A stretch of 64,000 nt of DNA from Prochlorococcus sp. AG-402-L09 (GCA_003216715.1 QCIK01000005.1:1-64000); one strand, 5' to 3'. Positions 1 through 64,000 are shown, counted from the first letter of the stretch. Notes: generated from the sequence alone by a model not told the origin. A program made the numbers and translations.

Positions 1-19
1 TTACAATCTTGGAAGCATA

Positions 20-1252
20 TTGAAAGATCTTGGCAACTTAAAAGAAGCAGAAATCTCCTATCGCAAAGTAATTGAACTTAATCCTGATTTCACCAATGCT
101 CATTTAAATCTAGGGAATATTTTAAGAGATCTTGGCAAGTTAAAAGAAGCAGAAATCTCTTATCGCAAAGCAATTGAACTTAATCCTGATTTTGCAATGG
201 CTCATTCCCATTTGGGAACCATATTAAAAGATCTTGGCAACTTACAAGAAGCAGAACTATACACTCGCAAAGCTATTGAATTGAAACCTGATTTCGCAGA
301 TGCTTATTTTAACCTCTCTCACATAGAGCTGCTAAATGAAAACTATAAGTCTGGTCTTGAACATTATGAATTTAGAGATAAAACAACGGAAACTAAATAT
401 AGATTTACTAAGCAAAAAATTCAAAGAATCGGTAATAATAAATTAAAAAGGGGAGAGAAACTTTTAATTGTTAGTGAACAAGCTCCAGGAGATGTGATTT
501 TTCATATGCGTTATTTATTACCTCTACAACATCAAGGGTTAAAAATCTCATTTTGTGCACCTAAGAAATTACATAGTTTAATTCAGGACTCAGGTATACA
601 TTCTAATCCTATTTCCCCTGAAAAATGCAGCTTTATCAAAGAAGGGAAATGGATACCCTTAATGTCATTACTTAAGTATTTTTCTGTTAGCCCTAATAAT
701 CCTGTCATTAATACCCCATATATTTCATCAACAAAACCACTAAAAGAAAAATGGAGAAAAATTCTCTCTAATGAAAAAAGACCAATCGTTGGTATTAATT
801 GGCAAGGAAGTAAAAATTTGGATAAATCTTATCAAGGGCGTTCAATTCCTTTAGAAGAATTCTCTAAACTTTTAGAAAAGAGTGACATTAGTTTCCTTTC
901 ACTCCAAAAAGGTTATGGTTCTGAACAATTGGAACAATGTTCATTTAAAGAGCATTTTGTTAGTTGTCAAAAACAGATTGATGAGATATGGGATTATTCA
1001 GAGACAGCTGCGATCATAGAAAACTGTGATTTAATTATTACGAATGACTGCTCCCCAGGTCCCTTGGCGGCTGGCATAGGTAAAAAAGTTTGGTTATTGC
1101 TAACAGATGTCCCTTTTTGGTATTGGGGACTTACTGGCGAGCGAACATTTTGGTATCCCTCGATGAGATTATTCCGTCAAAAAGAGCGACATAATTGGCC
1201 AGAGGTTATGGAAAGAGTATCAAATGAACTAAACACAGACATATGGAAGTAA
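20..1252 (+). CDS. TPR-repeat protein with C-terminal glycosyltransferase-like region (start may lie upstream of the window)
   Basis: Tandem 34-aa TPR units (NLGNILRDLGKLKEAEISYRKAIELNPDFA) followed by a region with SEQAPGDVIFHMRYLLP / NCDLIITNDCSPGPLAAGIGKKVWLLL, as in TPR proteins with GT9/GT41-like tails. Confidence 0.8.
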   Translation: MKDLGNLKEAEISYRKVIELNPDFTNAHLNLGNILRDLGKLKEAEISYRKAIELNPDFAMAHSHLGTILKDLGNLQEAELYTRKAIELKPDFADAYFNLSHIELLNENYKSGLEHYEFRDKTTETKYRFTKQKIQRIGNNKLKRGEKLLIVSEQAPGDVIFHMRYLLPLQHQGLKISFCAPKKLHSLIQDSGIHSNPISPEKCSFIKEGKWIPLMSLLKYFSVSPNNPVINTPYISSTKPLKEKWRKILSNEKRPIVGINWQGSKNLDKSYQGRSIPLEEFSKLLEKSDISFLSLQKGYGSEQLEQCSFKEHFVSCQKQIDEIWDYSETAAIIENCDLIITNDCSPGPLAAGIGKKVWLLLTDVPFWYWGLTGERTFWYPSMRLFRQKERHNWPEVMERVSNELNTDIWK

Positions 1253-1429
1253 TATTTTAATTTAATAACTCTATCTTAGTAGGTAGTTTGGGCTATTTAA
1301 GAGTCGTAATTTATTCAGATGGCAATATCTAATGTGTCAACTATCACACTCTGTAGCAAATGGCAATTTACTCTTGATTATGTACCATATGGTCGCATTT
1401 TGTTAGACGTTTATAGTCTTTTTTTGACT

Positions 1430-1822
1430 CTAATTTCCAAAAGTACAAACCTGATCGATTACACCCAAAATCAATTTATCTCCATTGGGATCTTTCCACT
1501 CTGAATCTTGATTTTTGAACTCATTAAATTCCTTTGCTCCTACTGCAACGTCTCTAAAAGAATTTCCCGAACAGTTGACATCCATCGTGTACAAAATGTC
1601 TTGAGTAATTTCAGTAGTGCTTTTAGGAATAAATTTGCTGAATACTCGTATGGATCCATCTTTATTTTTTTGAACGCTGTTCTTATCCCATAATTGCTCT
1701 CCATACTGACTCTTGGGAACTGCAACCCAGTCAGGAGATAGAGCATCTATTTTTGACGGATAGAAAATAAGTAGAAGTGCAAAACAACTAATACAAATTC
1801 TTTTAATAGTTTTGAAGGTCAT
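1430..1822 (-). CDS. hypothetical secreted protein
   Basis: 130-aa ORF with N-terminal hydrophobic signal-like segment. Confidence 0.5.
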   Translation of the reverse strand: MTFKTIKRICISCFALLLIFYPSKIDALSPDWVAVPKSQYGEQLWDKNSVQKNKDGSIRVFSKFIPKSTTEITQDILYTMDVNCSGNSFRDVAVGAKEFNEFKNQDSEWKDPNGDKLILGVIDQVCTFGN

Positions 1823-1838
1823 TAGATAAAAAACATTA

Positions 1839-2021
1839 TTGTTATCGTTGATGGGAACTTCACATCAGTACGTCAATTTTATGAACAGACTGCTCTCTGG
1901 TGAGAGATCTAAATGGATCTTTGTAATTGGACTGGTTGCGATAGGTGCTGGATTTACAGCAAAGAATGTGATCTCATATCCAACTGAATGCACTACTCCA
2001 GAAATGGTCACTTTGAGATGA
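1839..2021 (+). CDS. small single-TM hypothetical protein
   Basis: ORF with a TM segment (WIFVIGLVAIGAGFTA); stop overlaps the next ATG (ATGA). Confidence 0.35.
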   Translation: MLSLMGTSHQYVNFMNRLLSGERSKWIFVIGLVAIGAGFTAKNVISYPTECTTPEMVTLR

Positions 2022-2143
2022 AATACAACTGGAAAGATCTTTTAGTAGATGCTGCAATCGTGGCGGTTGTTCTTGGAGCAGTGGCGCTCATTGTTGGTTC
2101 GTTTCCAGCGACCTTCAGCAAGTTGCTTCCATTTCTCAAATAA
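2018..2143 (+). CDS. 41-aa single-TM hypothetical protein (MKYNWKDLLVDAAIVAVVLGAVALIVGSFPATFSKLLPFLK)
   Basis: Manual translation; ATGA overlap with preceding ORF and followed by a terminator hairpin. Confidence 0.4.
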   Translation: MKYNWKDLLVDAAIVAVVLGAVALIVGSFPATFSKLLPFLK

Positions 2144-2176
2144 GTATTAGTCAACCTAAAAGTTTCCATGAAAGAA

Positions 2177-2205
2177 GGGAGCGAGATTTTGATCGCTCCC
2201 TTTGA
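2177..2205 (+). terminator. rho-independent terminator
   Basis: GGGAGCGA-gattttga-TCGCTCCC followed by TTTG. Confidence 0.6.
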
Positions 2206-2279
2206 GTCAAGCACTCAACTGACTGAACTTAAATTTTCATCCTTTATTGAACTTTGACCCACAGAAGGTGCTGTGACTC

Positions 2280-3602
2280 CTATTTCATTCCTAGCAAATC
2301 TAGATCAGATGAACATGAGAAAAAACTCCTGTTTAACCAACGACCCAATAATCTTTGTGCTTTCTGAGGATTAGTTTGAGAAGATCGAGAATCATTCTTT
2401 TTAAGTAATGCTTTTCTAACAGCAATAGCTACTTGATACGCTACTGGAGGAGCAACGCTGTTTCCGACTTGTCCAATATTTTTATAAACAGGGCCTTTAA
2501 TTTGCCAACTAGAGGGAAAACCTTGAATTAGTGCTACATCGTCGGTGCTCAACCTCATAGTTCCATTTTCAGGTGGAAATGCTCTAGCAGCTTCTTTAGA
2601 AGGTGCTACGCCATTTCCCCATATACCCATATTTTTTAAGACCTTTTGACTTGAAGACCCATTCAAAATAGAGGTTGAGTTGCGAGGTCCAGTAAAACCA
2701 CTTCTAAATGTTGGAGCCAATCCATCTGGTTTTGAATCATCCAATCCAATTGATTCTCTAACTCCACTAACAGGAGGCAATTGATCATAGTCAACATGCA
2801 ACTTTGCTTCTTTGATATGTTTCTTTAATCCTTTATGAATATCTACAAAATTATCTAGACTATGAGTAGGTTTAGGGATGATAAAACGATTAAATGCTGC
2901 TTCACTTTTAAATCCAACAATAAATAGTCTATTCCTTTGTTGAGGAACTCCGAAGTTTGGAGCAAACATATAAAACTTCTTATAAAAATAAGAGTGAGAA
3001 ACATTTCTTTTTAACTCTGAATCTAAATATGGAGAAAATTTTGCACTCCCCAGAGCGGGAACATTTTCCATAATGAAGGCATCTGGAAGAAGTTCATTCA
3101 CTGAACGAAAAAACTCTGGAACCATATTTCTAGAATCTTCCTCTCCAAGTTGTCTTCCTGAATTGGAGAAAGGTTGGCATGGAGGCCCTCCATGTATTAC
3201 CAACAGATTATCTTTATTAGGGACTTCTTTTTTCCAATCAATATTTCGAATATCTCCTTTCTTTTCACCAGAAAGAACTTTCCATGATGGTCTATTAAAT
3301 TTTAAAGTTTCACCGCAAATATCCAAAATGTCAACTGATAAAACATGATCAAAACCTGCTCTTTCAAATCCAATATCTAGACCACCACATCCTGAAAAAA
3401 GAGAAATCGAGTCAATAGAGGATGGAGATAGAGTAGGCATTAACTTTTCAATATCTAACCTTGATTCCCTTAAAGGCTCCTCTGATGCCTTGAGTGATGT
3501 TAATCTTCTTTTTCTAGAAGCAGACGCAATGGATTTCTGCCTGAACCATTCTCTTTTCTCTTCAGAGATATCATTTCCTCTTCTCCAGGATGCTGATGTC
3601 AC
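2280..3602 (-). CDS. DNA (cytosine-5-)-methyltransferase
   Basis: SLFSGCGGLDIGFERAGF (motif I), GGPPCQPFSNSGR (motif IV PCQ), ENVP motif, QRNRLFIVG, C-terminal GNSVAPPVA (motif X). Confidence 0.93.
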   Translation of the reverse strand: MTSASWRRGNDISEEKREWFRQKSIASASRKRRLTSLKASEEPLRESRLDIEKLMPTLSPSSIDSISLFSGCGGLDIGFERAGFDHVLSVDILDICGETLKFNRPSWKVLSGEKKGDIRNIDWKKEVPNKDNLLVIHGGPPCQPFSNSGRQLGEEDSRNMVPEFFRSVNELLPDAFIMENVPALGSAKFSPYLDSELKRNVSHSYFYKKFYMFAPNFGVPQQRNRLFIVGFKSEAAFNRFIIPKPTHSLDNFVDIHKGLKKHIKEAKLHVDYDQLPPVSGVRESIGLDDSKPDGLAPTFRSGFTGPRNSTSILNGSSSQKVLKNMGIWGNGVAPSKEAARAFPPENGTMRLSTDDVALIQGFPSSWQIKGPVYKNIGQVGNSVAPPVAYQVAIAVRKALLKKNDSRSSQTNPQKAQRLLGRWLNRSFFSCSSDLDLLGMK

Positions 3603-3926
3603 ACTAATAGTATATTTATACCATTATTCTACTGGCTGCTGATGGTTTATCAAGTCTAAATTCAAAACAACACATAAATTAAGGATAAAAATCAAATAAC
3701 ATATTGTTTATTTACTGATCAAAATTAAAAATAAGTATTAAGAAATATATGCCAGTAGTTAACATTAAAAAACGAAATTATGGATTCAAGGATATAAGTA
3801 TACTTTAGTAAATATTATACTTATTGGTCTAATAACAAAATCACACAATAGTCACATATACTAAAATTATATATAAATTAAACCTAAAATCAATTGACAT
3901 GACTGCGATATAGAAGAATCATAATT

Positions 3927-3974
3927 TTAGGTTGTATAGGCGGCATTGATACGTACATAAGAATCAAAATCCAG
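3927..3974 (-). pseudogene. argJ 3'-end fragment (encodes LDFDSYVRINAAYTT*)
   Basis: Reverse complement reads ctg gat ttt gat tct tat gta cgt atc aat gcc gcc tat aca acc taa; compare genuine ArgJ C-terminus DLSDQYVRINADYTT*. Differences are largely at third codon positions. Confidence 0.75.
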
Positions 3975-4003
3975 TGATAGTAGTTGATTGCAAGGATTAA
4001 GTT

Positions 4004-4083
4004 AGTGGTATTTTAGTGGTATATTTGCAGTTTTTCACCCGAAAACCCAGTTGTAGAAGACTTACCGGTATTTTAGTGGTATA
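4004..4083 (+). repeat. AGTGGTAT direct repeats (three copies; first two 11 bp apart)
   Basis: AGTGGTAT at 4004, 4015 and 4075. Confidence 0.8.
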
Positions 4084-4318
4084 CAACTAACTCATGTAGA
4101 TAATATAAAAAATAAAATTTTACTTATTTACATTTACTTTAAATAAATTTCGGTACAAAAGGGTATATATCAATTTTATATAGAGAATTTTCACCAATAT
4201 ATTAAAGAAATGAAAATGGTGATTAACTATTAAAAGTACTTATATTGTAGCGACTATCACTTGTCATGATATTCAAGAAAATTCATTATTAATATTATTA
4301 ATTATTAGGCTTAAACAA

Positions 4319-4474
4319 ATGTCTGATTCCTCTAGTGAAATGACTCCGCAGGAAAAAATTATTCAAGATAGAGTTAATCAATCTAGAAGTTTCCTCAGAT
4401 TAAATGGTTTCAATCAATCATTAGGAGACCTTTGGAGAGAGATAAAGGAGGATTCAAAATATGATTTATTATAA
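4319..4474 (+). CDS. 51-aa hypothetical protein
   Basis: Manual translation MSDSSSEMTPQEKIIQDRVNQSRSFLRLNGFNQSLGDLWREIKEDSKYDLL*. Confidence 0.45.
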   Translation: MSDSSSEMTPQEKIIQDRVNQSRSFLRLNGFNQSLGDLWREIKEDSKYDLL

Positions 4475-4696
4475 AAATTTTTAGAAGTCTACTAAGATTT
4501 AAAATTTTAGCCATAAAAATAAATGAACTCGATCGCACAAAAATACAATTTTTATTGTTAATTTGCATACATTATTAATCATGCAATTTTGTAACTATTC
4601 TAACTGAAACAATCAAGATTTAATCGTATTTAATTACCTATCTAATGAATATCACTCGTTAGATATACCTCTTTTTACGTTGTTAAATTTGTTTCT

Positions 4697-5140
4697 ATGT
4701 CATTTCCTGAATCAACTCAATTATTATTAAAGGCAAAAAAAGAAAAAGGATTAACCTTTGCAGATATTGGAATTCTATTAGGACTAGATGAAGTCTGGGT
4801 TGCTAGTCTTTTTTATGGACAATCAACTGCCAGTGATGAAGAGGCTGATAAATTATTAACTACTTTAGGACTTGGTACGGAACTTAAAGAGATATTGACA
4901 ACTCCACCAGTAAAAGGATCACTAGATCCAGTAATTCCCACCGATCCATTGATATATCGTTTTTATGAAATCATGCAAGTTTATGGCATGCCAATGAAAG
5001 ACGTGATTCAAGAAAAGTTTGGTGATGGGATCATGAGTGCAATAGATTTTACAATCAATGTAGATAAAGTCGAAGATCCGAAAGGTGACAGAGTGAAGGT
5101 TTCAATGTGTGGGAAGTTTTTACCCTACAAGAAATGGTAA
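4697..5140 (+). CDS. cynS: cyanate hydratase (cyanase)
   Basis: [18 protein letters not shown] and [13 protein letters not shown] match cyanase with catalytic Arg/Glu/Ser positions; C-terminus GKFLPYKKW. Confidence 0.97.
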
Positions 5141-5165
5141 AGATTAATTCCTTTTTTTATGTTCA

Positions 5166-5245
5166 AGTGGTATAAAAGTGGTATATTTGAAAAAGTAATC
5201 CCTCAAATCCGTTCCAGTAGAATAGATCTCAGGTTAAGTGGTATA
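5166..5245 (+). repeat. AGTGGTAT direct repeats (three copies; first two 11 bp apart, third overlaps the argJ stop region)
   Basis: AGTGGTAT at 5166, 5177 and 5237. Confidence 0.8.
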
Positions 5246-6496
5246 GTCGGCATTGATTCGAACATATTGATCGGACAAATCACATCCCCAAGCTGTAGCA
5301 GAACCTTTTCCTGTCCCTATCCTTAATCTGATACTGATAAGATCATCGATCAAATATTTCCCTTTTAATCGTGCTTTCATAAAGTTACTCACTTGTTGTC
5401 TATCAAAGTCATGAGGTGTTCCATTAGAAAATATTTCATAAGGGCCAATCCATAATTGAACATCATTTAAATTAAAAGAACTGCCTGCACGACCAAGTGC
5501 AGCAATAATTCTTCCCCAATTAGGATCGGAACCATGAACTGCAGTTTTCACTAAAGAAGATGAAGCAATTGTACGAGCTATTGTATGAGCATCTAAATCA
5601 TTTGGAGCGCCCTCAACTTTTATCTCCAGCAAACAATTAGCCCCCTCTCCATCTCTTGCAATCGCTTTAGCTAGGTATTGAGCTGTTAAATGTAATCCCT
5701 CTTCAAGAGATGGTAAATATCTCGTCTCTAATTTTGGTCCAGAAGCAAAAGCTAAAAAAGTATCATTTGTACTCGTATCTCCATCAACTGTAATGGCATT
5801 AAAAGATGACTCTGCAACTCGTTTAATCATAGCCGACCATAAAACAGGATCTATACCTACATCACACGTGATATAACTCAACATTGTTGCCATTGAAGGA
5901 TGAATCATTCCTGAACCTTTAGCCATTCCTCCAATAGATATTTTCTTCCCTCCTAAAACTGCTTGATATGCAATTTGCTTCACCTGAAGATCAGTTGTCA
6001 AAATTGCATTTGCTGCATCCAGAGATGCCTCTTTATCTAAATTGTTTACAAGTTGATCCAAGTTACTATTTACCTTATCAACAGGTATTGGCTCTCCAAT
6101 TACACCCGTTGAACATATCAAAACTTCTTCATTAGATAATCCTAAGCGTTGAGCAAGCTCATGTGTAATGATTTCACTATCGAGTTTGCCTCGACTACCT
6201 GTACACGCATTTGCGTGTCCAGAGTTGATAATTACAGCACGTATTTTCCCCTCAGATATCTTGATTCGATCAATACATAGATCTACGCAATAAGCACGAG
6301 TGACTGATTGAGTAAATGTCCCACTGCAACAAGCACCATCTGGTGCATATAGCAAAGCAAGATCTTTCTTCCCGGAAGGCTTCAACCCTGCGGAAATGCC
6401 GGCTGCTAAAAAACCATCAGGGGTAGTAATACCACCAGATATTGGAGACCATACAGAAGATGTCAAAAGACTCAAATCCAGAAGAGCATTTTTCAC
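5234..6496 (-). CDS. argJ: bifunctional glutamate N-acetyltransferase / ornithine acetyltransferase
   Basis: MIHPSMATMLSYITCDV autocleavage region, VDGDTSTNDT, DPNWGRI. Confidence 0.97.
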   Translation of the reverse strand: MKNALLDLSLLTSSVWSPISGGITTPDGFLAAGISAGLKPSGKKDLALLYAPDGACCSGTFTQSVTRAYCVDLCIDRIKISEGKIRAVIINSGHANACTGSRGKLDSEIITHELAQRLGLSNEEVLICSTGVIGEPIPVDKVNSNLDQLVNNLDKEASLDAANAILTTDLQVKQIAYQAVLGGKKISIGGMAKGSGMIHPSMATMLSYITCDVGIDPVLWSAMIKRVAESSFNAITVDGDTSTNDTFLAFASGPKLETRYLPSLEEGLHLTAQYLAKAIARDGEGANCLLEIKVEGAPNDLDAHTIARTIASSSLVKTAVHGSDPNWGRIIAALGRAGSSFNLNDVQLWIGPYEIFSNGTPHDFDRQQVSNFMKARLKGKYLIDDLISIRLRIGTGKGSATAWGCDLSDQYVRINADYTT

Positions 6497-6511
6497 TTAC
6501 TATCAATATTA

Positions 6512-7156
6512 ATGATTGACCAAAAACAAACAAAAAAACTTTGTCTTAGATGGAAAGGCAAGCAAAGAAGAATAGGTATCACTGGAGGTATTGCCAGTGG
6601 AAAAACAATGATTGGAGATTTTATATATCAATCCAAGCAATGGCCTATTTTAGACGCTGACTTATATGCTCATGAAGCATTAAGAGCTGAAAGTCAAATA
6701 GCCAAAAAAGTCTTATTAAGACATGGAAGTAAAATAATTCAAAATTCAAGTACAAATGATCAAATTATTAATCGCAAAGCATTAGCTAAAATAGTTTTTC
6801 AAAATGATATTGAAAAAAAATGGCTAGAGGGAGTAATACATCCATTCGTAAATAAAAGAATCGAAGAAGAATTAGAAAAATTGAAATCAAATTCTATAGT
6901 GATTTTGATTATCCCACTCCTATTTGAAAAAAATTATACAGGTTTATGTAGTGAAATTTGTTACATAGATTGTCCTAGAACCATTCAATTAAAACGACTT
7001 CAGTCAAGAGATAAGTTAAGTCTTGAAGAAGCAAATCAAAGAATTGATGCGCAATGGGACAACTCTTTTAAAAAACAATTTGCAGATCACATAATTAATA
7101 ATTCTAATGATGATGAGACATGGAAAGTACAATTAAAAAAATTATATAACTTCTAA
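6512..7156 (+). CDS. coaE: dephospho-CoA kinase
   Basis: GITGGIASGKT P-loop, LDADLYAHEAL, LIIPLLFEKN. Confidence 0.95.
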   Translation: MIDQKQTKKLCLRWKGKQRRIGITGGIASGKTMIGDFIYQSKQWPILDADLYAHEALRAESQIAKKVLLRHGSKIIQNSSTNDQIINRKALAKIVFQNDIEKKWLEGVIHPFVNKRIEEELEKLKSNSIVILIIPLLFEKNYTGLCSEICYIDCPRTIQLKRLQSRDKLSLEEANQRIDAQWDNSFKKQFADHIINNSNDDETWKVQLKKLYNF

Positions 7157-8628
7157 CCTTGTAATTTTTTATTTAATATTTGATTAGCGAGTTTTGGATC
7201 TGCTTTCCCTTTTGTTTCCTTCATTAATTGACCAACAAAAAAACCTAACAATTTCTTCTTCCCAGCCCTAAAAGATTCAACCTCATTCGGATGCTTAAGG
7301 ATCAATTGATCAATAATTTCCTCAATAATTTTAGGATCGCCAATCATACCTAGACCACGTTCTTCTACCAATCGCTTTGGAGAACCACCTTTAGTTAAGA
7401 GTTCAGGTAATATATCTTTGGCAATTTTTCCACTTATTTCGCCAGCATCAATCATCTTTAACATTTCTGCTAATTCATTTGGCTTAAAAGATAATTGATC
7501 AAATGATAATCTATTAGATTTAATATATGCTGCTATATCTCCCGTTATCCAATTTGCTGAAGACTTTGCTGCTCCACCTTCATTAACAACTTTTTCGAAA
7601 TATTTAGCCATTGAAAATTCATCAGTCAAAACTCGTGCATCATAAATAGAAAGACCGAGCTCTGCTGAATATCGATTTCTTTTGGCAGCTGGCAATTCTG
7701 GTAATTCTGAACGCCATTTTTCTTTTAAATCATTACTTACTTCAATAGGACCTAAATCAGGATCTGGAAAATAACGATAATCGCTACTGCCTTCTTTAGA
7801 TCTCATACTTTTAGTTAATTGCTTACCTTCATCCCATAACCTCGTTTCTTGTTTTACTTCTTCTCCAGATTCATAAGCTTTAATTTGCCGTTTAATTTCA
7901 TATTCACAAGCTTTCTGAATAGCTGAAAATGAATTCATATTTTTTATTTCTACTTTTGTACCAAATGGATCATTAACAGTTGGTCTGACTGAAATATTGA
8001 CATCACATCGTAAAGAACCTTCCTGCATATTTCCATCAGATACTCCCAAATAACGCATGATTCTTCTGATCTCAGAGGCATACTCAGCAGCCTCTCTACC
8101 TGTCCTTAAATCAGGCTTACTGACTATTTCGGCTAGTGCTACTCCTGCTCTGTTGTAATCAACCAAAGAATGAGTGGAGCCTGACAATTGATCGCTCCCG
8201 GCATGTACAAGTTTTCCTGCATCCTCCTCCATATGTAGTCTTTCAATACCTACTTTTTTGACATAAGTTTCTTTACCTTTTTCAGCTACTTCTACCTCGA
8301 TCCAACCATCTTCAGCAATAGGTTCATCAAACTGTGATATTTGATAATTTTTTGGTAAGTCTGGATAAAAATATTGTTTTCTATCAAATTTACTATGAGA
8401 AGCAATATTTAGATTCAAAGCCATCGCTGCTTTAACTGCATATTCCAAAACCTTCTTATTTAGGACTGGCAAAGTACCAGGTAATCCACAAACAACTGGA
8501 TCAATATGAGTATTGGGATCATCACCAAAGTTTGTTGATGCGCTAGTAAATATTTTGCTATTGGTTCCTAGCTGGACATGCGTCTCTAATCCGATTACCA
8601 CTTCCCAATGAACATTTGAGTCTGTCAT
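7153..8628 (-). CDS. gatB: aspartyl/glutamyl-tRNA amidotransferase subunit B
   Basis: WEVVIGLETHVQL, KNYQISQFDEPI, MQEGSLRCDVNISVR, DYRYFPDPDL. Confidence 0.98.
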   Translation of the reverse strand: MTDSNVHWEVVIGLETHVQLGTNSKIFTSASTNFGDDPNTHIDPVVCGLPGTLPVLNKKVLEYAVKAAMALNLNIASHSKFDRKQYFYPDLPKNYQISQFDEPIAEDGWIEVEVAEKGKETYVKKVGIERLHMEEDAGKLVHAGSDQLSGSTHSLVDYNRAGVALAEIVSKPDLRTGREAAEYASEIRRIMRYLGVSDGNMQEGSLRCDVNISVRPTVNDPFGTKVEIKNMNSFSAIQKACEYEIKRQIKAYESGEEVKQETRLWDEGKQLTKSMRSKEGSSDYRYFPDPDLGPIEVSNDLKEKWRSELPELPAAKRNRYSAELGLSIYDARVLTDEFSMAKYFEKVVNEGGAAKSSANWITGDIAAYIKSNRLSFDQLSFKPNELAEMLKMIDAGEISGKIAKDILPELLTKGGSPKRLVEERGLGMIGDPKIIEEIIDQLILKHPNEVESFRAGKKKLLGFFVGQLMKETKGKADPKLANQILNKKLQG

Positions 8629-8727
8629 TAATTTGACCTAGATATATGAATCTTATGAAAGAAAAGCTCTGTCATGGAAGCTAACGTAATCTAAAACATT
8701 GAAAATAACATTTTCCAATTCCAAGCA

Positions 8728-9831
8728 ATGGGTGTCTTAAATGAAAAACCATTGTTAATCCTCGGAGGAGGATTAATGGGCCTTGCAATAGCCCATGAAC
8801 TTGCTCAAAGAGGTATACGTGTAGAAGTTTTAAGTAGAAGCAGAAGTGAAGCAGCAGGTTTTGTTGCTGCTGGAATGCTTGCTCCTCACGCTGAAGGGCT
8901 TCAAGGTGATCTTTTACATCTTGGTCAAAGTAGTCTTCAAAGCCACCCTAGATGGATAGAAAGCATTGAGGCCAATAGCAAAATGTCATGTGGTCTCAAA
9001 ACCTGTGGGATTGTTGTCCCCTTTGAAAGCCTTAAAGACTGTGAATCCTACCCAACATATAAATTTGGTGAAAAGCTAAACAGGAAGGAGCTCCTTCAAG
9101 AAGTTCCAGGACTCTCAGAAAAATGGAAATTAGGTTTACTTTTTAGGCAAGACGGTCAAATTGATAATCGAAGACTATTAATGAGAGCACTTGAAAAAGC
9201 TTGTGTTGAAATGGGTGTTCACTTTCAAGAAGGGGTTGAAGTAATTGAAATAATGAAAGATTCCAATCAATTTCATGGAGTCAAAATTAAAGACATTAAT
9301 GGAAATATCAATCATTTAAAAAGCGAAGAGGCAGTTCTCTGCTGCGGAGCCTGGAGCAAACAAATTTTCAAAACACTCCCTATTTTTCCTGTCAAAGGCC
9401 AAATGTTATCTATTCAGGGACCAAAACAGATTCTAAAAAGAATTATTTTTGGACCTGGCATTTACTTAGTTCCAAGAGACGATGGTCTAATAATTGTAGG
9501 GGCAACCAGTGAGCGTGAGGCAGGTTTCCAGAAAGGACTTACTCCCAAAGGACAAAGCGAGCTACAAAAAGGAATACAATCTCTTATTCCTGAACTGAAT
9601 CAACTACCTCATATGGAGAGATGGTGGGGTTTCCGTCCATGCACACCTGACGAAGGACCTTTATTGGGAATGTCATCCATTAATGGTCTCTGGCTTGCTA
9701 CTGGGCATCATCGCAATGGAGTTCTGTTGGCGGCGATAACTGCAGAATTAATTGGAAAATCAATTTGCTCGAGCTCTTTAACTAATGAGGAAAGTAGTTT
9801 TTTGTCCCAATTCAGGTGGGACAGATTTTAA
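8728..9831 (+). CDS. thiO: glycine oxidase / FAD-dependent oxidoreductase
   Basis: GGGLMGLAIAHELAQRG FAD motif, AAGMLAPHAE, ATGHHRNGVLLAAITAELI. Confidence 0.9.
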   Translation: MGVLNEKPLLILGGGLMGLAIAHELAQRGIRVEVLSRSRSEAAGFVAAGMLAPHAEGLQGDLLHLGQSSLQSHPRWIESIEANSKMSCGLKTCGIVVPFESLKDCESYPTYKFGEKLNRKELLQEVPGLSEKWKLGLLFRQDGQIDNRRLLMRALEKACVEMGVHFQEGVEVIEIMKDSNQFHGVKIKDINGNINHLKSEEAVLCCGAWSKQIFKTLPIFPVKGQMLSIQGPKQILKRIIFGPGIYLVPRDDGLIIVGATSEREAGFQKGLTPKGQSELQKGIQSLIPELNQLPHMERWWGFRPCTPDEGPLLGMSSINGLWLATGHHRNGVLLAAITAELIGKSICSSSLTNEESSFLSQFRWDRF

Positions 9832-9868
9832 AAACCACTCTAAAAAGATTGTGAAGTTTAACAATAAT

Positions 9869-10336
9869 TTATTCAACTCTCCATGATTGATCTGATGGAG
9901 TCCAATCAACAAGTTCATTTTTCTGGAACCATAGATCAATTTCAAATACTGCTGTATCAGAACCATCAGAACCATGAATGACATTACGACCAATGTTCAC
10001 AGCTAAATCACCTCTAATAGTTCCAGGTTCAGCCTCAAGAGGCTTTGTTGCTCCAATCAATTTTCTCGCACTTGCAATAACACCTTCACCCTCCCAAACC
10101 ATCGCTACAACAGGTCCACTTGTTATGAAATCAACTAAACCTGAAAAGAACGGACGATCTTTGTGAACACCGTAGTGTTTTTCGGCAAGTTCTTTGCTTG
10201 GTGTTAGTTGCTTTAGGCCTACTAATTTGAATCCTTTGGTTTCAAAACGACCAAGAATCTCAGCGATTAAACCTCTCTGCACACCATCTGGCTTGATAGC
10301 AACAAAAGTTCTTTCCAAAGTCATTGAGATATTCAA
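9869..10336 (-). CDS. ndk: nucleoside diphosphate kinase
   Basis: [23 protein letters not shown] active-site histidine motif. Confidence 0.97.
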
Positions 10337-10466
10337 TAATATGAAGCCATAGTCTTCCTAAAACTACCCTCTTGGCAAGTAAAACATGACACTTAATAAA
10401 ACTGTTCTTAGATTTAATTGTATGAATCGTGAATGATCAAAACTTGGCAACTTTGTTATCGCATAA

Positions 10467-12410
10467 ATGGCTGTGAAAAATACTAATCAATCTCTCTCTT
10501 GGACTATCCAAAATAGCTCAGACCTCTATGGGATTGATCGATGGGGAAAAGGTTATTTCATAATTAATGAAAAAGGGAATATTAGTATCTGTCCTAACGG
10601 TTCTAAAAATAAATCTCATGATTTGATGGAACTCTTAGATGAACTCGAAAGTCGAAAACTAAAATTTCCTCTGTTAATAAGATTTGATGATATTCTCGAA
10701 GACTGCTTAAAAAACTTACATAAAGCTTTTGAAAAAGCAATTAATGACTATCAATATCAAGGAAAATACCAAGGTGTATTTCCAATCAAATGTAATCAAC
10801 AGCGTCACGTAGTTGAAGAATTAATCACCTGTGGTTCCAAATGGAATTTTGGCTTAGAAGCTGGAAGCAAACCAGAGTTACTAATTGCTTTATCAATCCT
10901 AGAAAATCCTAAAGCTTTACTAATCTGTAATGGCTATAAAGATCAACGTTATATTGAAACAGCTATTTTAGCACGTCAGCTTGGACGTCAACCTATAGTA
11001 GTTATAGAACAAGCAAGTGATGTTGATCTTATAATCAAATCCAGTCATTTACTTGGAGCCTCTCCACTCATAGGAATAAGAGCCAAACTATCAAGTCAAA
11101 GCAGTGGAAGATGGAGTAGCTCGATTGGTGAAAAGTCGAAATTTGGACTTTCAATTCCAGAAATATTGAAAGCAATCAAAAGGTTAAAAGAAGCAAATCT
11201 TCTCCATGAATTAAAGCTTTTACATTTTCATCTAGGTAGTCAAATTAACGATATAGGTGTTTTAAAAGATGCCTTACAAGAAGCAGGACAGATTTATGCC
11301 GAATTAATTAATCTTGGGGCACCTATGGGATACTTAGATGTTGGAGGTGGTTTAGGAATTGATTACGATGGAAGTCAAACAGCCTCAATAGCATCTACTA
11401 ACTACTCACTTCAAAATTATGCAAATGATGTAGTAGCAACAATTAAAGAGTGTTGTGAATCAAAAAAGATACCACTACCTACTTTGATTACGGAGAGTGG
11501 AAGAGCTATTGCTAGTCACTTTTCTATCTTAATCTTCAATATTTTAGGCAAAAACTCGTTACCTTCTGACATTCCTAAAGAAGATGAAAAAGAATGTCTC
11601 TCTGTCAGAAATTTACGTGAAACATTAGTCCATCTAAATTCTCTAGAACTTAAGCAAGAAGAAGATTTAGCCAAACTACAAGAAGCATGGAATGATTCTC
11701 TTAAATTTAAAGCAGATGCACTAGCGGCTTTTCGTCTCGGTTATATAGATTTAGTTGAACGTGCAAAAGCTGAGCAGTTGACATGGGCTTGTGCAAAAAC
11801 AATTGTTAATCAGTTACCAAAAAATATACTTCTACCTAAAGAACTAAAGAAATTAAGTGAAAGTTTAGCCGTAACGTATTACGCAAATCTTTCCGTATTT
11901 AGATCCGCTCCAGACACTTGGGCCATTGATCAAGTTTTTCCAATTATGCCAATCCATCGACTTAGCAAAGAACCGAACAAACTTGGTCACTTTGCAGATT
12001 TAACATGCGATTCAGATGGAAAGCTTGATCAATTCATTGACAATGGAAAAATTAAAAATTTGCTACCACTTCATGAATTTAATCAAGAAGAAAAATATCT
12101 AATTGGTCTTTTCTTAGGTGGTGCTTATCAAGAAGTAATGGGAAATCTACATAATTTATTTGGGAGTACTAATGCAGTCCATATAAGATTTACAGAAAAA
12201 GGAAAATACAAAGTTGAGCATGTCATTCGTGGGAATACAAAATCAAATGTTCTTGAATATTTGGAACATGATCCAGAAATATTATTAGAGCGATTACGAA
12301 AATCAAGCGAAGCAGCTATTCAAGGCGGGCATCTAAAAATTCAGGATGCACAAAAACTAATAGAGCATGTAGAAGCAAGTCTCCGTCAAAGTACTTACCT
12401 ACAGAGCTAA
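10467..12410 (+). CDS. speA: biosynthetic arginine decarboxylase
   Basis: GVFPIKCNQQRHVVEELI PLP-lysine motif, LHFHLGSQI, LDVGGGLGIDYDGS. Confidence 0.97.
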   Translation: MAVKNTNQSLSWTIQNSSDLYGIDRWGKGYFIINEKGNISICPNGSKNKSHDLMELLDELESRKLKFPLLIRFDDILEDCLKNLHKAFEKAINDYQYQGKYQGVFPIKCNQQRHVVEELITCGSKWNFGLEAGSKPELLIALSILENPKALLICNGYKDQRYIETAILARQLGRQPIVVIEQASDVDLIIKSSHLLGASPLIGIRAKLSSQSSGRWSSSIGEKSKFGLSIPEILKAIKRLKEANLLHELKLLHFHLGSQINDIGVLKDALQEAGQIYAELINLGAPMGYLDVGGGLGIDYDGSQTASIASTNYSLQNYANDVVATIKECCESKKIPLPTLITESGRAIASHFSILIFNILGKNSLPSDIPKEDEKECLSVRNLRETLVHLNSLELKQEEDLAKLQEAWNDSLKFKADALAAFRLGYIDLVERAKAEQLTWACAKTIVNQLPKNILLPKELKKLSESLAVTYYANLSVFRSAPDTWAIDQVFPIMPIHRLSKEPNKLGHFADLTCDSDGKLDQFIDNGKIKNLLPLHEFNQEEKYLIGLFLGGAYQEVMGNLHNLFGSTNAVHIRFTEKGKYKVEHVIRGNTKSNVLEYLEHDPEILLERLRKSSEAAIQGGHLKIQDAQKLIEHVEASLRQSTYLQS

Positions 12411-12411
12411 A

Positions 12412-15078
12412 TTAAGATAATTGTTGAGTCAAATCCTCATTAGCTTTTTCTAAAGCTAGATCCAACGATTGAGGTTGACTACCACCAGCTTGGGCGAGAT
12501 TTGGACGACCACCACCACCACCACCACACATTGTTGCAACCCCACTTATAAATTTACCTGCATGAAAACCATCTAAGACTAAATCAGGAGAAAATGCAGC
12601 AACAAAAACTAATTTATTATCGATCTCCTGATTTGGAATGCCTCCAAAAATAACAGCAGAGTACTTGCCTAAATGATCTATCAAACTTGAAGCCGCAGAT
12701 TGCAATCCAGATCCGTCAACTCCATCTAAACGTCTGATTAATAATTTACTTTTACCAACAGATTTTGCATAACTCGCCAAACCCAATGCCTTCGCTAATG
12801 CGAGCTCATTCTTTACTTTGATAAGTTCTTTTGTTTTATCTTTCAATTCCAGTTGAAGAGATGCAACTCTCTCAACAATTTCATATGATTGAACCTTGAA
12901 TGATTTACTTAACTCCTTAACTACCAAATCACGTTCATTAAAATAATCTAAAACGGATGGACCAGCTATGGCCTCTATTCGTCTGATACCTGAAGCAATA
13001 CCTGTCTCATTAATAATCTTAAACGTACCTAGTTGTGACGTGCGAGTCACATGGGTTCCCCCACATAACTCCATAGAAACACCTGGAACATCTACAACAC
13101 GTACCACATCACCATATTTCTCACCAAACATTGCCAAAGCACCAGCAGCCATAGCCTCCTTAATTGGCATTGTTTTAATTTGAATTGGATGATCTTCGTT
13201 AATCCATTGATTTATTCGTACTTCCATATCTTCAAGTTCTTTTAATGTCAAAGGTTTTGGAGCATTAAAATCAAATCTCAATCGATCATTTGAAACTAAC
13301 GAGCCTCTTTGACTTACACTTGAGTCAATCGATAATTTTAAAGCTGATTGCAATAGATGTGTAGCGGTGTGATTTGATGTAGTTCGTTGACGAAAAGATG
13401 GAGCAACATTCATCTGAACAGATGAGTTGACTTTTAGAACTCCAGTGTTAACAATTCCAGAATGAATAAAAATATTCTTCTTTTTTCTAACATTTTCTAT
13501 AGACACCTCTAAATCTTTAGACGTTATTAGGCCTTTATCTCCGATTTGGCCACCCGACTCGGCATAAAAAGGCGTTTTATTAACAATAATCTTGACTAAA
13601 TCACCCTCAACAGCTTGTTTCACTAATTCATTATTTTTAAAAATGCCTATCACAGTTGAAGTGGTTTCTAATTCTTCATAGCCCTCAAATCTTGTTTCAT
13701 CAAATAAAGAAATTTCTCTTTCAATTGAACCTTCTTCAGTTAAATCAATACTGATAGAAGCATCTTTTGCACGTTTACGTTGCTTTGCCATCTCGTTCTC
13801 AAAACCATTAATATCAACAGAAATACCTTTTTCATTTGCGATCTCTTCTGTTAATTCCAAAGGAAAACCATAAGTATCATAAAGCTCAAATGCCTGAGCA
13901 CCAGAGATAAGATCACATTCATGGGTTGTTATCTCTGCCAAAAGTTTTTCTCCCCGTTCAAGAGTTTCAAGGAAACGAGATTCTTCTATTTTTAACTCAT
14001 TAAGAATAATTTTCTTTTTCTCCATTAATTGAGGATAAGCATTTTTCATCAGCTCAATAGCAACTTCAGCTAGCTGAGGTAAAAAAGACTGATTAATCCC
14101 TATCAGTCGACCATGTCGAATCATACGTCGTATGAGACGACGCAGAATATAGCCTCGCCCTAGATTACTAGCAGTTACTCCATCACAAATTAAATGAGTG
14201 ACAGCTCTGCAGTGATCTCCAATAATTTTTAATGATGTTTGATTTTTTTTATTTGTAGTTTCATAATTAATTTTAGCTAATAAAGCCGCTGACTCAATGA
14301 GAGGAAAAATAAGATCCGTTTCGTAGTTATTAGATTTTTTTTGTAAAATTTGAGCCATTCTTTCTAAGCCCATTCCTGTATCAATATGACAATTCGCTAA
14401 TGGTTCAAGAGTGCCCTTTACGTCTCGGTTGTATTGCATAAAAACCAAATTATAAAATTCTATAAAACGACTATCGTCTTCTAGATCTATGCCATCACTT
14501 CCTAATTCGGGTTTAAAATCAAAATACAGTTCCGAACATGGACCACAAGGTCCTGTAGCTCCAGATGACCAAAAATTATCCGAAGCACCCATTCTAATGA
14601 TTCTCTTTGCATCAACCCCTTCAACTCCTTTCCATATTTGCTCTGCTTCTAAGTCTTCTTCAAAAACACTAATGACTATATTCTTTGGATTTAGTCGAAA
14701 AACATCAGTAGTTAATTCCCACGCCCATTGAATTGCCTCTTTTTTAAAGTAATCACCAAAAGAAAAATTACCGAGCATCTCAAAAAATGTATGATGCCTA
14801 GCTGTTCTTCCTACATTTTCAATATCATTTGTTCTAATACATTTTTGACTGGATGTTGCTCTAGGAGTAGGAGATTCTTTCAATCCTAAAAAGATAGGCT
14901 TAAAAGGTAACATCCCCGCAATTGTCAATAAAACAGTTGGATCATCTGGAATTAAAGAAGAACTTGCGAGTTTCTTATGATTATGTTTGGAAAAAAAGTT
15001 TATAAATGCTTCTCTTATTTCATCTCCTGAAAGAGATGGCGGATTCATTAAGGTGGAAGAATTTTTTTTCATACCCAA
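12412..15078 (-). CDS. alaS: alanyl-tRNA synthetase
   Basis: IREAFINFFSKHNH, FFEMLGNFSFGDYFK, SNHTATHLLQSAL, CGGTHVTRTSQLG, C-terminal GGGGGGRPNLAQAGG. Confidence 0.98.
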   Translation of the reverse strand: MGMKKNSSTLMNPPSLSGDEIREAFINFFSKHNHKKLASSSLIPDDPTVLLTIAGMLPFKPIFLGLKESPTPRATSSQKCIRTNDIENVGRTARHHTFFEMLGNFSFGDYFKKEAIQWAWELTTDVFRLNPKNIVISVFEEDLEAEQIWKGVEGVDAKRIIRMGASDNFWSSGATGPCGPCSELYFDFKPELGSDGIDLEDDSRFIEFYNLVFMQYNRDVKGTLEPLANCHIDTGMGLERMAQILQKKSNNYETDLIFPLIESAALLAKINYETTNKKNQTSLKIIGDHCRAVTHLICDGVTASNLGRGYILRRLIRRMIRHGRLIGINQSFLPQLAEVAIELMKNAYPQLMEKKKIILNELKIEESRFLETLERGEKLLAEITTHECDLISGAQAFELYDTYGFPLELTEEIANEKGISVDINGFENEMAKQRKRAKDASISIDLTEEGSIEREISLFDETRFEGYEELETTSTVIGIFKNNELVKQAVEGDLVKIIVNKTPFYAESGGQIGDKGLITSKDLEVSIENVRKKKNIFIHSGIVNTGVLKVNSSVQMNVAPSFRQRTTSNHTATHLLQSALKLSIDSSVSQRGSLVSNDRLRFDFNAPKPLTLKELEDMEVRINQWINEDHPIQIKTMPIKEAMAAGALAMFGEKYGDVVRVVDVPGVSMELCGGTHVTRTSQLGTFKIINETGIASGIRRIEAIAGPSVLDYFNERDLVVKELSKSFKVQSYEIVERVASLQLELKDKTKELIKVKNELALAKALGLASYAKSVGKSKLLIRRLDGVDGSGLQSAASSLIDHLGKYSAVIFGGIPNQEIDNKLVFVAAFSPDLVLDGFHAGKFISGVATMCGGGGGGRPNLAQAGGSQPQSLDLALEKANEDLTQQLS

Positions 15079-15366
15079 AAATTATCTCTAAAAAGGTTTT
15101 TGAAAACAATCACGAAAATGGTCAGATTGGCTCAACTTGCTCTTAAACAATAACAAAATGGAAACCCATGAGACTTCGAAAGACAAAATATCCAAAAAAA
15201 TCAGTCGAGATCCATACCTATTGCAAACAAATAATATTTACGGGAAGCAGTATCACACTTGCAAACCTCAATATCCTATTATGGTAAATATTGATCTAGG
15301 TATTTTCACTCAGCAATCTAATTTGTTGCAGCTTTCTAGCTCTCTCTGATTAATGGCTTTTGGAAC

Positions 15367-17142
15367 ATGGTTTTTACTGAATCGACAGCTTTAGAAAATC
15401 AGAAAAATGATACTCCTAGGCTTTCACTGCAATATGAAAAAATTGCTGAAGATACACACACTTTTAGATCGTTGGATTGGGATAGGAGCAGGTTTGATAT
15501 TGAATTTGGCCTTCGAAATGGAACTACGTATAATAGCTTTTTAATAAGAGGCAAAAAAACTGCACTTATAGATACAAGCCATTTAAAGTTTAAAGATATT
15601 TGGTTTGAAAAACTAAGACAAGAAATTAATCCAACAGAAATTGATTATTTAATAGTCAGTCATACAGAACCAGATCATTCAGGACTCATTAAATACTTAA
15701 TTGAATCAAACCCAAATATTGAAATCGTCGCATCTAAAGTAGCTATAAAATTCCTAGAAGACCAAATTCATCAACCTTTTAGGTCAAGAGCAGTCAAAAG
15801 TGGTGAGGATCTAAATTTAGATATTAATGTAATTAGCGGAATCGAGCATAAAATTGAATTTATTAGTGCGCCAAATCTACATTGGCCCGATACTATTTTT
15901 TCTTTTGATCACGGTACTCAAGTTTTATATACTTGTGACGCATTTGGTTTGCATTACTGTTCTGAAAAATTATATGACGAAAATCCAAGTCTCTTAAAAG
16001 ACGATTTTCGATTTTATTACGACTGCCTCATGGGTCCTAATGCCCGAAGCGTAGTTCAAGCATTAAAAAAAATTGATGCATTGACAACTATCAAGACCAT
16101 TGGTGTTGGACATGGACCAATCCTTAATTTTAATACGCAGTTATGGCTGGATAATTATAGAGAATGGAGTAAGCAAAGAAGTACAGGCGAAAATTACGCA
16201 GTGGTTTGCTATCTAAGTCAATATGGTTTTTGTGATCGGCTTAGTCAATCAATTGCTCATGGCATAGGCAAGGCAAATGCTCAAGTCCAATTAGTTGATC
16301 TTATTGCTTCAGACACTCAGGAGTTAAGTGCTCTAATTAGTGATGCAAGTGCAGTCGTTGTGCCAACATGGCCTATCAAATCTGATTCAGAATTACAAAG
16401 CAACATTGGAACCCTACTTGCATCCTTAAAACAAAAGCAGTGGATAGCTACTTATGACTCCTATGGCGGAAATGAAGAGCCTATTGACTTTATTACTAAC
16501 CAATTAAGAAAGCTTGGACAAAAAGAAGCTTTTAAACCACTTCGAGTGCGTGATGAACCAAATAAAAATGTTTACCAACAATTTGAAGAAGCTGGCACAG
16601 ATTTAGGTCAAATTCTTACTAGAAAGAAAAATATAGCTGCTACTAAAAGCCTTGATGGAGACTTAAATAAAGCACTTGGTTGCTTAAGCGGGGGACTCTA
16701 CATTGTTACAGCAAAAGATAGCGAAGGCGCAGATAGTCGAGACGGTGCGATGGTTGCAAGTTGGGTTAGTCAAGCAAGTTTTGAACCCCCTGGAATAACC
16801 GTGGCGGTAGCCAAGGACAGAGCCATTGAATCACTATTGCAAGTCAATGATCGTTTTGTTCTGAACATCCTTCAAGAAAACAACTATTTGCACCTCTTCA
16901 GGCACTTTTTAAAACGTTTTCCACCAGGTGCTAATCGATTTGAAGGAGTTGAATTAATGAATGATCTTGCTGCTGGAGGACCAGTTCTATCTGATGCGTT
17001 AGCGTTCCTTTCATGTAAAGTTATTCAAAGAATGGAGACAACAGATCATTGGATAATTTATTCATCAGTTGAAACAGGTAATTTATCTAATACTCAAAGT
17101 AAAACAGCAGTTCATCACAGAAGGGTTGGTAGTAATTATTAA
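15367..17142 (+). CDS. flv3: flavodiiron protein with canonical diiron ligands (Flv3-type)
   Basis: Metallo-beta-lactamase motif SHTEPDHSG with canonical ligands, flavodoxin domain, C-terminal flavin reductase domain. Confidence 0.88.
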   Translation: MVFTESTALENQKNDTPRLSLQYEKIAEDTHTFRSLDWDRSRFDIEFGLRNGTTYNSFLIRGKKTALIDTSHLKFKDIWFEKLRQEINPTEIDYLIVSHTEPDHSGLIKYLIESNPNIEIVASKVAIKFLEDQIHQPFRSRAVKSGEDLNLDINVISGIEHKIEFISAPNLHWPDTIFSFDHGTQVLYTCDAFGLHYCSEKLYDENPSLLKDDFRFYYDCLMGPNARSVVQALKKIDALTTIKTIGVGHGPILNFNTQLWLDNYREWSKQRSTGENYAVVCYLSQYGFCDRLSQSIAHGIGKANAQVQLVDLIASDTQELSALISDASAVVVPTWPIKSDSELQSNIGTLLASLKQKQWIATYDSYGGNEEPIDFITNQLRKLGQKEAFKPLRVRDEPNKNVYQQFEEAGTDLGQILTRKKNIAATKSLDGDLNKALGCLSGGLYIVTAKDSEGADSRDGAMVASWVSQASFEPPGITVAVAKDRAIESLLQVNDRFVLNILQENNYLHLFRHFLKRFPPGANRFEGVELMNDLAAGGPVLSDALAFLSCKVIQRMETTDHWIIYSSVETGNLSNTQSKTAVHHRRVGSNY

Positions 17143-17144
17143 TA

Positions 17145-18995
17145 ATGACAATAGAAAATATTTCGTCGCCAAATTTACATACTTTCTTAAAAAAAACCAT
17201 TCAGATTCCCATTGAGGAGAACTTCATTTGCTTAAGAAGCCTAAACCCAAAAAGAACAAGATTTGAAGTTGAATATTCTCTTGAAAAAGGTAGTTGTACT
17301 AATTCTTTTTTATTTAAATCTTCTCAAGATGAACATTCTAAATCATATGACTATATTTTAATTCATCCTCCTGGTTTAACATTTGAAAAAGAATTTTTAG
17401 AAGAGTTTGCGACATTAATTAGTAGTGATTCGTCTGCAATAAAGTTAGTCATGGGTCATATCAATCCCAATAAAGTAGCTTTTGTGAAAAGAATGAAGAT
17501 GAAATATAAAAATTTAACGGTTATTTGTTCTAATCCAGGTGCAAAATTATTCAAAGATATTTGGAATTTACGCAAACCCTCGAAAAATACAAATGCGAAA
17601 GAAGCATTGGAGACAGTTGAAGTTCTTCCAAATATACAAATCATTAAACAATTAGAAACTCTGTCACTCGATAGTAATTTTGAGGTTACGTTCATTCCTG
17701 CGCCAACTGCTCGCTGGCCTGGTGGACTAATTGTTTTTGAAAAGCAAACTGGGTTGTTGATGAGTGATAAATTATTTGGTGCGCATATTTATGAAGAAAA
17801 ATGGGCTGAATTAAACAGTAGTAGCACGGAAGAAGAGAGAAGACATTACTTCGATTGTCTAATGGCACCAATGTCTACTCAAGTTAATAGTATTATCGAG
17901 AAATTTGAGGACTTTGAGATTGATACGATAGTACCCGGACATGGACCTGCAATCAGTGGTAGTTGGAGGAGTTTATTAAACAACTACCAAAGCTGGGGAG
18001 AAAGCCAAAAATACAGCAACTTAAGAGTTGCTCTATTATTTGCAAGTGCATATGGAAATACTGCTGCTATTGCTGATGCCATTGCTAGAGGAATTAGTAA
18101 AACAGGGGTAAATGTTAAGATTATTAATTGTGAATTCACCGCATCAGATAGCTTGGTCACTGAAATTCGTAAAGCAGATGGATATTTAATTGGATCGCCA
18201 ACATTAGGAGGACATGCACCCACCCCGATTGTTTCAGCACTTGGCTCACTTTTGGCTGAGGGAGATAGAGGAAAGCCGGCTGGAGTATTTGGAAGTTATG
18301 GATGGAGTGGAGAAGCTCTTGATTTACTTGAAAAAAAATTAAAAGATGGAGGCTTTAAATTTGGATTCGAACCTATCAAAATCAAATTTAGTCCTGATCC
18401 TTTAATGATTAAAAAACTTGAAGAAACAGGTATCCAATTTGGTAAGCAATTAATTAATGCAAAATTACGTCAACAAAGAAAGGCTAATGTTGGTTTAAAT
18501 ACAAGTAAAAGTGATCCAACAATTAATGCACTAGGAAGAGTCGTCGGATCACTATGTATTTTGACTGCTCAAAAAGGAGATGAAGATAATCTGATTAGCG
18601 GAGCTATGGTTGCAAGTTGGGTGAGTCAAGCAAGCTTTTCTCCTCCTGGTATTACGATTGCAGTCGCTAAAGAAAGAGCTGTAGAAAACTTACTTCATAC
18701 AGGAGATAACTTCGCTCTAAATATTTTAGAGCAAAACAATTACCAAAGCCTCCTGAAACAATTTCTCCAATCATTCAAACCTGGAGATAATAGATTTACC
18801 GATCTTGAGATTAAATTAAGTCCAAGCAATCAGCCATTATTAAACGAAGCTTTAGCGTGGCTGGAGGGTACAGTTAGTCAACGAATGGAGTGTGGGGATC
18901 ATTGGCTGATATATGCTGAGATTAAACATGGAAAAGTCATTAAAAAAGATGGAGTAACAGCAGTTCATCATCGAAAAACTGGAGCGAACTACTAG
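17145..18995 (+). CDS. flv1: flavodiiron protein with substituted diiron ligands (Flv1-type)
   Basis: Paralogue of preceding gene; GHINPNKVAF replaces the HxExDH motif, as in Flv1. Confidence 0.85.
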   Translation: MTIENISSPNLHTFLKKTIQIPIEENFICLRSLNPKRTRFEVEYSLEKGSCTNSFLFKSSQDEHSKSYDYILIHPPGLTFEKEFLEEFATLISSDSSAIKLVMGHINPNKVAFVKRMKMKYKNLTVICSNPGAKLFKDIWNLRKPSKNTNAKEALETVEVLPNIQIIKQLETLSLDSNFEVTFIPAPTARWPGGLIVFEKQTGLLMSDKLFGAHIYEEKWAELNSSSTEEERRHYFDCLMAPMSTQVNSIIEKFEDFEIDTIVPGHGPAISGSWRSLLNNYQSWGESQKYSNLRVALLFASAYGNTAAIADAIARGISKTGVNVKIINCEFTASDSLVTEIRKADGYLIGSPTLGGHAPTPIVSALGSLLAEGDRGKPAGVFGSYGWSGEALDLLEKKLKDGGFKFGFEPIKIKFSPDPLMIKKLEETGIQFGKQLINAKLRQQRKANVGLNTSKSDPTINALGRVVGSLCILTAQKGDEDNLISGAMVASWVSQASFSPPGITIAVAKERAVENLLHTGDNFALNILEQNNYQSLLKQFLQSFKPGDNRFTDLEIKLSPSNQPLLNEALAWLEGTVSQRMECGDHWLIYAEIKHGKVIKKDGVTAVHHRKTGANY

Positions 18996-19045
18996 ATCCA
19001 TTTCAAAAACGACATCATCCATTCACACTTCCTTTTTGATTCACA

Positions 19046-19570
19046 ATGTCTAATAAAAAGCTTCTTGTTATAGCTGCTAGTAATGGTGAAAATCTCAAAC
19101 TAGCCAAAAGATTTCTAGTCGCAGCTAAGGAACTAAATTACTCATGCGAATTACTCGATTTGACAGAATCAAAAAATGATTTACCTATATTTAATCCACG
19201 TCATAATTCAAAAGATAAAGCACCAGAAAATCTTATGTCGATCAATACTCAAATGGAGAGTCACTCACATTGGGTCATTTGTGCGCCTGAATATAACGGC
19301 TCAATTCCTCCGATTCTTACAAATGCAATAGCTTGGCTATCTGTACAAGGAACAGATTTTCGTAGTTTATTTAACGAACGTCCAATTGCAATTGCAAGTT
19401 TTTCAGGAGGAGGATGTATGGAGTTATTACTTTCGATGCGCATTCAATTAACTCATCTTGGAGCTTTAGTCTTAGGTCGTCAATTAGCTACGAATAAATC
19501 AAAAATAGCTGAGGATAAATCAATCAACACAATTATAAATCAACTACTAAAACTCAATCATTCTAATTAA
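19046..19570 (+). CDS. NADPH-dependent FMN reductase family protein
   Basis: LLVIAASNGENLKLA, WVICAPEYNGSIPPILTNAIAWLS. Confidence 0.85.
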   Translation: MSNKKLLVIAASNGENLKLAKRFLVAAKELNYSCELLDLTESKNDLPIFNPRHNSKDKAPENLMSINTQMESHSHWVICAPEYNGSIPPILTNAIAWLSVQGTDFRSLFNERPIAIASFSGGGCMELLLSMRIQLTHLGALVLGRQLATNKSKIAEDKSINTIINQLLKLNHSN

Positions 19571-19578
19571 TTCAATAT

Positions 19579-21408
19579 CTAATCTGTACTGCTAGTTAAC
19601 TCATTATCAGATTTTTGCTCATACCATGCTTGCAACATTTTTTTTGCCATGGGTAGAGCATGTACTGAACCTCCACCAGGAGTATTCTGAGCAAATGCAA
19701 CAATAACTATTTCTCCAGAGTCATAAGGTGCAAAACCAGCAAACCATGCATGGTCAGCACCTCCACTACTATCTTCTGCAGTTCCAGTTTTACCAGCAAC
19801 TGGAGGAATAATAGTGGTATCTATATTTATTCCCATAGCAGTTCCACTAGTTACTACTTTTCGAAGCCCACGACGGATTGTGTCGAGTGTCTTATCTTGA
19901 ATGTCTACTTTTTTTAGATATTTTTCTGATCTCCAGTCTTTATTAGCATCAACTAAATGAGGAGTAATTAAATAACCACCATTTGCAAAAACTGCATATG
20001 CTCGTGCTAATTGCAATGGAGTAACTAGAACAACAGATTGACCAATAGATGCACTAGCCATATCCTCGACAATCCAGGGAGTTTCTCCAGGCCTCCCCCA
20101 TCCACGCCCCTCATCTGCCCATTTCTTATTCCCTACTAAGCCTTTATTTTCATCAAGAAAAGTCTCTATTCCAGTGTAATTATCGAAGCCAAGTTTGATT
20201 GCCGCATCATACAAGGCCTTCGACCCAGCCCCAACCCCCACTTGATAAAAGAAAGTATTACTAGAGACTCTAAATGCATCTTCATATCCAATCCACCCAA
20301 AACCTCTCTTATTATATTCTGGAAAACAATGACTCCCATATGTAATACAAGGAACCGTATTTAATTTTTGATTAGCAGGAAATAGACCACTTTCCATACC
20401 TGCAATAGCCGTTACAGGTTTCCATGTACTTCCTGGATCGTATGCATTAAATGCTCTACTCAAAAGAGGAAGATTAGATGACAAAAAAAGTTTGTTATAT
20501 TGTTTATTCGTAAAAGGCTGAGAAAAAAAATTTAGATCAAAAGTAGGTTGACTAGCAATTGCTCTAATTGCACCTGTACGTGAATCAATCGCTACTATTG
20601 CTCCTCCAGCTTTATCTGACAAGACTTCTTCGGCAGTCCTTTGTAGCTCTAGATCAAGAGTTAATTTAATATCTTTACCGGCTTTAGGCAGCTTTAACCC
20701 TAGACTTCGTTGAACCGTACCTATTGCATCAATCTCAAGCATTTCTCCTCCCCATTTGCCTCTCAATTCAGATTCAAAAGCAGCTTCAATACCTTTTCGT
20801 CCAATTCGATCAGAAAACTTATAACCTCTTTCTGAAAGCTCAGAAAACTCGTTTTGAGTTATCAATTGTGTATAACCTAAAGCATGTGCGGCTAAAGATT
20901 TATAAGGATAATTTCTCACTAAACCAATATCTATCTGAGCACCATATAAGTTACTTTCTTGTTCCTTAAATCTAATAACTTGCTCTACCGATAAATCAGT
21001 CAATAAAACTTTTTTATAGGGAGTATCCGAGTTAGTTTTGTTAAATGCGATCTCTAATTGATTTATAGAAATATTTAACAACTCAGACAAAGACTTTCTT
21101 AGATTAATCCATTCACTATTAGTTAAAAGCCTAGGTTGAATAGATAAAGAATAAAAGAGTTTATTATCTGCGAGAACCACACCATTACGATCTAATAATC
21201 TTCCTCTTATTGGTGGATTAGCAATTAGCTTAATTCTATTTTCTTCTGAAAGTTTTTTATAGTAGGGGCCATTAATTATTTGTATCCAAAACAGGCGGAC
21301 ACCTGTTACTGAAAAAATCAAGCACGTAAATAAAAAGAAAATTAAGGGTTGATTGAAACCTCCTACATGCTTTTTAGAACTGAGATGTAGTTTTTCTTTT
21401 TTCTTCAT
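19579..21408 (-). CDS. mrdA: penicillin-binding protein 2 (class B transpeptidase)
   Basis: PGSTWKPVTA (SxxK), SSN, KTGTAEDSSGGADHAWFAGFAP. Confidence 0.93.
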   Translation of the reverse strand: MKKKEKLHLSSKKHVGGFNQPLIFFLFTCLIFSVTGVRLFWIQIINGPYYKKLSEENRIKLIANPPIRGRLLDRNGVVLADNKLFYSLSIQPRLLTNSEWINLRKSLSELLNISINQLEIAFNKTNSDTPYKKVLLTDLSVEQVIRFKEQESNLYGAQIDIGLVRNYPYKSLAAHALGYTQLITQNEFSELSERGYKFSDRIGRKGIEAAFESELRGKWGGEMLEIDAIGTVQRSLGLKLPKAGKDIKLTLDLELQRTAEEVLSDKAGGAIVAIDSRTGAIRAIASQPTFDLNFFSQPFTNKQYNKLFLSSNLPLLSRAFNAYDPGSTWKPVTAIAGMESGLFPANQKLNTVPCITYGSHCFPEYNKRGFGWIGYEDAFRVSSNTFFYQVGVGAGSKALYDAAIKLGFDNYTGIETFLDENKGLVGNKKWADEGRGWGRPGETPWIVEDMASASIGQSVVLVTPLQLARAYAVFANGGYLITPHLVDANKDWRSEKYLKKVDIQDKTLDTIRRGLRKVVTSGTAMGINIDTTIIPPVAGKTGTAEDSSGGADHAWFAGFAPYDSGEIVIVAFAQNTPGGGSVHALPMAKKMLQAWYEQKSDNELTSSTD

Positions 21409-21416
21409 TTCTATAA

Positions 21417-21794
21417 TTATTCATCATCTATATTTTTTGAGTCATTATTAATAAAATGTCTCAATTGTTCTAGATTACTATCAATATTATTTAAAGTTGA
21501 AACCAAAGAATCTTGATCATTACTTTTATAATCAGGATAACTCTTTTCAACAGTCACATCAACAGAAACAACTGGATAGCCTAAACCAGGAATCAATTCA
21601 TCAATCTTATCCCTGACTTTCTTTGCAGAAGTTTTCCCATCAACCTGGAATTCTGATAACGGATCTTTTGATTTAAATACATCCATTATTTTTTGAAATC
21701 CACCAGTTTTAGCATTGTGAATAATGCCCATACCAAAAGGCAACGCAGACTCCATTGCAAATAGATGCAAATCCCTTATTTGATCTTTAGCCAT
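21417..21794 (-). CDS. conserved hypothetical protein
   Basis: 125-aa ORF, compact placement with neighbours. Confidence 0.65.
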   Translation of the reverse strand: MAKDQIRDLHLFAMESALPFGMGIIHNAKTGGFQKIMDVFKSKDPLSEFQVDGKTSAKKVRDKIDELIPGLGYPVVSVDVTVEKSYPDYKSNDQDSLVSTLNNIDSNLEQLRHFINNDSKNIDDE

Positions 21795-21810
21795 AATGGC
21801 TTAACAAAAG

Positions 21811-22422
21811 CTATTTAAGAATACCTGTTTCTGACGATGAAAAGTACGGAGTACAACTATTATTAGAAATACCTATAGACCACCCACCAAAGATAGACAT
21901 AACAATTATTGCTGCAAAGGGAAGAAAAGCTTGATGAGTAGTTTCAAGAGTTAACCATTCTCTCCAACCTCTTACAAAACGTTCTCTAGCAAATCTATTA
22001 CGCTCTTGTGAAGCTTGATTAATTTTTTTTCTAAAAGATCTTTTTACCCAATGCTCAAAAGACTTTTTCTTAGTTACTGCCATTTTTCTCTCGACCTCTA
22101 ACAATTGTCCTGCAGTAAGCTCAGGGTGAAAAGTGCTTATTAATTCAAGCGTTTTCAAAAACATTTCCACAGCTGCATCTTTTATTAATACCTCTTCATC
22201 TTTTAGAAAAGTCCAATCAACTTCAGGATAAAAGCGTGCTCTATTGAGGTTTATCTGCTCTTCACTTAACTGTCCAGGCTCTCTCAACCATCTATCAGTA
22301 TTGTTATCAAAACGTCGCCAATATAAAAACGGATTAATATAAACAACCTTTCCTGAGATGGTTATACTATCTTTCTGAAGGCGACGATTCAACCTTACCT
22401 CAGTCTGTTGTGCAACTGTCAA
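21811..22422 (-). CDS. conserved hypothetical membrane protein
   Basis: 203-aa ORF, basic/hydrophobic C-terminus. Confidence 0.7.
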   Translation of the reverse strand: MTVAQQTEVRLNRRLQKDSITISGKVVYINPFLYWRRFDNNTDRWLREPGQLSEEQINLNRARFYPEVDWTFLKDEEVLIKDAAVEMFLKTLELISTFHPELTAGQLLEVERKMAVTKKKSFEHWVKRSFRKKINQASQERNRFARERFVRGWREWLTLETTHQAFLPFAAIIVMSIFGGWSIGISNNSCTPYFSSSETGILK

Positions 22423-23097
22423 AAGTATTTAGCTATTGAACCAACTTATCTTTTTTTTTGGAACTAGACCACCCCTTCATTAGATTATTCAACTAAAGAA
22501 TCTCCAAGTTGATCTAACTTCATAGCAATATTGAACTTCTATCAAATATTGAAATCATTTCTACAGCAAAATTCACTAAGATCAAATTACGAAAATGATT
22601 TTGGAATTAGATGAGAATTTTAATCTTTTAAAACTATAAAATACAAATAGCTAAGTATTTTCTCTTAATTAAAATGACTAATTGCTGCGCTAAGTAAATC
22701 AAATTACTTAGGATAATATTTAATGATGTACTGCTCTAATTTTTATTTAGATATAACTTGAAAGAAGTTTGTTGCTTCTGATATTACTAAGGATTACATG
22801 AGTGAAGGTTAAAAAAATTAATCAAAGCTCATTTGATTATTCCTTTAGGAGACGTCATCATGATATCCCTTGCAAAATTCAACAGCACAATATAGGCCTT
22901 ATGCTTATCAATTTTTATTTGGTTCTCTATGGTTTGAATCTCATTTGTAATCCTATCTAACTAATTCCGTACAATTACTCTATAAATTATTAAAGCAAAC
23001 ATCCTAATTCTTACAGGAATAAGTATCTTTTTATAATAGGTTTGGCATAACATCAATAATTCAGTTATGTTCATTGCGAACATAATTAAAAATCACA

Positions 23098-23415
23098 ATG
23101 CTACGCAAGCAAGAAAAAAATGCTGTAACAAGGGGAATTCTCCTTGTCATCGGTTGGGGATGGGGTTTAGATAGGTTTTATGAAGGTGATAAAAAAGGTG
23201 GAATATTCTCAATAGTTGGTTGGGGAATTGTTTTCACAAGTTTTCTATTTTTAAAATGTTCAGGCATAGAATATGTTGATGGAGTAAAAGATTTTTCCAA
23301 CTACAGTCCAAATCCTTTAATTGTTCTCCCATTAATTGCTGGTTTATATGGAGTGTATTTAATTATCCGAAAGGGATTTAGATTAGCAAAACAGTTTGAA
23401 AACGCAGAAAACTAA
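23098..23415 (+). CDS. small TM2-like membrane protein
   Basis: GWGWGLDRFYEGDKKGGIFSIVGWGI resembles TM2 domain pattern. Confidence 0.6.
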   Translation: MLRKQEKNAVTRGILLVIGWGWGLDRFYEGDKKGGIFSIVGWGIVFTSFLFLKCSGIEYVDGVKDFSNYSPNPLIVLPLIAGLYGVYLIIRKGFRLAKQFENAEN

Positions 23416-23507
23416 GCTTGATAGTGGGCTTAAAATCAAAATAACTTATTCATGTAAGTCATTTTGTTTTTTGCTAGTGACAAACAGTCCGTAAAGGAGT
23501 AAAAATA

Positions 23508-23583
23508 AACTAACAGGACAACTCCTCACACAATCGTTCTGTTAAAAAAAGCACCCAACTTCTTGTAAGCAGGGTGCTTTTTA
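23508..23583 (+). ncRNA. yfr1: Yfr1-type cyanobacterial sRNA
   Basis: Contains ACTCCTCACAC (23521-23531) in a 16-nt loop closed by AACAGGAC/GTTCTGTT, followed by AAAAAGCACCC...GGGTGCTTTTT terminator. Confidence 0.8.
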
Positions 23584-23880
23584 AATGATTAATTGTACCC
23601 ATGGTAAATATGGGAATCAGAAACTACTCTGCTCATACTTGAGAGTATTGCTTCAAAAGCATGTTTGAAATTTGTAGAGAGTTAGATTTTCCGAAGTGGA
23701 AACAAGCAAGTCATTAATACTGAGCTCTAAAAAATAGCCCTATGCCCAACAAACAAGGCTGTTATTGTTTTTATTTTTGATCTAGAAAAAGAAATGCAAG
23801 CACCAAGCAATCAGAACGGTTTTCTTTACAATCTTTAAGCTAAAATCTTTAATAAATCAATTATTATTGGACTTTATCCA

Positions 23881-24123
23881 ATGACTGAAGACACTAACAA
23901 AGAGAAAAATAAATGCAGAAACAAAGGAAAAGCGATGTTTGCCTATGGAATTATTCAATTAAGTTCCAACGTAGTCTCTGCTGTTGCGCTTACAGCTATT
24001 GCATTTAGTTTTTGCTCAGTAAAAAAGGAAGCAAAAGTTTTCAATGATTGTGTAGACGAAGTGCGAGCAAGTGGGAAAAGTTCTTCAAATGCAGTTCGCT
24101 TCTGCAATGGCGGAAAAAAATAA
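23881..24123 (+). CDS. small membrane hypothetical protein
   Basis: 80-aa ORF with TM segment; terminator hairpin downstream. Confidence 0.5.
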   Translation: MTEDTNKEKNKCRNKGKAMFAYGIIQLSSNVVSAVALTAIAFSFCSVKKEAKVFNDCVDEVRASGKSSSNAVRFCNGGKK

Positions 24124-24847
24124 TTTTTTGAAATGTAAAGGTAAATTTTTTCTTCCAAGTGAATTAATCAAAAAAAAGGGGGGGGTGAATATTTTTATCA
24201 CTTCCCTTTTATTTATCTATATAAATTGCTTCCTTAGAAATCGTATATTTCTTCTATCCTTGCCCATTGCTCAATTTCATTTGTTGCTCGCTGAAATTCA
24301 GTCAGTTTAATTGCGCTTGTTCTTCCTCATTTAATTAATTTAAAACCCAGGAAGATATAAAAAAAGTAGCTAAATCTGGTTTAGAGCTATTTTTTTTCTA
24401 TCTGGAAATTTCTATTTTAGAGTTCTTTCAAATAAGCTTTATCCAAATAGTCAATTCTCCTTTATTCAACTATGAGATTTTATGTGATTCGATAAATGTT
24501 TTCAATGCCTATACTACCCATTTTATAACTGAGTTTTAAATATCGTTTACTAGAAGCCTCATGATTTTTTCTTGGTTTGGATTGTTTGCCCTCAATATTG
24601 TAATGAATTTATTAATTCATCTTCATTAACAATTTGCTGTTAGACAATATCGTATAGAGAATTGTAAGATTTTGTCATTTGTAAGTGACGTATGAAGCTT
24701 TTTTCCTTTCCCAAACTGTATGTTTGGAGACATAGAATAGATCACAGATAGACTCTTCAAGTTCTATTAATTAATACAAAGAGTTTTAAGAAGTTTAAAA
24801 TACTAATAGAGCTAGAATAAAATTACTTATATGAGTATTTCTGAGAA

Positions 24848-26425
24848 ATGAATGAATCTGAGAAAATAAAAGAAGTAAGAAAGCAAGCTAGTGAAATAAA
24901 AACATTTACAGTTCCATCTGCTCTAGTAGAAATTAAAGAAAATATTTCTATTTCTTCCAATACTCATTCTCAATCTGCTAAGCAAGAAATAATTAACCAG
25001 GCATTTAAGTTTCATGGAGAAGGAAACATTACTGAAGCAGCAAAATATTATAAATCATTTATTGATCAAGGCTTTAAACATCATATAGTGTTTTCTAATT
25101 ATGGAGCAATTTTAAAGGCTTTAGGTAAATCACAAGAAGCCGAAAAATCATATAGGCAAGCTATAGAATGTAATCCTAATTTCGCACAAGCTTATGCCAA
25201 TCTTGGAAACACTCTAAGGGATCTGGGGAAATTACAAGAAGCCGAAATATCAACACGTAAGGCTATTGAGCTTAATTCTAATTACGCAAAAGCACATTCT
25301 AATCTTGGAAATATATTGAGAGATCTTGGAAACCTAAAAGAAGCAGAAAAGTCCTATCTCAAAGCAATTGATCTGAAACCTGATTTTGCTAATGCGTATT
25401 CTAGTCTTGGATTATTACATCTACAAAAACATGAGCACGAATTATCATTAAAATATTTTTCAGAAAGTTGTGAATTACTTAGAGGAGTAAACAATAAAGA
25501 ATATACTAATAAAAGGTTTACAAGAATTAGCCAGGTTAAAATAAAACATGATATTGAACAATTTGAATATTTAGCATCTCAAAGTTACGATACTAAAAAA
25601 TATACTCAGCTTGCTATTCTTTATAAAAAAGTTGCCTCCGAAATTCATTGGCCATCGATAAATGCATTAGTTCTTTTAAATGATAAACATATCAACCTTC
25701 TAAAAGATAGTTATAATCGTTTATTAAATCAAAGAAATACTTCTATATTAAAAGAGGAAGCAGTTAATAACCTATTAGATGTTGATAAAATTACAAGCAA
25801 TTATTTTGACCATGATTTTGGATTAACTTACATTGATAATTTCTTAAGCAGTGCCGCTCTTGAATCTCTTCGACAATTTCTCCTTGAAAGTACAATTTGG
25901 TTTGACGTCAGAGAAAATGGATATCTCGGAGCGTATTTAAAAGAAGGTTTAGCTAATCCTTTAATTTTTCAGATAGCAGATGAACTTAGAAAAAAATTTC
26001 CAAAAATATTTTTGGATTATCCTATCAATCAAATATGGGCTTTCAAATATGATAACAGTGCAAAAAAGAAAAATTCATCTCTGAAAGGCATCAATGTTCA
26101 CGCAGATTTCGCCGCTATAAATGTCAATTTTTGGATTACTCCTAAGGAAGCAAACTTAAATCCTCAGTCTGGTGGATTAATCGTTTATGACGTAGAAGCA
26201 CCAAAAGATTGGGATTTTAAAACTTATAATCATGATGAGAAACGAATCAGAAAAGAACTAGAGAAAAGCCAAGGAAATACACATGTTATACCTTATAACG
26301 AAAATCGCGCTGTCGTCTTCAATTCAAATTTATTTCATGAAACTGATGATTATGAATTTCAAGAGGGCTATGAGAATCGTCGAATTAATGTCACGATATT
26401 ATTTGGAGAAAGAAGTAAAAGTTAA
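24848..26425 (+). CDS. TPR protein with C-terminal 2OG-Fe(II) oxygenase-like domain
   Basis: TPR units NLGNTLRDLGKLQEAEISTRKAIELN; C-terminal HADFAAINVNFWITP...GGLIVYD...NSNLFHETDDY...NRRINVTILFGER. Confidence 0.82.
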   Translation: MNESEKIKEVRKQASEIKTFTVPSALVEIKENISISSNTHSQSAKQEIINQAFKFHGEGNITEAAKYYKSFIDQGFKHHIVFSNYGAILKALGKSQEAEKSYRQAIECNPNFAQAYANLGNTLRDLGKLQEAEISTRKAIELNSNYAKAHSNLGNILRDLGNLKEAEKSYLKAIDLKPDFANAYSSLGLLHLQKHEHELSLKYFSESCELLRGVNNKEYTNKRFTRISQVKIKHDIEQFEYLASQSYDTKKYTQLAILYKKVASEIHWPSINALVLLNDKHINLLKDSYNRLLNQRNTSILKEEAVNNLLDVDKITSNYFDHDFGLTYIDNFLSSAALESLRQFLLESTIWFDVRENGYLGAYLKEGLANPLIFQIADELRKKFPKIFLDYPINQIWAFKYDNSAKKKNSSLKGINVHADFAAINVNFWITPKEANLNPQSGGLIVYDVEAPKDWDFKTYNHDEKRIRKELEKSQGNTHVIPYNENRAVVFNSNLFHETDDYEFQEGYENRRINVTILFGERSKS

Positions 26426-26439
26426 CTAGGCTCGTCCTA

Positions 26440-26466
26440 AAATCTTCCAGGGTTTTAGGAATAATT
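26440..26466 (+). terminator. rho-independent terminator-like hairpin
   Basis: TCCTAAAAtcttccagggTTTTAGGA followed by AT-rich tract. Confidence 0.45.
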
Positions 26467-26967
26467 TATAGATAAAATTTATACAACAACCTATTATAGG
26501 TATATATTTCAAATTAATGGTAATTGAAAATCATAATTCTATTAAATATATTCTTTTTCATTCCTGTCGCTCATTTTACCAGCGCTCCTTAACCTTTTTT
26601 GGAATATACTGGTCTAGAAGCACTAAGAACTTTATCAGGATTACTATTGCTTAGAAAGTGAATCGCATATAAAAATAATTAAATTTTCCTAATATTGTAG
26701 TCGTTTTCTGTACACCTATTTAAAAGTGCTAAATAATTTCAATTAGAGAAAATATCACTCTAAAAGGGAGTGTTTGAAATATATGACATTACAGCAATTT
26801 ATATGGATGCATCAATCTTCTATTTGCAATTAAGAGAAATAAAGAACAACTATTTATATATAGTTCTTTTAGATAAGAGATACACTCAATCTCACCAGTA
26901 AGCCGGGTTATCTGTTTTAACGTAAGTAGTCAAGATGACTAGAGCATCAATTTAATGAGGATGTTGT

Positions 26968-27696
26968 TTAAGCATCCCTCATCTCTAGAGATGCCCTAGT
27001 TTCATCTACAAAATGGATTTCCAGTTCATTACTAAAGATGTCCGTGCCGTTGGAGGGAACTTCAAGCGGTAAATTTCTATAAGTCAGCAAACAATTTTCC
27101 ATATTTAGTTCTTTTGATGAAAAATTTCCATCGTGCCGTCCACCCTTTGTCTTAAATTCTCCTGCTTCTGTTCTCGACCAGATGATAAACCAATCAAGTT
27201 TTTCCAATTTTTCTAGTTTTGCCTCATTCTCGTCGTGGTAGTTATCAGAATCAAAAAACTCCATTAGAGATGTCTCAATACTCTCACCATCAACTTCTAT
27301 TCCTCCTTCTTCCAAGTGAATCTTGTATTCCTCTGCTCCATCCTCTTCAAGAAGAACTTCATTATTAAAAGTCTTCTGAGCTAGTGCTAACATTTTTTCT
27401 TTTCTGTCATCAAGAATCTTGCTGATAACCATGTCTTCGTCCCAGTGACGCTCATCAATAACATATCGTAGTGCACCAAATCTTTCGGAAAGTGCCTTGT
27501 TAGCAGCATTTTTAGCAATCTTCGCTGCCTTTGCACTATCTTCATCAAGTTCCTGTTTCAAGCGTTTTATGTCACTCGCTAGTGCATCCATTTTTTTATA
27601 GAACTCGCCATAATATTTTCCCGCTCTCGTTTTTTCAGTTGAGTAGAAGACCTTAATGTATTGAATATCCCCGTTGTAAGTAACTTCAAATGACAT
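26968..27696 (-). CDS. hypothetical protein
   Basis: 242-aa ORF, charged coiled-coil-like N-terminus. Confidence 0.6.
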   Translation of the reverse strand: MSFEVTYNGDIQYIKVFYSTEKTRAGKYYGEFYKKMDALASDIKRLKQELDEDSAKAAKIAKNAANKALSERFGALRYVIDERHWDEDMVISKILDDRKEKMLALAQKTFNNEVLLEEDGAEEYKIHLEEGGIEVDGESIETSLMEFFDSDNYHDENEAKLEKLEKLDWFIIWSRTEAGEFKTKGGRHDGNFSSKELNMENCLLTYRNLPLEVPSNGTDIFSNELEIHFVDETRASLEMRDA

Positions 27697-27824
27697 TGGA
27701 TCTGAACTATTTTTTAATACTTGATATTGTGTATCAAATGATAACTTGATTATTCTACTCTTTTTGGAACACTAAAAATAGGTACTTTTTCTGTTGATTT
27801 TCTTTTTGGTCGAATTAAAAAGTT

Positions 27825-27912
27825 AATAACAGAACAACTTCTCACACATTAGTTTTGTGATCAAGAAAGACCCTCGATGCCACTTCTTCGCAGGGGGGTC
27901 TTTCTTGATGGA
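27825..27912 (+). ncRNA. second Yfr1-like sRNA candidate
   Basis: ACTTCTCACAC (27837-27847) in 16-nt loop closed by ACAGAAC/GTTTTGT; then 14-bp hairpin ATCAAGAAAGACCC/GGGTCTTTCTTGAT (27860-27909). Confidence 0.6.
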
Positions 27913-28715
27913 ATCAAAGGGAGTCCTTGGTAGAAAAATGAAACAATCATTTGACCGAACAGAGGAAAGTATTACTTTTATCTCTGTCGTAAGTAGCTAA
28001 GGATCCGCCAGTGAGTAGGTTGTTCCTTTTTCTCTGGCAATTGAAATGATTCCTCCATCGGGAATGACTTACACCAGCAATCAACCAATAAGAGAAGTAT
28101 TACCAACTCCAACAGGATGATTAGTCGCTCCTACTAGAGTTTTTTGTTTGTTCTTCATTCGAGATTCGTAATCTGTCATGGTTGCTCCGACTGTCTACAC
28201 ACAACTCTGGTATTGCACTGAGGAAGGTATCCCAACCAAATTAAAACACAAGATGATTGGACGATGAATCTGCTTATGAAACGTGGAACGAACTGCTATC
28301 AAATGATTGGGAATTATTAGAGCATCAAATCAATGCTGTCTCTTAGTATTTCATCAATACCTTTCTATTCACTACTCTGCAAAACGGATTTCTTGCTTTT
28401 GCAACTTGATCGGCATCCTCAAATCTATCTACATGAACTATTTCTTTGATGACCATCCCTCCAACGAAACAAGAAACTTCGACTTTCATTGTTGACCTCC
28501 TCCCGGTTTGGAATCAAGAGTTCATCTTTAATTGATATCTCTATGAAAACCCATTCACCTTTCTCAAGCAATAGAGCATCAGCATTACATCAATAATCAT
28601 TCTGTCAGGTTCTTTTTTGCTGTGTGCGAATCTTTTTGACAACGTCTACAAGATATACATTAAGGATATGATTGGATTTGTATTTATCCGGAACTAAAAT
28701 GAGGATTGCTTTTTG

Positions 28716-29462
28716 CTAGTACTTATCAAGCTGGTTTAGAAATTTTCTACTTCTTTCATGCTTTGCATTAGAGAAGAAAATATCTGGAGTAGTTGTTTCT
28801 ATAACTTTGCCTGAGTCCATAAACAAAACCTGATCACTTACCTCTTTAGCAAAACCTATTTCATGTGTTACTACAATCATTGTCATTCCTTGCTTAGCAA
28901 GTCTTCTCATCGCATCAAGTACTTCGTTTATTCGCTCTGGATCTAGAGCGCTAGTCGGTTCGTCGAATAAAAGTAATTCAGGCTTTAAGGCTAGAGCTCT
29001 TGCAATCGCTACTCGTTGTTGCTCTCCACCACTAAGTTGACTTGGATATTTTTTTGCATGTGAATCTATTCCCATTTGGCTCAAGAGATACATACCATAT
29101 TCTTCAGCTTCAATTTGACGACGTTTTTGTACATGTACTGGAGCGAGAGTGATATTCTCAAGGATTGAAAGGTGAGGAAATAAATTGAATTGTTGAAAAA
29201 CCATTCCTACTCTTTTTCTTATTTTTTGGATTTTTCGTTCATTATGATCAGGATCTATTTTAATTCCTAGAACATTGACTTCTCCCTTATCAAAAGTTTC
29301 AAGGCCATTGAAAGTACGAATTAAAGTACTTTTTCCTGACCCTGAGGGTCCCATAACTACAAGGACTTTGCCTTGATTGACGGTAAGAGAAACATTATCA
29401 AGAGCTAGCAATCCTTTTGTATAAGACTTGGTTAAATTTTTAGCAATAACAATAGGTTTCAT
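28716..29462 (-). CDS. polar amino acid ABC transporter ATP-binding protein
   Basis: GPSGSGKST, LSGGEQQRVAIARALALKPELLLFDEPTSALDPE. Confidence 0.93.
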   Translation of the reverse strand: MKPIVIAKNLTKSYTKGLLALDNVSLTVNQGKVLVVMGPSGSGKSTLIRTFNGLETFDKGEVNVLGIKIDPDHNERKIQKIRKRVGMVFQQFNLFPHLSILENITLAPVHVQKRRQIEAEEYGMYLLSQMGIDSHAKKYPSQLSGGEQQRVAIARALALKPELLLFDEPTSALDPERINEVLDAMRRLAKQGMTMIVVTHEIGFAKEVSDQVLFMDSGKVIETTTPDIFFSNAKHERSRKFLNQLDKY

Positions 29463-29468
29463 GAATTA

Positions 29469-30503
29469 TCAAAAATTGGCCGGATTAATTGTCATTCTTT
29501 TTTCAAGATGTCTTGCGAGAACAGCCATGATTGTACAAACCAACCAATAGACAAATGCTAGCCAAACATAAACTTCAATATATTGACCAATAAATTCTGG
29601 ATTAGCCAGGATACTTCTTCCTACTCCCAGTAACTCGACTAATCCTAAAATGGCCATTAACGATGTATTTTGAAAAAGTCCGATAGATTGATTAGTAAGA
29701 GCTGGTAATGCAATGCGTAAGGCTTGAGGAATTAATACAAGTTGAATGATTTGGTATTGATTAAGGCCAAGACTATTTGCTGCGTCTATTTGCGTTTTAG
29801 GGATTGATTGCAAGCCGCCACGAATGTCTTCTGCTATGTAGGCAGAGACAAATAGGGTGAAAGCAAAAATAGCTCTCCAAACACGATCAATTTCTATTCC
29901 TACTGGAAGAAATAAAGGTATCAGTAGTTGTCCAAAAAACAGGACTGCAATAAGAGGAATTGCTCTCATTACATCTATATAGATTGAACTTAGCTTTTGA
30001 ATTAATGGTAATGAACTCTGGCGACACAATGCTAAGACTATACCCAATGGCAAAGATAATAATGAACTACAAGTAGTTAGGAGAATAGTCAGTGTTAATC
30101 CACCCCAATGTCTACTCATTATAGGTGTTAAGCCAAAACCACCATATAGTAAATAAAGTCCGAGAGGTATAGTGCTTATCCAAGCCATCAATAGATTTTT
30201 ACGTAGCCATTTCCACTTAGGGCCAAAAAGAGTGATGATGCTTATGACTAGAAGACTAATAATCCAAATAGCAGGTCTCCAGTGTTCATTAGATGGAAAA
30301 CTACCAAATGCGAATAAAGGAAGATTTGATCCTACTACTTTCCAATTAGCGTCAAAAATAAGCCATTCAAAAGTATTTAAACACACTAAACTAATGATCA
30401 ATAAGAGAACTAAACTGAGAAAAGTATTGAATAAATTTGAAGATAAATTTCTCCTTATTTTTTGAAAGTAAATAATAATTGAACTTATACTGATATTCGT
30501 CAT
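29469..30503 (-). CDS. amino acid ABC transporter permease
   Basis: AYIAEDIRGGLQSIPKTQIDAANSLGLNQYQIIQLVLIPQALRIALP (HisM-type EAA loop). Confidence 0.92.
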   Translation of the reverse strand: MTNISISSIIIYFQKIRRNLSSNLFNTFLSLVLLLIISLVCLNTFEWLIFDANWKVVGSNLPLFAFGSFPSNEHWRPAIWIISLLVISIITLFGPKWKWLRKNLLMAWISTIPLGLYLLYGGFGLTPIMSRHWGGLTLTILLTTCSSLLSLPLGIVLALCRQSSLPLIQKLSSIYIDVMRAIPLIAVLFFGQLLIPLFLPVGIEIDRVWRAIFAFTLFVSAYIAEDIRGGLQSIPKTQIDAANSLGLNQYQIIQLVLIPQALRIALPALTNQSIGLFQNTSLMAILGLVELLGVGRSILANPEFIGQYIEVYVWLAFVYWLVCTIMAVLARHLEKRMTINPANF

Positions 30504-30506
30504 GAA

Positions 30507-31406
30507 TTAATTATATTTTCGTGAGTTAAGGATTGTTTTATTAATTATTTCCATGCAATTACATATCAATAGATTTAATAATAAAAAACTAGTAAGTAAT
30601 ATAAGAAAACACTCAATTGCTCTCCCTGTTTGATTGATAATAGTATCATTTATTGCATAAATATCTGAATATCCTACTGCTATAGCCAAAGTACTATTTT
30701 TAGCAAGATTCAAATACTGACTTGTTAACCCTGGTAAAATTGCTGGTAATGCCTGTGGAATTATTATACTTAGAAGACCTTTTTTTTCAGAAAGTCCTAA
30801 ACTTCTAAAAGCCTCCCATTGCCCCTTTGGTACAGACAGAATTCCTCCACGAATTACTTCAGCTATGTAAGCACTTGTAAATATACCTAGACCAAATAAT
30901 AATGCTGAAAACTCAGAGGATAGTGTTAATCCTGATAACTCTATTCCTTGATTCGAAATTTTAATTATATTTTTTATATGGATAAATGTATTATCTTTGA
31001 AACCTAAAAACCCAATAAAATACCAAAACATAAGTTGAAGTAATAGAGGGGTTTGTCGAATTATGGTTATATACCCCGCTGAAAGTAGACTTAGTAAAGC
31101 ATTTTTACCTGTTCTGGCGAAACCTATTAGTGTTCCTAAGACAGTAGCTAACATCAAGGAAGAGACTATCACTTTGAGGCTATTGAGCCATCCAATAAAC
31201 AATGCCCAAGCATAGTTATCTGAAGATGAATAGGGTAAGGGATGTTCAGCTAAAGCAAAACTGGCTGGCTTGAAAAGCCAATTAAAATTAAAACCTAGAC
31301 CAGTTCTAGTAAGATTAATTGTTAGATTATTAATTAGTAGTCCTACCAGACTAATAACGAAAAAACAAATTCCAAATTGTACAAATATTTTTTGGCTTTT
31401 CTTCAT
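30507..31406 (-). CDS. amino acid ABC transporter permease
   Basis: AYIAEVIRGGILSVPKGQWEAFRSLGLSEKKGLLSIIIPQALPAILPG. Confidence 0.92.
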   Translation of the reverse strand: MKKSQKIFVQFGICFFVISLVGLLINNLTINLTRTGLGFNFNWLFKPASFALAEHPLPYSSSDNYAWALFIGWLNSLKVIVSSLMLATVLGTLIGFARTGKNALLSLLSAGYITIIRQTPLLLQLMFWYFIGFLGFKDNTFIHIKNIIKISNQGIELSGLTLSSEFSALLFGLGIFTSAYIAEVIRGGILSVPKGQWEAFRSLGLSEKKGLLSIIIPQALPAILPGLTSQYLNLAKNSTLAIAVGYSDIYAINDTIINQTGRAIECFLILLTSFLLLNLLICNCMEIINKTILNSRKYN

Positions 31407-31424
31407 TCTAGAAATAATTTACTT

Positions 31425-32504
31425 TTAGTTAAACGGCGGAGAAATATGTACGCCTCCCTTGTTATATAGCTCATTTAAGCCCCTTGGGATGGGTACTTCA
31501 CTCTCTTGCCCCAAATGTCTATTATAAATCTCTCCATAATTTCCAGTGGTTTTAATTACCTTAACTACGAAGTCATTGCTAAGACCAAGTTTTTCTCCGA
31601 GCCCTCCGTCAATACCTAGAAATCTTCTTAATGGTTTTAATTGAGGATTCCTATTTGCAAGTTGTACTTTTTTATCAATGTTTGATTTTGTTATTCCTTG
31701 CTCTTCTGCTGATATGAGAGCAAAAACGACCCATCTCATTGCATCACCGAGTTTCTGGTCTTGACCATCAGAGGCTGGAGCCAGTGGTTCTTTACTGAGT
31801 ACATCTTTGAGAATAATATGGTCTTTTCGATTTTTAAAACCTGATCTGGCTGCTGCTAACTGTGAACGATCAGAAGTCATAGCTGAACAACGACCCTGTA
31901 AGTATCCTGCAACTACTTGATTTAGATCTTGGTATTTGATTGGAGTATAAGGAAGCGAGGCACTTTCAAATGCATCATTTATATTTTGCTCCGTAGTTGT
32001 ACCTGACCCTACGCAGATTGATTTATTTGCAAGTTCTTCAAGACTATTGATTCCACTATCTTTCTTGACCATTAATCCTTGACCATCATGGAAAACGACT
32101 GGGCCAAATGTTAGTCCATTGCCTCCTAATGAATCTCTACTAAGAGTAAAGGTGGTATTTCGTGATAAGAGGTCGATATCACCAGTTTTAATAGCTGTGA
32201 ATCTTTCTGCCGCAGTTAGAGGTCTATATTGGACTTTTGTTGAGTCTCCTATTATTGCAGCAGCAAATGCTTTGCATATGTCTATATCTAATCCTTGATA
32301 ACTACCATCACTCTCAAGAAAACTAAATCCAGGAATTTTGCCACTAACGCCACATATCAATTCATTTCTCTTTTTTATGAGATCAAGTCTCGAACTATTT
32401 TCCTGACTAGGGCTCGCACACCCAGTTAATAGAATTGTCATACCAACTATTCCTGAAACCAATCGACGCATAATTTTTAAATCACTAGAACTGATCTTCG
32501 CCAT
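31425..32504 (-). CDS. amino acid ABC transporter substrate-binding lipoprotein
   Basis: LLTGCAS lipobox; SBP family 3 motifs GLDIDICKAFAAAI, RFTAIKTGDIDLLSRNTTFT. Confidence 0.92.
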   Translation of the reverse strand: MAKISSSDLKIMRRLVSGIVGMTILLTGCASPSQENSSRLDLIKKRNELICGVSGKIPGFSFLESDGSYQGLDIDICKAFAAAIIGDSTKVQYRPLTAAERFTAIKTGDIDLLSRNTTFTLSRDSLGGNGLTFGPVVFHDGQGLMVKKDSGINSLEELANKSICVGSGTTTEQNINDAFESASLPYTPIKYQDLNQVVAGYLQGRCSAMTSDRSQLAAARSGFKNRKDHIILKDVLSKEPLAPASDGQDQKLGDAMRWVVFALISAEEQGITKSNIDKKVQLANRNPQLKPLRRFLGIDGGLGEKLGLSNDFVVKVIKTTGNYGEIYNRHLGQESEVPIPRGLNELYNKGGVHISPPFN

Positions 32505-32630
32505 TTTTTTCTATTTTTAGTACAACTAAAGAAAATCTTTTACTTTTTCTTCATTGAAAGTTGTGATATGAAAAATAGAATTTGAAAAGACTCTTGCCTC
32601 TATAGGCTAATACGGCATCAGAAATTTATT

Positions 32631-32837
32631 TTGTGTAGATTTGAGATATTGTTGACTAATATTATCGAGTACGCTTTGAAGATAATCTTTTTAATTTTTA
32701 TTCTTTGTGGTCTCACTTTTCCTAGTGTTCGTATCACCCTTGCAGCTGTGCTAGAAGGTACTTCTGATTATCTATATGATTCAGCAAAGAAGGAAAAAAC
32801 TTTTATTCCATATTGGATAAAAAAAATCAGTGATTAA
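32631..32837 (+). CDS. small membrane hypothetical protein
   Basis: 68-aa ORF with TM segment. Confidence 0.35.
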   Translation: MCRFEILLTNIIEYALKIIFLIFILCGLTFPSVRITLAAVLEGTSDYLYDSAKKEKTFIPYWIKKISD

Positions 32838-33075
32838 TAATTATTTCTTCCTCAGAGTTTTATTCCTTTGTTTAATCTCATTCATATTTAGATCAATTCT
32901 ATTTCGCTTCATTTAATCCTGTTGTATTGCAGGTGTGCTCATAAGGCACATTCAAATTTTCTCATTGTCAGGAGAAAACAAAAGCTATTTTTTAGAAATA
33001 AATGCAAAAGATGTTTTTCGTCCCAACCATTAGTGCCTTTGTATAGATGTTATATACTATATATATAATAGTTAT

Positions 33076-33960
33076 TTGGAAATGAAACCTTTTTGCGTTG
33101 TGATTTCAGCTTTATTTCCTTTTCAATTATTTAGCACAGTGAACGCAAGCGCAATACATCCTGAGTTTTTAGCTGAGAAACACGCTGCGGCAATCAATTT
33201 AAATGCTTTAGGTTCAAAAGAATTTTTAAAGTTAGAAGGTACTTGTGGACGAAATACTTCTTGTACTATTGGAATTAATGGTGAAAGTATTTTGACTAGT
33301 AATGGACTACGAATCAGTTCAGATAGGATTATTGGGTGGACATTAACTAATGCTTCCAATCGAGGAGGTGTATTGCTAGTGGGAAAAAATGAAGACTATA
33401 GGTTTTTAATTAAATATTTTAGTGGATCAGGTAAACGAAGGATTAGTGAATTTGGTTTTTTCAATTTTAAATCTGCTCAAAGTTTTTTAGGTTCTTTGGA
33501 ACTGTTATCTGGTCTTGCGGCTAATCATGATCAAGCTGGAGCGACTACTAAATGTAGCTCAAGTGGAAAAGATGCATTCTCGGGAATGGATAATATTTCT
33601 ACGGCATCTTTAAATGAAAATAGAGATACCTTTACCAGTGCAAGGAATAGACAAATTGGTGGCATAGTCGGCGGTTCAACAGGAGCAGTAATAGGTGATA
33701 TTGTTGGATCTACAGCTTCAATTGCTACAGGTGCAGTACTAGGAGGTATTACAGGCGCTGTTATAGGTGATTCACTTGGACGTACCTCAGGAGGTTTGAG
33801 TTTAAAAAGAAATGTTTTTAGTGATATTCGACCAATTCCAGCATCTTCTCAAGCATTTTTCGATGATTCCTTTAATTATAGATCAGATTGTATTGACGAA
33901 TCTTCTAATAATATAAAAGTAGAACTTAGTAATCCTATCCCAGTGAATGTTCCTAATTAA
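33076..33960 (+). CDS. secreted/membrane glycine-zipper protein
   Basis: N-terminal signal-like segment; GGIVGGSTGAVIGDIVGS...AVLGGITGAVIGDSLGR; N-domain resembles 60230..60736 product. Confidence 0.65.
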   Translation: MEMKPFCVVISALFPFQLFSTVNASAIHPEFLAEKHAAAINLNALGSKEFLKLEGTCGRNTSCTIGINGESILTSNGLRISSDRIIGWTLTNASNRGGVLLVGKNEDYRFLIKYFSGSGKRRISEFGFFNFKSAQSFLGSLELLSGLAANHDQAGATTKCSSSGKDAFSGMDNISTASLNENRDTFTSARNRQIGGIVGGSTGAVIGDIVGSTASIATGAVLGGITGAVIGDSLGRTSGGLSLKRNVFSDIRPIPASSQAFFDDSFNYRSDCIDESSNNIKVELSNPIPVNVPN

Positions 33961-34039
33961 TTTTTTAACTTGTAAAATATTTGAAAATTTGATAGGACCA
34001 ATAATCCAATTTATAGATATCAATTAAAGATAAGAAATT

Positions 34040-35968
34040 TTACTTGATTTTTTCAATTACTAATCGATTAATATAAATACTTGATCCATTATCAATATAA
34101 GAGCGTGCTTCGTAACCTTGTAAACAGTTATCTTTCTTTGAACTTTTGATCAATAGTTCAGTAACCTCTCCATTGCCTATGTTCAAATTGTTTGATTTTA
34201 ATTTTTTAAATTGTTTATCTTTGGATAGACATCCTATCTCTAAAAAATTATCAGATAAAGTATTATTGTTAATTAAAGAATAGAAAATTTTAACTTTATA
34301 CTTGCCATTGCCAAGTTTAACATAGGGACCGTGGCTAGCAAACCCCTTATTTTTAGCAAAGAGAACCCCATTTTGTTTTAGTTGTTCTCTTGAAGAAGAT
34401 GGTAATTCATTTCCATACCAATATAGAGTGTTTTTGTAATTAGTTAGGATATCAAATTCAAACTCTGAGATTTTTGAATAATATTCAATGAAATCTTTTG
34501 CATTATTTTTTAGTTCCTGAATTTCAATTCCAACATTTTTACATGTTTTATAATTTTTAAATTTAAAAGGTAATAAATATTTTTGATTATCTTTTTTTAA
34601 TAGATAAAAATTATCATACCTACTATTTAAAGTTCCTATATTCTGCATCCAAAGTCTAGGCGAACCTGATGGACTTAAAACTACAATATCTATCCTCGGA
34701 TCTTTTAATTTTGCAGCTGAAATATTTGCATCCCAATAGTCTTGAATTCCAATTCCAATCCTTTGATCCTTATCTTTTAATATAACTGATTTATTAATGC
34801 AATTTGCAATTCCATTACTATCTATTGTTTGAATGGATTCTTTTAATGAATTAGTATTATATTTAATAAATTCGTAATATGGTAAGAAAGAGATTGTAAT
34901 TCCAAGAATAGTTATAAATTTTGGAAATCTTTTATAAGATATGCTTATTACATATATTATATTGACTATAAAAATAATAATGTTAGCATAAAAATATCGA
35001 TAATAAGCAACGTCAACTATTCCACGTAAATTAATTAATATGATAAATAGTAAAGTCGATGATATCGAATTAATTTTATTAACTTGTTTTAGTAAGTCTG
35101 GGATATTTGGATTTTTAAAAAGAAATATACTTAGAAAGCCAAAAATAAAAATAAATGGCGTTGTTCTCAAATTAATAGTTAAAATGTGCTCGAATGCAGA
35201 GAATAATGGTATATTATTTTGCCAAATAAGTCTTTCTCCAAGGCCATTTAGATTTAAAAATTTATTGTCAGAAAAATATCCAATTATAAGTCCAGAAAAT
35301 ATAGCGATAGTATAATTTATATTATTTCCATGATAAAAATCTTCAAAAGTTTTTTTAAGACCTTTATCTAGCCAATTTTGAATTAAATATCCAAATATAA
35401 ATGAAAATATAACTAGTAAAGTCACTCTGGTACTAATGGCACTAAAGAAACAAAGGAGAAATGTATAAAAAGTTGAACCAAAATTTGTTTTAAATGTACT
35501 TTTTATTAGTTTAGGAATAACTAAAAGTGTTGTTAATGTATAGGCAAAATGGTTATTCTCAATACGATATAATGGCATCAAACCACTTTTATAAGATGGG
35601 ACAAAAAGTAGAACTACAATTGTGCTAATTATGTATGATTTAATATTAGAAGTAGAATATAATGTTTTAATATAATATTTTAATACATATAGAAGTAATA
35701 TGATTTTACTTATCGCAAGTATCAATATTGTATTGTTAATATCAAATTTTTTTCGAAATAAATAATATATAATTTGATCAGGAAAATATGCAGAAGCTGG
35801 CATTTTGAGCCATCTATCGCCATGTGAAATATCTCTAAAATATGAATTTTGAAATATCTCTATATATAGAGAATCACTATTTAGTTTTAAGCTATAAAGT
35901 GATAGTATTATAAATAATAAAGATATACATACAAGTAAAATACTATAAAATATTCTTCTTGATTTCAT
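34040..35968 (-). CDS. polytopic membrane protein (GtrC/PMT-like glycosyltransferase candidate)
   Basis: Many hydrophobic segments in N-terminal ~380 aa; overlaps start of next gene in glycan-type cluster. Confidence 0.6.
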   Translation of the reverse strand: MKSRRIFYSILLVCISLLFIILSLYSLKLNSDSLYIEIFQNSYFRDISHGDRWLKMPASAYFPDQIIYYLFRKKFDINNTILILAISKIILLLYVLKYYIKTLYSTSNIKSYIISTIVVLLFVPSYKSGLMPLYRIENNHFAYTLTTLLVIPKLIKSTFKTNFGSTFYTFLLCFFSAISTRVTLLVIFSFIFGYLIQNWLDKGLKKTFEDFYHGNNINYTIAIFSGLIIGYFSDNKFLNLNGLGERLIWQNNIPLFSAFEHILTINLRTTPFIFIFGFLSIFLFKNPNIPDLLKQVNKINSISSTLLFIILINLRGIVDVAYYRYFYANIIIFIVNIIYVISISYKRFPKFITILGITISFLPYYEFIKYNTNSLKESIQTIDSNGIANCINKSVILKDKDQRIGIGIQDYWDANISAAKLKDPRIDIVVLSPSGSPRLWMQNIGTLNSRYDNFYLLKKDNQKYLLPFKFKNYKTCKNVGIEIQELKNNAKDFIEYYSKISEFEFDILTNYKNTLYWYGNELPSSSREQLKQNGVLFAKNKGFASHGPYVKLGNGKYKVKIFYSLINNNTLSDNFLEIGCLSKDKQFKKLKSNNLNIGNGEVTELLIKSSKKDNCLQGYEARSYIDNGSSIYINRLVIEKIK

Positions 35969-36696
35969 GCCTTGTGATCAAGAAAATATTGAAGGTCTTC
36001 TGGTGTACCAAGGCCATACATGTTTTGCCCATCTTTATCTATATTATATAGTTCTATTCTTTGTTTATTTTCTATCATATATTTATAGACAGGCGCTACA
36101 TAATACTCTCCTTTTGACATATTTTCATCGACAATCATTTGTTCGGCATATTTGCAAAATATTTCACCTCTTGAAAAATTATATATTCCTACTGTCGCTT
36201 GATTAGAAACTACTACTTTCTCTACAACATCAATTATTTTTCTATTATTGTCAAATCTTATATAAGACCATTTAGGGTCATCCGATAACATTGTCATTAT
36301 TTGACCTTGTACATCTGATTTTTGACAAAAATCTAGATAATCATCTATTGATATATTCACCCATTGATCCGAATTAGCTATCATTAATGGCTGATCATTA
36401 TTTATATACTTCTTGCTTTTTAAAACAGAACATGCAGCACCTTTTGTGATTTCTTCTATTGGAATAATAATACAATTTGGACATAATACTTCCAGCAGCT
36501 TATCAACTGAATATTTTCTTATATGATCTTTTTGTACAATAAATATAAACCTATGTGGAGTATTTGGTTTAAGATTCTCAATGACTAATTGGATCATTGT
36601 TTTACCATTTATTTCAATCAGTGGCTTAGGTTTACTAAAACCCTTGTTCACAAAACGACTTCCTTTGCCAGCCATGGGAATAACAATATTTAGCAT
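35965..36696 (-). CDS. sugar-phosphate nucleotidyltransferase-like protein
   Basis: IVIPMAGKGSRFVNKGFSKPKPLIEINGKTMIQLVIENL. Confidence 0.88.
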   Translation of the reverse strand: MLNIVIPMAGKGSRFVNKGFSKPKPLIEINGKTMIQLVIENLKPNTPHRFIFIVQKDHIRKYSVDKLLEVLCPNCIIIPIEEITKGAACSVLKSKKYINNDQPLMIANSDQWVNISIDDYLDFCQKSDVQGQIMTMLSDDPKWSYIRFDNNRKIIDVVEKVVVSNQATVGIYNFSRGEIFCKYAEQMIVDENMSKGEYYVAPVYKYMIENKQRIELYNIDKDGQNMYGLGTPEDLQYFLDHKA

Positions 36697-36712
36697 CTGA
36701 CTAATTAATTTC

Positions 36713-37036
36713 CTAATTAATACTTATCTTATCATTAGGGTTAGAAGGGTACTTAACTACCACTAATGAACTATCTTCAATACATTCGAATGCAGAGATA
36801 TCTCCAGGCTCAAGCAAAATAATTTCATTCTTTGATAATACTTTATTATACATCTTGATTACACCTGAAATGACAACAGTTATTTCCCAGGTGTATTGGT
36901 GGACTGATTGATCTTCTCTTTCTCCTTTTTTATATGATTTAATACCTACTTCAATTTCTTTAGTTCTTAATATCGAAGGAAAAAAGTCTCCTATAATCCA
37001 ACCCCTAGTATATTCTTTTAATTTAAAATACTTCAT
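36713..37036 (-). CDS. small cupin-like protein
   Basis: VHQYTWEITVVISGVIKMYNKVLSKNEIILLEPGDISAFECIEDSSLVVVKYP. Confidence 0.6.
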   Translation of the reverse strand: MKYFKLKEYTRGWIIGDFFPSILRTKEIEVGIKSYKKGEREDQSVHQYTWEITVVISGVIKMYNKVLSKNEIILLEPGDISAFECIEDSSLVVVKYPSNPNDKISIN

Positions 37037-37044
37037 TTATATAG

Positions 37045-38115
37045 CTAATTAATAAATTCTTTTATAGATAAAATTTTCATATTTATAAATTCAATTATAT
37101 GTATTAATTCTATAATCCTGTTATCTAAGTTGTTTTTGATATGGCAAATCATGGTTTTATTATCTATGAAGGATGAGCTAATTATTTCCATTCTATTCTT
37201 AGAATTAGAATCAAATAAAGTTTCATAATATTGCATTGCATTTGTATGCCCATTTATTTTCTCATTATTTGCTAAGTAAAGTGTTATTTTATTATCGATT
37301 AATTGTGATAATTTAGACTTATCTCGTGAGTTAAGATGATGATAATAATCTTTGATAGTTTCGCAATTGACATTTTTTTTATCATCTAAATATTTCTTAA
37401 ATTCATCTTTAACGCTATTTGCATAAAAATTAAAATAATTTTTCGTTGGGATTTTTGAAAAAGCTACCTTATAGTTATTGATAATTAATTCATTCATGCA
37501 CGGTGCTAAATAATATCTATTATTAACTAAATCTCTTCTAATAATATTTCTTTTAATGCTATCAGTCATTAAATGCCCTGTTGAGAAATAGTATGAACTA
37601 GTTAGTGCATTTTGGCTAATAGGAACTTTTTCTATCACTCTTGTTATGTAGTTTTTTTGATTTACTTCAGCATATGACCATTTTGGATGAACTGATTTGA
37701 ATCCAATTGTGCCTCCCGCTGCTTTCATATCTTTGAAAAAATTGATATGATAATTTAGATCAGTATCAATATATTGATCTGCTGATGTCACTAGAAATGG
37801 CTCATCAAGATTGTATCTGTCCATTCCCATCAAAACAGCACAAGGCATTCCCATCGTATTATTATTTAAATTGATAATGTTTATCTCTGTGTTTGTATGT
37901 AATGATATAATTTTATCAATATAATTCTCTTGTATATATTTATCTGTTGATATTATAAAATATCTTTTTGGCTCAGTATATTGTTCTATGTGTGTAAGAG
38001 ACCAGGATAATATAGATCTATCTTGTATATGATCTAAAATATTAACTCTATTAATCGAGTCTATATCTTTAGCTTCTTTTTGAAATCCATAAATTGGAAT
38101 GATTATGTTTAACAT
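37045..38115 (-). CDS. degenerate nucleotidyltransferase-like domain plus C-terminal NTF2/SnoaL-like domain
   Basis: N-half parallels 35965..36696 (EPFLVTSADQYIDTDLNYHINFF; PKWSYAEV) but lacks GxGxR; C-terminal ~100 aa looks NTF2-like. Confidence 0.6.
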   Translation of the reverse strand: MLNIIIPIYGFQKEAKDIDSINRVNILDHIQDRSILSWSLTHIEQYTEPKRYFIISTDKYIQENYIDKIISLHTNTEINIINLNNNTMGMPCAVLMGMDRYNLDEPFLVTSADQYIDTDLNYHINFFKDMKAAGGTIGFKSVHPKWSYAEVNQKNYITRVIEKVPISQNALTSSYYFSTGHLMTDSIKRNIIRRDLVNNRYYLAPCMNELIINNYKVAFSKIPTKNYFNFYANSVKDEFKKYLDDKKNVNCETIKDYYHHLNSRDKSKLSQLIDNKITLYLANNEKINGHTNAMQYYETLFDSNSKNRMEIISSSFIDNKTMICHIKNNLDNRIIELIHIIEFINMKILSIKEFIN

Positions 38116-38747
38116 TATTGTCTTTCCAAGTTCATAATAAATTGTTTAATATTATTATATGTAACCTCATTAGTTGACTCTACTTCTAGCACATTGGTTC
38201 CTGCTGCTTTTGCTGCTTCAATTCCATTTTTATTATCTTCAACAACAACAACTTCTTTTGAATTTAAATTTAGTTTTCTAAGAGCTTTTAGATAAATTTC
38301 TGGACTTGGCTTGGGATTATTCACATCTTCATTCGATAAGCTAAATTCTAAGTATTCTGATAATGATGCTAATTCCATCATAGTATTAATAGTTTTTATA
38401 ACACTATTTGAGGCTAAGGCTAATTTGTAACCATCTAATTTCAACATAGACAGCGCATATTGATGAATAAATCTGGGCTTACATCTTACAGCTGTGATTT
38501 CCATTGTAAATGCTTGCTTTAGTTCATTAATGAACTCATGCAGATGAATAGGAATTCTTCCGCTTTTAGATAACAAATCTAATTTACTTCTAGTTGGTAA
38601 CCCATCAAAAGATGAAAGATGCTCTGATCTATCAATTTTTTCACCAAATATTTCTAGAGCTTGATTTAGAGCATCGTAATGCCATTCTTTAGCATCAATT
38701 AGAACACCATCCATATCAAATATAATTGCCTTTATCTTTTTACTCAT
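38115..38747 (-). CDS. HAD-superfamily phosphatase (beta-phosphoglucomutase-like)
   Basis: AIIFDMDGVLIDAKEWH, ALASNSVIKT, KPSPEIYLKALRKL, VVVEDNKNGIEAAKAAG. Confidence 0.9.
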   Translation of the reverse strand: MSKKIKAIIFDMDGVLIDAKEWHYDALNQALEIFGEKIDRSEHLSSFDGLPTRSKLDLLSKSGRIPIHLHEFINELKQAFTMEITAVRCKPRFIHQYALSMLKLDGYKLALASNSVIKTINTMMELASLSEYLEFSLSNEDVNNPKPSPEIYLKALRKLNLNSKEVVVVEDNKNGIEAAKAAGTNVLEVESTNEVTYNNIKQFIMNLERQ

Positions 38748-39396
38748 GATTAAAGAATAAAAAAGCTTTGTTTGGTTTGTCTGTACATAATTGTACCTTA
38801 TCTGAACTTATTTTTCTGGTCTTAATCCATTTTTTTAGCATTATCCAGAATTTTATTTCAGATCGATTATGTATTTCAGGCGAGACAAAACAAAAAATAT
38901 ATTTAGAATTAATAAAAGTATCTAAGTAATTAAATTCAGGATAACTTCCGTAAAATGAATCTATCCAGAATCCTTTTGATTCATTTAAAAACAATGGATA
39001 TTTTTCTATATCACTTATTCTTGTAATAAAATTAATGCAAGAATCTTCAGCATATTTTTTTGTTTCAGGTATTGACATGTCGAATAAATAATAATTTGAG
39101 ACATCATATGAATTTAAATCATGCTTTACAATTTGCATTATTCCATCGCTTTTTATATTTAGAAATAGTGGCAAGTTTTTCTTTGAATTTCTATATAAAA
39201 TAAGAAATTCTTTGAAGTATAAAAACTTTTTATCAATTTGAATATCATGAGATATTATAATTTCTCCATCTCTATCTCTCAAGTCCGTTTCTATACCATA
39301 GTTATTTATTAGTGATCTACTAAAAGCTATCATTTTATTCTGCTCAACTTTTTTTTTCCAGTAGCCTCTATGACTAATTATTTGTATTATGCTCAT
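38740..39396 (-). CDS. glycerophosphodiester phosphodiesterase-like protein
   Basis: IISHRGYW...GIETDLRDRDGEIIISHD matches GDPD HRG/ETDLR/HD signature. Confidence 0.7.
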   Translation of the reverse strand: MSIIQIISHRGYWKKKVEQNKMIAFSRSLINNYGIETDLRDRDGEIIISHDIQIDKKFLYFKEFLILYRNSKKNLPLFLNIKSDGIMQIVKHDLNSYDVSNYYLFDMSIPETKKYAEDSCINFITRISDIEKYPLFLNESKGFWIDSFYGSYPEFNYLDTFINSKYIFCFVSPEIHNRSEIKFWIMLKKWIKTRKISSDKVQLCTDKPNKAFLFFNHE

Positions 39397-39408
39397 TACT
39401 AATAATTT

Positions 39409-40200
39409 TCAGACAACTTGTTTATAAACAATATTTAATTTATTACTTGATATTTGCTTTGAAGCTTTATCTTTAGCGATGAAAGAATTTTTATTTAGAC
39501 AGTAACTTAATAGAAGTTTTAATGTAATAATTGACTGCGAAATTATCTTTACATTTGAAATTTGATCATCTTCTCTCCATGTAATAGGAATAAATCTAAT
39601 TGATCTTTTTCTGTATGAGTGAGAAATTATTCCACAATAATCAAATGTTAAATCATTTGGAAATTTTTGATAATCTCTCTCTAGAAATGCATTTAATTTA
39701 TAAATATTTATTCCAGCACCTAAGTCTAATATTTTTTTTCCTAATATTATGCTAAAAAGATAATTATATACTTTATTACCAAAGGTTCTAAACCAGGAAT
39801 AGTTTTTAAGTTTAGATTTAGGGTGAAATCTAGCACCTAATGTGCAATCATATTCTTTGATTGATTGGTCATTAATATATGGGATCATATCCATTACATC
39901 ACCTTGATCATCACCGTGCAATATCATAATAAAGTCATAATTCTTTTCAATTGCATAATTAAACCCTATTTTTAACGTTCCTCCGTAACCAACATTATTT
40001 TCATTGGTACAAATGAAACCATTTAGGTGTTGATTTGCTTGGAAAGCTTTTGTCGCTGAATTGATTGTTTGATCTTTACTTTTATTCTCAATTATCATTA
40101 TTTCTTCGAATAGATGACTAATAGCAGGGCTAAATTGATTGATAACTCTACCAATCTGATTCTCGCAATTATATGCTGGAATTAAGGCTAATATTTTCAA
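39409..40200 (-). CDS. family 2 glycosyltransferase (DPM/GtrB-like)
   Basis: ILALIPAYNCENQIGRVI, FIMILHGDDQGD, LGARFHPKS. Confidence 0.88.
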   Translation of the reverse strand: MKILALIPAYNCENQIGRVINQFSPAISHLFEEIMIIENKSKDQTINSATKAFQANQHLNGFICTNENNVGYGGTLKIGFNYAIEKNYDFIMILHGDDQGDVMDMIPYINDQSIKEYDCTLGARFHPKSKLKNYSWFRTFGNKVYNYLFSIILGKKILDLGAGINIYKLNAFLERDYQKFPNDLTFDYCGIISHSYRKRSIRFIPITWREDDQISNVKIISQSIITLKLLLSYCLNKNSFIAKDKASKQISSNKLNIVYKQVV

Positions 40201-40640
40201 TTACCCTTCCTGTAGCTAAAATATTTTTCAATTATACCATATGTTATTGTATAGTTAGCTAATAAACTAAATGGAGATATAATTAATTTAATTATTGTTA
40301 GTATTAAGTCTCTTGCTATTAATCCACTTAATATTAACTCTAAGTTTGGAAGTATATTAGCTTCCAGAAATAACAATATAAATGAGATTATATTAATTAC
40401 TAATATTTTTGCTAAAGTCTGAATTATTAACTTCCTTTTGAAATTAATTCTTTGATGATCAAATATGTAATACCAAGAGAATATATATACAAAAATGAGA
40501 GCTATAAAATCACCGATTATATTGCTACTGAAAGCTTTTAGTTCAAATATATTCTGACATGTAAAAAAAATAATAACAGATAATAACAATCCACAACCAG
40601 AAATTATAGAATATTTTAGAAATTTGATTTTATGATTCAT
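40197..40640 (-). CDS. GtrA-like flippase membrane protein
   Basis: Four hydrophobic segments; FLKYSIISGCGLLLSVIIFF...FVYIFSWYYIFDH typical of GtrA family; overlaps GT2 start. Confidence 0.7.
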   Translation of the reverse strand: MNHKIKFLKYSIISGCGLLLSVIIFFTCQNIFELKAFSSNIIGDFIALIFVYIFSWYYIFDHQRINFKRKLIIQTLAKILVINIISFILLFLEANILPNLELILSGLIARDLILTIIKLIISPFSLLANYTITYGIIEKYFSYRKGN

Positions 40641-41153
40641 TAGAACTCTATCTTATTTATTTAAATAAAGAATGTATCTTATTCAGCTTAATAGTATTCT
40701 TTATTTTTATCAACTATTTATATTTCTAAATATTCATTTTGTCAAGTATTTAATTTAGAGAATTTTTATTCTTCATAACTTATGAATCATTATATGCAAA
40801 ACCAATACTTGATAAACAATTAGATCGTTTTATCTATCCTTCCCTAATACAACTCGTGAAATACACCCTCCTCCAGAAGTTTTTGATCTAAATCCACAAA
40901 TATTATAGAGATCTCAATTCCCATAAAAAAATATTTACTAGATACTTTTGAATATGACATGATTTGAAAAGAGCTTATTATTTTTATACTCAAATAGATC
41001 CTCTTGTAATAACTAATTTGATTCTTTACTATTCAAGATAAGTAACAAGCTAAATCTTTTATCACCATTTTTATTCATAAATCGTTAATGATTTATCTTT
41101 TTTTTTATATTACACAATTTTTTATTGGTTTGGTATAATTAATTAGAATAATT

Positions 41154-42623
41154 ATGGTTTTGAATTTAAATCTCTATAACAGTGGAAAGCTTACTAATGT
41201 CAATGATCACGGTCCTTTTAATCGTATTATAGCAGTATATGGAATTGAAGTCGGAGGTCTCAATGCTATTGGTGGTAATTCAGCTGTTGATGATGAATTT
41301 TTGCGAAAAGTAGCTCAAACAATAAAAATATTGCTCAATCCAAATGGTAAAGATATAGATCAAAATTCACAATTAAGTGCTATAAAAAAGCTTAAAGAAG
41401 TTGATACGTTACAAAGAGTAGGTGCTGGAGAATATACTTCTTATACCCCAAGATTAGATGACGGTAATTACTCAGGTTGGGATATAACTAATGATAGTCA
41501 TTCTCTTACTGACTTTATCTGGCAATATAATCTTCCTGGAGAACCATATAAAACAAGTCATGATCAAATTACAGAAGTCTTGGAACATTTACTTCATACT
41601 TTGGTTAGATTTGCACTTCCTGGTGCTTACCCGGAGGTATTCCTATTAATTGATGAAAGAAGTGAAAAATTTAGAAATTATGAAAAACCTATTTTATCGG
41701 GTTTGCTTTATGAAGCTGCAAAAGAAGCAATTAAAAATAAGGTTTTCGATCCCTCTAGTTATTATCATTTAGGTCAAGATAGTTATGATTATTGGAAAAC
41801 TGTTATGGTGGAGTATCAATATGCTTTAACTTTCGCTGAGTGGAATTATATCAAAAAATACGTACAAGGTGGAAGTCTTGATCCTGAATGGTCTGATTCG
41901 TTTTTAACTGTTGATGCGATAAAAAATAGTAATCCTTTAGGGCATCAATTATATGAGGATTATATTTCTAAAGTAATAGTAAAACCTTCCGAGGATGAAC
42001 TTGAAGTAATGTTTAAAGATGATAATTTAGGAACTTCTAATTACATACCTGATAGTACAAATTACCAATTAGATTCATTTTATATCTTGGATAATATCAA
42101 GGATTATGATGGTAATATTCATGGATATTTAGGGAATAATGTTCCTATTGGCGTTATTTCTGCATATAAGTATCAAGGTAAATTAGATGTAAATAACGAT
42201 GGAATAATAGAAGCGATTTTTACGAATGCCGATAGTGGACGGTGGGTTACAGCATCGATTGATCCTGTGACTGGAGATTTTGACTATACCAAGTATGGAG
42301 CTGGCGGAACAACAAGAATTGTCGGTATTTACCAAGATCCCTTAGTCGCTAAAGGTCTTGTCGAGAAAGACAGTGATCTAGATGGATCTAGAACTTTTAT
42401 TAATGATCTTAAGTTAGATAATCTTGTTTTGAAATCTGTTGGTGACTATGACAGGGATGGATATCAAGAGATCTACTGGAGCAAAGTAGATAACTCTGCA
42501 TACTTAAGGGCTGTTATGCATTCTGATGGCAATATTCAATATGCTAACTATCAAAACCTCGAGCAAATGACTGATTACCTAACTAGGAATAACTTCATTG
42601 ATACAATTAAACTAATTGCATAA
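41154..42623 (+). CDS. hypothetical protein with acidic repeat-type C-terminal domain (shared with next gene)
   Basis: 489-aa ORF; last ~185 aa strongly similar to C-terminus of 42645..43550; no N-terminal signal peptide. Confidence 0.75.
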   Translation: MVLNLNLYNSGKLTNVNDHGPFNRIIAVYGIEVGGLNAIGGNSAVDDEFLRKVAQTIKILLNPNGKDIDQNSQLSAIKKLKEVDTLQRVGAGEYTSYTPRLDDGNYSGWDITNDSHSLTDFIWQYNLPGEPYKTSHDQITEVLEHLLHTLVRFALPGAYPEVFLLIDERSEKFRNYEKPILSGLLYEAAKEAIKNKVFDPSSYYHLGQDSYDYWKTVMVEYQYALTFAEWNYIKKYVQGGSLDPEWSDSFLTVDAIKNSNPLGHQLYEDYISKVIVKPSEDELEVMFKDDNLGTSNYIPDSTNYQLDSFYILDNIKDYDGNIHGYLGNNVPIGVISAYKYQGKLDVNNDGIIEAIFTNADSGRWVTASIDPVTGDFDYTKYGAGGTTRIVGIYQDPLVAKGLVEKDSDLDGSRTFINDLKLDNLVLKSVGDYDRDGYQEIYWSKVDNSAYLRAVMHSDGNIQYANYQNLEQMTDYLTRNNFIDTIKLIA

Positions 42624-42644
42624 TTACCTTAACGAGGCTCTTAA

Positions 42645-43550
42645 ATGACAACAGAGGTTTCTTCTAGTGGATTAAAAATTCAAGATTTAGTTGTTGGTCA
42701 AGGCCCAGAAGCTTCCTCTGGAAATCCTTTAATAGTTAATTATCTTGGAACACTTGATGATGGAACTGTTTTTGATAGTACTTATACTCTCAAATCTCCT
42801 TACAGCTTCCAATTAGGAGCAGGTACTGTTATTCCAGGATTTGAGGAAGGTGTTACTGGTATGAAAGTTGGTGGTAAGCGGAAACTAGTTATTCCACCTG
42901 AACTTGCTTATGGAGATCAAATAAATGGATTAATACCTGCCAATTCAACTTTAAATTTTGAAGTTCAATTGTTAAGTACATCATATAATCTACAAAAGTA
43001 TTCTACGTACGAAATAAATCCACCTTTTAAAGATTATGATGGGAATACGCATGGATATTTAAATGAAGCACCTGAAGATATTAAACCTCTTTATAAATAT
43101 CAAGGAGTTTTAGATGTTAATAATGATGGTATTTATGAATTCATTTTTACTAATAAAGGAAGTGGGCGTTGGGCTACTTCATCAATAGATCCAATTACTG
43201 GATTTATTGATTCTTCTAAGCATGGTGAAGGCGGCTCTACAAGAATTGTTGGCATCTATGAAGATCCTTTAGTTGCAAATGGTACTGTGGAAAAAGATAG
43301 TGATTTTGATAGCTCTAAAACATTTTTTAATGATCTAAAACTTGATAATCTAATACTTAAAACTGTTGGTGATTTTGATGGGGATGGATTTCAAGAATTG
43401 TATTGGAGCAAGGTAGATAATACTGCTTACTTAAGAGCTGTTATGCATTCTGATGGCAATATTCAATATGCAAATTATCAGAATTTAGATCAGATGACTA
43501 ATTATTTAACTAGTAATGGATTCGCAGATACTGTTGCTTTAATCGCCTGA
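42645..43550 (+). CDS. FKBP-type peptidyl-prolyl isomerase fused to the same C-terminal domain
   Basis: LIVNYLGTLDDGTVFDSTY...GAGTVIPGFEEGVTGMKVGGKRKLVIPPELAYGD plus C-terminal DVNNDGIYEFIFTN...DFDGDGFQELYWSKVDNTAYLRAVMHSDGNIQYANYQN. Confidence 0.9.
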   Translation: MTTEVSSSGLKIQDLVVGQGPEASSGNPLIVNYLGTLDDGTVFDSTYTLKSPYSFQLGAGTVIPGFEEGVTGMKVGGKRKLVIPPELAYGDQINGLIPANSTLNFEVQLLSTSYNLQKYSTYEINPPFKDYDGNTHGYLNEAPEDIKPLYKYQGVLDVNNDGIYEFIFTNKGSGRWATSSIDPITGFIDSSKHGEGGSTRIVGIYEDPLVANGTVEKDSDFDSSKTFFNDLKLDNLILKTVGDFDGDGFQELYWSKVDNTAYLRAVMHSDGNIQYANYQNLDQMTNYLTSNGFADTVALIA

Positions 43551-43623
43551 TTTTGCTAATCAGATTTAAGTTACTGTTTCACTAAAAGTTAGCTCTCAGT
43601 GACTATAGTTAACTGTTGAATAG

Positions 43624-43782
43624 ATGATGAATGTTGATTCTTTATTGGAACATCTAGAGTCATCGGAGGGAATTAATAAAATCATCTTGGTGATTATTAT
43701 CTTCGCTGCTATCAATGTCATTTTTATTACATATAGCATAGTATTAGGAAAACTTACGGAATGGCAAAAAACAACAAGATAA
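43624..43782 (+). CDS. 52-aa single-TM hypothetical protein
   Basis: Manual translation MMNVDSLLEHLESSEGINKIILVIIIFAAINVIFITYSIVLGKLTEWQKTTR*. Confidence 0.45.
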   Translation: MMNVDSLLEHLESSEGINKIILVIIIFAAINVIFITYSIVLGKLTEWQKTTR

Positions 43783-43837
43783 ACAAAAAATTCAATAAGC
43801 TAAAATTGATAAATTATCTCCCAAAAAGAAATAGTTT

Positions 43838-43868
43838 ATATTTATTTATTTATTTATTTATTTATTTT
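43838..43868. repeat. (TTTA)n microsatellite
   Basis: tatttatttatttatttatttatttatttt read directly. Confidence 0.9.
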
Positions 43869-43992
43869 GGCTATACAGATAACTATAAATAGGTAGTCGA
43901 CTCAAGATGAAATTTCATCTTCTGTTCTTTTCAATATAACTTCTGAATCTCAATTTATAGCCATAATAATTTAAAGATATTTTGTGATTTGA

Positions 43993-44529
43993 TTATTTAA
44001 TTTCGCATTGGAGCTCTGCCAGAGCTTCAGTTGGAAGGCAAAGGAAGGTGTCCAATACTTTATTTTCAGTAAGAGGGATTGTTGATATACCTACTAGTTT
44101 TGCTTTACCATTTTTCTGCAGAATAAGACCTTCTCCTTCATGTAATTTGCCTTTTACTTTTCCTGTAGTAAGTGTTGTTTGAACTAATAAAGCAGGAAAT
44201 TTAATTATAGGTCCAATACTAAAAATAAATTTGGATTCAAATTTCAATAACACTTCTCCAGAATTTATATCAATAGTTCCCTCTAGATTATCCAAAGACA
44301 TATCAATTTTCAAACCTGGCGGTAATGGAAGAGATAAGAATTTTGTCGTTCGTGATGTCAGAGAAGGAATTGAAAATGTTTTAGACGAAAATCTTAAGCA
44401 AAGGATTTTATTGTTTGGACTTGGAAGTAATGTTGCTTTACCTCCTCCTCCATTAGCATTGTAGGTAAAAGGTGGATATGAACCAATTTTTAATCGACAT
44501 CCATCTAAGCTTTTTAGTTGCATGTGCAA
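43993..44529 (-). CDS. conserved hypothetical protein
   Basis: 178-aa ORF, beta-rich composition. Confidence 0.65.
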   Translation of the reverse strand: MHMQLKSLDGCRLKIGSYPPFTYNANGGGGKATLLPSPNNKILCLRFSSKTFSIPSLTSRTTKFLSLPLPPGLKIDMSLDNLEGTIDINSGEVLLKFESKFIFSIGPIIKFPALLVQTTLTTGKVKGKLHEGEGLILQKNGKAKLVGISTIPLTENKVLDTFLCLPTEALAELQCEIK

Positions 44530-44839
44530 ATCAATAACTTATTATTTATACTCTAATAGATATCAATTTTTCATCGTAGTAAAAAAATAGCTAATAATAG
44601 AAAGATTAGTAGGCTATTTCCCGAACTTACATACATCGCATGTAGACGATCCAAGCATTTCTTAATTTGTTTCCTAAACTATGACTGATAACTTAAAAAA
44701 GTCAGTAGTTCTTTTACCATAGTTATCCTTATTCATAGGCTGTATGGGCACATTTTAATTTTTAATTAAATCATTATGTGCATTTGGTCATTCCACGTAT
44801 TTTTTAATGATCAGATAAATTATAATGGTTAATTAAACC

Positions 44840-45157
44840 TTGTTCTTGATGTCTTCAAATTTAACTCCAGATTGGTCTTCAGAATTTGAACATTATAAGA
44901 AATTATCTAGAGAAGTAGTTACCAATGAAGATATAATTAATTTTTTTAATCAGAACCAGAAAGCTTTTTATCTTGATAGCTTTTCTTCTACTTGGTCTCA
45001 AATGATGGAAGCTTACGAAGTTAAAGAAAGTTTAACTTCAGATCAATTAAATCAACTCGAAGAAATGCAATGGCAGGAAATGCCTGAATCGTTAAAACTT
45101 TTTGCATACGACTTTTGCATTAAGAATGGTTTTTGTTACACTGCTACTTGTAGTTAG
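44840..45157 (+). CDS. hypothetical protein
   Basis: 105-aa ORF. Confidence 0.5.
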   Translation: MFLMSSNLTPDWSSEFEHYKKLSREVVTNEDIINFFNQNQKAFYLDSFSSTWSQMMEAYEVKESLTSDQLNQLEEMQWQEMPESLKLFAYDFCIKNGFCYTATCS

Positions 45158-45223
45158 ATTAATACTTATCTATTTTGAATTAGCGATATAAAATAAGTAT
45201 AGAGGGATTAAAATAGCTTGACT

Positions 45224-45430
45224 TCAATTATCTTTTCTTTTATCTTTTAATTTCTCTCTATTTGAAACCCATGATTTAAAGTTTTCATCTTCTACTTTTT
45301 CTCTCCACTCTTTAGATGAAATAGGTAGTTTCGTTTTATTCTTTTGTATTCTTATTTTCTTCAAGGTTAAATATAAATTTAAATAAGCAGCGATTACTAA
45401 TAGAAAAAGGAAAATAGTATTGATGCTCAT
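45224..45430 (-). CDS. small single-TM hypothetical protein
   Basis: 68-aa ORF with N-terminal TM and basic/charged tail. Confidence 0.45.
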   Translation of the reverse strand: MSINTIFLFLLVIAAYLNLYLTLKKIRIQKNKTKLPISSKEWREKVEDENFKSWVSNREKLKDKRKDN

Positions 45431-45675
45431 TTTTCTTTTCTTTTTAATTATTTATATAAATGATAATCTAATTGGTGCAAGAAGTATATAAATTAATAAG
45501 TGATAGTTAATATTGTATAGTGCGAAAGTGTTTACGATGTATTTGAGATAACTTTTATCTATTTCATGAGCCTTTTGATTTTCAACTGATTCTAAAAATA
45601 AAATTTTATATCTAGTTTCTATTTGATTTTTGACTTGACTTAATTAGTGGTTGACCTCCCTAGTATCCTCATCCC

Positions 45676-45753
45676 TGCCGAGCACATGTAAGGATGTGTA
45701 TAGCCAACAGATAAATTAGAGCCGTTTTTCTATAACGTTGGATGAATTCGGCA
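45676..45753 (+). ncRNA. candidate three-way-junction structured RNA
   Basis: P1 TGCCGA(45676-81)/TCGGCA(45748-53); P2 CACAT/ATGTG (45683-98); P3 CCAAC/GTTGG (45704-41), all nested in a long intergenic region. Confidence 0.3.
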
Positions 45754-46080
45754 TAGTGTAAGTATATATAAGATTTTCTTAATCATCTAATCATCAACTC
45801 AAATTGTTAATCTCAAAAGCAGACTATCTTGATTAAGTAGTTATGTTGACGAAGTATAGCTAATGGTTTTATTGAATTAACGAAAGCATAGATTTATACT
45901 ATTAATTTCTTTGAAAGGAAAAGGTTTGATAGCATTGAGGAGTCTGAAGCATTAAGAGTTTGTTCATCTTCCAGCTGTCGTAAATTTCTTTATTTTTTTA
46001 TATAATATTTGTATAAATACTTTGTAAGTAGGTATGAGTACATAGTGTTATCTTCTACCCCCTTTTGGTGAATTCTAAAA

Positions 46081-46485
46081 TTGCCTTTTATGATTAATTT
46101 TAATAAACTATCTGCTTTAGCTAGAATTATAATTTTATTTTTAATTCTTTGCTTAAATACACCCGTTTTACAAGCAATAGAGCTAGATATAACTTCAGCT
46201 CAAAGTTCAGTCGGCAAAAGATTTGCAAGTAAATTTTGCGAAGCAAAAGTTGAAGGTTTCTCCTTAGAAGCTTCCAGTGAGTTTGCGTTAAATAATACTT
46301 ATCTAAAATTTGTAGCTTTTCCTAATGATAAAAAATTTATAGAAGATCTTTGGGACTTTACTGTTGCGCGAATTAAAAAAGATTGTGGCGACTATATAAC
46401 TAAAAATGAAGAGAATGACCTAAAAGATTTCTTTCAGGAAGAGGGAGATATTGCAAGTAATCGTGATTTATATTTGCCACATTAA
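46081..46485 (+). CDS. hypothetical secreted protein
   Basis: Signal-like N-terminus; overlaps next ATG. Confidence 0.5.
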   Translation: MPFMINFNKLSALARIIILFLILCLNTPVLQAIELDITSAQSSVGKRFASKFCEAKVEGFSLEASSEFALNNTYLKFVAFPNDKKFIEDLWDFTVARIKKDCGDYITKNEENDLKDFFQEEGDIASNRDLYLPH

Positions 46486-47594
46486 TGAGTCGTTTTTATG
46501 ACATTATCGTTGTAGGTGCTGGTATTTCTGGATGTACTTTTGCATCATCTTTCAATAAAAGATTTTCTGATGCATCCATATTATTGGTTGAATATGGAAG
46601 GCGACTTGGCGGCAGGTCAACAACGAGAAAATCAAGAAAAAATAAAAATTTTATATTTGATCATGGATTGCCAGCAATCAGCTTTAGTGAAAATATTTCA
46701 AATGACTTATTTTCAATAATTTCTCCATTAATAAAGTCAAAAAAATTGATTGATATAACTCAAGATATTTTAGTGATTAATGAATTTGGCAAAATATATC
46801 ATGCAGACAGCAATGAGAAAGTTTATAGGAGTTTACCTTTTATGATCAATTTTTGTGATGCAATAATTAGTCAATCTAGTAATCCAAAAAAAATTAATTT
46901 TTTATTTCAATCATTGACTAAAACAATTAGACGTAGGAATGATTTATGGGAGTTAAAAATTAATGATAAAAGATTAGTTAACTGTAAAAATTTAGTTATT
47001 TCAAGTTCTCTAATAGCGCACCCACGATGTTTAGGGATTTTGAATATCAATTCTTTGCCACTTAGAGATGCGGTTAAGGAAGGTAATGATAAGACTATAG
47101 ATTCTTTACTTAGTATAATAAATAAGCAAGAATATATAAAGAGAAAAAATTATATTTTTTATGTATCCAATTCTAAAACTGTGAGTAATTTTAAGTACAA
47201 ATATCTACAACTATATTTTTCAAAAGCTATTAGGGATGATTTTAATTTTGAAAGAATAATTTTTCAAGGACAGTCTGATGGATCGATGATTATAGTCTTA
47301 CACTGTTTTTATATTAATAAATTTATTGGTGATAATGATAATAGAATTATTGAATCTTTAATGATGATTTTTTGTAACCAAAATAAGTTCTTAGATTTAT
47401 TTATGCAAGCTAAACTTTTCGATATAATGTATTGGAGAGCATCTCAACCTATTAATAACTTAGTATCTAAGGAATTACAGTGGTCTTCTATTAGTAATAT
47501 TGGATTTTGTGGAGATTGGTTTGATTTTGAGGGTTGTTCACGTGTAGAGGCCGCTATGAATAGTTCAATCAGATTATCCCAATTAATTAGCTGA
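46485..47594 (+). CDS. NAD(P)/FAD-dependent amine oxidase/renalase-like protein
   Basis: DIIVVGAGISGCTFASSF, GRRLGGRSTTRKS, C-terminal GFCGDWFDFEGCSRVEAAMNSS. Confidence 0.8.
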   Translation: MSRFYDIIVVGAGISGCTFASSFNKRFSDASILLVEYGRRLGGRSTTRKSRKNKNFIFDHGLPAISFSENISNDLFSIISPLIKSKKLIDITQDILVINEFGKIYHADSNEKVYRSLPFMINFCDAIISQSSNPKKINFLFQSLTKTIRRRNDLWELKINDKRLVNCKNLVISSSLIAHPRCLGILNINSLPLRDAVKEGNDKTIDSLLSIINKQEYIKRKNYIFYVSNSKTVSNFKYKYLQLYFSKAIRDDFNFERIIFQGQSDGSMIIVLHCFYINKFIGDNDNRIIESLMMIFCNQNKFLDLFMQAKLFDIMYWRASQPINNLVSKELQWSSISNIGFCGDWFDFEGCSRVEAAMNSSIRLSQLIS

Positions 47595-47718
47595 AACTTA
47601 TTCCCTTTAGAATTATATAGAATTCTAGACTTGCTGATTTAAAATTTTATTTTTCTATCTATTGACTTTTTATAAAAACTTATTAGCTTGATGTAGTAAA
47701 TAAAACTAATTTGATAGG

Positions 47719-47892
47719 ATGACTTCTTCGACTTTATCTATTAACAGTAAAAGAAGTACTTTTGATATAACGATTTTAATTCATCCATTTAAGTTTTTTA
47801 TTATTAATACCATCGTAGCTTTCATTTTTTTATTTATTGCCATTGAAGAAATTGAATGGGCTTTATTTTCAGTTCTTGTTAAAAATAGATGA
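47719..47892 (+). CDS. 57-aa single-TM hypothetical protein
   Basis: Manual translation MTSSTLSINSKRSTFDITILIHPFKFFIINTIVAFIFLFIAIEEIEWALFSVLVKNR*. Confidence 0.4.
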   Translation: MTSSTLSINSKRSTFDITILIHPFKFFIINTIVAFIFLFIAIEEIEWALFSVLVKNR

Positions 47893-48024
47893 TTTTATTA
47901 TTGATAATACATCTTCGTATATAAAAAAAATATTTTAAGTTTATTAAAATTCTGGAAAATACATGTATTACTGCTTGCTTTATTCGTGTGTAATAGATAT
48001 ACATGATTTATATTCTTCTTTATT

Positions 48025-48297
48025 ATGATTACGCTCGTTTTTCTACTCGTTCTCGGATTGGCTGGGTGGACTGTCTCAACATTAATGAGTAAAGGCAAGC
48101 ATCAAGATGAAATTCAAAAAGAATTAGGAAATATATTTGAGAGCTTTAAGTATCTAGTGGCTTCTGTTACGTCTCTTGTAAAGTTATTGATGAAGGATTC
48201 TATTGCCTCTGCTAAAGATGATGACTTTGGGCCTATGAAGTCTAATGTTATTGATCTTCTTAAGCTTGAAAAGAAAGATAAAGAGGAAGCTGCTTAA
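48025..48297 (+). CDS. hypothetical membrane-anchored protein
   Basis: 90-aa ORF with N-terminal TM. Confidence 0.5.
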   Translation: MITLVFLLVLGLAGWTVSTLMSKGKHQDEIQKELGNIFESFKYLVASVTSLVKLLMKDSIASAKDDDFGPMKSNVIDLLKLEKKDKEEAA

Positions 48298-48343
48298 TTA
48301 TTACTTAATTTTTATACTCAATACTTCTTCTTTCAGTTAAATA

Positions 48344-48646
48344 CTAGCTTCTTCTAATCCATGAAGGTGCTCCCGAGAACCATTCTCCAAGATCATCTTT
48401 CTCTGGATTGTAAGTGGAATGTGGGTCAGGTGAACATAAATCTAGTCCATTCAATAATTTGTCTATTGGATTGTTGCTAATTTTGTTTCTTTGCATATGT
48501 GATGCTTTTCGTAACCAAGAAGATACGTTTTGATTACGCGATGCAAATTTGTTTATATAAATTCTCTCTTCAAGACTTACTTCATTACCTTGACTGATTC
48601 TAATTAATATTTCTTGTATTCGAATTCTAGTGGATGTGGAAAGCAT
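48344..48646 (-). CDS. hypothetical protein
   Basis: 100-aa ORF. Confidence 0.5.
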   Translation of the reverse strand: MLSTSTRIRIQEILIRISQGNEVSLEERIYINKFASRNQNVSSWLRKASHMQRNKISNNPIDKLLNGLDLCSPDPHSTYNPEKDDLGEWFSGAPSWIRRS

Positions 48647-48757
48647 GCAATCTTTTATATTTTTTTATTTCTAGCTTGTAATAGATAAAGTGCAAGACAA
48701 CTAGATAAAAATTTAGAATTTATTAAAAAACCTTTCAAATTAGTAAACTGAGATGAT

Positions 48758-49171
48758 CTATGAATCTTTATGTAGTCTATTTTGCCTATTTTTCTTAACC
48801 TCTCCTCTTTTTTTCTTTGATTCAACTCTTTTCCTTTTAGACGAATTAGTGGGTGTTGTAGGTTTTCTTACTTTTTTTTCTGATATTATTATATCTTTTA
48901 TAAGAGAGATTAATTTTTCTATAGCTAACTTTCTATTTTCATATTGACTTCTTTTTTCTTTAACCTTTATATAAACACATCCATTATTAATTTTATTGTT
49001 AAATGCCTTTAACAGAAGATATTTTTGTGATGAATTTAATGCTTTTGAATTATGAATGTTGAAAATTAACTCAACTTGAGTTTCTATTTTGTTTACATTC
49101 TGACCACCAGGACCTGAAGAGCGTGAGAAACGCCATTTGATTTCATTATTTGGAATAATTAATTTTTTCAT
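48758..49171 (-). CDS. arfB: peptidyl-tRNA hydrolase / ribosome-rescue factor ArfB-like
   Basis: RSSGPGGQNVNKIETQVEL GGQ motif and basic C-terminal tail. Confidence 0.88.
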   Translation of the reverse strand: MKKLIIPNNEIKWRFSRSSGPGGQNVNKIETQVELIFNIHNSKALNSSQKYLLLKAFNNKINNGCVYIKVKEKRSQYENRKLAIEKLISLIKDIIISEKKVRKPTTPTNSSKRKRVESKKKRGEVKKNRQNRLHKDS

Positions 49172-49314
49172 TGATTTCTAGACTCATGTTTTATTTGATC
49201 TACATATTTGTCATTATCATCGCACATATTATATGTTTTTAACTATTATTATACTTCTTATATTAATCTAATTCTTAGCTTCATATGTTAATAATAAAAA
49301 TCTTTCCTAATAGA

Positions 49315-49674
49315 TTATTTGTTATGCGAGAATTTCTTTAATATTTCTATTTCAATAATTTTTAATGTACTCTCCTCTGTCGCCTCAAGATCAATTAAAG
49401 GTGCCATTCCGTCATCAAATGCTTCTTTCCATCTAGGAGCACAAAGACACCAGTGATCACCTTTTTTTAATCCTGGAAATCCTATTTGAGGTGTGGAGAG
49501 ATCATTCCCTTGGGCTTTACTGTAAGAGAGAAACTGTTCGGTCATAACAGCACAGACTGTATGCATCCCTTGATCAGATATGTCTGTTTTGCATGACCCA
49601 TCTCGATACCATCCTGTCATTGGCTTGCAACTACAAGATTTTAGTTCAGTCCCTAAAACGTTTTTTTCAGACAT
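49315..49674 (-). CDS. DUF2237 family protein
   Basis: NVLGTELKSCSCKPMTGWYRDGSCKT...HTVCAVMTEQFLSYSKAQGNDLSTP...GDHWCLCAPRWKEA. Confidence 0.8.
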   Translation of the reverse strand: MSEKNVLGTELKSCSCKPMTGWYRDGSCKTDISDQGMHTVCAVMTEQFLSYSKAQGNDLSTPQIGFPGLKKGDHWCLCAPRWKEAFDDGMAPLIDLEATEESTLKIIEIEILKKFSHNK

Positions 49675-50509
49675 GACTTTTTGCTTTAACTGCAGAATGA
49701 ATGAATGAACTAATTATATGATTAATAATATTAAAGATAAAAAAGAATATCTTCTAAACAATATAATTATTTTTGATTTAGCATGATAATTATTAAACTC
49801 TGAAGTTACTAATGATAAGAAATGAGAAATTTTAATTTAAATTTCTTTTTAAGTATTCAATTTGTGGCTATTTGTATAACATATTTTGAGTTATGATTGA
49901 CATTTTGAATTTCAATTATTGCCTATCATCCTAGTCTGCATCAGAGCTATTCAAAATATTCGCTTATAAATCATAAGCCTCATCATATTTTTTCATTTCT
50001 TGAGTATTTATTTCACATTCTCTCCATCTGGCTTTTTGATTTCATATTTCATCTTGCGTTGGAAAGTTTTAATGATAATAAGTAATCTTTTTCGTATTCT
50101 CATTATATATGCTCAATTTATTCGGTTTCTTAAGATAAAGATTTGGAGTATTTAATTTTTATATTTTGGGAAGTGACTGGAGTTTGACTTTCATGTTTAA
50201 TCTAAAATTTCAAAAAGTCCTTATCTATTTTAGTTTTTTAAGCTATTCCACTTCATAAGGTGTATAGTATATTAGTACTACGCACTCTAGAAGTGGAAAT
50301 TCTTGCAATTCTTTTGATTCTGCAAAGTATTCTTTTGATTACTTCAGGAAACTTTGTTGTTCCGTTCTCTAATTAAATTAATTTTTTAAGTACTCTTCGA
50401 AGCTTGATAAGAGGATGGTTTGATTTTTAAAAACGTCAATTTTCATCGAATATAATAAATAATAGTCAAAATCAGAAAAAGTTAACTATTCATCCCTTGG
50501 CGAAAACTT

Positions 50510-50695
50510 TTGCACAACAAACTAATCGTAGGTATTCCGATCTCTGAATACATGAACTGTTGGTTAACTTTAAATTTTTATAAACCAATAAATTTTGGTG
50601 TTGAGGGTTTTAACGGATTAATGGCAATGTTAGGTATTTTTGCCGGTATAGGCGCCTATGCCATTACAGGTCAAGTAATTCCTGGTATTTTTTAA
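50510..50695 (+). CDS. hli: high-light-inducible (Hli/SCP) chlorophyll-binding-type protein
   Basis: VEGFNGLMAMLGIFAGIGAYAITGQVIPGIF, typical Hli C-terminus. Confidence 0.82.
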   Translation: MHNKLIVGIPISEYMNCWLTLNFYKPINFGVEGFNGLMAMLGIFAGIGAYAITGQVIPGIF

Positions 50696-51155
50696 TTAAA
50701 AAAACAAGTTAGTAAACGATTTACCTATTAACTAGTTTTTTATTTAGCAGAAACTAATATTTTTGTATTTGATACAATTTAGCTTTACAACTTATTTTTT
50801 CAATTCGTTTAGCTTGCTGATTTATTCTTTCACTGTCTGACCTAAAATTGTTAAAAACATAATAAATGCCCTCTCTATGATTCGGTCTGTAGGTTCGGGA
50901 GTGGATAACAACTCATGCATTTATATACTCATGAAATTCACATTAGAAGTACTTTTCTATCGAGATATCATTGTCAATGAGTGTCAGAACAAAATATCTA
51001 CATCTTTTCTTTTGTGATTCCTCTATTTAAAGAGACCTTTCTTATTCTTTATTTATAATCAAATCTTTTTTTTTTTTGAAATTTTTGACCTAATTTATCG
51101 ACATAGATTATTTTTTGACTATTCTCTGTATATGTTTATCTACGGAGGTGATCCA

Positions 51156-51257
51156 TTGTCGCATCTACCAATCGGTCAAGAGTCAATGGTAATGAGAAAT
51201 ACATTTTTTTCTGTTGCTCCTGCCTTGAAGGGTTTTATTATTAATAGATTTATATAG
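51156..51257 (+). CDS. candidate 33-aa ORF with TTG start
   Basis: Preceded by GGAGGTGATCC (51144-51154), a perfect 11-nt anti-SD complement; followed by terminator. Confidence 0.25.
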   Translation: MSHLPIGQESMVMRNTFFSVAPALKGFIINRFI

Positions 51258-51280
51258 TCAAATCTATCTATTAATTGTTT

Positions 51281-51307
51281 AGCCAGTTACTATGTAACTG
51301 GCTTTTT
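51281..51307 (+). terminator. rho-independent terminator
   Basis: AGCCAGTTAC-tatg-TAACTGGCTTTTTT. Confidence 0.75.
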
Positions 51308-51345
51308 TGTTGCTTTATTTTCTTCTACCGATCTTCTTGAACCAT

Positions 51346-51391
51346 AAATTTTTCGACTCAAGAATTTTTCGACTCAAGAATTTTTCGACTA
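51346..51391. repeat. tandem repeat, ~3 copies of 16-bp unit ATTTTTCGACTCAAGA
   Basis: atttttcgactcaaga atttttcgactcaaga atttttcgacta read directly. Confidence 0.9.
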
Positions 51392-51451
51392 TCTATTGAT
51401 ATATCTTTTTAAAGGGTTATTCTATAAGTATATTAGTTATTGTTGATTTCG

Positions 51452-51610
51452 ATGTCTAATGAAGAAAAAATTGAAATAGCCGAGCAACGGATAATTGAGT
51501 TGAAAACCTTAATAAATCACTGGAAGACAAGTAATATCTCATCAAGAAAATCTACTTTAGATTTTGTGGAAGCAATTCTATCTGAAAGACAAAGTTCTAA
51601 AGCAGCTTGA
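51452..51610 (+). CDS. 52-aa hypothetical protein
   Basis: Manual translation MSNEEKIEIAEQRIIELKTLINHWKTSNISSRKSTLDFVEAILSERQSSKAA*. Confidence 0.4.
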   Translation: MSNEEKIEIAEQRIIELKTLINHWKTSNISSRKSTLDFVEAILSERQSSKAA

Positions 51611-51684
51611 TTTCTTATGATTAGGTATTTTTCACTAAATATTCTTTGGATTGTTGGAGTAAGTAAGACGAATTAATTTATGTA

Positions 51685-52320
51685 TTGAATAATACAAGTA
51701 AGTTTATTGATAATAAAATTTACAGTAAAGAAGTTAAAAATAATTATAATATTATAAATTATCTTTTATATAAGAAAATGAAATATGGACTGCATTTAAA
51801 GGTAAAAGAATATTTTTGGAATAGTTTAAAAAGAATTAGTAATACTTTTAGTAATTTACGAGTTAATAATTTAGGTAATGGTTATATAAAATGCTTTTGG
51901 GAGCTCAGTCCTATTGACAGTTTTAGAATTGATTTAAGTAAAAGTTGTTTTTACGCGATTAGATGCTTTGATATAAGTAATAATAGAAATCAAAATAATT
52001 CAACTTGTATAATGAAAGAGATTGAGGTTAATAAATTTCAATCTTCTATTTCATTCCCAATTCCTATTAATAAAGGTGTATATTACTTCGAATTTGGCTA
52101 TCGAAAGAGAAATGGTGAATGGAGAAAGCTTGCTTATCAAACTCTAAACTTGGGATATAGGATAAAAAAAGTAATTCATAGATTTGATAATGATAATTGG
52201 TTTAATTCTAAAAATTTAAGTTCCAATACTCATTTAAGTTTCCATGAAGAGGCTTATCAAATGTCATTTAATTCACTTATTGGTGGCTCTGAAAAGATTA
52301 TTCATGATCAAAAAATATAA
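51685..52320 (+). CDS. DUF4912-like hypothetical protein
   Basis: NGYIKCFWELSPIDSFRIDLSKSCFYAIRCFDIS...YYFEFGYRKRNGEWRKLAYQT resembles the DUF4912 pattern. Confidence 0.5.
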   Translation: MNNTSKFIDNKIYSKEVKNNYNIINYLLYKKMKYGLHLKVKEYFWNSLKRISNTFSNLRVNNLGNGYIKCFWELSPIDSFRIDLSKSCFYAIRCFDISNNRNQNNSTCIMKEIEVNKFQSSISFPIPINKGVYYFEFGYRKRNGEWRKLAYQTLNLGYRIKKVIHRFDNDNWFNSKNLSSNTHLSFHEEAYQMSFNSLIGGSEKIIHDQKI

Positions 52321-52439
52321 AATATCAATCTTAAATATTTTTAATATAATTTTTTGTTTATTTAATTTTGATAATAGTTTACTTTTTTTAAATTATAGTT
52401 ATAAACTTAATATGATATTATTGTTCTCAGGAAGAGAGA

Positions 52440-52856
52440 ATGAATGACGATTTGCGACTTGTATCAATCTTAAAAACGCATAGTTTGAGTAAAATTGATA
52501 TTGATCAAATTCTTAATTATTTAGAGACGTTAGATTATGATCTACCGAATACTAGATATATCGGAACAATTATTTCAAAAAATGAACGGCTTGCAAAATA
52601 TTTTTTTTTAAGAGATCAATTAAAGATGGAAATTAATTCGTCAGATGAAACTTTTCACATAACTGAGATTCTAGACCAGTGCTTAGATTGGAGTGAGTTT
52701 TGGCGATTACTTGTTATTAAAAAAGGATTTTGTTGTATTAAATTATCTGGAGAGATATCTGCTAGAAAAAGATTTATTTTTTTATCTGGTCCTAATATTC
52801 TTTCAGGACCTTCTTCAGATCTCTCTGATTCAATATATGAAGATAACGATTATTGA
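52440..52856 (+). CDS. hypothetical protein
   Basis: 138-aa ORF. Confidence 0.5.
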   Translation: MNDDLRLVSILKTHSLSKIDIDQILNYLETLDYDLPNTRYIGTIISKNERLAKYFFLRDQLKMEINSSDETFHITEILDQCLDWSEFWRLLVIKKGFCCIKLSGEISARKRFIFLSGPNILSGPSSDLSDSIYEDNDY

Positions 52857-52968
52857 TGATTGGTTTTATATTTATTTACTAATTTCTAGTACTTGGTCTT
52901 AATTTGTATCAATTATATTTAATTATTTTATTTTTATTTTTTTGTTTTAGGCTAGTCGTAGCATAAGG

Positions 52969-53640
52969 TTGATTTTGTCTACTTACTTAATTACAGGAGC
53001 AAATCGAGGCATTGGTCTAGAACTAGTTCGACAATTAAAAAATAGAGGTGAAGATGTAATTGCTACTTGTCGATCTACGTCTTCAGAATTAAATTCTTTG
53101 TCCGTGAGAGTTGAGTCAGGTATAGACGTTACCTCAGGTGACTCGGTTATTAAGCTTCGAGAGAATTTAAATGATACTAAAATTGATGTTTTGATACAAA
53201 ATGCTGGTATTGCAGAATTTAATTCTCTCTCTAACTTGGATCCGCAAAGTATAATTCATCAATTTGAGGTGAATGCGCTAAGCCCATTGTGTTTTGTACA
53301 AAGTATGCTCAGCCATCTTAGTCAATCTGCAAAAATAGCGTTAATAAGTAGTCGTATGGGTTCTATAGAGGATAATAGCTCTGGTGGTTCGTATGGATAC
53401 AGGATGTCTAAAGTAGCTTTGTGTATGGCTGGAAAATCTTTATCAGTAGATTTAAAGTCTAAAGATATTTCCGTGGCAATTTTACATCCTGGTTTAGTAA
53501 GTACTCGAATGACAGGGTTTACTTCAAATGGTATTCAACCTGAACAATCCGTCAAAGGACTGATTCAAAGAATTGATGAACTTACAATTGCAACTACTGG
53601 AACTTTCTGGCATTCCAATGGTGAGGTTTTACCCTGGTAG
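52969..53640 (+). CDS. short-chain dehydrogenase/reductase
   Basis: LITGANRGIGLELVRQL, NAGIAEF, YGYRMSKVAL. Confidence 0.92.
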   Translation: MILSTYLITGANRGIGLELVRQLKNRGEDVIATCRSTSSELNSLSVRVESGIDVTSGDSVIKLRENLNDTKIDVLIQNAGIAEFNSLSNLDPQSIIHQFEVNALSPLCFVQSMLSHLSQSAKIALISSRMGSIEDNSSGGSYGYRMSKVALCMAGKSLSVDLKSKDISVAILHPGLVSTRMTGFTSNGIQPEQSVKGLIQRIDELTIATTGTFWHSNGEVLPW

Positions 53641-53712
53641 AAATTTTTTTATTTAATTACGCGTTTGTTTGTATAACTTAAATTTTATATATATTCTATT
53701 TTCTCTTTGAAT

Positions 53713-53982
53713 TTATAGTCTACCTAATGTTTTTCTTAATTTTTTAACAAAGCTAATACCAACTCCTGGTATGTTTAAAAGTTCTTCATCGGATGCTGAA
53801 ATAATTGACTCTGGTGTCATATATCCTGCTTCATAGAAATTATTGCAATTTTTTGCTCCTATTCCTGGAATAGATGTCAGGTTTTCACACCTATCTGATA
53901 AGCTTTGTTCCTCTCTATTGAAAAGACTTAAAATATTTGAAAGTTTTCTTTTCGTATTTAATAAAATTCTTTCGATGAACAT
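53713..53982 (-). CDS. helix-hairpin-helix (DUF4332-like) protein
   Basis: LTSIPGIGAKNCNNFYEAGYMTPESIISASDEELLNIPGVGISFVKKLRKTLG, two HhH motifs. Confidence 0.7.
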   Translation of the reverse strand: MFIERILLNTKRKLSNILSLFNREEQSLSDRCENLTSIPGIGAKNCNNFYEAGYMTPESIISASDEELLNIPGVGISFVKKLRKTLGRL

Positions 53983-54236
53983 TTCTTTATCTAATGCTTA
54001 TACTTAAATATGCAGTAGATAAAACTTCTTGCAAGCATAAATATTTTCTTTTGATGATTGATTAACTAAATAATGGCATAAAATGTAGTATTAAATACAA
54101 AATAAGCTTAAATATATTTGTTTTTCTTATGCTTGAAATATATCTCATGAGTATTACTTGATAAGTCTTTCTTCTGCTACTTGACTTTGTATGGAGATCC
54201 TGCAAATTATTTTTAGATGTTATTTCTTTCCTTCAT

Positions 54237-54908
54237 TTGTTCATAACTGTATGTGGCCAAAAAGGTGGAGTAGCTAAAACTTGTACTTCAATCCATCTAG
54301 CAAGTGTTTGGTCTTATCAAGGTAAAAATGTTTGTCTAGTTGATGCTGATAGAAATCGATCTGCTCTGGCATATGCATCAAGAGGCAATCTCAAATTCAA
54401 TGTTGTCGCTGTAGAGGCGGCTGCTAAAGCAACAAGATTCTCGGAAATTGTTATAACTGATGGCCAAGCTAGTACTGATGAAGAAGAGTTGAAACACCTA
54501 GCAGCTGGTTCTGATTTAGTTCTTTTGCCTACAGCTCCAAAAGCAAGATCTGTTGAATTAACTGTTGAATTAGCATCTTTACTGAAGCAGTTAAATATTC
54601 CTCATGCAGTTTTACTTGTTAAAGTTGACTTGCGCCAAAAGAGAATTGCACTTGATGCAAGAGAAGCTCTGGAAAAATTCGATTTAACTGTATTAGAGGG
54701 CGATATTCCTTTATTGTCAGCCTTTGATAAAGCTGAAAACCAAGGTGCAGCAGTACTTGATGCAGTTGATGATAAAGGTCGATCCGATCCCAGGCGAATG
54801 TCAGGTTGGTCGGCCTATTGTTCTATTGCCAAACAAATTCAATGCCAGATTTCGAAGCCCTTGTTAGACATCAACAAACCAGTCGTAGGCCTGCCACTGA
54901 GCGCTTAA
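54237..54908 (+). CDS. ParA/MinD-family ATPase
   Basis: FITVCGQKGGVAKTCTSIHLASVWSYQGKNVCLVDADRNRSA deviant Walker A; TTG start likely. Confidence 0.85.
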   Translation: MFITVCGQKGGVAKTCTSIHLASVWSYQGKNVCLVDADRNRSALAYASRGNLKFNVVAVEAAAKATRFSEIVITDGQASTDEEELKHLAAGSDLVLLPTAPKARSVELTVELASLLKQLNIPHAVLLVKVDLRQKRIALDAREALEKFDLTVLEGDIPLLSAFDKAENQGAAVLDAVDDKGRSDPRRMSGWSAYCSIAKQIQCQISKPLLDINKPVVGLPLSA

Positions 54909-55078
54909 AAGTTGTTGCAAAACCCCCTATTTCTACGACACGCACTATCTCTGATGGGAAAAATTTGAGTACATTATTTTTTGGTGTTATTGGAGGGTTA
55001 TTGGGATCCATAATTGGAACAGGTCTAATTTTTTATCTTTCAGCTAAAGAATTGATAGATTTAAAAATTCTTTTTTAA
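54842..55078 (+). CDS. small single-TM protein overlapping parA-like gene
   Basis: ORF-track frame 54806..55078; M at 54842 gives MPDFEALVRHQQTSRRPATERLKVV...TLFFGVIGGLLGSIIGTGLIFYLS. Confidence 0.55.
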   Translation: MPDFEALVRHQQTSRRPATERLKVVAKPPISTTRTISDGKNLSTLFFGVIGGLLGSIIGTGLIFYLSAKELIDLKILF

Positions 55079-55126
55079 CCTTTTATATTTATCAATTAGT
55101 ACCTAAATCTTAATTTATATATCAAC

Positions 55127-56962
55127 TTATATATTGGATTCGTGTGTTCTTTTTGCAATCTCAACCATATCAAAAAAGGTATTGGACTTGTTTAGTAGTT
55201 CTTGATAATTACCAAAGGAAATTATTTTTCCATTTTTAAATTCATATATGCAATCTGATCTTTTAATAGTAGATAATCTATGTGCAATAGTTACTATTGT
55301 GCATCGTCTACCTATGATTTCAATTGCATTCATTACTTCTGCTTCTGTTCTGTTATCTAACGCACTAGTAGCTTCATCTAAAACTAATAATTTTGATTGT
55401 CTATAAAAAGCTCGTGCTATGGCTAATCTTTGCCGTTGTCCTCCAGATAGTCTGATGCCATTATCACCAACTTGTGTTTGCAAACCCATTGGCATTTCTG
55501 CGACTAATTCCGCTAGTTGAGCTGCCTTAAGTGCATCCCATAATCTTTCCAGATCTATAAATTCTTTATCTAGACCGTATGCAACATTTTCAATAATATT
55601 GCTATTTAATAAAGTAATTGATTGTGGTACATAAGAACAACAATCTTGCCATGCAGGTACTTCCTTATCAGTAACTTCAACTCCATCTAACAAAAGATTT
55701 CCATTTGTGGGTCTAAGAAGACATAGTAATTGATTAGCGGTGGTTGTTTTGCCACTTCCAGTTTCTCCAACAAAAGCTATTCTCGAACCAATAGGTATAG
55801 TGAGATTGATACCTTTTAATGTGTATTCATTACTATTGGGATATTTATAACTTAAATTTTCCAGTTTTATTATTTTTCTAGGCTCTATTCCTTGTTTTGT
55901 AGGAACGCCTATTGAATTTTTTGTTAGCCTATTTGATGGTAGTTCTATCAATTTCAGTATTTCTTCTAAATCTGGAATTGATGCTCGCATTGATGTTAGA
56001 GCTCTAAATGAATCTTGTAATGGAGGTGTTAATTTGAGTGCAGCAACTGCTATCGTCGCAAGGAATGGAACTATCTCAATAAGTATTGAATCGTTTTGCC
56101 CAGTAATATAAGGTAAAAGACCAATAGCGAAAATTAACGTAATACCAAAAGGCTCTATTAATGATCTGGGGAACTCTGGTAGAACTTCCGCTTTCCAAAT
56201 AAAAGGGAAAGAGTTTTTACCTGCTAATTTGTATCTTTTTTCAAAATAAGATTCTGAGCTAGTAAGATGTACATCTATAATTGTTCTCATTGATTCAGTT
56301 AGTATATTGTTTGTTTCTTTCTCTAATTTAATTCTTTGACGAGAAGAGTAGCGTATATATGGTGTTACAAATAATGATATAAATATATAAAAAACTAAGA
56401 GACTAATAATTAAATAAAGTGCTATCGATTTAGCTATAACAAGAACAGCGATACATATAAAAGTAATAACACATAAGCCGCTAGAAATCTGCAGGATTGG
56501 TCTAACTAGAAATTCTGAAACTCTGGAGATATTGATCAAAACCTTTGAAGATAGATCAGATCTTTTCTTATTTAGGAAAAATTCATATGGTTGAGATAGT
56601 AATTTTTTTTGGGCTAGTTCTGATAAATCTCGCCAAATTGCTACTCGAAGTCTTTCTTGCGCTGCTTTAAGAAATAATTTAGAAAATGATGCAAGCCAAT
56701 TCATCCCAATATATATGACGACTAGACTGATAACTTTTGTTTTTGGATCTTCAGGTATAAAATTTTGAAATGGTAAAGGAGGTTGATTAGGCTGACCTAT
56801 AAAGACAGTGAATAATCTAGAAACAATACCAACGACAATTACATCTACTAATCCAGTCAGGGCTGCTACTGGAATTAGTTTTAGTAAAGACTTTTTTCTT
56901 CTAACTGGTAGTGCCTTTAGTAGACGCACCAATAGATGATAAGTTCTGCTGGTGCGAATCAT
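55127..56962 (-). CDS. ABC exporter (fused TM-ATPase)
   Basis: GETGSGKTT, RLSGGQRQRLAIARAFYRQSKLLVLDEATSALDNRTE, TIAHRLSTI. Confidence 0.93.
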   Translation of the reverse strand: MIRTSRTYHLLVRLLKALPVRRKKSLLKLIPVAALTGLVDVIVVGIVSRLFTVFIGQPNQPPLPFQNFIPEDPKTKVISLVVIYIGMNWLASFSKLFLKAAQERLRVAIWRDLSELAQKKLLSQPYEFFLNKKRSDLSSKVLINISRVSEFLVRPILQISSGLCVITFICIAVLVIAKSIALYLIISLLVFYIFISLFVTPYIRYSSRQRIKLEKETNNILTESMRTIIDVHLTSSESYFEKRYKLAGKNSFPFIWKAEVLPEFPRSLIEPFGITLIFAIGLLPYITGQNDSILIEIVPFLATIAVAALKLTPPLQDSFRALTSMRASIPDLEEILKLIELPSNRLTKNSIGVPTKQGIEPRKIIKLENLSYKYPNSNEYTLKGINLTIPIGSRIAFVGETGSGKTTTANQLLCLLRPTNGNLLLDGVEVTDKEVPAWQDCCSYVPQSITLLNSNIIENVAYGLDKEFIDLERLWDALKAAQLAELVAEMPMGLQTQVGDNGIRLSGGQRQRLAIARAFYRQSKLLVLDEATSALDNRTEAEVMNAIEIIGRRCTIVTIAHRLSTIKRSDCIYEFKNGKIISFGNYQELLNKSNTFFDMVEIAKRTHESNI

Positions 56963-57141
56963 CTTATAAAATTACTGAATTTTTAGAAGTTATTTATCCT
57001 TATTAAGCCAGTTCCTTGGGTGTTTGCGTATGAGATGTTTAAGCCAATGCTAGGAAAATCAAAAACACTTTTTCAAAAGTCTTCTTTATATGGTTTAAAT
57101 TTTAAAAAATAAATCAGTCTTGATTTATATTAAAAGATTGC

Positions 57142-57654
57142 TTAATATTTTTTTGTAGCTAATAAATAGCCTAGGAAAATTAATATTAACAGTGGCAGTA
57201 AATAAATAAGAATCATAAAACCAGATAAAAATATAAATATAATTAAAAAGATGAAAAATCCTAAGCAAATAATTTTCAAAAATCTTTTGAATTGATTCAG
57301 CCAAAATGTACCTTTAATTTTTTCTAGATTAATTTGTAATTCTCTTCTTCGAAAATATAATTCTTGGATTTGTTTTTGATGCCAATTAATTGACTGCTCT
57401 AATTTTTTCTTATAGATATTTGTCCCTAATGTTTCTATAAAATTATTTTGTTTTGAGAAAGTGGATCTTAATTTGATCATTTGTGCTTGAAGCAACGCTT
57501 GGCTATTTTCTGATATGTTTTGATCTATTTCTATGATTTTATTATTTATTTGCACTTCTAGTTCAAATGTCTTATTTGAATTGTAGTTCACAATTTCATT
57601 TCTATTATTTTGCTTGTATTTAAACAATTTATCAAAAAAGTTTGCTAACATCAT
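57142..57654 (-). CDS. hypothetical coiled-coil membrane protein
   Basis: 170-aa ORF, coiled-coil then two hydrophobic segments. Confidence 0.55.
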   Translation of the reverse strand: MMLANFFDKLFKYKQNNRNEIVNYNSNKTFELEVQINNKIIEIDQNISENSQALLQAQMIKLRSTFSKQNNFIETLGTNIYKKKLEQSINWHQKQIQELYFRRRELQINLEKIKGTFWLNQFKRFLKIICLGFFIFLIIFIFLSGFMILIYLLPLLILIFLGYLLATKKY

Positions 57655-57679
57655 TTGACTTACTATTATCTAAATAGAT

Positions 57680-58765
57680 TTGTATGTGAATAGTATACCC
57701 ATGTCTTCTATAGTTTTTAATGGTAGCTATATAACGAAAAAAAATACAGGTATTGGAGTTGTTTCTCTGGAATTGCTTAATTCTTTATCTACTCAAAAAA
57801 TAATTTCACTCATTCCACAAGATTTAGGAATAAAAGGTGATATTTATATTCCTAATAATCTTTCTCCAGGGCAAGGTTTTAAAAGTCATTTTAAAAGATT
57901 GTATTGGCTCCAAAAAGTCGTTCCAAAAATTATGAATAATTTAAATGCTGAATATTTCTTATCACCATTGTTAGAAGCCCCATTATTTGAAAATGTAAAA
58001 TCCATTGTTTTGGCGCATGATGTGATACCACTTAGGTATCCTTCAATATCATTTTTAACTCTATATCATTTGATTTATATTCCTTTAATTTTAAAACAAT
58101 CAAAGATAGTTCTATGTAACTCTATCTCTACTGCTAAAGATTTGAATAATTTTTATAAAGTACCAAAGCATAAACTATTTCCAATTAAATTAGGTTTTAA
58201 TAATCAAAAATATTATCCCTTAAAAAAAATTAGAAAAAAGTTCTTTCTTATTATCGGAAGACATAATCCTCACAAGAATTTAGAAATGGTGATTAAAGCA
58301 TTTTCATTTGCCAAACTTAATGATTATAAGCTTATTTTTGTAGGTGCTTTTGATAAGAGATATACACCAAGTCTTTTCAAACTTATTGATGATCTAAATC
58401 TTAGACATTTATGTGTATGGAAAGGTTGGATTGATGATGATGAAAAAATTTTATTACTAAACGAATGCCAAGCATTAATTATTGCAAGTCTTTGGGAGGG
58501 TTTTGGCCTCCCAGCTCTTGAGGCAATGGCTTGTGGAACTCCTGTTATTGCTTCTGAAAGAGGTGCACTTCCTGAGGTGATTGGTAGCTATGGTTATTTT
58601 GTTAATCCATTTAATCTTCAATCAATAGCATCTGCGATGAATAGAGTTATCGAAGATAAAAAATGTTTTGAAAAAGCTTTTCATGAAGGACCTAAAAGAG
58701 CTGCATCTTTTAATTGGTTTGATACTGCGAGAGAAATAGAAAAAATAATTCAAGAAATTGATTAA
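57680..58765 (+). CDS. family 4 (GT-B) glycosyltransferase
   Basis: FFLIIGRHNPHKNLEMVIKAF, ALIIASLWEGFGLPALEAMACGTPVIASERGALPEVIG. Confidence 0.92.
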   Translation: MYVNSIPMSSIVFNGSYITKKNTGIGVVSLELLNSLSTQKIISLIPQDLGIKGDIYIPNNLSPGQGFKSHFKRLYWLQKVVPKIMNNLNAEYFLSPLLEAPLFENVKSIVLAHDVIPLRYPSISFLTLYHLIYIPLILKQSKIVLCNSISTAKDLNNFYKVPKHKLFPIKLGFNNQKYYPLKKIRKKFFLIIGRHNPHKNLEMVIKAFSFAKLNDYKLIFVGAFDKRYTPSLFKLIDDLNLRHLCVWKGWIDDDEKILLLNECQALIIASLWEGFGLPALEAMACGTPVIASERGALPEVIGSYGYFVNPFNLQSIASAMNRVIEDKKCFEKAFHEGPKRAASFNWFDTAREIEKIIQEID

Positions 58766-58966
58766 TTTTCCTCTAGATACTTCAAAAATATTGAACTTAT
58801 TTAATCAAAAATCTTTCATTATTAAATTCAAAATCCAGTACATTCTTGCAATTTATTCCCATTAAAAGTTATAAACTATACTTTCATTAGATGAAATTAC
58901 TTTATCTAATATAGCTTCTCTTATATAATTAAAATTGCTATTATTGTTTTTTAGTCTATTTCTGGT

Positions 58967-59137
58967 ATGCCTAGTAAAAAATCAAAAAAAAATGTACCTT
59001 CAAAGATTGTTGATGCAAATGGAGAGAAAATAACAACGCCTAGAACTGCAAAAATTGTGCTCTTTGTGTTTGGCGTAGGACCTTTACTTCTTATGTGCTT
59101 GTTTTTATTTTCGAATGGGTTTTTCAATTCTCCTTGA
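58967..59137 (+). CDS. 56-aa single-TM conserved-type protein
   Basis: Manual translation MPSKKSKKNVPSKIVDANGEKITTPRTAKIVLFVFGVGPLLLMCLFLFSNGFFNSP*; replaces spurious antisense ORF in track. Confidence 0.65.
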   Translation: MPSKKSKKNVPSKIVDANGEKITTPRTAKIVLFVFGVGPLLLMCLFLFSNGFFNSP

Positions 59138-59306
59138 TAATTTATGGAACCTAAAGCAGACAAGTTACCATTATTTTTTCACAAAAAATAGGTTCTGATG
59201 ATTTGATTTACCGTATGTCTACTTTTTATAACAAGTTTGTTTATTGATTGATATATCATCATTTATTTTGCTTTTATCGCTAAAATTGGTTTTTATCATA
59301 TTACTA

Positions 59307-59624
59307 ATGCAACTCTATTTGGTTGATTGTCAATTCCCTAATATAGAAAATCAAGTTGCAGCCTATAAGCAATTTGTGGAGTTTTGGGAAAATGGAGAGA
59401 TGTCTAAACAAGATAATTTTGATGGATTCGAAATGCTTTTTCGTGTTCATGCTCCTGGAGAAGGACGTGTGGTAATTCTCTGTAATGCAAAAGGAGACAA
59501 GGAACTTTTCTTACACTTTGCTCCATGGAGAGCACAGTTTGGTATTGATATGGAAATTACTCCAGTGATAAGTTGTCAAAACGTAGTTGACTATCACAAG
59601 GATCTCTTTGAAAAGATGTCTTAA
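59307..59624 (+). CDS. DUF3303-like conserved protein
   Basis: MQLYLVDCQFPNIENQVAAYKQFVEFWENGE...; internal ATG at 59307 more plausible than 59244. Confidence 0.6.
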   Translation: MQLYLVDCQFPNIENQVAAYKQFVEFWENGEMSKQDNFDGFEMLFRVHAPGEGRVVILCNAKGDKELFLHFAPWRAQFGIDMEITPVISCQNVVDYHKDLFEKMS

Positions 59625-59664
59625 TTTTAATTAAATAATATACGCTTAATTAGAAATATATTAT

Positions 59665-59976
59665 TTATCGATTTGATAGAGCATTTCCACTAGTCCATAT
59701 GTTTTTTAAACCTGCTTTATCCTTAAGTAATAGAATTGGAAGGGCAGCTAATATTCCTAGAGAGATGAGTGCAAAAGAATCTGTTGTAAATCTAGCAACC
59801 CCCCAGTCTGATGAGGCTAAGGCGATAATACTTAAATGCATAGAAATACCCAATTTATAATTAAATATATTATCAAAATATTTTTTTAAATTTAATTCCT
59901 TATTAAAAATTATTATATCTAGTAGTCTTTTAAAAGTTAAAAAAGTGAAATTTATTTTCATGTTGTTATAGCCCAA
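59665..59976 (-). CDS. hypothetical protein
   Basis: 103-aa ORF with hydrophobic C-terminal half. Confidence 0.45.
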   Translation of the reverse strand: MGYNNMKINFTFLTFKRLLDIIIFNKELNLKKYFDNIFNYKLGISMHLSIIALASSDWGVARFTTDSFALISLGILAALPILLLKDKAGLKNIWTSGNALSNR

Positions 59977-60114
59977 TATCTCCTATTTTTATTATTTCTG
60001 AAAACAATTTGGCCCCCTTTCTTTTTTTAAGATGTATTTTTGTATTTTTGCTCTATTCCTCATGTTCAATATTTGAGTTTTTTCTATTTCTAAAATTAAA
60101 GTCATAAAAATCAA

Positions 60115-60158
60115 AAGGAAGCCCTCCAGCGTCCCTGGATTAATTAGGTAATAATGAT
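60115..60158. repeat. tmRNA-linked repeat copy R1
   Basis: aaggaagccctccagcgtccctggattaattaggtaataatg; compare R2, R4 and R5. Confidence 0.7.
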
Positions 60159-60229
60159 AGGTATTCGCTTGAATTTTGATTCATCTCTGATTTAATTTAA
60201 GAATTACAAGTAATTAAAAAAAATTAAAT

Positions 60230-60736
60230 ATGCGTAAATTTTTCTTTTTCGTTTTAACTGCGAGCCTTTTAGCGCCTATTGCTGCTATTGCAGATACTTA
60301 TGAAGCACTTTGCAGTGAAAATGATTGCGAAATAACTATTAATGAATTTGGTTTGTCTGCTCCTAACGGTTTTATATCCAAAGATAAAATTAGTCAATGG
60401 TATACAGGAGGAGATGATTACAATCTCGCTTTAGGAACAGCTGGTGGAGCTGCTGGAGGAACAGCTGGATTAGCCGTTGCTACAGCGGCTTGTATGACAG
60501 GAGTATTTTGTCCTGTTGCATTGGCTGTTGGTGTGTTTGGAGGAGGAAAGACTGGATCAAAATTAGGAAAAGGTAAAAATGTATTTTTTACTGTGATGGG
60601 AAAAAAAGATGATGGATCAAATTATGTTCAAAGTTTTAGATTTATCAACAAGAGAACTGCAAAGAAGCTCAAAAAAGAATTAATCCAATTAACTAATTTA
60701 CAAATGGGTCAATTCAGAGAAACGACTTCTTCATGA
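60230..60736 (+). CDS. secreted glycine-zipper protein
   Basis: Signal peptide FFFFVLTASLLAPIAAIA; GGAAGGTAGLAVATAACMTG; paralogous to 33076..33960 N-domain. Confidence 0.65.
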   Translation: MRKFFFFVLTASLLAPIAAIADTYEALCSENDCEITINEFGLSAPNGFISKDKISQWYTGGDDYNLALGTAGGAAGGTAGLAVATAACMTGVFCPVALAVGVFGGGKTGSKLGKGKNVFFTVMGKKDDGSNYVQSFRFINKRTAKKLKKELIQLTNLQMGQFRETTSS

Positions 60737-60782
60737 AAGTCATTTTCAAATAAATTGATTTGTATGAGCTGCTTGAACAAAT

Positions 60783-60830
60783 AAGGAAGCCTTCCAGCGT
60801 CCACGGATCAATTGGGTAATAAGGCTAATT
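60783..60830. repeat. tmRNA-linked repeat copy R2
   Basis: aaggaagccttccagcgtccacggatcaattgggtaataaggct. Confidence 0.75.
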
Positions 60831-60974
60831 TCTAACTAAAAAAGGTTTATCTCAGCTAATCAAATCGATACCATCATTGTCTTGATCGATTCATTTCCTA
60901 GGACTCTTGTATTAATTCAGACTACTCAAATTTTTTGCATTGGATACAATCGAGATTCATACAGTTTCAAATTA

Positions 60975-61418
60975 ATGCTTCAAAAGATCTTCAGCCTTTT
61001 AGCCTGCATGGCTTTCGCCTTGATGAGCAGCTATGCGCCGATTGCTATGGCAGTTGATGAGAAGCCTCCAGTAGATGTACAAGAACTTTTCACAAGCACA
61101 AAACCAATTTATGGAGAGTCTTTCACATACCCAGAAGGCAAAGGGGAAATGCGTCTTTATAAAGTTGATGTTCAACCAGGAGGCGTTGTGCCTCTTCATT
61201 TCCATGAGGCACCATTAACTAGTTTTATCGAAGAAGGTCAATTAACACTGAAGACTAAGAAAGGTAAGAGCACCACTTTCCGGGAGGGAGATTCTTTTGT
61301 TTTATCAGCTGATACTCCTCCTCATACCATGGCTAATAATGGAAAAGTACCAGCAGTGATGTGGGTGACTGTTGCAGCCGCTGAAGGAGTTCCTACACTA
61401 ACGAATGTTGAAGGATAA
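60975..61418 (+). CDS. exported cupin-domain protein
   Basis: ATG at 60975 followed by signal peptide MLQKIFSLLACMAFALMSSYAPIAMA; cupin VQPGGVVPLHFHEAPLTSFIEEGQL. Confidence 0.8.
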   Translation: MLQKIFSLLACMAFALMSSYAPIAMAVDEKPPVDVQELFTSTKPIYGESFTYPEGKGEMRLYKVDVQPGGVVPLHFHEAPLTSFIEEGQLTLKTKKGKSTTFREGDSFVLSADTPPHTMANNGKVPAVMWVTVAAAEGVPTLTNVEG

Positions 61419-61426
61419 TTAGTTTA

Positions 61427-61482
61427 GTTGACAGCCGATTGCTATCGGAACCAGAAGGGCTGACTGAGATCAGTCCTTCTTT
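61427..61482 (+). terminator. double-hairpin 3' module, copy A
   Basis: GTTGACAGCCGATTGCTATCGGAACCAGAAGGGCTGACTGAGATCAGTCCTTCTTTA; hairpins CCGAT/ATCGG and GGGCTGA/TCAGTCC then T-rich. Confidence 0.75.
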
Positions 61483-61603
61483 ATTTTTATGAGACGATTG
61501 AGAATTACTTTTGAAGAGGAATATTGGATTTTTGTGCATCTTTCCTCCCTAATGTTTTCCCGCACATTTTCCCGCAACTTTATTTTTATGATTTTTTGAG
61601 ATT

Positions 61604-61756
61604 ATGAGACTTGTTCTGGCGGAAAGTGCTTGCGTAGATATTTTCAGAATCATCCATGAAGGGGTGGAAGATGCAGCAATGAGGCAAAAACTCGAAGCGA
61701 TTAAAGAGCAACTGGCTTCTCTAGAATGCGCTGGTCCAACTGTTATTGATGCCTAG
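61604..61756 (+). CDS. 50-aa ORF
   Basis: Manual translation MRLVLAESACVDIFRIIHEGVEDAAMRQKLEAIKEQLASLECAGPTVIDA*. Confidence 0.35.
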   Translation: MRLVLAESACVDIFRIIHEGVEDAAMRQKLEAIKEQLASLECAGPTVIDA

Positions 61757-61807
61757 ATTAGATAGACTAGCTAGAATCTTGTGGAATTTATAATTAATTA
61801 TTAGATT

Positions 61808-62449
61808 TTGGATTTTATTTGGTTAGCGTCATATCCTCGAAGTGGAAATTTTCTAATAAGGACAATATTATTTAATTGTTTTAATATTAAAAGTGCTGCT
61901 ATTTATTCTAATGATTGCGACAATAAAAAATTATCAAATTATGTTGGTCATTTAGATCATATTAATCTTGATAATGGGAAGATAAATATAATTTTTCCTG
62001 AAGGTAAACCCAAAATAATTAAAACCCATCAATTACCTAATGATAATAGAAAGACTATTTATATCATTAGAGACGGTAGAGCATCTTTGGTTAGTTTATA
62101 TGAATTTTTTAATAAAGAAGTTCCGTTGAAAACAATAATGGAAGGTAAGACTAAATTTGGTAAATGGTGCGATCATGTTGAATCTTGGGATCCATTGCAT
62201 AGAAAAGATACTTTATTGTTGTCATATGAGGAATTAGACAATGATTTACAATCAAATTTGATAAAAATTAGTGATTTCTTAAAAGTAAAAGTAATTAAGA
62301 ATAAAATTCCTAGTAGAGATGAAATAGCGGCAATAGATGGAAGATGTGTAAGGAAAAAGAGTAATTGGAGGGAAAAAATTAGTCAGGAAGATGTAAGAAT
62401 GTTTAATTTGATTAACCAAGGAACTCTTGCGAAATTCAACTATCTTTAA
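61808..62449 (+). CDS. sulfotransferase-domain protein
   Basis: WLASYPRSGNFLIRTIL (5'-PSB loop), IYIIRDGRASLVSLY (3'-PB motif); TTG start. Confidence 0.8.
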   Translation: MDFIWLASYPRSGNFLIRTILFNCFNIKSAAIYSNDCDNKKLSNYVGHLDHINLDNGKINIIFPEGKPKIIKTHQLPNDNRKTIYIIRDGRASLVSLYEFFNKEVPLKTIMEGKTKFGKWCDHVESWDPLHRKDTLLLSYEELDNDLQSNLIKISDFLKVKVIKNKIPSRDEIAAIDGRCVRKKSNWREKISQEDVRMFNLINQGTLAKFNYL

Positions 62450-62524
62450 GAAATAGTATTAATTTTTGCTAGAGCATTTTTTAAATTTGAATGATATTCA
62501 ATGTTTACAAGTTACAGAATAGCT

Positions 62525-62548
62525 GACTTGGTCAGTCATTTTTTATGG
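62525..62548 (+). terminator. degenerate hairpin 3' module, copy C
   Basis: GCTGACTTGGTCAGTCATTTTTT. Confidence 0.55.
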
Positions 62549-62607
62549 ATATTTGTTCTGAAATTTGTCCTAACTTCGATATTCCTTGAATTGCTGAATT
62601 ATTAGAC

Positions 62608-62672
62608 TCGTTCTACTGGAAAGAGAGTGAGACACTTGCAGGCTTCTTGGATTACTTGAGTAATACGGGACC
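62608..62672. repeat. tmRNA-linked repeat copy R4
   Basis: gactcgttctactggaaagagagtgagacacttgcaggcttcttggattacttgagtaatacgg. Confidence 0.75.
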
Positions 62673-62736
62673 TCAAAGATTATTCATGTTTAATCGGACT
62701 AGTTCAGCTATAACTTGCTGGTATCTCTAGAACTCA

Positions 62737-63168
62737 ATGCGCCGTTTTTTACTTCTTGCACTAACAGCTGGAATTTCTATACCAATAGTTGCTTGTAGTC
62801 CTAAGCAGCAAGCATCCCGTGAACCGGTGGTGGTGGAAACTCTGATTAGTGCAACTGAATCTTGGAATGGAGATTCATTTAAGTATCCAAGAGGGCAAGC
62901 AGAAATGAAACTCGAAAAAATAACTGCTCAACCTGGGTTTAAAACACCTCTGCACTTACATCCACAGCCTGGAATTATTTATGTGCAAAGAGGAACTCTC
63001 TATTGTGAAACTAGTGATGGAAAATCCTTGACAGTAGCTGCTGGAGAAAGCTTTGCTTCATCGCAGGATACAGTTCATTACTGTGAAAATAATGGTGAAG
63101 AAGATATGGTGGTTTTTGTTGCCTCCGCAGGTGCTAAAGGCAAAAAGACAACTGTTACTACTGAGTAA
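62737..63168 (+). CDS. exported cupin-domain lipoprotein-like protein
   Basis: LTAGISIPIVACSPKQ lipobox-like; cupin AQPGFKTPLHLHPQPGIIYVQRGTL. Confidence 0.8.
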   Translation: MRRFLLLALTAGISIPIVACSPKQQASREPVVVETLISATESWNGDSFKYPRGQAEMKLEKITAQPGFKTPLHLHPQPGIIYVQRGTLYCETSDGKSLTVAAGESFASSQDTVHYCENNGEEDMVVFVASAGAKGKKTTVTTE

Positions 63169-63198
63169 ATTAAACCTTTCAATGCTTGAATGAAACTG

Positions 63199-63256
63199 GT
63201 TGACAGCCGATTGCTATCGGAACCAGAAGGGCTGACTGAGGTCAGTCCTTTTTTGT
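63199..63256 (+). terminator. double-hairpin 3' module, copy B
   Basis: GTTGACAGCCGATTGCTATCGGAACCAGAAGGGCTGACTGAGGTCAGTCCTTTTTTG, near-identical to copy A. Confidence 0.8.
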
Positions 63257-63349
63257 GGCTTTGAGACGATAGAGAATTGTTTTTAAAGAGGAATATGGGA
63301 TTTTGCCCTTAACTTTGCCCTTAAGTTGTTTTTGACGATTTTATAAGAT

Positions 63350-63426
63350 CTTGAGACTCTATCTGCGGGAATGAGAGTGAGGCCCTCGCAGGCCTCGTGG
63401 ATCACTTGGGTAATAAGGCTGATCTG
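63350..63426. repeat. tmRNA-adjacent repeat copy R5
   Basis: gagactctatctgcgggaatgagagtgaggccctcgcaggcctcgtggatcacttgggtaataaggctgatc, abutting the tmRNA coding piece. Confidence 0.75.
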
Positions 63427-63640
63427 ACCCCATCTCCGTTAAAAGATCAAGCAGCAACAGGGGCTGTTTGACGGGAGAAACTAACGATGTTGTTAGCAGT
63501 TATGGTTTTGCTCTGACCGAGCAGGCTTCAGTCACTCGCCTGATACCCCGTCGAAGCCATTGCAACCCCATTTTATGGAGCTGAGCGGAATCGAACCGCT
63601 GTCCGAGATATTGGTGTGAATCACCTAGTCCATTAGAAAA
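63415..63640 (-). ncRNA. ssrA: tmRNA, circularly permuted two-piece gene (outer ends approximate)
   Basis: Acceptor piece T-arm AGCGGTTCGATTCCGCT then CAGCTCC-A (ends 63576); coding piece starts GGGGTTG (63569), forming a 7-bp acceptor stem with G3-U70; tag ORF (A)NNIVSFSRQTAPVAA* at 63447-63497. Confidence 0.93.
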
Positions 63641-63726
63641 TAGACAAATATATTCTGACAGATGTTTTGGAATTAATCGATTAGTGTTTAAAGAAGTTTT
63701 TGAGAGTTTTTATTAACTTACAAGTA

Positions 63727-64000
63727 ATGAAACTTGTTGCATCTATTTCTCAAGGTCTGGAACAAGAGGGCGCGAAAGAGTTGATTGAACTTGGAGCTAC
63801 ATCAGTTCAACCTTCAAGGAGACACATTTTATTCGAAGCTGATTTGGCTTGTTTATATAGATTGCATCTAAGGGCTCGCTTGTCTTTTAGATTTTTAAGA
63901 GAGATTTCCAGATTTCCTTGTCATGGTCCTCATGAACTATATAGCTGTGTTCAAAGAGCAATTGATTGGGAAAAATGGCTCCAGCCCAAAAGAAGTTTTC
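63727..64000 (+). CDS. THUMP-domain rRNA methyltransferase (RlmL/YcbY-like), truncated by window end
   Basis: MKLVASISQGLEQEGAKELIELGATSVQPSRRHILFEADLACLYRLHLRARLSFRFLREI. Confidence 0.75.
   Translation, partial: MKLVASISQGLEQEGAKELIELGATSVQPSRRHILFEADLACLYRLHLRARLSFRFLREISRFPCHGPHELYSCVQRAIDWEKWLQPKRSF

Follow-up and report, generated by a model that had tools for sequence, protein, structure and literature searches.

A tmRNA-anchored array of small gene cassettes in Prochlorococcus

The closest described systems are the ssrA-specific genomic islands of Dehalococcoides (PMC3146451). These are tandem islands downstream of tmRNA, each bordered by a 20 bp repeat of the tmRNA 3′ end, and some units lack integration genes and were suggested to be cis-mobilizable elements joined by accretion. 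The site is in the T-loop of the tmRNA, and the islands span up to 100 kb and carry a multi-gene integration module discussed with Ccr-type recombinases. Related are the CIMEs (discussed in PMC3146451), elements without integrase that keep attachment sites and could move by enzymes acting in trans, described mainly as remnants of conjugative elements. Additive flexible genomic islands have variable gene sets beside serial repeats of a tRNA 3′ end (PMC10872708, fGI-2; PMC5217437); these range from 0.3 to 42 kb with mostly unknown genes, and no shared arm with iterons was described in the accounts consulted. Tycheposons of Prochlorococcus (Hackl et al. 2023, cited in PMC10872708) appear to be elements with a divergent tyrosine recombinase, satellites among them, that insert at tRNA genes, and 7 tRNA genes are mentioned as tycheposon sites (PMC10872708).

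Prochlorococcus has streamlined genomes but high gene turnover, and how single genes come and go is not settled. The locus examined here lies within a 64,000 nt stretch of Prochlorococcus sp. AG-402-L09 (GCA_003216715.1, QCIK01000005.1:1-64000; the window). Next to the tmRNA gene is a row of small gene modules, each bounded by a copy of the end of the tmRNA gene, and comparison with sister species shows that such modules are gained, lost and reordered exactly at those copies. The attachment site is the coding-piece end of a permuted tmRNA, the units are mostly 0.6–1.1 kb with one gene, and the candidate enzyme is a tyrosine recombinase. In contrast to the CIMEs, one-gene cassettes recur in several orders across a genus. 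The locus is a miniaturised variant of the tandem islands, CIMEs and additive islands. It provides a mapped site with empty, filled and reordered states, precise borders, a candidate recombinase and candidate binding sites, so that single-gene gain by site-specific recombination in an abundant phototroph becomes directly testable.

Organisation of the array

The tmRNA gene is permuted, with the coding piece that carries the tag at the 3′ end of the gene, so that R5 is the true 3′ end, with a terminal hairpin. The features of the locus are as follows.

63380-63661 (-): tmRNA gene, permuted, cyanobacterial two-piece type (cyano_tmRNA, RF01851, 297 bits, E 4.6e-86; ARAGORN tag ANNIVSFSRQTAPVAA); its 3′ end is the attachment site
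63354-63425 (-): R5, the current tmRNA 3′ end, core plus type C hairpin plus tail, from an alignment of 31 tmRNA ends
63300-63324 (-): R5 right-arm iterons, class AAGGGCAAAA, two at 12-bp spacing (putative integrase arm sites)
62737-63168 (+): cupin gene of cassette K4 (Pfam Cupin_2, 1.6e-12), also found by cassette clustering in a relative, G018
62604-62668 (-): R4, displaced tmRNA 3′ end, type C hairpin; 80% identity to R5 over 65 nt, 42.2 bits to the tmRNA-end profile
62551-62573 (-): R4 right-arm iterons, class GGACAAAT
61808-62449 (+): sulfotransferase gene (Pfam Sulfotransfer_1, 2.5e-21), cargo of a decayed satellite unit
61604-61756 (+): 50-aa ORF, remnant of the C-terminus of a 156-aa satellite HTH protein of another genome, G030
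61588-61624 (-): R3, tail only of a tmRNA-end copy (8.0 bits to the profile), joined to the satellite remnant
61555-61578 (-): R3 right-arm iterons, class GCGGGAAAA, the same class as in G018, G033 and G040
60975-61418 (+): cupin gene of cassette K2 (Pfam Cupin_2, 1.9e-11), the same cassette in at least six relatives; 94% nt identity with G013 and G018
60783-60830 (-): R2, displaced tmRNA 3′ end, type A hairpin, 47.5 bits
60230-60736 (+): glycine-rich 168-aa secreted-type protein without a Pfam hit, cassette K5, also first in the array of G020 by cassette clustering
60115-60159 (-): R1, the inferred oldest displaced tmRNA 3′ end, type A hairpin, 29.1 bits; border to the constant flank
59304-59624 (+): DUF3303 gene (2.2e-19), constant flank beyond the array, conserved in 29 loci

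With up to two mismatches, the core GGATYAMTTRGGTAATAA occurs in the 1.62-Mb assembly only at R1, R2, R4 and R5. In the window it has 6 matches at up to 3 mismatches against 0.72 expected, and none of 100 shuffles reached 6. The preliminary description, which recognised these copies and a truncated one near 61604, is confirmed in its observations, including the distance of 65–145 bp between intact copies and the next likely start codon. Its remark that the genes between copies lie on the same strand is true in the window but is not a rule, as some cassettes in relatives face the other way. A second repeat, 106 nt at 89% identity, joins the ends of the two cupin modules (61427-61532 and 63199-63304), and covers the terminator and part of the arm.

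Well-preserved copies share the core TATTACCCAATTGATCC. Left of it the sequence changes abruptly to one of a few cassette-specific ends, while right of it comes one of several hairpin types and a tail like GAGTCTCAAGATCTCAAAA. The window tmRNA and R4 have type C, whereas R1 and R2 have type A, so the tmRNA end has been replaced. In G030, the displaced end at +8966 is identical over its 45 retained bases to the current tmRNA end of G024, as expected if a G024-like end was pushed away. The end of a two-piece tmRNA is replaced again and again while the tmRNA stays intact.

About 93 nt from the core lie pairs of 11-bp iterons at 12-bp spacing. Of 30 cassette-facing arms, 14 reach 9 of 11 matches at this spacing, against 0–3 of 30 at other spacings and 7 of 1165 random windows. 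The iteron sequence differs by class (AAGGGCAAAA, GGGGGCAAAA, GCGGGAAAA, GGGCGAAAA, GGACAAAT and AAGCCAAA), and the window array holds three classes. They look like arm-type sites of a lambda-like integrase, although binding is inferred.

The cargo consists mostly of single small genes: cupins, a glycine-rich secreted-type protein, sulfotransferase, PDZ, TM2, PspC, CsgG-like, DUF5672 and methyltransferase proteins. Some run with the tmRNA and others against it. Cassette K1, found in relatives, has no Rfam match beyond tmRNA, but encodes a conserved 40-aa ORF (MRTLTYRGNKYTS...) on the tmRNA strand, followed by a terminator-like hairpin (e.g., in G040).

Distribution, empty sites and exchange of cassettes

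A profile of tmRNA ends from 31 genomes of the same genus found 30 further copies of at least 15 bits in 20 of 30 usable loci. All 33 hits of at least 11 bits are on the tmRNA strand and downstream, mostly 0.5–1.2 kb apart, while 2.3 Mb of dinucleotide-shuffled sequence gave at most 9.4 bits. Degenerate distal copies can be missed by this search, and the state of G001, G033, G035, G036 and G038 is uncertain. Record titles name Prochlorococcus single cells, and G002 appears to have the size of strain NATL2A, so the genus is probably the LLI group. In 38 genomes of 29 other genera of the family, only one clear copy (G053, +3167 to +3228 after tmRNA) and one weak one (G047) appeared. The similarity of the G053 copy begins further upstream than in the arrays described here.

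The far side of the array is constant: a small ORF, DUF3303 and a glycosyltransferase. In six relatives (G002, G005, G007, G008, G017 and G031) the tmRNA runs straight into that flank, and the sequence after the tmRNA of G005 and G002 aligns with the sequence after R1 in the window without a break. On a tree of four flanking genes, G005 is the closest relative of the window genome (SH-aLRT 100), so the whole four-unit array differs between nearest relatives. G005 keeps one AAGGGCAAAA iteron, and may be an emptied rather than a virgin site.

Clustering of cassette bodies shows K2 before K1 in G013 and G014 but K1 before K2 in G023; K2 before K4 in G018 but K4 before K2 in the window; and K5 last in the window and first in G020. 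The same cassettes are 93–96% identical between species whose flanking genes are 83–90% identical. The K2 bodies of the window, G013 and G018 are 93–94% identical although their flanking glycosyltransferase genes are 83–84% identical, and K1 of G006 and G040 is 96% identical against 86%. This points to transfer between species, and both the cassette orders and the identity excess reject vertical inheritance with simple loss. Hairpin type, emptiness, K1 and K2 change on the flank-gene tree as often as shuffled labels and carry no clade signal, which fits fast turnover but proves nothing alone. The K2 cupin also exists at 94% protein identity at another chromosomal place in G002 (1090895-1091332), with a similar terminator, in a genome whose tmRNA site is empty; this is a possible donor or ancestral copy.

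A satellite at the same site and the mode of accretion

G030 holds a ~9-kb satellite at the same site, on a contig that ends in the distal R copy. It encodes a 401-aa protein beside the distal end, an 803-aa DUF3987 helicase/primase-like protein, a 191-aa Phage_integrase protein and a 156-aa HTH protein, and looks like a tycheposon. The 401-aa protein has no Pfam hit of its own, but relatives in the genus hit PF00589, and residues R240, K265, R353, H376 and Y385 are invariant in 12 sequences. Its predicted structure (mean pLDDT 77, pTM 0.49) matches XerA, Tn1549 integrase and lambda integrase best, though with low TM-scores. The 50-aa ORF of the window matches the C-terminus of the 156-aa protein (55% identity over 44 aa, E 2e-16 pairwise; E 3.0e-10 in a genome search), so the sulfotransferase unit is a decayed satellite rather than a tiny cassette, and its join with the R3 tail explains why R3 lacks core and hairpin. 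No divergent site-specific tyrosine recombinase is present in the window array, and the compact cassettes carry no recombinase or other tycheposon hallmark gene; as in tycheposons, insertion is at the 3′ end of a tRNA-like gene, here the tmRNA.

The preliminary description inferred repeated tmRNA-targeted insertions of tiny integrase-less cargo units, giving an integron-like array without an integron integrase. The core of this interpretation is supported: modules are present, absent and reordered exactly at R copies, and these are displaced tmRNA 3′ ends rather than generic promoters. Attachment-site accretion is, however, a closer precedent than the integron. Integrons likewise have one-gene modules, addition at one end, order shuffling and a recombination site with each module, but no integron integrase (TIGR02249) passes its cut-off in 41 genus genomes, gene orientation is not fixed, and, although no attC search was run, the repeated sequence follows the tmRNA end, a tDNA-type site with iteron arms.

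Serial site-specific insertion at the tmRNA end is well supported, from one genome per species and without any gain or loss seen within a species. In the explanation favoured here, which is likely, DNA carrying the core, its own version of the tmRNA 3′ hairpin and a right arm with paired iterons recombines into the core. The tmRNA receives a working new 3′ end and the old end is pushed downstream as an R copy, so that repeated insertions build a row with the newest next to the tmRNA. Most inserts are compact cassettes with one small gene and no integrase, most probably moved in trans by a tyrosine recombinase made by tycheposon-like satellites that use the same site, and some units are decayed satellites. 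The recombination chemistry, supply in trans, a circular intermediate and the newest-first order are inferred. No excised circle or activity was seen in this sequence comparison, the close homologue of the 401-aa protein was found in one genome only, the window genome shows only one Phage_integrase hit, and the iteron class of the G030 satellite differs from those of the compact cassettes. A possible, still tentative extension is a dedicated minimal-cassette system, in which one-gene cassettes below about 1.2 kb keep only an attachment core, a replacement tmRNA hairpin and an arm of paired iterons of several specificity classes, and are moved between Prochlorococcus species in trans by several tmRNA-specific satellite recombinases. 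It would be an integron-like gene-exchange system built on tmRNA.

Alternatively, each unit may have arrived as a full tycheposon or satellite with its own integrase and later lost its body by deletion, leaving no mobile minimal cassettes. The sulfotransferase unit is such a remnant, degenerate distal R copies are common, and a complete satellite sits at the site in G030. However, K1, K2 and K5 have the same compact extent and left ends in several species and in different orders, with high identity, and independent decay to the same borders is unlikely; decay alone is considered an unlikely account. Spread by RecA-type crossing-over between arrays, using R copies, arms and flanks as homology after an initial site-specific origin, appears somewhat less likely still. 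The same cassette body can carry different hairpin and arm types in different genomes, which suggests some homologous exchange as well, and identity between arms can reach 120–330 nt. Against this, R cores are short and diverged, and the order reversals (K1-K2 and K2-K1) and filling of empty sites need more than exchange between equal arrays. That R copies are only terminator or promoter elements resembling the tmRNA end is very unlikely: types A and B are hairpins followed by a T run, but the copies include the core outside the hairpin, occur genome-wide only in this array, lie only downstream of tmRNA on its strand, and mark insertion borders.

Accretion at tRNA genes and viral sequences

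In the complete genome G006, six of 36 tRNA loci examined (two of them neighbouring tRNA-Pro copies, one weak) have extra copies of their 3′ end within 20 kb that are not explained by a duplicated tRNA cluster. Accretion is therefore not unique to tmRNA there, and similar arrays may exist at tRNA sites. No tRNA genes were seen within 1.5 kb of recombinase relatives, in loci that were short.

Attachment copies were not found in viral contigs by a 20-base exact pattern, nor were relatives of the recombinase or of the 156-aa protein found in viral contigs, or of the 156-aa protein in phages. Synechococcus myoviruses (GU071098.1, 21028-21123; also S-CAM1, S-CAM3 and Sf-FS3) carry a stretch 77–81% identical to the acceptor-piece part of the Prochlorococcus tmRNA, annotated as a hypothetical protein or not at all.
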